41,029 bases of DNA from Candidatus Avidehalobacter gallistercoris (GTDB taxonomy: Bacteria; Bacillota; Dehalobacteriia; UBA4068; UBA4997). The position numbers and the translations under genes were made by a program. The notes under the pieces were generated by a model. It had not been told where the DNA came from, did not search any database, and worked only from the letters and a program-made list of their open reading frames with translations. Positions 1 through 41,029 of the stretch are shown here, one piece after another (positions within the stretch are counted from its first letter, which is position 1; the number at the start of each line of letters is the position of its first letter). The DNA lies in assembly GCA_018715045.1 (NCBI GenBank), contig DVMH01000030.1, positions 1 to 41,029 on the forward strand, in the 5' to 3' direction.

Positions 1-278
1 CTCCGGCTGCTGCTCCCGCTCCGGCTCCGGCCGCTGCTCCGGCTCCGGCTCCGAAAGCCGCTGCTGCCGCTGGCGATATCACCAGCCCTCTGCCGGGCAC
101 TATTCTGAAAGTAAACGTTTCTGCTGGTCAGGCTGTTAAAGCCGGCGATGTTCTGATGATTCTGGAAGCCATGAAGATGGAGAACGAAATTCTGGCTCCT
201 GCTGACGGCACCGTTACCGCTGTTCATGTTGCTCAGGGCGCCACTGTTCAGGCAGGCGATCCCCTTCTGGCCATGTAA
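1..278 (+). CDS. Biotin carboxyl carrier subunit of a Na+-translocating decarboxylase (3' part)
   Basis: The 5' end lies outside the window; the reading frame begins at base 3 and stops at TAA 276-278. The visible 91 residues start with an Ala/Pro-rich flexible linker of about 20 residues, followed by a complete biotinyl domain of about 70 residues. The biotin attachment motif EAMKMEN is present, with its central Lys as the biotinylation site. In this family the carrier shuttles the carboxyl group from the cytoplasmic transferase to the membrane beta subunit, and the beta subunit follows 54 bases downstream. Glutaconyl-CoA, methylmalonyl-CoA and oxaloacetate decarboxylases all have this pair, so the substrate cannot be decided here. 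The Ala/Pro linker resembles those of glutaconyl-CoA and methylmalonyl-CoA decarboxylases. Confidence 0.9.
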
Positions 279-332
279 TTGCTTAAAAGCAATCAGCATT
301 TAAGTGAAAAATGGATATAGGAGGGAAAGCTT

Positions 333-1535
333 GTGGAATTAATTGGTGCTGTACTTGTCGACTTTTATAAAAGCACATCGTTCTACATCTTGGACTGGCG
401 TTCGCTGGTTATGATTTGTGTAGCGTTGCTGTTTATGTATCTGGCAATTAAGAAAGGTTTTGAGCCGCTGCTGTTGGTTCCCATTTCCTTCGGTATGTTG
501 CTGGTTAATATCCCTGGTTCCGGCGTTATGCTTGACCCCACTTTGGGTTTTGATGCCGACGGCCACACCGTCGTAACTGAAATCGGCGGTATGTTGTATT
601 ATCTGTATCAGGGCGACCATCTGGGCGTTTTCCCGCCGCTGATGTTCCTTGGTATCGGCGCTATGACCGACTTCGGTCCGGTTCTGGCGAACCCCAATAG
701 CCTTATCTTGGGTGGCGCCGCTCAGTTCGGCGTTTTCCTGGCACTGTGGGGCGCTCTGATGCTCGACGAATATGTGCCTGGCGTAACTTTCAACTTTGCT
801 GAAGCTGCTTCTATCGGTATCATTGGCGGCGCTGACGGCCCGACTTGTATTTACCTGTCCGGCAAACTGGCTCCCCACCTGATGGGTCCGATCGCAGTTG
901 CTGCATATTCTTACATGGCTATGGTGCCGATTATCCTGCCGCCTGTTATGAAAGCTTTGACTTCCAAACATGAGCGCCAGATCGTTATGAAGCAGCAAAG
1001 GCCGGTTAAGAAGCTGACTAAGATCCTGTTCCCGATCGTTAACACCATCGTTGTTTCGATGATCGTTCCGTCTGCTTCTTCTCTGATTGGTATGTTGATG
1101 CTTGGTAATCTGTTCCGTGAATCTGGTTGTGTTGACAGACTTTCCGATACCGCTCAGAATGCTCTGTGTAACATTATTACCATCTTCCTCGGCACCTCCG
1201 TTGGCGCCACCACTCAGGGCACTACTTTCTTGACTCCTCAGACCATCTCCATCTTCGTTTTGGGCGTATTCGCTTTTGCTTCGGCCTGCGCCGGTGGTGT
1301 TCTGGTAGCCAAGTTTATGAACCTGTTCCTGAAAGAAAAACTGAACCCGCTGATTGGCGCTGCTGGCGTATCCGCAGTTCCGATGGCTGCCCGTGTTGCT
1401 CAGAAGGTTGGTCAGAAGGATAATCCTGCTAACTTCCTGCTGATGCACGCCATGGGCCCCAACGTTGCCGGTTGTATCGGTACCGCTGTGGCGGCTGGTA
1501 TTCTGTTGACTCTGAACGGCGTATTCCTCGCCTAG
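333..1535 (+). CDS. Na+-translocating decarboxylase beta subunit (OadB/MmdB/GcdB family)
   Basis: This is a 400-residue polytopic membrane protein that decarboxylates the carboxybiotin carrier and uses the energy to pump Na+ out of the cell. The motif IIGGADGPT at about residues 163-171 matches the family's Na+/proton-binding segment with its essential Asp (here about residue 168). Hydrophobic segments run through the whole length and the size is usual for the family. GTG at 333 is chosen because AGGAGGG at 319-325 sits 7 bases upstream. It is probably the last gene of the decarboxylase operon, since a terminator follows at 1566-1600. The substrate (methylmalonyl-CoA, glutaconyl-CoA or oxaloacetate) is unresolved because the alpha subunit is outside the window. 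Confidence 0.93.
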   Translation: MELIGAVLVDFYKSTSFYILDWRSLVMICVALLFMYLAIKKGFEPLLLVPISFGMLLVNIPGSGVMLDPTLGFDADGHTVVTEIGGMLYYLYQGDHLGVFPPLMFLGIGAMTDFGPVLANPNSLILGGAAQFGVFLALWGALMLDEYVPGVTFNFAEAASIGIIGGADGPTCIYLSGKLAPHLMGPIAVAAYSYMAMVPIILPPVMKALTSKHERQIVMKQQRPVKKLTKILFPIVNTIVVSMIVPSASSLIGMLMLGNLFRESGCVDRLSDTAQNALCNIITIFLGTSVGATTQGTTFLTPQTISIFVLGVFAFASACAGGVLVAKFMNLFLKEKLNPLIGAAGVSAVPMAARVAQKVGQKDNPANFLLMHAMGPNVAGCIGTAVAAGILLTLNGVFLA

Positions 1536-1565
1536 TCAACTGCTTCAGGCTGCAAGGCTTATTTA

Positions 1566-1600
1566 GAGAGTCACTCTTTTTAAGGGTGGCTCTCTTTTTT
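1566..1600 (+). terminator. Rho-independent terminator of the decarboxylase operon
   Basis: GAGAGTCAC (1566-1574) pairs with GTGGCTCTC (1586-1594), with one G-T wobble, and is followed by six T residues. Confidence 0.88.
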
Positions 1601-1611
1601 ACGCCCATTTC

Positions 1612-1640
1612 TTGCACGTTTTGCTAAATGGGTGTATAAT
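1612..1640 (+). promoter_or_regulatory. Promoter of the AEC permease gene
   Basis: TTGCAC (1612-1617), a 17-base spacer and TATAAT (1635-1640), located between the preceding terminator and the permease start. Confidence 0.75.
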
Positions 1641-1662
1641 ATAAGCCATTGGGGGAGTGAGC

Positions 1663-2604
1663 ATGGCAAACTTTTGGCTGGCGTTTGGGGCGGTGTTCCC
1701 CATGTTCTGCTATATGGCGCTGGGCAAGCTGATAAGCTGGCTTAAATTCATGAAATATGAGGATTTTCGGCAGCTCAATCAAGTGATTTTTGAGTTCTTT
1801 ATACCGTGTATGCTGTTCTCCAGCATCTACAATTCCGATTTCAAAAGCGCCGCCAATCCCTGGCTGATTGCCGAAGTGGTGGGAGCGGTGCTGCTAGTAT
1901 ATGTGACGCTGTGGTTGGTGGTGCCGCATTTTATTAAGGAAAAGCGCAACGCCTCGGTGGTTATTCAGGCATGGTACCGCAGTAATTTTGTTCTGTTCGG
2001 CATGCTGCTGGGCGGCAACATTTATCCCGACCGTGATTTGGGCATTATCGCTTCAATGGCAGCGTTTGTGGTGCCGCTGTTTAATATTCTGGCTGTTATT
2101 CTGTTTGAGGCGTTTCGCGGCGGCAAGGTATCGATTGTAACTATTATTAAAAAAATATTCCAGAACAAGCTGGTTATTGCCGGAATGTTGGGCGTATTTT
2201 TTGCGGCTACGGGTATCCGTCTGCCGCTGTTGCTCTCCGACGTTATCTCAGATGTCGGTAACGTCGCTCTGCTGATGGCCCTGGTCTGTATAGGCGGCAT
2301 GTTGTCTTTCGGTAGTGTAATGCACGATTGGCCGCTGCTGGCGTGGGCGCTTTCCGGGCGGTTGCTGGTTGTGCCTCTGCTTGCCCTGCCGCTGTTCGTA
2401 GCGTTGGGGTGTCGTGACGTTGAGTTGGTGGCTATCTTAGCGGCGTTTGCCTCGCCTTGCGCTGTTGCGGGCGTACCAATGGCCTATGCAATGGGGGCTA
2501 ACGGTGATTTGGCAGGCGAAGTACAGGCCGTTAGCTCGGTGGCCTGTCTGTTCACCATGCTCATTTTCATTTGGGTGCTGCGCAGCTTTGGCTTTATTGC
2601 GTAA
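1663..2604 (+). CDS. AEC-family transporter (auxin efflux carrier/malate permease type)
   Basis: A 313-residue membrane protein of about ten hydrophobic segments, the usual length for the AEC family. Charged residues are sparse outside the loops, and the C-terminal half has the family's Gly/Pro-containing helices, with SPCAVAGVPMAYAMG near residue 270. Members move organic acids such as malate, or other anionic metabolites; the substrate cannot be read from the sequence. ATG at 1663 is preferred over the in-frame GTG at 1657, because the GTG lies inside the GGGGGAG ribosome binding site (1651-1657). The gene is monocistronic: it has its own promoter, and the tRNA-Trp promoter follows just after its end. 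Its position behind a decarboxylase operon fits dicarboxylate transport, but that is inference. Confidence 0.85.
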   Translation: MANFWLAFGAVFPMFCYMALGKLISWLKFMKYEDFRQLNQVIFEFFIPCMLFSSIYNSDFKSAANPWLIAEVVGAVLLVYVTLWLVVPHFIKEKRNASVVIQAWYRSNFVLFGMLLGGNIYPDRDLGIIASMAAFVVPLFNILAVILFEAFRGGKVSIVTIIKKIFQNKLVIAGMLGVFFAATGIRLPLLLSDVISDVGNVALLMALVCIGGMLSFGSVMHDWPLLAWALSGRLLVVPLLALPLFVALGCRDVELVAILAAFASPCAVAGVPMAYAMGANGDLAGEVQAVSSVACLFTMLIFIWVLRSFGFIA

Positions 2605-2614
2605 ATAAAATTGC

Positions 2615-2643
2615 TTGACTATACCGCCGCGATAGTGTATAAT
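2615..2643 (+). promoter_or_regulatory. Promoter of tRNA-Trp
   Basis: TTGACT (2615-2620), 17-base spacer, TATAAT (2638-2643), 14 bases before the tRNA. Confidence 0.85.
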
Positions 2644-2657
2644 ATATGAAGTTGCAA

Positions 2658-2733
2658 AGGGGTATAGCTCAATTGGTAGAGTAGTGGTCTCCAAAACCAT
2701 TGGTTCTGGGTTCGAGTCCTAGTGCCCCTGCCA
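2658..2733 (+). tRNA. tRNA-Trp (anticodon CCA)
   Basis: A full cloverleaf can be drawn. The acceptor AGGGGTA pairs with TGCCCCT, the anticodon arm has loop CTCCAAA giving anticodon CCA, the T loop is TTCGAGT, and a G discriminator is followed by encoded CCA at 2731-2733. Confidence 0.96.
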
Positions 2734-2766
2734 AAAAGGCCGCTCTTGTTAGAGAGCGGCCTTTTT
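2734..2766 (+). terminator. Terminator after tRNA-Trp
   Basis: AAAAGGCCGCTC (2734-2745) pairs with GAGCGGCCTTTT (from 2754), and the T run ends the hairpin. Confidence 0.9.
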
Positions 2767-2827
2767 CATATTTGCTGCGCTATGGTTTGTCCAATGCTTA
2801 GGCCGTTATACTGCGCCGCAATAGATA

Positions 2828-2860
2828 AATGAACTCATCTTCAGCCGGGTTCATTTTTTT
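2828..2860 (+). terminator. Possible second terminator without an obvious upstream gene
   Basis: AATGAACTC (2828-2836) can pair with GGGTTCATT (about 2847-2855), followed by an uninterrupted T run to 2860. The 60 bases before it contain no gene I recognise, so it may be a backup terminator or end a short transcript. Confidence 0.45.
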
Positions 2861-2871
2861 GCTGCGGCAGC

Positions 2872-2900
2872 TTGTCAAAAGCTTGTTTTTAGTGTACAAT
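2872..2900 (+). promoter_or_regulatory. Promoter of ispE
   Basis: TTGTCA (2872-2877), 17-base spacer, TACAAT (2895-2900), 47 bases upstream of the ispE start. Confidence 0.75.
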
Positions 2901-2947
2901 ATTAATAAATTGTATTTTGTGTTTCTGTTGAGCAGGAGGCGTGATTT

Positions 2948-3790
2948 ATGGCCTATCAGGGTATCGCGGCGGCTAAGTTGAATCTTTCGCTGGACGTGCT
3001 TGGCAAGCGTGCCGACGGCTATCATGAGCTTAAAAGCGTTATGCAGACGCTGTCTATCGGCGATGTAGTGGAAGCAGAGCTGTCATTGGAAACAAAAGTT
3101 ACTGCTACTGATCAGGCGTTGGCTTGTGATGAGAGTAATTTGGCGTGGCGTGCTTATCAACTGATGCATGAGGAGTTTCGGCTGGATGCCGGGCTTACTA
3201 TCCGGCTGGAGAAGCATATCCCGCTGGGCGGCGGTCTGGCCGGAGGAAGCTCGGATGCAGCGCAGGTGCTGCTGGCCGTAAATGAGCTGTTTCAGCTTAA
3301 TTTGTCTCAGGAACGTTTGCTGGCGCTGGCGCTTAAGCTGGGGGCAGACGTGCCTTTCTGTTTTGTGGGTGGCACGGCGCTGGCCACCGGCACAGGTGGG
3401 GAACTTCAGCCGCTTGATCCCTGTCCTGAGCTGCGTCTGGTACTGGTGAACCCCGGTTTTGCTGTGCCAACGGCTGATGTTTACAACCGGCTGGATGAAC
3501 TGTCGCTCATGCCCACCGCTTACACTGATGGCGTTTTGCAGGCGTTGGCGGCGGGCAGCCCGATGTCTTTACGCGCTGTGGTGGGAAATGGGCTGGAACC
3601 TGCGGCTTTTCAGTTATATCGGGAACTGGCGAAGCTTGCAGATGAACTGGCAGATTTGGGCTTGACGCCATTGCTCTGCGGCAGCGGTGCAACGCTGGCT
3701 GGCATTGCATGCGATAAAAAGCAGGCAGCGATTGCGGCAGACGCGCTCTCTGGGAAATATCCCTTTGTTCACGCGGTGACGACACATTAA
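2948..3790 (+). CDS. ispE: 4-diphosphocytidyl-2-C-methyl-D-erythritol kinase
   Basis: A 280-residue GHMP kinase. It phosphorylates the 2-hydroxyl of CDP-methylerythritol with ATP in the non-mevalonate (MEP) isoprenoid pathway. The N-terminal segment with AKLNLSLDVLGKRADGYHEL is diagnostic for IspE, including the Lys and Asn that bind substrate. The glycine-rich ATP loop LGGGLAGGSSDAAQ lies at about residues 96-109, and the third GHMP motif is GLTPLLCGSGATL near residue 240. A strong site, GCAGGAGGC, precedes the ATG at 2948. The GntR regulator and ligA follow on the same strand with short gaps (27 and 35 bases) and no visible promoter between, so a three-gene operon is likely. The length is normal. 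Confidence 0.95.
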   Translation: MAYQGIAAAKLNLSLDVLGKRADGYHELKSVMQTLSIGDVVEAELSLETKVTATDQALACDESNLAWRAYQLMHEEFRLDAGLTIRLEKHIPLGGGLAGGSSDAAQVLLAVNELFQLNLSQERLLALALKLGADVPFCFVGGTALATGTGGELQPLDPCPELRLVLVNPGFAVPTADVYNRLDELSLMPTAYTDGVLQALAAGSPMSLRAVVGNGLEPAAFQLYRELAKLADELADLGLTPLLCGSGATLAGIACDKKQAAIAADALSGKYPFVHAVTTH

Positions 3791-3817
3791 ATTTTGGGAA
3801 GATTGTAGGGGATTCTG

Positions 3818-6569
<2,752 letters not shown>

Positions 6570-6606
6570 TATAAATTGAGATATAATTGTTAGGAGATTG
6601 AGGAAG

Positions 6607-6819
6607 TTGGCAAAAAAATATAAGGTTGATTTGAACCAAAAGATCTGCAAAGCCTGCGGTATCTGTATGGCGCTCTGCCCTAAAGGGGTGCTGGGCAAGC
6701 GTCACGATGGCAAGGCTGAGGTTGTGGACGAGGCGGCCTGTATTGGCTGTCAGAGCTGTTCGGTGCATTGTCCTGACTTTTGTTTTGTGGTGAAGGAGGC
6801 GGCGGCAGATGACAAGTAA
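6607..6819 (+). CDS. korD: 2-oxoacid:ferredoxin oxidoreductase, ferredoxin (delta) subunit
   Basis: A 70-residue 2[4Fe-4S] ferredoxin-like subunit that takes electrons from the catalytic KorAB core. Two CxxCxxCxxxCP clusters are complete: Cys 14, 17, 20, 24 and Cys 45, 48, 51, 55. I choose the TTG at 6607, which gives an N-terminus MAKKYKV typical of the family and lies 10 bases after TAGGAG; the in-frame TTG at 6598 would sit on top of that site. Its last codons overlap the korA start by 11 bases, so translation is coupled. First gene of the four-gene operon. Confidence 0.9.
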   Translation: MAKKYKVDLNQKICKACGICMALCPKGVLGKRHDGKAEVVDEAACIGCQSCSVHCPDFCFVVKEAAADDK

Positions 6820-7954
6820 TGTAAGGTTGATGCAGGGTAATGAGGCATGCGCGCTTGGCGCTATCAAAGCGGGAGCGTCATTTTTCGGCGGTTATCCTAT
6901 TACGCCAAGCACAGAGATTGCTGAATACATAGCGCGGGAGTTCCCTCGCCTTGGACGGTATTTTATGCAGATGGAAGACGAGATAGCTTCGATCGGCGCG
7001 ATGATCGGCGCGTCTATGGTAGGGCACAAGGCGTTCACAGCCACCTCAGGCCCCGGCTTTTCGCTTATGCAGGAGCTGATTGGTTATGCCGCTGTGGCTG
7101 AGATCCCGCTGGTTATCATTGACGTTATGCGCTTTGGGCCCAGCACTGGCTTGCCTACCATGCCGCAGTCCGGCGATATCATGCAGGCGCGCTGGGGTAC
7201 GCATGGCGACCACTCGGTCATCGCACTTTCGCCGTCCTCGGTAACGGAGGCATATTACGCAACTATTCGCGCGTTTAATCTGGCGGAACAATATCGCACT
7301 CCGGTTATTCTTTTGATGGACGAGAAAATTGGCCACCTGCGCGAGGGCTTCGATATTTCAAATGATCCAGAACCGGAAATTATTGACCGCAATCGCGAGC
7401 ATAAGGGCGCATATATGCCTTTTGCCGGGGAAGATAACGGTGTTCCGGCGTTTATCCCGTTGGGTCAGGGGGAGCGTTACCATTTTACTGGGCTGACGCA
7501 CGGCGAAAACGGCTTCTATACTGCCGATCCGGATAAGGTAGCGGCAGTCATGCAGCGTCTTTGCGGTAAGATTGAAGACCATGTGGACGAAATTGCCGAA
7601 ATCGAGCTGGTTGACTTCGACGATGCAGAAGTGGCCATTATTGCTTATGGCGCGGTGGCACGTTCGTCGCATGATGCTCTTTTGAGCTTGCGTCGGCAAG
7701 GCGTCAAGGCGGGAATGTTGCGGCTGAAGACAATTTGGCCGTTCCATGCTGCCAAAGTGCGTGAGCTTTGCACCGGAAAAAAGCTGGTGGTAATGCCGGA
7801 AATGAATATGGGGCAGCTTTCTATGATTGTTCGCGGCGCACTGGGTGATACGCCGTTTCTGCCAATCAATCAGGCCAATGGCCAGCTGATTAAGCCGCAC
7901 ACGATCGAGGAGGCAATCATGACAAGGTTGGCCGAATTGGGGGGTGTGCATTGA
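6809..7954 (+). CDS. korA: 2-oxoacid:ferredoxin oxidoreductase subunit alpha
   Basis: A 381-residue subunit holding the pyrimidine-binding half of the thiamine diphosphate site. It has the N-terminal GNEACALGAIKAGASFFGGYPITPSTE segment, then ATSGPGFSLMQE at about residues 79-90, both characteristic of the KorA/VorB alpha family. With KorB, KorC and KorD it converts a 2-oxoacid plus CoA to acyl-CoA, CO2 and reduced ferredoxin, or runs in reverse. The D-A-B-C order is that of 2-oxoglutarate enzymes (OorDABC), which is why kor is preferred over branched-chain (vor) types, though substrate cannot be proven from sequence. It overlaps korD by 11 bases and korB by 1. Confidence 0.92.
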   Translation: MTSNVRLMQGNEACALGAIKAGASFFGGYPITPSTEIAEYIAREFPRLGRYFMQMEDEIASIGAMIGASMVGHKAFTATSGPGFSLMQELIGYAAVAEIPLVIIDVMRFGPSTGLPTMPQSGDIMQARWGTHGDHSVIALSPSSVTEAYYATIRAFNLAEQYRTPVILLMDEKIGHLREGFDISNDPEPEIIDRNREHKGAYMPFAGEDNGVPAFIPLGQGERYHFTGLTHGENGFYTADPDKVAAVMQRLCGKIEDHVDEIAEIELVDFDDAEVAIIAYGAVARSSHDALLSLRRQGVKAGMLRLKTIWPFHAAKVRELCTGKKLVVMPEMNMGQLSMIVRGALGDTPFLPINQANGQLIKPHTIEEAIMTRLAELGGVH

Positions 7955-8769
7955 TGGAGGCAGTTTATGAAAAGTATTTTCGCGGCAACCTGCCGCATAT
8001 TTGGTGCCCCGGCTGTGGTAACGGCATTGTAATGTCGGCTATTGCGCGGGCGCTGGATAAGCTGAATTATCCGCAGGACGACGTGCTGTTTATATCCGGT
8101 ATCGGCTGTTCCTCGCGGATGTCCGGCTATATGGATCTGAACACGGTGCATACAGCACATGGCCGTGCGCTGGCGTTTGCCACTGGCGCCAAAGTCTGCG
8201 AGCCGCGTCTGCACGTTTTTGTGCTGATGGGTGACGGCGATGCGGCGGCTATTGGCGGCAACCACTTTATTCATGCCTGCCGCCGCAACATTGATATGAC
8301 GGCAATCATCATCAATAACAGTATCTACGGCATGACTGGCGGCCAGTTTTCGCCGCTCACGCCTACCGGTAAACGGGCTACTACAGCGCCATACGGCAGC
8401 ATTGATCGCGCGTTTAATCTGGTGGCGCTGGCTTCAGGTGCGGGCGCAACATATGTGGCAAGAGGAGACGTGTTCCATGCCGTGCAGCTGACGAACCTTA
8501 TCGTTGACGCTGCTAATCACAAGGGTTTCTCGGTGGTGGAGGCAGTTTCTACCTGCCCGGTTTCATTCGGACGCTATAACGATATGCCGGAGCCGGCGGA
8601 TATGATGCTGTGGCTGCGTGACAACACGGTGACGGTGCAGCAGGCTGCCAAAATGAGCGATGATGAGCTTGCTGATAAAATCATCATCGGCAAGCATTTT
8701 GAAATCGAGGCTGTGGAATATGGCGACGAGATGGCGCGTCTGCTGGCTCGCGCGAAGGAGGCGGAGTGA
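7954..8769 (+). CDS. korB: 2-oxoacid:ferredoxin oxidoreductase subunit beta
   Basis: A 271-residue thiamine diphosphate-binding subunit. The N-terminus carries WCPGCGNG (Cys 18 and 21), which ligate the proximal Fe-S cluster. The diphosphate/Mg motif MGDGDAAAIGGNHFIHACRRN lies at about residues 91-111. ATG at 7954 overlaps the korA stop as TGATG; an in-frame TTG one codon earlier is possible but less likely. A run of G at 7939-7944 serves as ribosome binding site. Length is normal for KorB. Confidence 0.93.
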   Translation: MEAVYEKYFRGNLPHIWCPGCGNGIVMSAIARALDKLNYPQDDVLFISGIGCSSRMSGYMDLNTVHTAHGRALAFATGAKVCEPRLHVFVLMGDGDAAAIGGNHFIHACRRNIDMTAIIINNSIYGMTGGQFSPLTPTGKRATTAPYGSIDRAFNLVALASGAGATYVARGDVFHAVQLTNLIVDAANHKGFSVVEAVSTCPVSFGRYNDMPEPADMMLWLRDNTVTVQQAAKMSDDELADKIIIGKHFEIEAVEYGDEMARLLARAKEAE

Positions 8770-8770
8770 T

Positions 8771-9307
8771 ATGAAATTTGAAGCTCGCTTTTCCGGCACC
8801 GGTGGCCAGGGTATTATTCGCTGTGCGGTGCTGCTGGCTGAGGCAGCGCTTTATGACGGCTATCAGGCGGCGCAAAGCCAGGTGTACGGCCCTGAATCCC
8901 GTGGCGGCAGCAGTCAGGGCGAGGTCGTTATCAAGGACGAGGCTATCTATTACCCTAAAGTTACTTGTCCGGATGTGCTTTTATGCCTTTCGCAGGAGGC
9001 TTACAACAAATACGCAGCTGATATAGTACCGAATGGTATTTTGATTATTGACAGTGATTTTGTCAAATCTACCGGGCTGGAGGGGGCAAGTGTCAAGGTG
9101 TACGCCCTGCCCATTCTGGAGACTGCGAAAACCAGGCTGAACAACGAAATGAGCGCCAACGTGGTAGCTCTGGGCGCGATCATAGGGTTGACCCACATCG
9201 TCTCCAACGCGGCTGTAGAGCGGGCGCTGGCCAACAATTTCAAGGCCAAGACGCTTCCTGGCAATATTGCTGCTTATCACGCGGGTTACGCTCTGGCTGC
9301 CGAATAA
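8771..9307 (+). CDS. korC: 2-oxoacid:ferredoxin oxidoreductase subunit gamma
   Basis: A 178-residue subunit with the family N-terminus FSGTGGQGI and the segment VYGPESRGGSSQGEVVI. It binds the CoA side of the active site and stabilises the alpha/beta core. ATG at 8771 lies one base after the korB stop, with GAAGGAGGCGGAG just upstream; the longer in-frame opening from 8660 is not needed. Last gene of the operon, followed by a very strong terminator. Confidence 0.93.
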   Translation: MKFEARFSGTGGQGIIRCAVLLAEAALYDGYQAAQSQVYGPESRGGSSQGEVVIKDEAIYYPKVTCPDVLLCLSQEAYNKYAADIVPNGILIIDSDFVKSTGLEGASVKVYALPILETAKTRLNNEMSANVVALGAIIGLTHIVSNAAVERALANNFKAKTLPGNIAAYHAGYALAAE

Positions 9308-9323
9308 GTAGCTAAAATTGCAT

Positions 9324-9372
9324 AGCAAAGCCCCCGGCTGTTCTTTAGGGAACGGCCGGGGGCTTTGCTGTT
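9324..9372 (+). terminator. Terminator after korC
   Basis: A perfect 15-bp stem, AGCAAAGCCCCCGGC (9324-9338) with its complement at 9355-9369, followed by TGTTATTT. It may also stop minus-strand reading from the feo operon. Confidence 0.9.
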
Positions 9373-9388
9373 ATTTACTTGGGGTTGA

Positions 9389-9553
9389 TTATTTCGTAGG
9401 TTGTTTGAATATGTCGCAGCCGGAGCAGCCTTCGCAGCCGCAACCGCAGCCGATAGAGCCTGTTGCCTTGGCTATCTTGTGCCTGCGGTACATGCTGCGG
9501 CAGATCAGGCCGGCCGTTCCGAACACAACTAACGCTGTGATGAAAGTTCCCAT
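9389..9553 (-). CDS. FeoB-associated Cys-rich membrane protein
   Basis: A 54-residue protein read from ATG at 9553 to TAA at 9389. One N-terminal hydrophobic segment (residues 2-17) is followed by a basic stretch (CRSMYRRHK) and a Cys-rich tail with the pattern GCGCGCEGCSGC. This matches the small Cys-rich proteins found after feoB in many Firmicutes, proposed to help or gate Fe2+ uptake. It starts 30 bases after the feoB stop, with AGGAG 9 bases before the ATG, so it belongs to the feo operon. The Cys cluster probably faces the cytoplasm, which is inference from the basic flank. Confidence 0.85.
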   Translation of the reverse strand: MGTFITALVVFGTAGLICRSMYRRHKIAKATGSIGCGCGCEGCSGCDIFKQPTK

Positions 9554-9583
9554 AATAGCTTGCTCCTTTCCTCTGATGAAGTT

Positions 9584-11788
9584 TTAGTTATTTGCGCCAA
9601 CCGTATTGCTGTTAATTGTTTCAGCTTTACTTTGCAATATTTTGTTTTTATACGGGTTGGGGCGGAATAGCAGGAAGATCAGTCCCGCCAGCAGCAGCAA
9701 TGCTGCTGCCGTACCGGCGCTGAAGCCGCCGCCGGCAATATACGTGCCCAGCTGATAGACGATCATTGCTACCACATAGGCCAGCCCACATTGATAGGCC
9801 ACGGCGAACAGTGTCCAGCGGCGATTGGGCATTTCGCGGTTGATTGCGCCGATAGCAGCGAAACAAGGGGCGCAGAGCAGATTAAACAGCATGAACGAGA
9901 AAGCGGCTAACGGCGTGAATTTGGCTGCTACGATCCCCCACAGTTCGCTGCCGTCCTTTGAAATTTCGTCCAGTCCAGCGTAAAGCGAGCCGAAAGTGGC
10001 GACAACGTTTTCCTTGGCAATCAGCCCGGTTACAGTACCGACAACAGCTTCCCACTGGTCGCCCCAGCCCAGCGGCGTAAACACGGGAGCAACAGTCTGA
10101 CCAACATCTGCCAGAATAGAATCGGCGGTATCCACTGGCTGCAAAGCAGTGTTATAGCTGCCGAGGAACCAAAGCACGATAGTGGAAAGCAAGATGATGG
10201 TGCAGGCTTTCTTGATAAACGCCTTGGAGCGTTCCCACATATGCAGCAGAATGTTCTTGGGTCGCGGCATATGATAGGATGGCAGCTCCAACACAAAGGG
10301 AGAGGGGTCGCCCGCAAAGGCCTTGGTTTTTTTGAGAATCACTCCGGTAATTGCGATGGCCGCGATACCGATGAAATACGTAGTTGGAGCCACCCAGGCG
10401 GAGTTGGCGAACAGTGCGCCGGAAATCAACCCGATGATTGGGAGTTTGGCGCCGCATGGCATAAATGTTGTAGTCATTACCGCCATTTTGCGATCTGAAT
10501 CGTTTTCGATGGTACGTGTGGCCATAACTCCGGGGACGCCGCAGCCGGTGGCCACCAGCATCGGAATGAAATTCTTGCCGGACAGGCCGAAGCGGCGGAA
10601 CAGTCTGTCCATGATGAACGCCACACGCGACATATAGCCGCAATCCTCCAGAATACCCAGCAGAATGAACAGCACCATCATCTGCGGAATGAAGCCCAGC
10701 ACCGCGCCGACGCCGGCGACAATGCCGTCCAGCACCAGAGATTGCAGCCATTCCGCGCAGTTGATGGCCGTCAGCAAATCTCCCAGCAACACGGGTATAC
10801 CGGGTATCCAAATACCAAACAGCTGCCAGCCTTCGCCGAACACTCCGTCGTTTACCCAGTCGGTCAGCAGTGTGCCAACGGTGGAAATCGAGATATAGTA
10901 AATCAAAAACATCACCGCAGCGAATATGGGCAGAGCCAGGAAGCGGTTGGTGACTATGCTGTCGATTTTTTCAGTTAACTGGTCTCCAACGTTGCTTTTG
11001 TGCAGCACATCGTCCATCAAGCTGTCTATGTAGGCGTAACGTTCGTTTGTTATAATACTTTCGCTGTCCTCGTTTGCCGTCGCCTCACGCCCGGCTATGA
11101 TCTTATCGATCATTTGCCGCTTTTCCAATGATATGGTCAAATGCTCCGCGGTTTTCTGATCGCGTTCAAACGTTTTTATGCTGTACCACATCAGGTTGGC
11201 TTCAGGAACATTATCCTGCAAACGAGAGCTGATTTGGTGAATAGCTGCATTGGTCAGCTCGCTGAAAATCAATGTATGGTCGGGTGTGATTTTGGCGCTG
11301 GCCAGCTCAATTGCCTTATCCACGGCAATTTTCAGCCCATCGTCGTTGATGGCAGCCGTCTCTACGACCGGGCAGCCCAGCTTTTCGGAGAGTTTTTTTA
11401 CGTTAATACGGTCTCCGCGCTTCTTTACCACATCCATCATATTCAGAGCCACAAGCACGGGAATACCGATTTCTAACAGCTGCGTAGTCAAATACAAGTT
11501 GCGGTCAAGATTAGAGGCGTCCACGATATTGATGATAGCATCCGGGCGGTTCTGCACCAGATAATTGCGTGTTACCACTTCCTCCAGAGTGTAAGGTGAG
11601 AGGGAATAGATACCAGGCAAATCCTGGATTATTACGTCGGAACGTCCTTTAAGTTTGCCGTCTTTTTTTTCCACGGTTACGCCAGGCCAGTTGCCAACAT
11701 GCTGTGAGCTGCCTGTCAGCGCGTTGAACATCGTTGTCTTACCGCAGTTGGGGTTGCCCGCCAATGCGATTCTAATTGTTTCTGCCAT
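9584..11788 (-). CDS. feoB: Ferrous iron transporter B
   Basis: A 734-residue Fe2+ permease with an N-terminal GTPase. The G1 motif GNPNCGKTT is at about residues 11-19, G3 is DLPGIYSL and G4 is NMMD. Then comes the helical spacer, followed by a membrane part with two Gate repeats separated by charged loops (IPQMMVLFILLGILEDCGYMSR is typical). ATG at 11788 is chosen because GGGAGGTAT is placed just upstream and the GTPase starts at once; the longer opening to 11866 would translate through the palindrome at 11806-11823. The gap to feoA (105 bases) is longer than usual within a feo operon and contains one of three repeated palindromes. Normal length. Confidence 0.97.
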   Translation of the reverse strand: MAETIRIALAGNPNCGKTTMFNALTGSSQHVGNWPGVTVEKKDGKLKGRSDVIIQDLPGIYSLSPYTLEEVVTRNYLVQNRPDAIINIVDASNLDRNLYLTTQLLEIGIPVLVALNMMDVVKKRGDRINVKKLSEKLGCPVVETAAINDDGLKIAVDKAIELASAKITPDHTLIFSELTNAAIHQISSRLQDNVPEANLMWYSIKTFERDQKTAEHLTISLEKRQMIDKIIAGREATANEDSESIITNERYAYIDSLMDDVLHKSNVGDQLTEKIDSIVTNRFLALPIFAAVMFLIYYISISTVGTLLTDWVNDGVFGEGWQLFGIWIPGIPVLLGDLLTAINCAEWLQSLVLDGIVAGVGAVLGFIPQMMVLFILLGILEDCGYMSRVAFIMDRLFRRFGLSGKNFIPMLVATGCGVPGVMATRTIENDSDRKMAVMTTTFMPCGAKLPIIGLISGALFANSAWVAPTTYFIGIAAIAITGVILKKTKAFAGDPSPFVLELPSYHMPRPKNILLHMWERSKAFIKKACTIILLSTIVLWFLGSYNTALQPVDTADSILADVGQTVAPVFTPLGWGDQWEAVVGTVTGLIAKENVVATFGSLYAGLDEISKDGSELWGIVAAKFTPLAAFSFMLFNLLCAPCFAAIGAINREMPNRRWTLFAVAYQCGLAYVVAMIVYQLGTYIAGGGFSAGTAAALLLLAGLIFLLFRPNPYKNKILQSKAETINSNTVGANN

Positions 11789-11805
11789 TTTATACCTCCC
11801 GATCA

Positions 11806-11823
11806 GGTTAGTTACAGCTAACC
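11806..11823. promoter_or_regulatory. Palindromic operator copy 3 (between feoA and feoB)
   Basis: GGTTAG-TTACAG-CTAACC, an inverted repeat with the same GTTAG-N6-CTAAC core seen twice upstream of feoA. It lies 17 bases before the feoB ATG, just upstream of the ribosome binding site. Confidence 0.6.
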
Positions 11824-11893
11824 AAAATTCTGAAATAAAAGCAGGGCGGTGCCGCTGCTTGGCCAATACATATTTATGCTTTGCCTGTCTGGT

Positions 11894-12115
11894 TTATTCA
11901 ACCTCGATCATATCGGCGTCGTCCTTGCGGATAGACATGGCAAAATTGCGCAGATTAATTTCCAGCGGATCGCCTAAGGGGGCGGTGCGCAGAACCTGTA
12001 TCTCGGTGCCGCTGGTTATGCCCATATCCATGATATGCCGTTTAACTGCTTTGATACCGTTCACCCGCACCACGCGCACAGTTTCTCCCGGCTTGACGTG
12101 CTTTAGCGTTTTCAT
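11894..12115 (-). CDS. feoA: Ferrous iron transport protein A
   Basis: A 73-residue SH3-like cytoplasmic protein that interacts with FeoB. The pattern KAVKRHIMDMGITSGTEIQVLRTAPLGDPLEINLRN is the central FeoA block, here at about residues 23-57, with the conserved MGI-x-G and GDP-x-E/L elements. AGGGAGGC is placed 6 bases before the ATG. First gene of the feo operon. Confidence 0.95.
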   Translation of the reverse strand: MKTLKHVKPGETVRVVRVNGIKAVKRHIMDMGITSGTEIQVLRTAPLGDPLEINLRNFAMSIRKDDADMIEVE

Positions 12116-12148
12116 TTTTCTGCCTCCCTTTCTGCAATATTTTCAATC

Positions 12149-12164
12149 GTTAGCTTAAACTAAC
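12149..12164. promoter_or_regulatory. Palindromic operator copy 1 in the feoA leader
   Basis: GTTAGCTTAAACTAAC, a near-perfect dyad of the form GTTAG-N6-CTAAC. It lies downstream of the predicted transcription start and could also overlap the -10 of a second, weaker promoter whose -35 TTGACT is at 12176-12181 (minus strand). The half-sites resemble DtxR/IdeR-family metalloregulator boxes; the regulator itself is not in the window. Confidence 0.65.
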
Positions 12165-12179
12165 AAGAATCCTTAAGTC

Positions 12180-12205
12180 AAGGGGTTAGCGGAAACTAAC
12201 CCCTT
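12180..12205. promoter_or_regulatory. Palindromic operator copy 2 in the feoA leader
   Basis: Core GTTAGCGGAAACTAAC at 12185-12200, flanked by AAGGG and CCCTT so that the dyad extends to 10 bp per arm. Copies 1 and 2 are 36 bases apart start to start. It begins just downstream of the predicted +1 of the main feo promoter. Confidence 0.65.
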
Positions 12206-12214
12206 GTAGAGTAT

Positions 12215-12243
12215 ATGATAGCACAATCATTTTGGTTTGTCAA
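12215..12243 (-). promoter_or_regulatory. Main feoAB promoter
   Basis: On the minus strand: TTGACA (12243-12238), 17-base spacer, TATCAT (12220-12215). The start site should fall near 12208, so both leader palindromes are transcribed or lie at the start, a layout suited to repression by bound protein. Confidence 0.75.
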
Positions 12244-12250
12244 TATAATT

Positions 12251-12286
12251 AACAAAAAATGTTTGTCACGACAAACATTTTTTGTT
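12251..12286. repeat. Perfect 16-bp inverted repeat upstream of the feo promoter
   Basis: AACAAAAAATGTTTGT (12251-12266), a four-base loop, and the exact complement at 12271-12286. The A/T-rich ends give a T run on both strands, so it may be a bidirectional terminator. It also lies directly upstream of the -35 box and might bind a regulator. The stretch 12287-12399 holds no gene I recognise. Confidence 0.6.
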
Positions 12287-12399
12287 GGTGGATTTGGCTG
12301 AATTACCCTGCGGTTATTCTTAACAATTCAAACAGCACGGCGTATAAATGTTTACTTTCTTTGACGTTCGACTGTCAACTGTTTTCGTTTCGTTCTGAC

Positions 12400-12441
12400 A
12401 TAAAAGAAAGGCACTTCTTTGTGGAAGTACCTTTCTTTTAT
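12400..12441 (-). terminator. Terminator after tRNA-Ser
   Basis: On the minus strand the arms are 12441-12424 and 12417-12400, 18 bp with one mismatch, ending in a T-rich arm. It begins at the end of the tRNA. Confidence 0.85.
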
Positions 12442-12532
12442 GGCGGAGTGGGCGGGATTCGAACCCGCGTGCCGCTCATCACGGCAACACGATTTCCAGT
12501 CGTGCTCGTTATGACCTCTTCGATACCACTCC
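12441..12532 (-). tRNA. tRNA-Ser (anticodon GGA)
   Basis: A 92-base class II tRNA. The acceptor GGAGTGG pairs with CCACTCC, the anticodon arm is CACGA-CTGGAAA-TCGTG (anticodon GGA), and there is a long variable arm as expected for serine. The T loop is TTCGAAT and CCA is encoded. Confidence 0.96.
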
Positions 12533-12561
12533 ATATGGGTTGATTAAATATCAGCTTTATT

Positions 12562-12590
12562 ATTATAGTATAAATTAAACGGTTTGACAA
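12562..12590 (-). promoter_or_regulatory. Promoter of tRNA-Ser
   Basis: On the minus strand TTGTCA (12590-12585), 17-base spacer, TATAAT (12567-12562). Confidence 0.8.
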
Positions 12591-12624
12591 GCGTTTTTTA
12601 GAGATTTTAGGAAAATTTTTTACC

Positions 12625-12656
12625 AAAAAAGCACGTCTATTGTCAGACGTGCTTTT
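12625..12656 (-). terminator. Terminator overlapping the end of the CBS-protein gene
   Basis: AAAAGCACGTCT and AGACGTGCTTTT form a hairpin around the loop ATTGTC, with a T run on the minus strand. The gene's last codons lie in the first arm. Confidence 0.8.
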
Positions 12657-13089
12657 CTGATATGTAATTATTTTCTGCTCTCAGCCTTCTTAGCAGCAGC
12701 GGCCGGCAGTATTCAATCAGATCCTTGCGGCGCACCAGGCCGATGTAAACGCCCAAATCGTCAACTACTGGGATAAAATTTTGCTCGACGGATTTGTGTA
12801 GCAGCTCGCCCAGTTGGGCGGAGATGTTCACCGGTTGTACTTCCCGCGTGGTTTTAATGCTGCTTACTGGTATCTTCTCCGCATCGATGAAACGGAGATT
12901 CGGCGAGTTCTTGAACACCCACAGGCAGTCGTCGACGAACAGGGTGTAGAGATAATAACCGTCGTTGTTTAGAACGGGCATGGCGGTGTAGCGATGATAT
13001 TCCATCTTCTCCAACGCTTGCCGCAACGTAAAGCTTTCCAGCAGATAAGAGCTTTCAGCTTTGGTTATCAAAAAATCGGTAACCTGCAT
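12643..13089 (-). CDS. CBS-domain pair protein
   Basis: A 148-residue protein made almost only of two CBS motifs, about residues 1-60 and 75-135. Each ends in the typical strand pattern (YTAMPVLNNDGYYLYTLF and NFIPVVDDLGVYIGLVRRKDLIEY). Stand-alone CBS pairs bind adenosine nucleotides such as AMP or ATP, or c-di-AMP, and act as energy or messenger sensors. No effector domain is fused, and the neighbours (tRNA-Ser, a dipeptidase) do not show what it regulates. Start ATG at 13089 has AAAGGAT upstream. Confidence 0.85.
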   Translation of the reverse strand: MQVTDFLITKAESSYLLESFTLRQALEKMEYHRYTAMPVLNNDGYYLYTLFVDDCLWVFKNSPNLRFIDAEKIPVSSIKTTREVQPVNISAQLGELLHKSVEQNFIPVVDDLGVYIGLVRRKDLIEYCRPLLLRRLRAENNYISEKHV

Positions 13090-13153
13090 TGCATTTATCC
13101 TTTCTCGTTAATCAAATATACACTTATCAATCAATATGATTCACACAATACTA

Positions 13154-14584
13154 TTATACATGGTTTTCTGGCGGTTTACAAGCCTGCAAGCGTAGAATTG
13201 CCCGCGCGTATATCTCCAACAAAAAGTGAAAATCTGCTTCGGTTATATATTCATCTGCCTGGTGCATCAAATCCGGCGTGCTTTTGCGCAGAGGTCCGAA
13301 CGCCACAAAATTGTCAAACGCCCGGCAATAGGTGCCTCCGCCAACCGCCAGCGCCTCGGCTTCTGGTTCATATTCCCGGTATAGCGATAGCAGCGCTGCC
13401 GCCGGATCTTGCTCTTTGGGCACATAAAGGGGCGCTTTATGCTCGTTTACCTGCAGTGCGATACCGTTTTCACGGCAGCGGGCGTTCAGTTTGTCATATA
13501 TGGCCGTCCAATCAGCGGTTACAGGATAACGTAGATCCAGCCCCAGCGTGAAAACGCCGTTTGTTAAATGCAATGTTCCCAGATTTAAGGTGAGCATACC
13601 GGAAATCTCATCCCGGCAGGAGATGCCGGCGTTATTGCCGCCGCAATCTTTGCCGAACAGAGTTAATATGCAGCGGCAGGCGTCTGCCTCCTCTTGGCAT
13701 AACGGTAGAGCGAGCAATGCTTTTAGCAGCAGAACAGCAGCGTTTATGCCTTTTTCCGGCTGTGAGCCATGCGCCGCCTTGCCGATAGCTGTCAGTTGCA
13801 ACGTGTTATCCGGCAGCTCGTTCAAGATGAGTTTTGTCTCCGCCAATTCTGTCGCAAAGAGAGCCTGTAAAGCTGCGCGGACAGTTTTGGCGGGTATGCC
13901 TGAAAGCACAGCGCGTGCCTTGCCGGGAACGGCGTTAACCACCGTTCCTGCCTCGATTTCATGCAGCCTGCCAGTGACAGTTTCCATACAGGCGCTGAGC
14001 AGAGCAATACCTTTTTCTGCAAAAATGACCGGGAAGTTCGCGTCTGGTGAAAAGCCAAAAGCAGGGGCAGGCTGTTCCTCGAGGTAGTGTAGAATGCAGC
14101 GGCTGCCGCTTTCTTCGTTGCCGCCGATGATCAGCCGTATCGGGCGGGTGGGGGAAATATCGCATTGTTTGATAGCGGCCAGCGCAAACAGAGCCGCCAC
14201 CGTTGGGCCCTTATCGTCCAGCGAGCCGCGTCCGTAAATTTTATCTTCAAATACCTCGCCGGTAGGTGAAAAATGCCAGCCCTCGCCAAACGGTACCACG
14301 TCCAGATGGCTAAGCACACCGATAGCGTCCTCCGTACTGCCTTCGCCGTAGTCTACAGTAAGATAATATGGCGTCAGGTTGGCTTGCAGCCCCAAATCAG
14401 CCGCAATTTCCGCAGCTTTTTGCAGTGCGTTTGCCACCTGTCGCCCAAAAGGGGCATCATTTTCGGGTTCTCCTTCCACTGAGGGAATCGACAGCAGCTC
14501 TAGCAGAGCCGCCTTGGCTTTGGGGTATAATGCTACCGTTTGTGCCAGCAGACGCTGCTCATCGGCAGTTAAATTATTATGCAT
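13154..14584 (-). CDS. M20 metallopeptidase, PepV/Sapep-type dipeptidase
   Basis: A 476-residue cytoplasmic di-zinc or manganese dipeptidase. The metal site signature SHLDVVP is at residues 92-98 (His93, Asp95), the bridging Asp is in GRGSLDDKGP (118-127), and the catalytic Glu pair is in GGNEESG (154-160). The lid domain sits between the two catalytic halves, and a C-terminal His-containing segment (LMHQADEY) follows. The length fits PepV (about 470) rather than shorter M20 peptidases. It probably cleaves unbranched dipeptides taken up for fermentation. GGAGGTG precedes ATG at 14584. The 63 bases between it and the CBS gene show no clear promoter. Confidence 0.9.
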   Translation of the reverse strand: MHNNLTADEQRLLAQTVALYPKAKAALLELLSIPSVEGEPENDAPFGRQVANALQKAAEIAADLGLQANLTPYYLTVDYGEGSTEDAIGVLSHLDVVPFGEGWHFSPTGEVFEDKIYGRGSLDDKGPTVAALFALAAIKQCDISPTRPIRLIIGGNEESGSRCILHYLEEQPAPAFGFSPDANFPVIFAEKGIALLSACMETVTGRLHEIEAGTVVNAVPGKARAVLSGIPAKTVRAALQALFATELAETKLILNELPDNTLQLTAIGKAAHGSQPEKGINAAVLLLKALLALPLCQEEADACRCILTLFGKDCGGNNAGISCRDEISGMLTLNLGTLHLTNGVFTLGLDLRYPVTADWTAIYDKLNARCRENGIALQVNEHKAPLYVPKEQDPAAALLSLYREYEPEAEALAVGGGTYCRAFDNFVAFGPLRKSTPDLMHQADEYITEADFHFLLEIYARAILRLQACKPPENHV

Positions 14585-14725
14585 ATTGCACCTCCAATAT
14601 TTGGTTTAAGCTTATTTTACCATTTTATTAGATAAATGTTAAGCGGGCATAAATTACGCTTATGCTCTTTATTATGCGCCTAAGATATGTTAAAATATCA
14701 GTATTAAAGCTAAACGGGGTGAATT

Positions 14726-15478
14726 ATGAAGCTGATTTCGTGGAATGTAAACGGTCTTAGGGCCTGTATTAATAAGGGTTTTTACAACTTTGCTGAGAAT
14801 AGCGGGGCGGATATCATCTCCGTGCAGGAGACAAAAATGCAGCCCGGTCAGGCAGAGGTTGAGCTGGCTGGATACAACCAGTTTTGGAACAGCGCCGAGA
14901 AAAAGGGTTACAGCGGAACGCTGGTATTCAGCAAAGCGGAGCCGCAGAGTGTTGCCTATAATCTGGGGCTAGCGGAGCATAACGACGAGGGGCGCGCTGT
15001 CACGCTGGAATATGAACAGTTTTATTTGGTAAACATTTATGTGCCCAATGCGCAGGACGGCCTGGCTCGCATTGATTATCGTCTGCGCTGGGAGGACGAT
15101 TTTCGTGCTTATGTGCAGAGGTTGGACAAGCTGAAGCCAGTCATTATCTGCGGTGACATGAATGTGGCGCATGAGGAAATTGATTTGAAGAATCCCAAAA
15201 CCAACCGTGGCAATGCCGGCTTCTCCGACGAGGAGCGGGGCAAATTTTCCGAACTTCTGGCGGCAGGTTTTGTGGACAGCTTTCGTTATCTGCACCCGGA
15301 TGAGACAGGTGCGTATTCTTGGTGGTCATACCGCTTCAACGCCCGCAAAAACAACGCGGGGTGGCGTATTGACTATTTTCTGGTATCGGAACGTCTGGCA
15401 GACGAGATTAAAGCTGCCTATATCTTGCCGGAAGTTATGGGCAGCGACCATTGTCCTGTGGTGTTGGAAATATTTTGA
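14726..15478 (+). CDS. xth: Exodeoxyribonuclease III (AP endonuclease)
   Basis: A 250-residue Mg-dependent DNA repair nuclease acting at abasic sites and 3' blocked ends. All core motifs of the exonuclease III family are present: ISWNVNGLRA at residues 4-13, QETKMQ with the metal-binding Glu near residue 36, the DYRLRWE segment, GDMNVAH with catalytic Asp/Asn, WWSYRFNARKNNAGWRIDYFL, and the C-terminal GSDHCPV with catalytic Asp-His. A weak extended -10 (TGTTAAAAT) lies at 14689-14696 without a good -35 box. The gene's end abuts the relic terminator at the left edge of the island. Confidence 0.95.
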   Translation: MKLISWNVNGLRACINKGFYNFAENSGADIISVQETKMQPGQAEVELAGYNQFWNSAEKKGYSGTLVFSKAEPQSVAYNLGLAEHNDEGRAVTLEYEQFYLVNIYVPNAQDGLARIDYRLRWEDDFRAYVQRLDKLKPVIICGDMNVAHEEIDLKNPKTNRGNAGFSDEERGKFSELLAAGFVDSFRYLHPDETGAYSWWSYRFNARKNNAGWRIDYFLVSERLADEIKAAYILPEVMGSDHCPVVLEIF

Positions 15479-15509
15479 AAAACTCAAACCACGTTTATTT
15501 GGGTGTGAG
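15478..15509 (-). terminator. Relic minus-strand terminator at the island's left edge
   Basis: Read on the minus strand, CTCACACC (15509-15502) pairs with GGTTTGAG (15490-15483) with one mismatch, followed by TTTTT (15482-15478). It directly follows the 16-bp tRNA-Thr 3'-end copy, as the original tRNA terminator would before the island entered. Confidence 0.55.
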
Positions 15510-15525
15510 GCCACAGAGCAGAGTC
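15510..15525. repeat. Left attachment-site copy of the tRNA-Thr 3' end
   Basis: GCCACAGAGCAGAGTC, identical to 19858-19873 inside tRNA-Thr (acceptor and T-arm side). Bases outside the 16 differ, so this is a short exact direct repeat with no remaining tRNA around it. Confidence 0.8.
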
Positions 15526-15621
15526 AATTAAAACCAAATTTATCCAGCAGAGAGGTGGAGTGGTAATATATTGGGCTGGCAAGGTAATATCAAGTAATAG
15601 TGAAGTAATGTGAGTTTACTC

Positions 15622-15670
15622 TTTATCAGAAATCGGACAGACAACGGTATATAATCATGTTTCTGATAAA
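15622..15670. repeat. 11-bp inverted repeat spanning a TATAAT box
   Basis: TTTATCAGAAA (15622-15632) and its exact complement TTTCTGATAAA (15660-15670) enclose 27 bases that contain TATAAT at 15650-15655. No good -35 is spaced to that box. The repeat sits 25 bases before the secreted-protein start. It could be an operator or a leader hairpin. Confidence 0.55.
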
Positions 15671-15695
15671 ATATTTAAAAGAGAGGAGAAAACGT

Positions 15696-16433
15696 ATGAA
15701 ATATAAATTGTTAAAAACTATGTTTCTTAGTTGCGTTCTACTTATAATGTTCTGCACTTCTGCGTTTGCTAGTACGGGAGCAGTATTATTGGACTCAAAA
15801 GAAACTGTAATTGACGGTCAAAAGGTTATTGTTAATACATATGATGATAATGGTTATATTGTGCAGACATTCAAATGGCCAGATGCAACTTGTGGTATAG
15901 AGAGTAAATTATCCGAACAGGAAATGGACACTTTTATAGATGCAAATTATCCCGCAGTAATTCAGGAATATGCAGAGGAGATTGATCTTTATTCTGGTCC
16001 CATTTCTTTTGATAAGCGAGCTCAGTCTTCTCAGAATGCATATTGTGCAGTGCGAACGGTTGGCGATTTTTATGCAACTTGTTTATTGCCGCCGTTTAAG
16101 ACAAAGGTTGTTGGCGGATATCTACGTGGATATTATGGTGGCCCTACAACAGCAACTAAAATAACCTTAACTGAAACATATAATTTTTCGGGAATAGATG
16201 TTACCGTTTCTTGGCCGCCAGGGGTTTCTGTCACGGGTAGTAGCTATACCTGGACATCGGATTCTTATGATGATACCAATATGGCTACTGCACATCGTGA
16301 GGATATTGAAGGCCAGAGTATATTAGCCGATTGTACCTTAGGTATAAATTCCCGAGCGGATATCTATCTTGGAAATGTTTCTTATTCGGCAGTTGCAAAT
16401 GTTTCTTGTAAAACAAAAGATTTTGTTGAGTAA
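15696..16433 (+). CDS. Secreted protein of unknown function (island cargo)
   Basis: A 245-residue protein with a clear signal peptide: residues 1-4 are basic, a hydrophobic core follows, and cleavage is likely after SAFA at about residue 25. The mature part has five cysteines and a C-terminal half rich in Thr, Ser, Tyr and Val in alternating patterns, suggesting beta structure (for example ITLTETYNFSGIDVTVSW). I do not recognise the family. ATG at 15696 is chosen since AGAGGAGA lies 6 bases upstream; an in-frame ATG at 15657 would add a charged segment in front of the signal peptide. A hairpin separates it from the next gene, so it may be made in excess over that gene. Confidence 0.75.
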   Translation: MKYKLLKTMFLSCVLLIMFCTSAFASTGAVLLDSKETVIDGQKVIVNTYDDNGYIVQTFKWPDATCGIESKLSEQEMDTFIDANYPAVIQEYAEEIDLYSGPISFDKRAQSSQNAYCAVRTVGDFYATCLLPPFKTKVVGGYLRGYYGGPTTATKITLTETYNFSGIDVTVSWPPGVSVTGSSYTWTSDSYDDTNMATAHREDIEGQSILADCTLGINSRADIYLGNVSYSAVANVSCKTKDFVE

Positions 16434-16438
16434 AATTT

Positions 16439-16471
16439 ATGGATACGCCTAAATAGTATAGGCGTATCCAT
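16439..16471. terminator. 13-bp hairpin between the two island cargo genes
   Basis: ATGGATACGCCTA (16439-16451) and its exact complement (16459-16471) flank a seven-base loop. No T run follows on the plus strand, so it is more likely an attenuating or 3'-protecting structure than a full terminator. Confidence 0.5.
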
Positions 16472-16493
16472 ACTATATTGCAATGGAGGGAAT

Positions 16494-18314
16494 ATGATAA
16501 AGTATCGTAAACAAACTTGGATGGTTATATCGTTGTTATGCATACTGTTATTTTTTTGTGGATTATTCTTATATCATAAGAATGAAATGAAAACATCATG
16601 TGATATCAATGAGCGAGAGTTGCTTGATAACATAGAATGTATGAAACAACGCGATGGTGGATTTTGTGAGATTAATATTATAAACTCCAGTACCTTGTAT
16701 ACATACTTATTTGATACTTATAATGCAATATATATTTGTGATAAACTTGATATAGATATACCAGAAAAATATTTAAAAGACTTGGTCGAAACAATGCGTG
16801 AAATGACAATAGAAGATATTATTGTTACTGGTCTTTATGATGATGTTAATAGAACATTGTACTATTTAAAGATAATGGATATGTTAAACATAGATATAGA
16901 TCAAGGCTTAGAAAATACTTTGTTAACGCACATAAAAAATCTTCAAAGTGACGAAGGTTTCTTTTACAACTCGACAAAAGAAAAGAACGAATACGATAAT
17001 TATTTAAAACAATATAAAGAAAATGATCCAATAATATTGGCTACAATGACTAATGCTATTGATATTATTAAAGGTAAAAATCTTGATATAAATAAAGAAA
17101 GTCTGATCCAATGGATTCAAAGATCTTTATCTGTATTATCATATGATGATACGATAAATGATATGAGTATTGCGACAATTGACACTATAATTAAAGCAAT
17201 TAATGAATTAAATCTTGATATTGATATTATTGATTTAGATAATATTAATAAACTTTATCAGAAATATTATGAAAAATTTGAAAGCACAGCTATTGATACT
17301 CTTTATTTATGTGAATTATATGAAATAGGGTAATTTTTACTTGATAACAATTTGGGAACCGTATATATACCTGATTTTTTAAATAAATTAACTAATGCTC
17401 TTGCTGTTGACTTGAAAAAGTATTCTAAAGAAAGTCCTTTTTTTATGTATCATATTATAAAATCAGAGGCTGAAATAATAATTGATCCGAAGTTAAGAAA
17501 AGAAATAGAAAATACTCTTTTTTCTAAGATAACATATAACGGTCTCTTTTCACACTCTACTTATGCTACTTCTGATATAACTAGTACATACTATGCTACT
17601 ATGATATTAGATAAATTGGGGGAAAGGGATAATGATATAATAAGATATATTGAAAATAATCTAAATGATAAAAAAATAGATACTTCACGAATGGCTACAT
17701 CAGAGGTATTGATGTTAATGCAGATTGCTAAAAAGTATAATATTGAACTTGATAAAGCATTTATAAATCATTATTTTAATATAACTTTTGAAAAAGCATT
17801 GAGTGTCAATTATGAAAGGAATAAGAATTTAATTCTATTATTATTCGAAACGGCAAGTCTTTATAACTATAAATATATTGAAGAAAACAGTTTTTTAGAA
17901 AAGATTTTTGATGTATTAGATGCATACGAAAATAACAATGAAATGCTGGGAAATGATAACGATAGTAATATAATAACATTGCAGTTTGTCAATGAATGTG
18001 TTAATTTGAGAATATTATACTTAATTGATCCGAGCAAAGTTAGCAGAGATAGAATTGAAAATTTAATTAATAAGTATAGCCAGAATTACAATATGTTTTT
18101 AGATAGACTTTATGTTACTGCTATTATGGTTCCATTGTTGGAAAAAGTGGAGTACACCAATATAAGACTACCTGAGGATATCGTATATGATCTGAAAAAG
18201 CAATTAAATACACATACAAAGCATAAATTCTTTATGTATTCAACATATGATACTCCAGATTTTGAAAGCACATTTAGTTGCTTAAATATTATCAAATTCT
18301 TACAGCAGAAGTGA
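16494..18314 (+). pseudogene. Membrane-anchored helical-repeat protein interrupted by an in-frame TAA
   Basis: The first part (16494-17333) encodes 279 residues and the rest stays open in the same frame to TGA at 18312-18314, so one TAA (17331-17333) splits a frame of about 606 residues. The N-terminus has one hydrophobic anchor (about residues 9-27), then an extracytoplasmic, mainly helical region. Units such as RDGGFCEINIINSSTLYTYL and NGLFSHSTYATSDITSTYYA follow the GxF...T...Y/A..L pattern of alpha/alpha-toroid proteins (prenyltransferase/terpene cyclase-like repeats). No DxDD catalytic motif is seen, so a binding role is more likely. GGAGGG precedes ATG 16494; the second part has only a TTG at 17352 with no ribosome binding site. 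Very AT-rich. A nonsense mutation, stop readthrough or two real genes are the options; fold assignment is tentative. Confidence 0.65.
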
Positions 18315-18391
18315 GGAGAGTAAAATGTTGAGTTGTCTGGTAGTCTGAGGACGTAGAAAGATGAATTTAATTAGTAAAGCGAGGAAAAATC

Positions 18392-18499
18392 ATGGATCTT
18401 CCAGTAACTGCCTATATTTTTACGATTGTTAATTATGTATTAATAATAGGAATGCTTTATTTATTATATAGGCTATTTAAATATTTCAAAAAAAAATAA
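18392..18499 (+). CDS. Small single-pass membrane peptide, unknown function
   Basis: A 35-residue frame from ATG 18392 to TAA 18497-18499, with GCGAGGAAAA placed 5 bases upstream. It is hydrophobic from about residue 8 to 28 (YIFTIVNYVLIIGMLYLLY) and ends in a basic tail with several Lys. It follows the interrupted repeat protein by 77 bases on the same strand and precedes a terminator, so it may be the last gene of the island's cargo unit. No family recognised. Confidence 0.5.
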   Translation: MDLPVTAYIFTIVNYVLIIGMLYLLYRLFKYFKKK

Positions 18500-18579
18500 A
18501 GCAAGGTATTACTTGTCGATAATAATATATTAGAATGTTGTTGGCAAAATATCTATAAAGGTAGTACTTTTAATTCATA

Positions 18580-18621
18580 AAAAAACAGGTGGTAAAGCAT
18601 ATAGCTTCTCACCTGTTTTTT
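18580..18621. terminator. Bidirectional terminator after the island cargo
   Basis: AAAAAACAGGTG (18580-18591) pairs exactly with CACCTGTTTTTT (18610-18621). Confidence 0.85.
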
Positions 18622-18722
18622 ATATGATTGTTAAGAAATTCTTTGCTGATTTTTGTCGCGCACCTTTGATTGTTGAGATTTTGAATGACAAAGATACCCG
18701 TATTTGCAAGGAGCAGGAAAAT

Positions 18723-18818
18723 ATGATATTATTGAAGCTGCAAGAGGTTAATGACCGCTTAGCGTTCTTTGAAAACTGCATAACTATTTTGGGTATATGC
18801 CATTTGAAGGAGAATTGA
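18723..18818 (+). CDS. Short hypothetical gene upstream of the integrase
   Basis: A 31-residue frame with AAGGAG 8 bases before ATG 18723; the frame is open back to 18624, which would give 64 residues but without a ribosome binding site. The sequence (QEVNDRLAFFENCITI) is amphipathic and may form a coiled helix. Its end contains the AAGGAG that would have served the integrase, as in compact element operons. It may be a remnant. No function is assigned. Confidence 0.35.
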   Translation: MILLKLQEVNDRLAFFENCITILGICHLKEN

Positions 18819-18825
18819 AACAAAT

Positions 18826-19641
18826 AGCAAAAAAATTAAACGGTGCGTAACCGTTAACGATAAACAATATTGGATACGTGCTAATACTGAACAGGAATAT
18901 GCCGATAAACTAATACATTTATTGATGACCGGGTCAGCGCTCCCAAAGTCTATTTTCAAGGATTATGCTATAAAGTGGTTTGAAGTATATTCTAAGCCTA
19001 ATATTGAAATAGTCATCGCTACAACCTATGCGCGCCAGCTAAAGAAATATTTAGTACCATATTTTGGTGATATGGATATTGAAGATATAACTACTGACGA
19101 TATTCAGCGGTTTTTTTAACGGAATGGAGGGTGCAAAGGCTATAAAGTAGAAAGGCATAACTTTGCACCCATTAAGGCTGGAGGAGGTTTTTGGGCTGCA
19201 ATGGTGTGATATAGATGTTGAAAACATGGTGTTGCATATAAGACGGGCTGTAACGCACCCAACGCGCAACAGGCCGGAGATTAAGGATACCAAAACGGCG
19301 GCCAGTGTCAGAGATTTGTGGCTTGCAGAAACGGCAAGGAAATACCGGACAGATGGTGCCGCTGATGATCTTGTGATCGGTGGAAAAAGCCTGTAACCTA
19401 TACACAGGTACGCTGTATGTGTGAGCGCATACAAAAGGACATCAGTTTTACGGAAAACATTACACCTGTCAGGTTTAGAACAACCGTATTAACTGACGTC
19501 TATGATAAAACCAAAGATGTAAAGCAAACGCAATTAGCCGCCGTACATACTACTGCTGCGATAACCCTGAAACATTATATTAAAGGGCGCGGTAATCTGG
19601 CCAATGTTGCTGTAGTTATCGAGAACTCTTATTTGGCATAA
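18826..19641 (+). pseudogene. Tyrosine-family site-specific integrase, decayed
   Basis: The start codon is missing. Readable N-terminal and core-binding parts (TVNDKQYWIRANTEQEYADKL, then TTYARQLKKYLVPYFGDMDIEDI) run to a frameshift in the T tract at about 19110; in the other frame FFNGMEGAKA continues. About 90-100 residues are then absent compared with such integrases. The catalytic region resumes near 19163 with LHPLRLEEVFGLQWCDID (the first catalytic Arg), shifts again at an A run near 19388, and finishes with RFRTTVLTDVYDKTKDVKQ and AAVHTTAAITLKHYIKG, holding the second Arg, the His and the nucleophile Tyr. It lies next to tRNA-Thr, its likely target. No working protein is possible. Confidence 0.85.
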
Positions 19642-19799
19642 TGCCTTAAATTTGGCACGAAAATTGCTCGGTGCAAATCGCTGCAAGCCTTGCTGGGCGC
19701 GGCTTTGCGGGGTGTCACAAGCAAAAGAAATTGCTAAAATGCCAATAATCAGCTATAAAGCAAAAAAAAGGGGGCGTTAATGATGCAGTATTTCATAAA

Positions 19800-19842
19800 A
19801 AGCAAAAGCCCCAAACCCGAGTGAACACTGGGTTTGAGGCTT
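19800..19842 (-). terminator. Present-day terminator of tRNA-Thr
   Basis: On the minus strand, the arm 19842-19830 pairs with 19818-19806 with one mismatch, then a T-rich stretch follows. It lies inside the island, so the element supplied it. The stretch 19642-19799 shows no gene. Confidence 0.75.
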
Positions 19843-19853
19843 CTTAAAAAATC

Positions 19854-19929
<76 letters not shown>

Positions 19930-19947
19930 ACAACTGCCGTGATTTGT

Positions 19948-19976
19948 ATTATACATCGCTGGCGTTATCTTGTCAA
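19948..19976 (-). promoter_or_regulatory. Promoter of tRNA-Thr
   Basis: On the minus strand TTGACA (19976-19971), 17-base spacer, TATAAT (19953-19948): a consensus promoter, so the tRNA should be well expressed. Confidence 0.85.
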
Positions 19977-20028
19977 GCGATTTTTGGCAAAAAGCCGAAA
20001 AAATAATCTTTTTAGAGGTGTGATAAAT

Positions 20029-20490
20029 ATGGAAAAAATTGCCAGTTTTGCGGTTAATCACGATTTGTTAGAAAAGGGTATGTATGTGTCGCGTATCGAC
20101 GGAGACGTTGTGACATACGATATCCGTATGAAAAAGCCCAACGCGGGCGATTATCTGCCGGTGGCGGCGGCGCACACGTTTGAGCATCTTTTTGCCACCT
20201 ATGCCAGAAATTCTGTTTGGGCGTCAAGCGTTTTGTATGTTGGGCCGATGGGCTGCCGTACCGGGTTTTATCTGATTCTCAGGGATGCTGTGAGCCGCGC
20301 GGACGCCATAAAGCTGGTGCAGGATTCTTTCGCTTTCGTGGCTGCATTTACCGGTGAAATTCCGGGGGCGACGCGTCAGGAATGCGGCAATTACCGCGAA
20401 CATGACCTGCCGGGCGCCAAAGCTGTGGCGGCGGACATGCTTGTTGTGCTGGCGGATTGGACGCCGGACAAAATGATTTATGCGAAATAA
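20029..20490 (+). CDS. luxS: S-ribosylhomocysteine lyase
   Basis: A 153-residue Fe/Zn enzyme that cleaves S-ribosylhomocysteine to homocysteine and the AI-2 precursor DPD in the activated methyl cycle. The metal motif HTFEH (His49, His53) is complete, the catalytic Cys76 is in GPMGCRTGFYL, and the third metal ligand Cys119 is in ECGNYREHDL. ATG at 20029 follows GAGGTG at a good distance; the longer opening to 19834 runs through tRNA-Thr and is not real. It lies just outside the island and 13 bases before the flavoprotein gene, with which it probably forms an operon. Confidence 0.96.
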   Translation: MEKIASFAVNHDLLEKGMYVSRIDGDVVTYDIRMKKPNAGDYLPVAAAHTFEHLFATYARNSVWASSVLYVGPMGCRTGFYLILRDAVSRADAIKLVQDSFAFVAAFTGEIPGATRQECGNYREHDLPGAKAVAADMLVVLADWTPDKMIYAK

Positions 20491-20502
20491 GGAGGTGCGG
20501 TT

Positions 20503-21018
20503 ATGCGTCGGAAAGAACGCGAAATGCCGGCGGAATTCGGCTGGCAGGTGGTAGATCAGTGCGACTATGCCGTGCTGGCAATGATAGATACGGCGGGTAT
20601 GCCTTATGCTGTACCGCTTTCTATTGCGCGTGAGGGCGAGAAAATATATTTTCATGCGGCTGGTCAAGGCGATAAAACGGATAATCTGCGTCAAAATCCT
20701 AATATCTGTCTGGTTTGTGTAAGTGATGTGAAGCCGCTGCCGCAGGAGTTTTCCACCGAATATGCCTCGGCAATATTGCGCGGACAGGTGGCGGAAGTAA
20801 CGGACGATACGGAAAAAATTGCGGCTTTGCGTCTGATCTGCCAGCGCTACGCGGCAGCCAATATGGCCGAGTTTGAAAGCGCTATCAGCCGCAGTTTGAA
20901 TCGGACGGCGGTTTGGCGGGTTGATGTAGCTTCTATCACTGCTAAGCGTAAAAAGAACGATAAGTATGGCCGCGAGATGAGATTCGGCCGCATGGATGAT
21001 GGCGAACAGCCGGAATAA
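20503..21018 (+). CDS. Pyridoxamine 5'-phosphate oxidase-like flavoprotein (NimA type)
   Basis: A 171-residue split-barrel flavin-binding protein. The N-terminal MRRKEREM and the segment YAVLAMIDTAGMPYAVPLSIAREGEKIYFHAAGQGDKTDNL match NimA/nitroimidazole-resistance-like proteins, where His and Lys of the FHAAGQGDK loop contact FMN or FAD. The biochemical role of most members is unknown; some reduce nitroimidazoles. It lies 12 bases after luxS with AGGAGGTG upstream, so it is co-transcribed with luxS, and a terminator follows. Confidence 0.85.
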   Translation: MRRKEREMPAEFGWQVVDQCDYAVLAMIDTAGMPYAVPLSIAREGEKIYFHAAGQGDKTDNLRQNPNICLVCVSDVKPLPQEFSTEYASAILRGQVAEVTDDTEKIAALRLICQRYAAANMAEFESAISRSLNRTAVWRVDVASITAKRKKNDKYGREMRFGRMDDGEQPE

Positions 21019-21023
21019 AATTA

Positions 21024-21060
21024 AAAAGTAAGACCCTGCTAGAAGCGGGGTCTTACTTTT
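21024..21060. terminator. Bidirectional terminator between converging genes
   Basis: AAAAGTAAGACCC (21024-21036) pairs exactly with GGGTCTTACTTTT (21048-21060). It serves the NimA-like gene (+) and the purF-like gene (-). Confidence 0.9.
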
Positions 21061-21069
21061 GGCTTTGCT

Positions 21070-22491
21070 TTATTCCTTACCGTTCCAGCAATAGGTACAG
21101 ATCTTATCACGGTCAATACCGATTGCTTCCAACAGGCCGTCCAGCGATTGATAGCCGAGCGAGTCGAAATGAAGTTTTTCACAGATAGCAGAGAGCAGGC
21201 GTTTACCGCGCGTGGTGGTCGCGTCGGCGTATTCCTCCAGGTGTTTTTCGCCCTCGTCACCCTCCAGCTCCTGAACCACGCGCCGTGCCAGCAAGTCCAT
21301 GTCGGAGTTGCCGCGCGAAAAGTTCAGATACTTGCAGCTATACATGATGGGCGGGCAGGCGGAGCGCATATGAACCTCAGAGGCGTTGGATTCGGTCAGA
21401 AAATCTACTGTTTCCCGAAGCTGCGTGCCGCGCACGATAGAATCGTCCACGAAAAGCAGTTTTTTGCCCTCGATCAGTTCCGGAACGGGTATCTGCTTCA
21501 TTTTAGCCACCTGATTGCGCACGTCCTGATTGACAGGCATAAAGGAGCGTGGCCAGGTGGGGGTGTATTTTACAAAAGGCCGGGCAAACGCCATGCCGCT
21601 TTCGCGGGAATATCCGATCGCGTGCGGGATACCGGAATCCGGCATTCCGGCTACATAATCTACTTCTGGCAGTATGCCCTGCTCGCGCTCGTTACGCGCC
21701 ATGATCTCGCCGTTTTTATAGCGCATGACCTCGACGTTCACTCCCTCGTAGTTGGAGTTGGGATAGCCGTAATACGTCCAGAGAAAGGCGCATATCTTCA
21801 TATCTTGCCCGGCAGGAGAAAGAGACTCCACTCCGTCTGCCGTTACCCGCACGATCTCATGCGGCCCCAACTCATAGGCGTTAGTATAGCCCAATTTATG
21901 GTAGGCGAAAGATTCAAACGAAACGCAGTAGCCGTTGTCGTTCTGGCCAATCAGCACCGGGAGACGTCCGCGCTTGTCTCGCGCCACAATCAATCCGTCC
22001 TCTGTCAGCACCAAAATGGTGGAGGAGCCGTCGATCATCTCCTGCGCGTGTAGGATGCCGGATACCAAATCATCCTTTTGGTTGATCAGCGCGGCAGTCA
22101 GCTCGGTGTGATTGATCTTGCCGGAGCTCATCGCCATAAACTGATGCCGGTGGTCGGAAAAATATTTCTTGATCAGCTTGTCCGCGTTATTAATGGCGCC
22201 TACGGTGGTGATAGCGTAAAGCCCAAGATGTGATCGCACGATCAATGGCTGCGGGTCAGAATCGCTGATACAGCCAATACCGAGACGGCCGTGAAAATCA
22301 ATCAGGTCTTTTTCAAACTTGGTGCGAAACGGTGTGTTTTCAATATTGTGAATTTGGCGCTGAAAGCCGCCCGCTGGATCATATACGCACATACCGCCGC
22401 GGCGCGTACCCAGGTGAGAATGGTAATCCACGCCGAAGAACAGATCAAGCACACAGTCCTGTTTCGAGGCGACAGCAAAAAAACCGCCCAT
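21070..22491 (-). CDS. PurF-like amidophosphoribosyltransferase lacking the N-terminal Cys
   Basis: A 473-residue protein with the two PurF domains: an N-terminal class II glutamine amidotransferase (Ntn) fold (about 1-235) and a C-terminal type I phosphoribosyltransferase. The PRPP motif LLFVDDSIVRGTQLRE is intact at about residues 345-360. Classical PurF uses a Cys exposed at position 1 as glutaminase nucleophile (CGxxG); here the protein begins MGGFFAVASKQDC and no Cys is available at that place. The loop DYHSHLGTRRGGM replaces the usual HRGQEGAG. It may therefore use free ammonia or have another role. It is translated 29 bases after purC, with GGGAGGAAG before the ATG, in one operon. Close homologues are often annotated simply as purF. 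Confidence 0.85.
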   Translation of the reverse strand: MGGFFAVASKQDCVLDLFFGVDYHSHLGTRRGGMCVYDPAGGFQRQIHNIENTPFRTKFEKDLIDFHGRLGIGCISDSDPQPLIVRSHLGLYAITTVGAINNADKLIKKYFSDHRHQFMAMSSGKINHTELTAALINQKDDLVSGILHAQEMIDGSSTILVLTEDGLIVARDKRGRLPVLIGQNDNGYCVSFESFAYHKLGYTNAYELGPHEIVRVTADGVESLSPAGQDMKICAFLWTYYGYPNSNYEGVNVEVMRYKNGEIMARNEREQGILPEVDYVAGMPDSGIPHAIGYSRESGMAFARPFVKYTPTWPRSFMPVNQDVRNQVAKMKQIPVPELIEGKKLLFVDDSIVRGTQLRETVDFLTESNASEVHMRSACPPIMYSCKYLNFSRGNSDMDLLARRVVQELEGDEGEKHLEEYADATTTRGKRLLSAICEKLHFDSLGYQSLDGLLEAIGIDRDKICTYCWNGKE

Positions 22492-22520
22492 GGCAATCTT
22501 CCTCCCGATACTTTAAATTT

Positions 22521-23201
22521 TTAGGCAAAGAACAGCTGGGAAAGCGTCATTGGGTCAATGTACTTGCCGTCCTTGTAAACGCGCATATTGCCGGAAGCAA
22601 TCTCGTCGATTAGCATTACCTTGCCGTCCGCGTCATAGCCGAATTCGAACTTGATGTCGTAAAGCGTCAGGCCTTTGGCTTTCAGGTCATCGGCTACGAT
22701 TTGGGTAATCTGCTGCGTCATGCGTTTAATTTCGTCATACTGCTCGCCGGTCATCACGCCCAGAACTATCAGACCGTCACGGGTTACAAGTGGGTCACCC
22801 AGATCATCGTTTTTGAACGTTGTCTCCACATAGGCTGGCAGATCCGCACCCTCTGCGATATATTCGCCGTAGCGGCGGAAAAAGCTTCCTACGGCCTTAT
22901 GGCGGCAGATGACCTCCAGCCCATTACCAAACACTTTGGCGGGCAATACCTCCATCGTTGTCTCCGCAAGATCAGCGCTGACGAAATGCGTTTTGATGCC
23001 CGCGGCATTGATTTTCTCAAAAAAGTAAATGGACATACGCAAATTCACATCACCAACGCCGTCGATGGTGAGCCCGATGGAATTGGCGCCGGGATCGAAA
23101 ACGCCGTCGGTGCCGGTGCAGTCGTCCTTAAACTTCAACAGATAATGGCCGTTTTCCATTTCAAATACGTTTTTAGTTTTGCCGGTGTAAATCAGCTTCA
23201 T
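22521..23201 (-). CDS. purC: Phosphoribosylaminoimidazole-succinocarboxamide synthase
   Basis: A 226-residue ATP-grasp-like enzyme that joins aspartate to CAIR in purine synthesis. The N-terminus [31 protein letters not shown] matches the SAICAR synthetase start, and [20 protein letters not shown] is the nucleotide/Mg segment. The sequence [13 protein letters not shown]-type block (here [20 protein letters not shown]) is also typical. Length is slightly below usual (about 235). GGAGGAGAT precedes ATG at 23201. It is the first gene of a two-gene operon with the Cys-less PurF homologue. Confidence 0.92.
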
Positions 23202-23260
23202 AATCTTATCTCCTCCATAAAAATTAATTAAACCGCGTATATTTACTGTCAGTACTTTAT

Positions 23261-23290
23261 ATTATAGCAAAATTCGTCCTGGTTCTGCAA
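23261..23290 (-). promoter_or_regulatory. Promoter of the purC operon
   Basis: On the minus strand TTGCAG (23290-23285), an 18-base spacer and TATAAT (23266-23261) preceded by TGC, an extended -10. Confidence 0.6.
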
Positions 23291-23472
23291 GATATAATTT
23301 TAAGCGGCAAAATTTGCGGCGGGGGTATCGTTTATTATTGCCACATTTAGATTTATGTGCCTGTTTACAGCGCCTGTGCAACGAATTATCACCCTGACGG
23401 CAGGATTTTGGCCGACAGGATAGAATAAAATAATGTTTATGGCATTACAAGCAAAAAAGGGGCTTTGGTTAT

Positions 23473-24291
23473 ATGGGGGCATTAGGAACGCTGCTTGCGG
23501 TTACAGGACTGGCGGGCGTAGTAGGGCTTGGTATGGGCGGTTTGCTCGGCACGATGTTTAATTTGAATTCTAACCGCACCGTGGGGTTGCTGTTGAGCCT
23601 GGCGGGTGGCGTGATGCTGGGCGTGGTCTGGTTTGATTTGATACCCGAGGCGTTGGAGACGGATGTTTCAGTGTTAGTGGTGATGACGGCGCTGCTTTTG
23701 GGCGCATTTGCTGTCTATGGTCTGAACACGCTGCTTGACCGTAATGGGGATTCACATTCTCATACGCATACAGAGGAGCATTTGAATGAACTGCAAGACG
23801 TTGATCATCATAAAAATGACCATGGTTCGCTGCTGCGGGCGGGTATGGTCATGGCTTCCGCTATCGCGTTGCATAACCTGCCGGAGGGCATGTCTATTGG
23901 TGCGCTTTATGCAAGCGAGGGAGGGGCTATGGGCGGTGCGGCGTTGCTGCTGGCAGTGCTGGTTGGTCTGCACAATATTCCAGCAGGCATGGCCATTGCC
24001 GTCACGATGGTTAGCGGTAGCATGGCTAAAGGTAAGGCGGTGCTGCTGACGGCGCTTTCAGGCGTGCCTACGCTTATAGGTGCGCTCTGCGGCTTCTGGC
24101 TGGGCGATATTAGCGAGCTGGGGCTGGCGTTAAGCTTGTCGTTTGCCGGTGGGGCAATGCTATATGTCGTTAATAGCGAGCTTATCCCGGAGGCCAATTT
24201 GTTATACCGCAGCAAGCTGCCAGCGTTTTGCGTGATTGTCGGTGTTGTGATTGCCATGTCTTTCATTTATTATCTGGATTTTGGCGGCTGA
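23473..24291 (+). CDS. ZIP-family divalent metal transporter
   Basis: A 272-residue membrane protein of eight predicted helices. The family signature HNLPEGMSIG at about residues 134-143 holds the transport-site His and Glu, and a second site HNIPAGMAIA follows at about 166-175. Between helices 3 and 4 is the His-rich cytoplasmic loop (SHSHTHTEEH and HHKNDH), usual for ZIP carriers. Substrate is probably Zn2+, Mn2+ or Fe2+. The ribosome binding site is weak (AAAAAGGGG 10 or more bases before ATG 23473). The 180 bases upstream (23291-23472) hold no recognised riboswitch or clear promoter. Confidence 0.9.
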   Translation: MGALGTLLAVTGLAGVVGLGMGGLLGTMFNLNSNRTVGLLLSLAGGVMLGVVWFDLIPEALETDVSVLVVMTALLLGAFAVYGLNTLLDRNGDSHSHTHTEEHLNELQDVDHHKNDHGSLLRAGMVMASAIALHNLPEGMSIGALYASEGGAMGGAALLLAVLVGLHNIPAGMAIAVTMVSGSMAKGKAVLLTALSGVPTLIGALCGFWLGDISELGLALSLSFAGGAMLYVVNSELIPEANLLYRSKLPAFCVIVGVVIAMSFIYYLDFGG

Positions 24292-24295
24292 TTGT

Positions 24296-24324
24296 TTGCA
24301 ATCTGTTCGCAGTCATGTTACAAT
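24296..24324 (+). promoter_or_regulatory. Promoter of cobI
   Basis: TTGCAA (24296-24301), 17-base spacer, TACAAT (24319-24324) preceded by TGT. The leader to the start codon is only about 50 bases, too short for a cobalamin riboswitch. Confidence 0.7.
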
Positions 24325-24376
24325 AAACAGGCAATGTTCTATTAAAACGACATAATTTTTAGGAGGTATCGTTTGA

Positions 24377-25063
24377 ATGGCCGGAAAATTGTATGGTGTG
24401 GGCGTAGGCCCCGGGGATAAAGAACTGGTGACGCTGAAAGCGCTGCGGGTGCTGAAAGAGTGCGGCGTGGTGGCTGTGCCCAAGATGAAAAGTGGCGAGA
24501 CTACGGCCTATAATATTGTGGCCGATTACATACCCGAAAAGCCTGTTATGGAATGTTTCATGCCGATGAGCAAGGATTTTGACGAGCTTCAGAAGAATTA
24601 CGAGGCTATTGCCGATATGGTGGAGCAGCATTTGAAGCAGGGCAAGGACGTGGCGTTTGTCACGCTGGGCGACCCGACGGTTTATTCCACCTATATGCAG
24701 ATTAACGCAATCATTCTGGCGCGCGGCTATGAGACGGAACTGATTCCTGGCATTACTTCTTTTTGTGCGGCGGCGGCGCGGCTGAATATGCCTCTCTGTG
24801 AGCGCGACGAGCCGCTGATCGTGCTGCCCGCTTCGTATAAAGAGGTGCGCGAGGGGATCAAACTCCGCGGCAATAAGGTGCTGATGAAAGCTGCCCGTTC
24901 GGTGATGGAAGTGCGCGATATGCTGGCGGAGGAGGGACTGCTGGAAAAGAGCAGCATGGTGGAATGCTGCGGTATGCCGAATGAGAAGATTTACCGGAAT
25001 ATGGCGGATATGCAGGAAAGCTCCACCTATTTTTCTTTGATTATCGTTAAGGATAGGGATTAA
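24377..25063 (+). CDS. cobI: Precorrin-2/cobalt-factor-2 C20-methyltransferase
   Basis: A 228-residue SAM-dependent methyltransferase of corrin ring synthesis (CobI/CbiL). The N-terminal GVGVGPGDKELVTLKALRVLKE at residues 6-27 is the SAM-site loop of the tetrapyrrole methylase family, the FVTLGDPTVYSTYMQIN block is at about residues 94-110, and IPGITSFCAAAARLNMPL with the substrate-contacting residues follows. GAGGTAT (AGGAGG at 24361) precedes ATG 24377. It is the only corrin ring methylase gene in the window; the other corrinoid genes lie 3.5 kb further on. Whether the pathway is cobalt-early (CbiL) is suggested by the CbiK chelatase nearby. Confidence 0.9.
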   Translation: MAGKLYGVGVGPGDKELVTLKALRVLKECGVVAVPKMKSGETTAYNIVADYIPEKPVMECFMPMSKDFDELQKNYEAIADMVEQHLKQGKDVAFVTLGDPTVYSTYMQINAIILARGYETELIPGITSFCAAAARLNMPLCERDEPLIVLPASYKEVREGIKLRGNKVLMKAARSVMEVRDMLAEEGLLEKSSMVECCGMPNEKIYRNMADMQESSTYFSLIIVKDRD

Positions 25064-25072
25064 TTTTTTTGT

Positions 25073-25136
25073 AAAGCGCAGTAAGACGTCCTGCTTGGGG
25101 TGTTGACCAGGCAGGGCGGGCGGGCTGCGCTGTTTT
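25073..25136 (+). terminator. Possible long terminator between cobI and the ABC genes
   Basis: AGCGCAG (25075-25081) can pair with CTGCGCT (25125-25131), with an inner CCTGC/GCAGG pair and a TTTT following. Loop parts are long, so this is tentative. Confidence 0.35.
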
Positions 25137-25168
25137 GCATTATTTCATACTTAAGCGGAGGGCGCGGC

Positions 25169-26872
25169 GTGCGGGCAATTATCAAAAAATACGGCTGGCT
25201 TATTCTGCTGCAAGGTGCCGCGGCGCTGTTGCTGAGCTTTGCTATGGTTAATGGGGTGGATATCGTTTCCGGCGCAGTTGACGAGCTGCTGGCGGGTGCT
25301 GCGGTGCGTCCTGCAGCGTATGCGCCGCCGTTAATACTGTTCACGCTTCTGGCAGTGCTGGCGGCTTTTCTTAAAAATTACGGCGGTAAGGCGGCGGCTA
25401 TCGGTATTTTGGGTGATTGCCGCCGGGAAGTCATGGCCAAACTGCCGCGTATTGAATACGCCTATTACGACCGAAGCGGTACAGCCAATGTTGTTTCCCG
25501 CCTGATATCGGACGTGAAAGAGGCGGAAAAATTCTTCTCCGATATTCTGCTGGAGATCATCAGCACGCTGGCTACAGGGCTGATTACGTTCATTTATATT
25601 GGGCAAATCAGCGGCTGGCTGTTGCTGGCGGTGGCAATAAGTTATCCATTTGTACTGGCCAGCGTCAAAATCATCAGTAAGCGGGTTATTCAGCTGGCAC
25701 GGCAGCGCAAAAGCTATATTGACTCAGAAACGGCCAAGGTATACGACATTATCGCTGGTATGGAGATCGCCAAAAGCTATAACTTGCAAGACGTGATGGC
25801 CGGGCGCCTGGCCGGCGCGACGGCGGACGTTTTCGGAGTGGAAGTGAAACGGGCTCGCATCACATCATATATGGAAGCGCTGCGTATGCTGCTGAAGTGG
25901 ATACCGGGCATTATTTGCCTGGGCGTGGGCGCTATGATGGTGTCAGGGGGCAGCATTAGCGCTGGTGAACTGATGGCCTTTCTGATTTTAACGGAGCGGG
26001 CGTTTGATGCGCTTTCCGGTCTGCCGTATTGCCTGAACGAGGCGGCGGATGCGGCAGTGGCGCTGGAACGTCTTTCCGAACTTTTGCAGGCTCCGGAGGA
26101 AGCAAGCGGCGGCGTGAAAGAATTAGGCGTGGGCGATATCGCGGTGGAGTTTGCAAGCGTTGGTTTTGCTTACGGCGAACAGCAGGTGCTACACGATCTG
26201 AACTTTGCAGTGAAGCGGGGCGAGCGAGTGGCGTTTGTGGGGGAAAGTGGCAGCGGAAAAAGTACCGTGTTCAAGCTTATCTGCGGTTTTGTTCGGCCGA
26301 ATGAGGGCAGCTGCCGCCTGTTTGGGCGGGATTTTGCGGATTATGACGTGGATTTTGTCCGTGAGCATATCGCTCTGATCACGCAGGAGGCGTTTCTGTT
26401 CCCGGCGGGTATTGCTGAAAACGTGAGCTATGGCCGGATGGGCGCGTCGCAGATGGAAATTGAGTCAGCCTGCAAAAGTGCCAATATCCACGATTTTATC
26501 ATCAGCCTGCCGGATGGTTATGCCACTCTTGTGGGCGAGCGGGGCATTAAAATGTCAGGCGGGGAGCGGCAGCGTCTGACGCTGGCGCGCGCTTTTCTAA
26601 AAGATGCGGATATTCTGCTGCTGGACGAGCCGACTTCTGCGCTGGACAGTGAAAATGAGCGTCTGTTGGGCGAGGCGGTGGCAAAGCTGCCGCCGGATAA
26701 AACGGTCATTTATATTGCGCATCGTCTTTCCACCGTTGAGGGGTGCGACCGTATTTTTTATCTGGAAAAAGGGGCGGTCAAAGAGGTGGGCAGCCACGCC
26801 GAGCTTTTACGGCAGAATGGCGGCTATGCCCGGCTTTATCACGCCTGGGAAAATGCGGAGGAGAAAGCGTGA
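25169..26872 (+). CDS. Half-size ABC transporter (exporter-type), subunit 1
   Basis: A 567-residue fusion of a six-helix type IV (exporter-fold) membrane domain (about residues 5-310) and an ATPase. Walker A is GESGSGKST at about 357-365, the Q-loop is ALITQEAFLFP, the signature is MSGGERQR (Met in place of Leu) and Walker B with the catalytic Glu is ILLLDEPTSALD; the H-loop is AHRLS. GTG at 25169 is chosen because CGGAGGG is 6 bases upstream. Its stop overlaps the next gene's start (TGATG), so the two form a heterodimer. The cargo is unknown; such heterodimers export peptides or lipids or, as in YbtPQ/IrtAB, import siderophores. The position between cobI and the corrinoid uptake genes is suggestive only. 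Confidence 0.88.
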   Translation: MRAIIKKYGWLILLQGAAALLLSFAMVNGVDIVSGAVDELLAGAAVRPAAYAPPLILFTLLAVLAAFLKNYGGKAAAIGILGDCRREVMAKLPRIEYAYYDRSGTANVVSRLISDVKEAEKFFSDILLEIISTLATGLITFIYIGQISGWLLLAVAISYPFVLASVKIISKRVIQLARQRKSYIDSETAKVYDIIAGMEIAKSYNLQDVMAGRLAGATADVFGVEVKRARITSYMEALRMLLKWIPGIICLGVGAMMVSGGSISAGELMAFLILTERAFDALSGLPYCLNEAADAAVALERLSELLQAPEEASGGVKELGVGDIAVEFASVGFAYGEQQVLHDLNFAVKRGERVAFVGESGSGKSTVFKLICGFVRPNEGSCRLFGRDFADYDVDFVREHIALITQEAFLFPAGIAENVSYGRMGASQMEIESACKSANIHDFIISLPDGYATLVGERGIKMSGGERQRLTLARAFLKDADILLLDEPTSALDSENERLLGEAVAKLPPDKTVIYIAHRLSTVEGCDRIFYLEKGAVKEVGSHAELLRQNGGYARLYHAWENAEEKA

Positions 26873-28488
26873 TGCTGTTAAAAGTTCTGAAAATGATGGG
26901 CGGCGCTCTTGCTCCTTATATGTTTGGGATACTGCTGATGACTGCGTCTCTCAGGGGCTTTATGGTGGTAAAAGCCTTTCTGATCCGCGACGTTTTTGCC
27001 TGGCTGGAGGAGATGGACGAAGGCGGGCTGGCCTCTGTTATCCTGCAAAATCTTGCGGTTGGCTGCGTGCTTCTGCTGGTTTATATTTTTACGTCATATG
27101 TTTACAAAATAGCCTCCAAGCGTGGTGTGATGAACCTGAAAAATGTGGTTTACGCCAAAATTCTGCGCTTGCCTATGTGCTATTTTGCTGACAACGGAAG
27201 TGGTGATTTGATTTCCCGCGTGTTCTATGATATGGGGCAGACTTCTGACATCTACGAGGCCAAATTCCGCCGTCTGGTGGCGCCGATTATATCGGCGGCG
27301 GTGTATTTTGGTGTTATGCTATATATGAATGTGCCGCTGGCGCTGGGGCTTTTTGCGGCCAATTTGCTGGCCATGCTGCTGAATGCCCGTTATATCGGTA
27401 AAACGCGGCGGCTGCGCCGGGGGATTTCCGCCATGAACGCTGTGATGACTGAGCAGCTGAACAACGTGATTGGCGGCATGGGTATCGTTAAGATATTTGG
27501 TATCGGCGGTCAGTTGGCGGCAGCCTACAGCAGGGATAACGATGAGCTTGTCCGCCGGCAGAAAAAGGATGCGCGGCTGACTGGCGAGCTGGATAGTGTC
27601 AACACGTTTTTCGATTTCTTCTGCTCGTTTGCGTTTCTGTGTCTCGGCGTGTGGTTCGTAGCGCGCGGCGAGGCGACGTTGGGTGTGCTGGCGGCCATTT
27701 ATTCGCTCTATGGCGATTTCAGCAGCCAGTTCCTGCTGGTCTGCAAATATCTGCCCAGCCTTTCGGGCTGTCTGGTTAGCGCGGAGCGTATCTTTGCTCT
27801 GCTGGATGAGAAAGAAGAGGCTGATCCTGTCGCTTTGCCACCAGTGGAAGAAAACTTTGCCGTGGAAATGCGCGGCGTTACTTTCGGATATGACGAACAG
27901 CGGCAGATACTGCAAAATTTCAGTATGCAAATCGAGCCTAACGCTGTAACGGCTATAACCGGGCCTTCCGGACGCGGCAAGAGTACTCTCGGGAAGCTGC
28001 TGTTGGGCTTTTATCTTCCCGCATCAGGAGGTGTTTATATCGGTGGACACAGCATTGGTGAACTGGGGCTTTCCAAAGCGCGGGAACTTGTTGCCTATGT
28101 GCCGCAGGAGCCATATATATTCAACGTAACACTAGGTGAGAATATCCGCTATGGCCGTCCGGACGCCACCGACGCGGAGGTGATCCAGGCCGCCAAATTT
28201 GCTAATGCGCATAATTTCATCATGCAACGGCCGGAGGGGTATGAGGCGCCTGCGGGTGAGAGAGGAAGCTTTCTTTCCGGCGGCGAAAAGCAGCGTATTG
28301 CTATTGCCCGAGCCATATTGAAAGATGCGCCTATCCTGTTGCTGGACGAGGCCACCTCGGCGCTTGATAACGCCAATGAAAGGATGGTGCAGAATGCTTT
28401 AAATAATCTGATGCGGGATAAGACCACCATTATGATCGCTCACCGTTCCACCAGCATTGCCAATGCTGATCAAGTAGTAAAAATCTGA
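26872..28488 (+). CDS. Half-size ABC transporter (exporter-type), subunit 2
   Basis: A 538-residue partner of the preceding gene, overlapping it by one base. The membrane domain covers about residues 10-305. The ATPase has Walker A GPSGRGKST (about 363-371), Q-loop VPQEPYIF, signature LSGGEKQR, Walker B ILLLDEATSALD and the H-loop in IAHRSTSI. It ends only about 11 residues after the H-loop His (ADQVVKI), lacking the 25-30 residue C-terminal segment most such ATPases have. No frameshifted continuation is obvious in the next bases. The catalytic motifs are all present, so the pair may still work. No terminator is seen before the riboswitch promoter at 28510. Confidence 0.85.
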   Translation: MLLKVLKMMGGALAPYMFGILLMTASLRGFMVVKAFLIRDVFAWLEEMDEGGLASVILQNLAVGCVLLLVYIFTSYVYKIASKRGVMNLKNVVYAKILRLPMCYFADNGSGDLISRVFYDMGQTSDIYEAKFRRLVAPIISAAVYFGVMLYMNVPLALGLFAANLLAMLLNARYIGKTRRLRRGISAMNAVMTEQLNNVIGGMGIVKIFGIGGQLAAAYSRDNDELVRRQKKDARLTGELDSVNTFFDFFCSFAFLCLGVWFVARGEATLGVLAAIYSLYGDFSSQFLLVCKYLPSLSGCLVSAERIFALLDEKEEADPVALPPVEENFAVEMRGVTFGYDEQRQILQNFSMQIEPNAVTAITGPSGRGKSTLGKLLLGFYLPASGGVYIGGHSIGELGLSKARELVAYVPQEPYIFNVTLGENIRYGRPDATDAEVIQAAKFANAHNFIMQRPEGYEAPAGERGSFLSGGEKQRIAIARAILKDAPILLLDEATSALDNANERMVQNALNNLMRDKTTIMIAHRSTSIANADQVVKI

Positions 28489-28509
28489 TATTGTCAGAAT
28501 ATTAAATTA

Positions 28510-28538
28510 TTGACATATTTTTTCCCCGGTGTTATAAT
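28510..28538 (+). promoter_or_regulatory. Promoter of the cobalamin-riboswitch transcript
   Basis: TTGACA (28510-28515), 17-base spacer, TATAAT (28533-28538): a full consensus promoter. Confidence 0.88.
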
Positions 28539-28559
28539 ACAGACGAGCGGTTAGCTTAG

Positions 28560-28735
28560 AATTTAATAAAAAACAGATGGTGCCGCGGTTCGCCGCGGGT
28601 AAAAGGGAAACAGGTGCAATGCCTGTGCGATCTCGTCACTGTATGCGGTTAGCGCTTCGTCACAATGCCACTGAGCGATTGGGAAGGCGGCGTTGCGTGT
28701 TAAGCCGTGAGCCAGGAAACCTGCCGTCTGTGGTA
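28560..28735 (+). promoter_or_regulatory. Cobalamin (B12) riboswitch aptamer
   Basis: The aptamer has the ordered conserved blocks: GGTGCCGCGG (28579-28588), the GGGTAAAAGGGAA segment, GGTGCAATGCCTG, the CACTGTATGCGG turn, CAATGCCACTG, GGGAAGG, and the B12 box AGCCAGGAAACCTGCC at 28710-28725. Adenosylcobalamin or a related corrinoid is the known ligand. With the downstream terminator it should switch off cbiK and the following lipoprotein when corrinoid is plentiful. Confidence 0.93.
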
Positions 28736-28789
28736 CAGGGATTATGCTGATCCCATATCACGAGGTTTGATTGTACCAAATTCTCTGAC

Positions 28790-28822
28790 GATCCAACCTG
28801 GTTTAGCAGCGTTGGATTTTTT
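28790..28822 (+). terminator. Riboswitch expression-platform terminator
   Basis: ATCCAAC (28791-28797) pairs with GTTGGAT (28811-28817), followed by a run of T. It lies between the B12 box and the cbiK start and would form in the ligand-bound state. Confidence 0.75.
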
Positions 28823-28881
28823 GTACTCTTTTTTGTTTTATTCGGGCAAACTGCCAAAAAAACATAAAGGAGATGCATGTA

Positions 28882-30048
28882 ATGAAGATGAAGAAGATTT
28901 TAGGGTTTTTGTGCGCCGCACTGTTGCTTTGCGCAGTGCTTACGGGCTGCTCGGACGGGCAACCAGAGGACAATAATACCCAACTAACCGATCAGGAGGC
29001 GGCAGACCAGGTGACAGCAATGATTGACGCGATTTATGTGCAGGAAAGAACTGATGAGACGGATGCGCAGTGTGAGGCTGCCAAGGCTGCTTGGGATGCG
29101 CTGACCGACGCGCAGAAAGATTTGGTGGAAGATCCTGATTACTTTGGACGTGATACCGGCGATGCTGCTGCTGACGACCCGTTGAATGCCGACGGCATTG
29201 GCGAGAATGAACTTCTGGTAGCCAGCTTCGGTACTTCGTTCAACGACAGCCGGGTGGCTGATATCAAGGGTATTGAGGACGCACTGGCGGCTGCTTATCC
29301 CGATTGGTCGGTACGTCGCGCTTTTACTGCGCAAATCATTATTAACCACGTGCAGGCGCGCGACGGCGAAAAGATCGATAATATGCAGCAAGCGCTGGAG
29401 CGTGCTGTGGCTAACGGTGTGAAAAATCTGGTTATCCAGCCAACGCATTTGATGCATGGTGCCGAATATGACGAGCTTTCTGATGCTGTTGCCGCTTATC
29501 AGGACAAGTTTGAATCCGTCAGAATTGCCGAACCGTTGCTGGGTCAGGTAGGCGATTCGGCCACCACGGTTAATGCTGATAAACAGGCCGTGGCTGAAGC
29601 TATCACCGCTGAGGCAGTGCAGACTGCCGGTTATGCTGATTTGGCCGCTGCCAAGGCTGACGGTGTGGCGTTCGTGTTCATGGGGCACGGTACTTCCCAC
29701 ACAGCCAAAGTATCTTACAGCCAGATGCAGGCGCAGATGGCCGAGCTGGGTTATGACAACGTGTTCATCGGCACTGTTGAGGGTGAGCCGGAAGAAACCT
29801 CTTGTGAAGCTGTTATTGACAAAGTGGCTGCCGCTGGTTATCAGAAAGTAGTTCTCCGTCCGCTGATGGTAGTTGCCGGAGACCATGCCAGCAACGATAT
29901 GGCTGGCGATGACGAGGATTCCTGGAAGAGCATGTTCAATAATTCCGGCAAGTTCACCAGCGTTGATACGCAGATTGCCGGCTTGGGCCGTATCCCAGCC
30001 ATTCAGGCGATTTATGTGGCGCATACCGCCGCAGCAATTGCTGAATAA
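28882..30048 (+). CDS. cbiK: Exported sirohydrochlorin cobaltochelatase (CbiK family lipoprotein)
   Basis: A 388-residue protein with a lipoprotein signal (lipobox LTGC, Cys23), so the enzyme is tethered outside the cytoplasmic membrane. After a linker of about 80 residues that includes an ALTDAQKDLVED helix motif common in surface proteins, the chelatase core starts at about residue 110 with LLVASFGTSFNDSR. Further blocks are IIINHVQARDG, PTHLMHGAEYDEL and FVFMGHGTSH, which supply the metal-binding and catalytic His. CbiK inserts cobalt into sirohydrochlorin; exported forms are known in Desulfovibrio. ATG 28882 is 9 bases after AAAGGAG; the ATG at 28873 touches the site. First gene under the B12 riboswitch. 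Confidence 0.9.
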   Translation: MKMKKILGFLCAALLLCAVLTGCSDGQPEDNNTQLTDQEAADQVTAMIDAIYVQERTDETDAQCEAAKAAWDALTDAQKDLVEDPDYFGRDTGDAAADDPLNADGIGENELLVASFGTSFNDSRVADIKGIEDALAAAYPDWSVRRAFTAQIIINHVQARDGEKIDNMQQALERAVANGVKNLVIQPTHLMHGAEYDELSDAVAAYQDKFESVRIAEPLLGQVGDSATTVNADKQAVAEAITAEAVQTAGYADLAAAKADGVAFVFMGHGTSHTAKVSYSQMQAQMAELGYDNVFIGTVEGEPEETSCEAVIDKVAAAGYQKVVLRPLMVVAGDHASNDMAGDDEDSWKSMFNNSGKFTSVDTQIAGLGRIPAIQAIYVAHTAAAIAE

Positions 30049-30074
30049 TAAATATGTGATTGGAGTTGGTAAAG

Positions 30075-30539
30075 ATGAAACATAAATGGATTACTTTAGC
30101 TTTTTTGATTTTGGCAGCTTTGACTGCGCTGGCCGGTTGCGGCGGCGATGAAACTAATGCTAATGTGTTAACGGACGGCGTGTATACTGCTGATTTCAAC
30201 ACCGACAGCACTATGTTTCATGTGAATGAGGCCTGTGACGGCAAAGGCACGCTGACGGTAAAAGACGGCGAGATGGTAATTCATATCTCTTTGCCCTCCA
30301 AGAGTGTGCAGAATCTTTATCCCGGCTTGGCGGCAGACGCTGAACAGGAAGGCGCGGAACTTTTGCAGCCCACAGTAGATACTGTGACATACAGCGATGG
30401 TATGTCAGAGGAGGTGCACGGCTTCGATGTGCCAGTGCCGGCTTTGGACTCGGAATTTGATTTGGCGCTTATCGGCACCAAGGGTACTTGGTATGACCAT
30501 AAGGTCAGTGTCTCCAATCCGGAAAAGGTGGAGGAATAA
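30075..30539 (+). CDS. Small lipoprotein of the corrinoid cluster, unknown function
   Basis: A 154-residue lipoprotein (lipobox LAGC, Cys22). The mature domain is one beta-rich unit beginning DGVYTADFNTDSTMFHVNEA and including GTLTVKDGEMVIHISLPSK and GFDVPVPALDSEFDLALIG. The layout recalls NEAT-like ligand-binding folds: a DG-x-Y opening, then a strand pair with KDG, then a PVPALD segment. The next gene has a related opening, so the two may be distant relatives. It starts 27 bases after cbiK and should share its riboswitch control; a terminator follows. Binding of a corrinoid, heme or metal is a reasonable guess, not shown. Confidence 0.75.
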   Translation: MKHKWITLAFLILAALTALAGCGGDETNANVLTDGVYTADFNTDSTMFHVNEACDGKGTLTVKDGEMVIHISLPSKSVQNLYPGLAADAEQEGAELLQPTVDTVTYSDGMSEEVHGFDVPVPALDSEFDLALIGTKGTWYDHKVSVSNPEKVEE

Positions 30540-30554
30540 ACAAACGTAAAATTA

Positions 30555-30600
30555 AATCTTGCCCCTGCTGGAAAAAGGCGGGGGCAGATTTGTATTTATA
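30555..30600 (+). terminator. Terminator after the cbiK-lipoprotein unit
   Basis: AATCTTGCCCCTGC (from 30555) pairs imperfectly with GCGGGGGCAGATT (30578-30590), followed by a T-rich stretch. It separates the riboswitch-controlled pair from the uptake genes. Confidence 0.7.
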
Positions 30601-30618
30601 GCCAAATTCTGTTATACT
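30590..30618 (+). promoter_or_regulatory. Promoter of the corrinoid-uptake genes
   Basis: TTGTAT (30590-30595), 17-base spacer, TATACT (30613-30618). A second TATAAT at 30622-30627 lacks a spaced -35. The leader of about 30 bases is too short for a riboswitch. Confidence 0.6.
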
Positions 30619-30656
30619 GTTTATAATACCGTCGATTTGACAGCGAGGAACATATT

Positions 30657-31142
30657 ATGAAACAAAAATTATGCCTGATGGCGGTTTGTCTGCTGCTGAT
30701 GTTGCTGCCAGCACTGAGTTTTGCCTCTCCGCTTGATTTGGCGGACGGCGAATACACGGTAGCGGTAGAGCTTTCCGGCGGCACTGGACGCTCGACAATT
30801 GCCTCGCCTGCGCGGCTGATGGTGCAGAACGGCGAAGCTTTTGTACGCATTGAGTGGAGCAGCCATAATTACGATTACATGAATCTGAATGGAGAGCAGT
30901 ATTTTCCGCTGGCGGACGAGGAGAACTCGGTGTTTGAGCTGCCGGTAAAGACTTTTGATGAACCGATCACCGTTATTGCTGATACCACTGCCATGAGCAC
31001 CCCGCATGAGATCGAATACACGCTGGTGTTCGACAGTGCGAGTATTGCCTCCGGACGGCAGATGGCATACCCTTACGGCGTGTTATGCCTGGTGCTGATG
31101 CTGCTGGTGTTGTTTTCCCTTGGGCGGAAAAAGGTTAAATAG
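30657..31142 (+). CDS. Membrane-anchored NEAT-like protein
   Basis: A 161-residue protein with an N-terminal signal peptide (cleavage probably after LSFA, about residue 23), one beta-rich domain and a C-terminal hydrophobic anchor (about 140-155) followed by GRKKVK. The domain starts ADGEYTVAVELSGGTGRSTI, continues MVQNGEAFVRIEWSSHNYDYM and ends TPHEIEYTLVFDSAS. The strand order, the S-x-N-Y-D-Y-M block and the anchor recall NEAT domains of heme uptake proteins, though the identity is distant. It is the first gene of the unit with the BtuF/BtuC/BtuD-like transporter, 12 bases ahead, so a role in passing the ligand to the binding protein is plausible. Confidence 0.72.
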   Translation: MKQKLCLMAVCLLLMLLPALSFASPLDLADGEYTVAVELSGGTGRSTIASPARLMVQNGEAFVRIEWSSHNYDYMNLNGEQYFPLADEENSVFELPVKTFDEPITVIADTTAMSTPHEIEYTLVFDSASIASGRQMAYPYGVLCLVLMLLVLFSLGRKKVK

Positions 31143-31154
31143 AGGAAGAATACT

Positions 31155-32303
31155 ATGTTAAAAAGACTGTGCATGTTGCTTGTGATGGTTATATTGCTTT
31201 CAATGTTTACAGCCTGCGCGGGCGGTGAGCAGCCGTTTGATTTGGCAGAGCGCGAAACTGATATCAGCCCCGATTTGACGTTTGAACGTAGTATGCCGCT
31301 TGATTACGCCACGGAATTTGCGGTGGATTATTATGACGGCGGCTATGCGCTGATTACCGTTTCAACGCAGGACAGATATCTGGTGATACCGGAGGGATTG
31401 AGTGCGCCTGCCGGTTTGCCGGAGGATATCGTGCCGCTTTTTCAGCCGCTCGATAATATTTATATAGCCGCCTCTGCTGTGATGGATATGTTCGTGACAA
31501 TTGACGCGCTGGACAGTGTGCGTTTCAGTGCGCTGCAGGCGTCATCCTGGTATGTGCAACCTGCGCGTGAGGCGATGGAGGCTGGAGAAATATTATTTGC
31601 GGGCAAACATTCCACGCCCGATTACGAGCAGATTTTGACCGAGGGCTGCGGTCTGGCAGTGGAAAACACCATGATTTATCACAATCCGGAAGTAAAAGAG
31701 CAGCTGGAGAAGTTCGGCATACCGGTGCTGATCGATTATTCCAGCTATGAGGATAACCCGCTTGGGCGGACGGAATGGGTGAAGCTATACGGCCTTTTGA
31801 CCGGACATGAGGACGAGGCCGAAGCGGCTTTTGCAGCCGAACAGGCGGCGTTTGAAGCGATAAGCAAGGCAGAGGCGACGGGTAAAACAGTGGCTTTCTT
31901 CTATATTAATGTCAACGGCGAGGTCAATGTGCGCAGCACCACTGATTACATACCCAAGATGATTGAAATGGCTGGCGGCAAGTACATCTTTGAGGATTTG
32001 GGGGCGAAAGATGAGACGGCCTCAACCATCACCATGCAAATGGAGGATTTTTACGCTCAGGCTAAAGACGCTGATTATATCATCTATAACAGCACCATTG
32101 ACGGCGAACTGAACGACCTGGCAGAGCTTAACGCTAAAAGTCCGCTGCTGGAAAAATTCCGCGCGGTGCAGCAGGGTAACGTGTTTTGCACGACTAAGAA
32201 TCTCTATCAGGAAACGATGGAGCTGGGTACGTTCATTTCGGATATCAACCGTTTGCTTTCCGGTGAAACAGACGGTATGACGTATATATATAAGCTGGAG
32301 TGA
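31155..32303 (+). CDS. ABC transporter substrate-binding lipoprotein (BtuF/FepB-like)
   Basis: A 382-residue class III periplasmic-binding-type protein with lipobox FTAC (Cys21). A two-lobed fold joined by a long helix is implied by the segments IYIAASAVMDMFVTIDALDS, then AGKHSTPDYEQILTEGCGLAVENTMIYHNPEVKEQLEKFGIPVLIDYSSYEDNPLGRTEW and EMAGGKYIFEDLG. These match the family binding iron-siderophores, heme or cobalamin. Next to a B12 riboswitch and CbiK, corrinoid is the likely ligand. GAGGAAG precedes ATG 31155. The permease starts 5 bases after its stop. Confidence 0.85.
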   Translation: MLKRLCMLLVMVILLSMFTACAGGEQPFDLAERETDISPDLTFERSMPLDYATEFAVDYYDGGYALITVSTQDRYLVIPEGLSAPAGLPEDIVPLFQPLDNIYIAASAVMDMFVTIDALDSVRFSALQASSWYVQPAREAMEAGEILFAGKHSTPDYEQILTEGCGLAVENTMIYHNPEVKEQLEKFGIPVLIDYSSYEDNPLGRTEWVKLYGLLTGHEDEAEAAFAAEQAAFEAISKAEATGKTVAFFYINVNGEVNVRSTTDYIPKMIEMAGGKYIFEDLGAKDETASTITMQMEDFYAQAKDADYIIYNSTIDGELNDLAELNAKSPLLEKFRAVQQGNVFCTTKNLYQETMELGTFISDINRLLSGETDGMTYIYKLE

Positions 32304-32308
32304 GTTAA

Positions 32309-33349
32309 ATGAGCAAAGGAAAAAGATACGGCGCCGCTTTTGTGATATTGTTGGTGCTGGTGGCAGTGTTTCTGGTGCTGAATATTTGCATTGGCAGCGT
32401 GAACATACCGCTGGCCGATATTGTTGACATCATCAAGAGCGCTGTTGGGAACAGTGCCGCTGCCAACATTGCAGGCGATAGCAGTACCTATGCCGATATC
32501 GTGTTGGATATCAGAGCACCCCGGGCGCTGGCCGCTGTTATTTTGGGCGGTGCGCTGGCTCTTTCCGGCTATCTGCTGCAAACGTTCTTTCATAACCCGA
32601 TCGCCAGCCCGTTTACTCTGGGCATTTCTTCTGGTGCAAAGCTGGTGGTGGCAATGGTTATGGTGGTGGCGCTGGGCTATTCGCGTCAGGTCAGTTCCTG
32701 GCTGCTGATATTGGCCGCGTTTGCCGGCGCGATGGTCTGTATGGGATTTGTGATATTGATGTCGCGCGTAATCAACCAAATGTCCATGCTAATTGTAAGC
32801 GGCGTGATGATCGGTTATATCTGTTCAGCAGTTACGGATTTTGTTGTCACTTTCGCCGACGATTCCGATATTGTGAATCTGCATAACTGGTCGCTTGGCA
32901 GTTTTTCTGGCATTAGCTGGGATAACGTGGCGATTATGGCCAGCGTGGTAGGTGTGGCTACGCTCTGCGTTTTCCTGCTCAGTAAACCCATCAGCGCCTA
33001 CCAGATGGGCGAGGCATATGCGCAGAACATGGGTTTAAACGTGCAGCTTTTCCGCATTGTACTGGTGATACTCTCCAGCGTGCTGGCGGCTGCGGTAACA
33101 GCGTTTGCCGGTCCTGTATCATTTGTTGGCATTGCGGTGCCGCATTTGGTGAAGAGCCTGTTCGGAACGGCACAGCCGCTTTTAATGGTGCCGGCCTGCT
33201 TTCTGGGCGGTGCGACGTTCTGTTTGCTCTGCGATTTGCTGGCCCGTACAATGTTCGCACCAACCGAGCTTTCGATCAGTACGGTGACTGCCATGCTTGG
33301 TGCGCCGGTGGTGATATATGTGATGATCCGCCGTCAGAAAGAAAAGTAA
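32309..33349 (+). CDS. ABC transporter permease, FecCD/BtuC family
   Basis: A 346-residue permease of about ten membrane helices. Family blocks are present: RAPRALAAVILGGALALSGYLLQTFFHNPIASPFTLGISSGAK (about residues 68-110) and, near the end, AGPVSFVGIAVPHLVKSLFG, the loop that contacts the ATPase. It carries cobalamin, heme or siderophores across the inner membrane as a homodimer. It is in one unit with the binding protein and the ATPase. Confidence 0.92.
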   Translation: MSKGKRYGAAFVILLVLVAVFLVLNICIGSVNIPLADIVDIIKSAVGNSAAANIAGDSSTYADIVLDIRAPRALAAVILGGALALSGYLLQTFFHNPIASPFTLGISSGAKLVVAMVMVVALGYSRQVSSWLLILAAFAGAMVCMGFVILMSRVINQMSMLIVSGVMIGYICSAVTDFVVTFADDSDIVNLHNWSLGSFSGISWDNVAIMASVVGVATLCVFLLSKPISAYQMGEAYAQNMGLNVQLFRIVLVILSSVLAAAVTAFAGPVSFVGIAVPHLVKSLFGTAQPLLMVPACFLGGATFCLLCDLLARTMFAPTELSISTVTAMLGAPVVIYVMIRRQKEK

Positions 33350-33365
33350 CGCTTGGGTGAACCTT

Positions 33366-34466
33366 ATGGATAATTACTATTTTTATACTGACCAGTTGAC
33401 AGTAGGATATAATGGCGTGCCATTGATCAAAAATATCCGGCTGACTCTGCACAAGGGCGAGATTTTGACGCTTATCGGCCCGAACGGCGCGGGCAAAACC
33501 ACCATTCTGCGCAGTATCATCCGGCAGTTGGAACCTATTTGCGGCGTAGTCTGGCTGGATGACCGGGAGACGCGCCAGCTCAGCCGCCATGAGCTGGCGC
33601 AAAAGCTATCTGTAGTTCTGACAGAACGCGTCAAACCGGAGCTGATGACCTGCCGCGATATTGTGGCTACAGGGCGTTATCCTTATACTGGGAATTTTGG
33701 CCGTCTGTCGCAAAATGATTGGGATATTGTAGAGGAATCTATGCGGCTGGTGCATATTACCGAGCTGGCCGACCGCGATTTTGCCCGAACCAGCGACGGC
33801 CAAAAACAGCGGGTGATGCTGGCGCGCGCCATATGCCAGCAGCCGGATATTATTGTTTTGGATGAGCCGACTTCATTTTTGGACATTCGCTATAAGCTGG
33901 AGTTTTTGGCGATATTACAAAATATGTCGCGCACACGGCAACTTTCGGTTATCATGTCGCTGCATGAGCTGGATCTGGCAGGGCGCATTTCCGATAAAAT
34001 TGCCTGTGTGCGCGGCGATAAGGTAGACCGCTTTGGCCCACCGGAGGAAATATTCACTGCAGGTTATATACCGCAGCTTTATCAGATGACTGTGGGCAGC
34101 TATGACGAACTGACCGGCAATATGGAGCTGCCTGCTGTGACAGGGGCGCCGCAGGTAGTGGTGATTGCCGGTGGCGGCACGGGAACTGGTTTGTTCCGTC
34201 GTTTACAGCGAAGCGGTCAGCCGTTTGCTGCCGGCGTTCTTTGGGAGAACGATCTGGATTATCCCACCGCCAAAGCTCTGGCGGCGCGACTGGTCAGCGT
34301 GCCCGCTTTTGCTGCACTTTCTGTGACAGCGTTGGCTGAAATGCGCTCGCTAATTGACGGTGCGGAAACAGTCATATGTACGCTGAAACGTGAGAATATG
34401 CGTGATTTGGCCGCAGAACTGGCCGATCTTTTGGTATATGCTGAAAAGCAGGGCAAACTGCAATAA
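33366..34466 (+). CDS. ABC transporter ATPase (BtuD/FepC-like) with extra C-terminal domain
   Basis: A 366-residue protein. The ATPase covers about residues 1-255: Walker A GPNGAGKTT (38-46), Walker B IIVLDEPTSFLD and an H-loop in MSLHELDLA. Two elements differ from consensus: the Q-loop reads VVLTERV without the usual Gln, and the signature is TSDGQKQR in place of LSGGQ. From about residue 258 an added domain of about 105 residues follows, starting VVVIAGGGTGTGLFRRLQRSG with a glycine-rich nucleotide-like loop, then FAAGVLWENDLDY. Similar tails occur in some corrinoid transporter ATPases, where the function is unclear. ATG 33366 is preferred to GTG 33357, as GGGTGA is spaced for it. Partner of the permease, 16 bases downstream. 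Confidence 0.85.
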   Translation: MDNYYFYTDQLTVGYNGVPLIKNIRLTLHKGEILTLIGPNGAGKTTILRSIIRQLEPICGVVWLDDRETRQLSRHELAQKLSVVLTERVKPELMTCRDIVATGRYPYTGNFGRLSQNDWDIVEESMRLVHITELADRDFARTSDGQKQRVMLARAICQQPDIIVLDEPTSFLDIRYKLEFLAILQNMSRTRQLSVIMSLHELDLAGRISDKIACVRGDKVDRFGPPEEIFTAGYIPQLYQMTVGSYDELTGNMELPAVTGAPQVVVIAGGGTGTGLFRRLQRSGQPFAAGVLWENDLDYPTAKALAARLVSVPAFAALSVTALAEMRSLIDGAETVICTLKRENMRDLAAELADLLVYAEKQGKLQ

Positions 34467-34523
34467 TTTGTGGTAAAACACAATAATAAATAAGCATAAC
34501 AGTAGGCGAGGAGGTAGGGCAGA

Positions 34524-35192
34524 ATGTCATTTATCAGCGTTTTCGACGTGTTGGGGCCAAATATGATCGGGCCTTCCAGCTCGCATACCGCAGGCGCGGT
34601 GAATGTGGCGCGGCTGGCGCGGCAGATGATAGAGCCTCCGCTGATCAGGGTAGAATTTACGCTTTACGGTTCTTTTGCCGAGACTTACCATGGTCACGGT
34701 ACGGATAAAGCTCTTTTGGGCGGCATTATGGGCTTTGCCACCGACGATGTGCGTATCCGCGATTCCTTTGCAATTGCTGATACGGCAGGGTTGGAATATA
34801 GTTTCATTCCCAACTTCACCGAGCAGGACGTGCACCCCAATACGGTGGATATCGTAATGACTAACGCGGCAGGCAAGACGCTAACTGTGCGTGGTGAATC
34901 CATCGGTGGCGGCGCGGTCAGAATGGTGCGGCTAAACGGTGTGAAAATTGAGTTCACTGGTGAATACTGTTCGCTGATCGTTATGCAACGCGATATTCCC
35001 GGCATGGTGGCGTATATTACCAATGCTGTAAGCCGCCGCAATGTTAATATTGCCTTTATGCACCTTTTCCGTGACGGCAAGGGAGGCCGGGCTTATACCA
35101 TTGTGGAGACGGATGATCAGCTGCCGGCGGATATTATCCAGGAACTGCGGGCATATCCCGGTGTTGATGACGCGATATTAGTGCAGGCATGA
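34524..35192 (+). CDS. sdaAB: L-serine dehydratase, beta subunit
   Basis: A 222-residue subunit of the iron-sulfur L-serine ammonia-lyase, which turns serine to pyruvate and ammonia. The N-terminal serine dehydratase beta domain has GPSSSHTAGAV at residues 12-22, and a C-terminal ACT domain (about 150-222) starts with SLIVMQRDIPGMVAYITNAVSRRNVNIA. GAGGAGGTAGGG precedes ATG 34524. The alpha subunit begins 15 bases after the stop, and the two-gene operon is typical of Firmicutes. The ACT domain may bind serine or another amino acid. Confidence 0.95.
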   Translation: MSFISVFDVLGPNMIGPSSSHTAGAVNVARLARQMIEPPLIRVEFTLYGSFAETYHGHGTDKALLGGIMGFATDDVRIRDSFAIADTAGLEYSFIPNFTEQDVHPNTVDIVMTNAAGKTLTVRGESIGGGAVRMVRLNGVKIEFTGEYCSLIVMQRDIPGMVAYITNAVSRRNVNIAFMHLFRDGKGGRAYTIVETDDQLPADIIQELRAYPGVDDAILVQA

Positions 35193-35207
35193 CTAAGGAG
35201 GCTGAGC

Positions 35208-36062
35208 ATGGATTTTACTTCTGCTAAAGAGCTGCTGCAGCTTTGTGGGCAGCATAATTTTGCAATATCAGGGGTAATGCGCCGCCGTGAATTTGATTTG
35301 TCTGGGGTCGATCTGGACGCAATGGAGCAGCGTATGCGCCGGGTGTTGAAGATCATGCGGGAGGCAGCACACCAGCCGCTGGAGAATCCCCAAAAGTCGA
35401 TGGGTGGATTAATCGGCGGCGAAGCCAGGAAGCTTTTGGTTTGGCGAGAGACTGGTATGAGCATTTGCGGCGCGGTATTGAACCGCGCAGTGACGTATGC
35501 GATGGCGGTGATGGAGGTCAATGCCTCGATGGGGCTTATCGTGGCCGCACCTACGGCTGGTTCGGCCGGTGTGGTGCCGGGTCTGTTGTTGTCTCTTGCT
35601 GAGGTTTATGATTTTGCGGACGAAAAACTGCTGGATGCGCTTTTTAACGCAGGTGCCGTAGGCTATCTGGCTATGAAAAACGCCACAGTTGCAGGGGCGG
35701 TAGGCGGCTGTCAGGCGGAAGTCGGCGTGGCTGCGGCTATGGCGGCTTCCGCGGCGGTGGAGTTAATGGGCGGTGCACCTGCACAGTCGCTGGACGCTGC
35801 CAGCATTGTGCTGATGAATATGCTGGGGCTGGTCTGCGACCCGGTGGGCGGTCTGGTGGAATATCCCTGCCAGAACCGTAACGCTGCCGGTGTGGCTAAC
35901 GCGCTGGCTGCGGCTGAAATGTCGCTTTCAGGTATTAAGCAGCATATTTCGTTTGACGAAATGCTGTCTATTATGTATCAGGTGGGCAAAAGCTTACCTG
36001 CTGAGCTGCGGGAGACTGCGCGCGGCGGCTGTGCTGCCTGCCCAGGATTGTGTCAAAACTGA
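35208..36062 (+). CDS. sdaAA: L-serine dehydratase, iron-sulfur-dependent, alpha subunit
   Basis: A 284-residue catalytic subunit. It has the block AAPTAGSAGVVPGLLLSLAE at about residues 104-123 and the Cys ligands for its oxygen-sensitive [4Fe-4S] cluster in VCDPVGGLVEYPCQNRNA. The C-terminus ends GGCAACPGLCQN. TAAGGAGG precedes ATG 35208. The enzyme feeds pyruvate from serine into fermentation. It is the last gene before a stretch of about 215 bases (36063-36277) in which I see no gene or other feature. Confidence 0.95.
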   Translation: MDFTSAKELLQLCGQHNFAISGVMRRREFDLSGVDLDAMEQRMRRVLKIMREAAHQPLENPQKSMGGLIGGEARKLLVWRETGMSICGAVLNRAVTYAMAVMEVNASMGLIVAAPTAGSAGVVPGLLLSLAEVYDFADEKLLDALFNAGAVGYLAMKNATVAGAVGGCQAEVGVAAAMAASAAVELMGGAPAQSLDAASIVLMNMLGLVCDPVGGLVEYPCQNRNAAGVANALAAAEMSLSGIKQHISFDEMLSIMYQVGKSLPAELRETARGGCAACPGLCQN

Positions 36063-36277
36063 AAGATTTGACTCAATATCAAACCTTTCCGTGATATGCT
36101 CGATCGTGACCGCTATGCTGTTTCTGGCAAAGCTCTCTATTGCACTGTTGTTTTCTTCGAATTCTTCTTACAAACTGTCGATTGTCAGAGTCATTTAGTT
36201 AAATTTTTCATGCGTCTGCTTGTTTCGACTTTTATTTCGCTTAAGCTAATATATAATGTTTTTTTGAGGCTATTTAT

Positions 36278-36315
36278 AAAAAATAACAGGCACTTTGTGG
36301 TGCCTGTTATTTTTT
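36278..36315. terminator. Bidirectional terminator between sdaAA and the HD-domain gene
   Basis: AAAAAATAACAGGCAC (36278-36293) pairs exactly with GTGCCTGTTATTTTTT (36300-36315), with T runs on both strands. Confidence 0.92.
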
Positions 36316-36331
36316 AATGGATTATTGCTTG

Positions 36332-36913
36332 TCAGAATTGGCTGTAAACTTCTTCACAGGAGCGCATAGCCAGGATTGTCCGGCTAATCAAGTCGTCCAG
36401 CGTCCAACCAAGCATATCTGCCCCGGCCTGAATAACCTCGCGCGAACAACCGGCAGCAAAACTGGCAGTTTTGAACTTCTTTTTCACCGATTTCAGCTCC
36501 AGATCCTGCACGCTTTTGGAGGGGCGCATAATTGCCGTAGCGCCAATCAGGCCGGTCAGCTCGTCGGTGGCATAAAGCACCTTTTCCATTTCATGCTCTG
36601 GTTTAACGTCCACCGTCAGGTTGTAGCCATGCGAGACCACGGCATGGATAAGCTCGTTGGGGTAGTTTTCCGCCCGCAGTATCTCCTCGGTTTTGATACA
36701 ATGCTGTTCGGGGTACTGCTCAAAATCCAAATCGTGTAGCAGACCCACCAGCGCCCAAAAATCCGTTTCGGCGGCGTAGCCAAGTTCTCCTGCAAAATAG
36801 CGCATAACACCTTCAACTGTCACGGCGTGGCGCAGATGAAACGCGTCTTGATTGTATTTAGTCAAAAGCTCCCAGGCTGTGCTGCGGCTGGGGTATTCGG
36901 TTGGTATATTCAT
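36332..36913 (-). CDS. HD-domain hydrolase
   Basis: A 193-residue HD-superfamily protein. The metal-binding pattern is visible: HLRHAVTVEGVM with the first His (about 27-30), GLLHDLDFEQYPEQH with the HD pair (about 59-60), AVVSHGY with a further His, and the final Asp in YATDELTG. Members are phosphohydrolases of nucleotides or small phosphates; the substrate is not known. AGGAGAGG precedes ATG 36913. It starts 33 bases after the dehydrogenase gene on the same strand and is probably co-transcribed with it. Confidence 0.88.
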   Translation of the reverse strand: MNIPTEYPSRSTAWELLTKYNQDAFHLRHAVTVEGVMRYFAGELGYAAETDFWALVGLLHDLDFEQYPEQHCIKTEEILRAENYPNELIHAVVSHGYNLTVDVKPEHEMEKVLYATDELTGLIGATAIMRPSKSVQDLELKSVKKKFKTASFAAGCSREVIQAGADMLGWTLDDLISRTILAMRSCEEVYSQF

Positions 36914-36946
36914 TAGTTTCCTCTCCTTTATTAAATGCTCAGAATT

Positions 36947-37912
36947 TTACATTTTGCCATGAAGTTTCAACATTTCGATCAGCATTTTATCGCGATATTC
37001 CGAAAGGCTTGTCGCATCATTGCCAATGGCGGCAGGACGGTTTTGCAGCTCTTCCTCTACGCCGGCACGGGCAATAGCGCCAAAATCTACTGGGAATTCC
37101 TTAAAATCAGCCATATCCTTCAGCCACAAATCGATCGAGGGCTTCAGGTGCTGCATAATACCGTCAATACCGCTCTGGCCGCCGCCCAGATGGAATACAA
37201 GCGATGGCCCCATAATGCCCCAGCGCAGTCCTGGTCCGAAAGTTACCGCTTTATCTGCGTCCTCCACCGTACATACGCCGTTCATGATCAAATCGCATAC
37301 CTCTCGGTAGAGCGCCATTTGAATGCGGTTGCAGATAAAGCCCAGCGCCTCTTTTTGCAGCACGATGGGCTCTTTACCGATCAGTGTAAAAAATTCTTTT
37401 GCGGTTTGAATAACGGCGTCGTCGGTTTTTTCGCCGCGCGAAATTTCCACCAGCGGGATCAGATGCGGCGGGTTATAGGGGTGCGCGCCGATAAAGCGTT
37501 GCGGGTGTTTGGCGTTCCTGGCTATCTCCGAGATCAACAGGCCGGAGGTGGAACTGGCAAAGATGGCGTTCTCACTGCAAAAGTCTTCGGCTTCGCGCAC
37601 AATCTGCCGTTTGATGTCGTAATCTTCCGGGGCGGATTCGATGATTAATTGGGCGTTGCCAGCCGCCTCCTGCATCGAGGTGGTGTAGGTAATGCGCTCC
37701 ATGATGACGGCGGTTTCCGTATTTTTAATCACGCCGTTTTTGACAAGCACTTTAAGGCTTTTGCCTATACGCTGCCCGGCCAGCGAGAGTGCTTCCTGTT
37801 TTACGTCGTATACTGTAACGTCAAGCCCTTTCAGCGCAAAATAAAGTGCCCAGCTATAACCAATCACGCCGGCGCCGATACAGGTCACTTTTTTAATTTC
37901 TGATGCTTGCAT
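36947..37912 (-). CDS. 3-hydroxyacyl-CoA dehydrogenase family protein (carnitine/gulonate dehydrogenase-like)
   Basis: A 321-residue NAD-dependent dehydrogenase. The Rossmann motif is at the N-terminus, GAGVIGYSWALYFALKGLDVTVYD (about residues 13-36). Next come ASSTSGLLISEIA with the substrate Ser, AHPYNPPHLIPLVE with the catalytic His (about 143-145), and the C-terminal helical domain with GFICNRIQMALYREV and GPGLRWGIMGP. The HPYNPPHLIPLVE and GLRWGIMGP patterns favour the L-carnitine, L-gulonate 3-dehydrogenase or lambda-crystallin branch rather than 3-hydroxybutyryl-CoA dehydrogenase. The substrate is uncertain. AAGGAGG precedes ATG 37912. Confidence 0.88.
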   Translation of the reverse strand: MQASEIKKVTCIGAGVIGYSWALYFALKGLDVTVYDVKQEALSLAGQRIGKSLKVLVKNGVIKNTETAVIMERITYTTSMQEAAGNAQLIIESAPEDYDIKRQIVREAEDFCSENAIFASSTSGLLISEIARNAKHPQRFIGAHPYNPPHLIPLVEISRGEKTDDAVIQTAKEFFTLIGKEPIVLQKEALGFICNRIQMALYREVCDLIMNGVCTVEDADKAVTFGPGLRWGIMGPSLVFHLGGGQSGIDGIMQHLKPSIDLWLKDMADFKEFPVDFGAIARAGVEEELQNRPAAIGNDATSLSEYRDKMLIEMLKLHGKM

Positions 37913-37953
37913 AAGTGAAGCCTCCTTAAAGGTAAAATTGCTTAACTACTATT

Positions 37954-37982
37954 ATTATAGATATTTTGGCGGCAAATAGCAA
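37954..37982 (-). promoter_or_regulatory. Promoter of the dehydrogenase/HD-domain unit
   Basis: On the minus strand TTGCTA (37982-37977), 17-base spacer, TATAAT (37959-37954). The stretch from here to 38250 holds no gene I can support. Confidence 0.65.
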
Positions 37983-38250
37983 GCGGCAGTGCCTAAGCCA
38001 TTCGCGCTTTGCTTAAATTTCCGCGAATTTATCAATATGAAGCGTCAGAGGATGATAAGTAAGATACGCGCCGCTTTATTAGCAAAATTTGCTGTTGCCA
38101 GTATATCAGGCGGCAAGTATGGTAAAGTGTGCAACGGTTTGGTCATCATAAGTCTTATTTTGGCAAGTTTGGTAGCATTGCTCCAATTCTTAATTTTCCT
38201 GTTCATAAAACAGTCGTTCTTTATCGAAGCCGATCGGTTAACTGGTGTAA

Positions 38251-38294
38251 AATACATAAAATCCGAACCATTACAGGTTCGGATTTTATGTATT
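38251..38294 (-). terminator. Terminator of tRNA-Ala
   Basis: A perfect 19-bp inverted repeat: arms at 38251-38269 and 38276-38294 around a six-base loop, T-rich at the distal end on the minus strand. Its first base is the last base of the tRNA. Confidence 0.85.
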
Positions 38295-38369
38295 GGTGGA
38301 CGATAAGGGACTTGAACCCTCGACCTCTGCGTTGCGAACGCAGCGCTCTCCCAACTGAGCTAATCGCCC
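38294..38369 (-). tRNA. tRNA-Ala (anticodon CGC)
   Basis: A complete cloverleaf: acceptor GGGCGAT with ATCGTCC, including the G3-U70 wobble pair that identifies alanine tRNA. The anticodon arm is CTGCG-TTCGCAA-CGCAG (anticodon CGC), the T loop is TTCAAGT, the discriminator is A, and CCA is encoded. Confidence 0.95.
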
Positions 38370-38390
38370 ATAGTTGATGGCTACCCCAAT

Positions 38391-38419
38391 ATAATACTAC
38401 TTTTTGGGTGATTTTGCAA
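38391..38419 (-). promoter_or_regulatory. Promoter of tRNA-Ala
   Basis: On the minus strand TTGCAA (38419-38414), 17-base spacer, TATTAT (38396-38391). Confidence 0.7.
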
Positions 38420-38434
38420 GAGCTTTTCAATAAA

Positions 38435-39142
38435 TTATTTGCTCAAATGGCCGGCGACGGCCAGAGCGTAAACTGCCGCCGCGCCTCCAGCCTGCAGTAC
38501 TTCGACACAGCCGCGTATCGTAGCTCCGGTGGTGATAATATCGTCCAGCAGAATTATTCGCTTGCCTTTCACCTTGGGTAAGTCTGCTCCGGCGGCGAAA
38601 GCGTTGTGCAGATTATCGGCGCGTTCTTTGAAAGTCAGGCTGTGTTGTGCTTTCGTGTTTTTGGTACGCTTGATGGCATGGGCATAAACTGGGATTTGCA
38701 ACTCGCGGCCTAGTGTCACGGCCAAAAGCTCGCTCTGGTTATAGCCACGCTCGGCAAAGCGGGCATGGTATAACGGCACGGGCACTATCGCGTCAGCTTG
38801 CGCGTCGGCGGTAGCAAAATCGCGCCATCTTGCGGCTAACAAGTTGCCAAATGTGGCGGCAATTTGCGCCTTGTGATAATACTTCAGCAGGCGCAGGCGT
38901 TCCCTGAGTTCTGCTGTGTATGGAAAGCAGGCCAGCATGGCCGTAGTTTCCGGGATGCGCGGGCAGGAGTGTGATTCACAGCTTTCGTTTGGTATAAAGC
39001 CTGCGCAATGCGGACAGTTTTGCAAACCGTTCAGCGTCTGGCGGCAGGTGCGGCAAAGCAGATCGTCCGCCAGTTTGGCGCCGCATATCGGGCAAGTGCA
39101 ATTCGGCCAAAGCAAGTTGGCAATTTCCCGCCGCAAATTCAT
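38435..39142 (-). CDS. comF: ComF-family phosphoribosyltransferase-like protein
   Basis: A 235-residue protein with an N-terminal zinc-binding region of Cys pairs (CTCPIC, CRTC, CPHC, within residues 15-46) and a C-terminal phosphoribosyltransferase-type fold. The PRPP-like motif is IILLDDIITTGATI at about residues 194-207. ComF takes part in DNA uptake in naturally competent bacteria, by handling incoming single strands, and its homologues are widespread. No other competence gene is in the window. GGGAGGTG precedes ATG 39142. Confidence 0.9.
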   Translation of the reverse strand: MNLRREIANLLWPNCTCPICGAKLADDLLCRTCRQTLNGLQNCPHCAGFIPNESCESHSCPRIPETTAMLACFPYTAELRERLRLLKYYHKAQIAATFGNLLAARWRDFATADAQADAIVPVPLYHARFAERGYNQSELLAVTLGRELQIPVYAHAIKRTKNTKAQHSLTFKERADNLHNAFAAGADLPKVKGKRIILLDDIITTGATIRGCVEVLQAGGAAAVYALAVAGHLSK

Positions 39143-39202
39143 TATGCCGCACCTCCCATTAAAATTGAAATAAGTCTAAAATGAATTATAGGAGGAGCAA
39201 AT

Positions 39203-39247
39203 ATGATGCAAAACATGATTCTACAAAACGAACAGCGAATAAAATAG
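39203..39247 (+). CDS. Possible 14-residue leader peptide
   Basis: A very short frame, MMQNMILQNEQRIK, starts 6 bases after an excellent TAGGAGGAG ribosome binding site and ends 55 bases before the XRE regulator pair. The strength of that site in front of so short a frame is notable. It may be a leader peptide or a decayed gene. Confidence 0.3.
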   Translation: MMQNMILQNEQRIK

Positions 39248-39302
39248 TACAAATTGTATTATTTATACTTTGTGTAGATGGTTATTTAAGGAGTCTTACA
39301 CA

Positions 39303-39539
39303 ATGTATAAGAGAGTTCGTGATTTGCGTGAAGATCATGATTTGCTGCAGAAAGATGTAGCAGCTTATCTTCATTGTTCTTCAACTGCCTATGCCCATTA
39401 TGAAACTGGTATCAGGAATATGCCCGTTGAAGTTTTGATAAAACTGGCGCAGTTTTATGGCGTAAGCATAGACTATATGGTTGGTTTAACTGATGTTAAG
39501 CAGCCATACCCACCTGCAAAAAAGATACCAAGAGGATAG
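39303..39539 (+). CDS. XRE-family helix-turn-helix regulator, copy 1
   Basis: A 78-residue Cro/C1-type protein. The helix-turn-helix falls at about residues 13-35 (LLQKDVAAYLHCSSTAYAHYETG), followed by MPVEVLIKLAQFYGVSIDYMVGLTD, the usual end of this fold, and a short PYPPAKK tail. TTTAAGGAG precedes ATG 39303. It is followed 4 bases later by a second regulator of the same plan. No partner gene (toxin or phage gene) is attached, so the target is unknown. Confidence 0.88.
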   Translation: MYKRVRDLREDHDLLQKDVAAYLHCSSTAYAHYETGIRNMPVEVLIKLAQFYGVSIDYMVGLTDVKQPYPPAKKIPRG

Positions 39540-39543
39540 ACAA

Positions 39544-39774
39544 ATGTTTAGAAGACTACGTGATTTACGGGAGGATAATGATCTGACGCAAAGAGTTGTA
39601 GCAGAATACCTGCAATGCACGCAGGTATGTTATTCGTATTATGAAATTGGCAAAAGGGATATCCCCGTTGCGGATATGGTAAAATTAGCCAAATTTTATA
39701 ACGTCAGCGTTGATTACCTGCTGGGTTTAACTGACGAAAGTACGCCGTATCCGCCGCCGAAAAAACGCATATGA
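39544..39774 (+). CDS. XRE-family helix-turn-helix regulator, copy 2
   Basis: A 76-residue protein aligned end to end with copy 1: MFRRLRDLREDNDLTQ against MYKRVRDLREDHDLLQ at the start, and SVDYLLGLTDESTPYPPPKK against SIDYMVGLTDVKQPYPPAKK at the end. This indicates tandem duplication. The recognition helix region differs (CTQVCYSYYEIGKRD against SSTAYAHYETGIRN), so the two could bind different sites. A weak AGAGGAT precedes ATG 39544; translation is probably coupled to copy 1. Confidence 0.88.
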   Translation: MFRRLRDLREDNDLTQRVVAEYLQCTQVCYSYYEIGKRDIPVADMVKLAKFYNVSVDYLLGLTDESTPYPPPKKRI

Positions 39775-39812
39775 AAACACCCCTTGGCGTTCAAGCCGAG
39801 GGGTGTTCGTTT
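39774..39812. terminator. Bidirectional terminator between the XRE pair and the PBP gene
   Basis: AACACCCCTTGGC (about 39776-39788) pairs with GCCGAGGGGTGTT (39795-39807), one mismatch, with T-rich flanks for both converging genes. Confidence 0.85.
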
Positions 39813-39813
39813 A

Positions 39814-41029
39814 TTATTCCAGACTAAGCGTTATTGCGTCCGACCACGGGCTGTACGCGTCTTCGGCATCGGTGACTGCCCGCACGCGGAAGTTGTAACT
39901 GCCGCCTGCAGTCAGGTTGGAAACCGTCAAATCGGTGAAGTAGGTGGTGATAGAGTGGGGTGAGTTATTGCCCTCCCAGTATTCCACCTGATATTTCAGG
40001 CTGCCGGAATTACTGTTGCTCCAGCTGACGTAAGCGGCAGTATCGGTGCGTTTGGTTGCGGTGACCCCGGTGGGTGCGGCCAATGTCTGGCTGCCGGAGG
40101 GCGTATCGCTATTGCTATCGTCCGGATTGGTGTCAATACTCGGGATATCAGTTACCACCGGTGCTTTATGCGTTGTACAATACGCCGTGGGAACAGCGTT
40201 CGCACCGCTGACTTTGTTGCTGTCGTCCGGCTCCTTAATGCGGTAAACTGTCTTGGTTTCAGGGCAGTATTCAGTGGCCAGCAGATTGGTGGCGGTGCAG
40301 AGCACATAGGAAGTAACGGCCTCGCCGGAAGTCGTCGGTACATTATCCTTATCAAACAGCTCGGTTACGGTTTTGGTGGTATTTTCACTGGGTAGCATAC
40401 CAGTATAAGCGTCCACCGTCAGCGCTACTATACCAGCCGGGCGGGTGAAACGGGAGCCAGGCAGATCCTGGCTTGCGCCGCCGATAACGTACTTCCAGAT
40501 CAGTGCAGGATATTTACCACCGTAAATTTGGCGCAGATATTGCACCTTGCCGTTTTCGTCCTTGTCGTTATCATAGCCCATCCAGACTACGCCGACCATT
40601 TCCGGCGTAAAGGCAGCGAACCACGCGTCACGGTTGCCGTTCAATCCTTTAAAGTAGTCGAGGTCTGGCAACTGCACAGTGCCGGTTTTGGAGGCTACAT
40701 CGCGGTTGGGGAGCTGGGCGCGGGTGCCGGTGCCTGAGGTGGTTACGGTGCGTAGCATATCAGTCACCAGATAGGCTGTTGTTTCTTTCATGGCAACATT
40801 CTGATTCAGTTCTGATTCATAAATGACATTGCCTGCGGTGTCCTCGATGCGGGAAATACACCACGGCTCGGTATATACGCCGCTGTTGGCGAGAGTACCA
40901 TAGGCCGCCGCCATTTGCAGCGGAGATACGCCATAGGTCAGGCCGCCAAGCGCTATACTCAGGTTATCGTCCTGCTCGGCCAAGTCGATACCCATGTGGC
41001 TCAGCATTTGCAGCGAGGCGGACACGGTG
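39814..41029 (-). CDS. Class A penicillin-binding protein, C-terminal part with fibronectin III domain (5' part outside window)
   Basis: The 405 visible residues are the end of a peptidoglycan transpeptidase/glycosyltransferase; the start lies beyond 41029. The transpeptidase domain includes GGLTYGVSPLQMAAAYGTLANSG and the KTG box in ASKTGTVQ (about residue 117 of the visible part), plus WFAAFTPEMVGVVWMGYDN after it. The active-site SxxK and SxN motifs are outside the window. After a linker rich in Asp, Ser and Thr, the last ~85 residues form a fibronectin type III domain (APTGVTATKRTDTAAYVSWSNS to the end), seen in some PBP1A/2A-type enzymes of Firmicutes. Function: cell-wall crosslinking outside the membrane. 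Confidence 0.9.
   Translation of the reverse strand, partial: TVSASLQMLSHMGIDLAEQDDNLSIALGGLTYGVSPLQMAAAYGTLANSGVYTEPWCISRIEDTAGNVIYESELNQNVAMKETTAYLVTDMLRTVTTSGTGTRAQLPNRDVASKTGTVQLPDLDYFKGLNGNRDAWFAAFTPEMVGVVWMGYDNDKDENGKVQYLRQIYGGKYPALIWKYVIGGASQDLPGSRFTRPAGIVALTVDAYTGMLPSENTTKTVTELFDKDNVPTTSGEAVTSYVLCTATNLLATEYCPETKTVYRIKEPDDSNKVSGANAVPTAYCTTHKAPVVTDIPSIDTNPDDSNSDTPSGSQTLAAPTGVTATKRTDTAAYVSWSNSNSGSLKYQVEYWEGNNSPHSITTYFTDLTVSNLTAGGSYNFRVRAVTDAEDAYSPWSDAITLSLE

What the first reader, a model, noticed from the sequence alone, without database searches (positions are those of the whole stretch)
15510..19873. Small tRNA-Thr island with its own low-G+C cargo
A 16-bp exact repeat (GCCACAGAGCAGAGTC) joins the right end, inside tRNA-Thr, to a solitary copy 4.3 kb away. 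Between them are a dead tyrosine integrase beside the tRNA and a compact AT-rich cargo not resembling phage structural or conjugation genes. The cargo is a secreted protein, a membrane-anchored repeat protein and a tiny membrane peptide. None is a recognised defence, toxin or resistance gene, so this is the best candidate here for an undescribed envelope or secreted system.
Basis: partly seen in the sequence, partly recalled or inferred. Interest (0 to 1): 0.72.

Follow-up and report, generated by a model that had tools for sequence, protein, structure and literature searches.

The report
Decayed tRNA-Thr island with orphan cargo
A small foreign DNA element once inserted itself into the end of a threonine tRNA gene of an uncultured bacterium; its integrase is now wrecked, and it carries three little-known envelope-type genes, one of them apparently broken, so it is a real but ordinary kind of genomic island.

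Summary
The 16-bp repeat occurs exactly twice in the genome, at 15510-15525 and inside tRNA-Thr(GGT). Two congeners show the predicted empty site: xth, one copy of the repeat as the tRNA-Thr 3' end, then luxS, contiguous. The integrase is dead: about 73 residues are missing, with an in-frame stop and at least one frameshift. Its nearest intact relative, on a human-faecal phage contig, ends at the 3' half of a tRNA-Thr(GGT) gene, so the target appears shared. This is a degenerate tRNA-Thr integrative element of 4.35 kb.

The claim of an undescribed envelope or secreted system is weak. The membrane-anchored repeat protein is an alpha/alpha-toroid protein (Pfam Prenyltrans, above cut-off only when read through an in-frame TAA at 17331), so as assembled it is two pieces, the second without a plausible start. 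The secreted protein is an orphan in every collection searched. The 35-residue membrane peptide belongs to a family seen confidently only in this genus: six copies in five of nine genomes, the other five at unrelated chromosomal places. No second genome searched holds the genes together. New member of a known kind, with orphan cargo; the peptide family is the most followable part.

The parts
15510..15525 (+). left direct repeat: displaced original 3' end of tRNA-Thr
   Evidence: exact 16-bp match; the upstream flank is collinear with the empty sites of G002 and G004
15562..15609 (+). four RGTAAT repeats at 15562, 15583, 15593 and 15604 just inside the left end; possible arm-type integrase binding sites (suggestive only)
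   Evidence: test not tied to this motif: 33 of 2000 shuffles reach as many copies of some 6-mer
15696..16433 (+). secreted protein, 245 aa, N-terminal signal-like hydrophobic helix, orphan
16438..16472 (.). perfect 14-bp inverted repeat between the secreted-protein gene and the toroid gene; on the minus strand it scores as a terminator
16494..17333 (+). N-terminal piece of the membrane-anchored alpha/alpha-toroid protein (279 aa, one TM helix), ending at an in-frame TAA
17334..18314 (+). C-terminal piece of the same toroid frame (about 325 aa); no SD-preceded start codon
   Evidence: weak Prenyltrans match on its own (20.4 bits)
18392..18499 (+). 35-aa single-pass membrane peptide, member of a family seen confidently only in this genus
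18575..18625 (+). hairpin plus T-run, terminator-like, downstream of the peptide gene
   Evidence: fold z = -5.7 for 18500-18640; not listed by the consensus scan, whose loop limit is 8
18818..19641 (+). tyrosine integrase pseudogene: N-terminal/SAM-like part to 19119, about 73 residues missing, catalytic part from 19157 in two frames
19858..19873 (+). right direct repeat, in the 3' part of tRNA-Thr
19854..19929 (-). tRNA-Thr(GGT), intact attachment target

Best explanation
A small tyrosine-integrase element recombined into the 3' end of tRNA-Thr(GGT) between xth and luxS. Integration left a complete tRNA gene, whose 3' end now comes from the element, and pushed the original 16-bp (about 20-bp with drift) tRNA end to the far side at 15510. 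The element has since lost its integrase and cannot excise by its own enzyme. Shown: the repeat, the tRNA target, the empty sites, the dead integrase, and a related integrase ending at a tRNA-Thr 3' half. Inferred: the cargo is a secreted soluble protein and a membrane-tethered extracellular toroid protein that may once have worked together at the cell surface, for example in ligand binding; the toroid gene looks inactivated, and the 35-aa peptide is a gene type of the host genus carried along by the element, not a dedicated third component.
For: Repeat unique in the genome. Empty sites in G002 and G004, with the joined flanks aligning through a single repeat copy at about 80% identity. Composition break. 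Integrase domains PF14659 and PHROG 1 integrase in fragments. Relative to the 408-aa integrase of MT840047.1: 43, 54 and 64% identity over three pieces, a gap of about 73 residues, one stop and a frame change. That contig ends in the 3' half of tRNA-Thr. Other integrases of the class are 29% identical or less to it. Prenyltrans match over cut-off on read-through. Peptide family at unlinked places in congeners.
Against: The 35-aa peptide could belong functionally to the cargo; only its relatives' positions argue otherwise. The TAA in the toroid gene could be an error of the metagenome assembly. The arm-site repeats are only weakly above chance. Fold models were too poor to use (pLDDT 38 and 45).
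Confidence: 0.88

Rival explanations
1. The three cargo genes form a working, undescribed envelope or secreted system: secreted effector or ligand, membrane-anchored toroid partner, and small membrane subunit.
For: Same strand, close spacing, all three membrane- or export-directed, foreign composition. In G006 a peptide relative also directly follows a secreted-protein gene (193 aa), which is unrelated in sequence.
Against: In-frame TAA splits the toroid frame. A perfect 14-bp hairpin separates genes 1 and 2. No genome searched carries two of the three together.
Confidence: 0.1
2. The 35-aa peptide is a type I toxin-like membrane peptide (a small addiction module) that helped the element persist.
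For: Single hydrophobic segment with a basic tail, RBS and a strong downstream hairpin, several scattered copies in one genus.
Against: DNA conservation covers only the coding region and about 25 bp upstream, with no conserved antisense region downstream. No Rfam family other than tRNA reaches its gathering score; no PADLOC hit. Copies sit next to housekeeping genes such as dnaA and transketolase.
Confidence: 0.1
3. No island: ordinary chromosomal AT-rich genes and a chance repeat.
For: None beyond the shortness of the repeat.
Against: Two clean empty sites, the integrase remnant, and a relative of that integrase ending at a tRNA-Thr 3' half.
Confidence: 0.02

Closest known systems
tRNA-targeted integrative elements and genomic islands of tyrosine integrases (small degenerate form)
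   Same: tRNA 3' end target, short direct repeats, integrase beside the tRNA, empty site in relatives, AT-rich cargo
   Different: integrase destroyed; no replication, mobilisation or structural genes recognised; only 4.35 kb
integrase of Bacteriophage sp. MT840047.1 (human faecal contig)
   Same: same integrase lineage (43-64% identity by piece) and apparently the same target, tRNA-Thr(GGT)
   Different: intact reading frame; different neighbouring genes; only 4 kb of that element is known
Pfam PF00432 Prenyltrans (alpha/alpha toroid) proteins
   Same: read-through protein scores 31.7 bits against a cut-off of 26.5
   Different: membrane-anchored; no detectable similarity to the Prenyltrans proteins of congeners; frame interrupted

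Membership tests
tRNA-integrated genomic island | direct repeat of a tRNA 3' end at both ends | tested here: met
tRNA-integrated genomic island | empty site with one repeat copy in relatives | tested here: met
   G002 and G004
tRNA-integrated genomic island | integrase gene next to the tRNA | tested here: met
   present, but as a pseudogene
mobile (active) integrative element | intact integrase | tested here: not met
   about 73 residues missing, one stop, one frame change
prophage or phage satellite | phage structural or packaging genes in the island | tested here: not met
   no PHROG structural hit to the ORFs scanned, apart from one marginal tail-fibre match (E 0.049) to the integrase piece
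ICE or IME | relaxase or conjugation genes | tested here: not met
   none among the island ORFs scanned with Pfam, NCBIfam and PHROGs
PF00432 Prenyltrans | score above Pfam's gathering cut-off | tested here: met
   only for the frame read through its stop; each piece alone is below it
PF00432 Prenyltrans | alpha/alpha toroid fold | tested here: inconclusive
   all-helical model, but pLDDT 45
type I toxin-antitoxin | small hydrophobic peptide | tested here: met
type I toxin-antitoxin | antisense RNA overlapping the toxin mRNA | tested here: inconclusive
   no conserved antisense region or Rfam family; expression not testable

The most novel reading that the evidence does not exclude
The 35-aa peptide family (consensus about MNLPVSxYILxxVNFVxLIGMxYLVYRxFKYFKKK) is an undescribed, genus-restricted membrane microprotein that moves as a solo cassette (RBS, peptide, terminator) to different chromosomal sites and onto islands; on this island it may act together with a membrane-tethered toroid protein and an orphan secreted protein.
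Probability: 0.15. Interest if true: 0.5.

Novelty: new member of a known kind. Interest (0 to 1): 0.22.

Why it matters
It documents a tRNA-Thr(GGT) integration site between xth and luxS in an uncultured Peptococcaceae-type genus, with clean empty sites and a related integrase apparently using the same target. The cargo is of modest value: an orphan secreted protein, an interrupted toroid protein, and a small membrane peptide family that recurs across the genus and could be tested simply.

Tried and rejected
Secreted protein: pattern scans of viral and genome contigs, tblastn against phages and plasmids, and 398 phylum genomes gave no relative; the weak phylum hits are chance matches (for example a thioredoxin-like protein and, by eye, S-adenosylmethionine synthetase). 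Toroid protein: no relative in plasmids, viral contigs or 398 phylum genomes; the phage hits are marginal helicase matches. No phmmer hit to the Prenyltrans proteins of congeners, which carry SLH-like repeats and sit in another context. AlphaFold without an alignment was poor for both, and the Foldseek search had no E below 0.001. A relationship between the island's secreted protein and the one next to the G006 peptide was tested and rejected. The gene between xth and tRNA-Thr in G008 is an SdpI-family gene with no direct repeat, not a sister island. Peptide hits outside the genus (E 2e-4 to 1e-3) have a similar layout at best and are not convincing homologues. Two paper searches gave nothing useful.

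Full report
Observation. The repeat GCCACAGAGCAGAGTC occurs at 15510-15525 and 19858-19873, and nowhere else in the 1.45-Mb assembly. The right copy lies in the 3' part of tRNA-Thr(GGT), 19854-19929 on the minus strand. G+C falls from about 50% in the flanks to 23-28% in the middle of the interval, and third-position G+C from 59% in xth to 17-26% in the cargo genes.

Empty site. Searching xth-to-luxS DNA against the genus gave matches to flank DNA in all eight other genomes. In G002 and G004 the two flanks meet: xth, a short spacer, one copy of the repeat as the 3' end of tRNA-Thr, then luxS, and the joined window flanks align straight through (one copy only in each). The sequence GTGTG just outside the left copy is also present in the empty sites, so the left copy is the displaced native 3' end and the stretch from 15526 to 19857 is inserted. 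In G008 an SdpI-family gene and a small ORF lie between xth and the tRNA, without a repeat. In G001, G003, G005, G006 and G007 the tRNA lies near xth in the other orientation.

Integrase. The fragments match the SAM-like N-terminal domain (PF14659) and PHROG 1 integrases. The only close relative found is the 408-aa integrase of MT840047.1, a human-faecal phage contig. Against it the window gene keeps an N-terminal stretch with one stop, lacks about 73 residues, and continues in two different frames. That contig ends, about 200 bp after the integrase, in the 3' half of a tRNA-Thr(GGT) gene (ARAGORN does not call it because it is cut off), so the lineage's target appears shared. Other integrases of the class are 29% identical or less, and those of the phylum sample 28% or less at E up to 1e-15. 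Four RGTAAT repeats lie just inside the left end, perhaps arm-type sites; a test not tied to that motif reaches the same count in 33 of 2000 shuffles, so this is only suggestive.

Cargo. (1) 15696-16433 encodes a secreted 245-aa protein with no family match and no relative in any collection searched. (2) 16494-18314 is one frame with an N-terminal membrane anchor, interrupted by TAA at 17331-17333. Each piece matches Prenyltrans weakly; read through, the frame passes the Pfam cut-off (31.7 against 26.5 bits). The second piece has no start codon with a Shine-Dalgarno sequence, so as assembled the gene looks broken. It has no relative in 398 genomes of the phylum. (3) 18392-18499 encodes a 35-aa single-pass peptide with a basic tail. 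It has five relatives in four other genomes of the genus: after a transketolase-type gene in G007 (and, judged by its close similarity, the same place in G001), between dnaA and dnaN in G005, after a sigma-factor/DUF4367/secreted-protein cluster in G006, and elsewhere in G006. Conserved DNA covers the coding region and about 25 bp upstream only. So the peptide is not a specific partner of the other two genes. Gene names dnaA, dnaN, luxS and transketolase are by eye from the translations; xth is supported by PF03372.

How it works. Established: site-specific insertion at the tRNA-Thr 3' end by a tyrosine integrase, with the tRNA restored by the element. Inferred: the two large cargo products act at or outside the cell envelope, perhaps as a tethered binding protein and a secreted partner; the toroid gene is probably inactive now. 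The element is a remnant and cannot move with its own integrase.

Novelty. The element type is well known. The cargo is poorly known, mainly because the two larger genes are orphans and one is interrupted. The peptide family was not found in the libraries used and may be worth a simple expression test.

Noticed in passing
G001 C6:105597, G007 C48:14813, G005 C25:82772, G006 C28:286-390 and C41:9059-9163: A 35-aa membrane peptide family at unlinked places in the genus, one copy between dnaA and dnaN; only the coding region and about 25 bp upstream are conserved.
   Followed up: yes
L026 (G008 C24), 1320-1697: An SdpI-family gene lies between xth and tRNA-Thr in a congener, at the spot where the island sits in the window, without a direct repeat.
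   Followed up: partly
L082 (MT840047.1), 2565-4036: Human-faecal phage contig with an intact integrase of the same lineage; the contig ends in the 3' half of tRNA-Thr(GGT).
   Followed up: yes
window 28873-34466: By eye, a cobaltochelatase-like lipoprotein gene, two small secreted-protein genes, and a metal or cofactor ABC uptake set (binding protein, permease, ATPase); not scanned with family models.
   Followed up: no
window 16438-16472: Perfect 14-bp inverted repeat between the first two cargo genes; could be an attenuator, or a terminator on the minus strand.
   Followed up: no
L029 (G006 C28), 408-3315 minus: Sigma-factor-like gene, DUF4367 gene and two secreted-protein genes directly before a copy of the 35-aa peptide.
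   Followed up: partly
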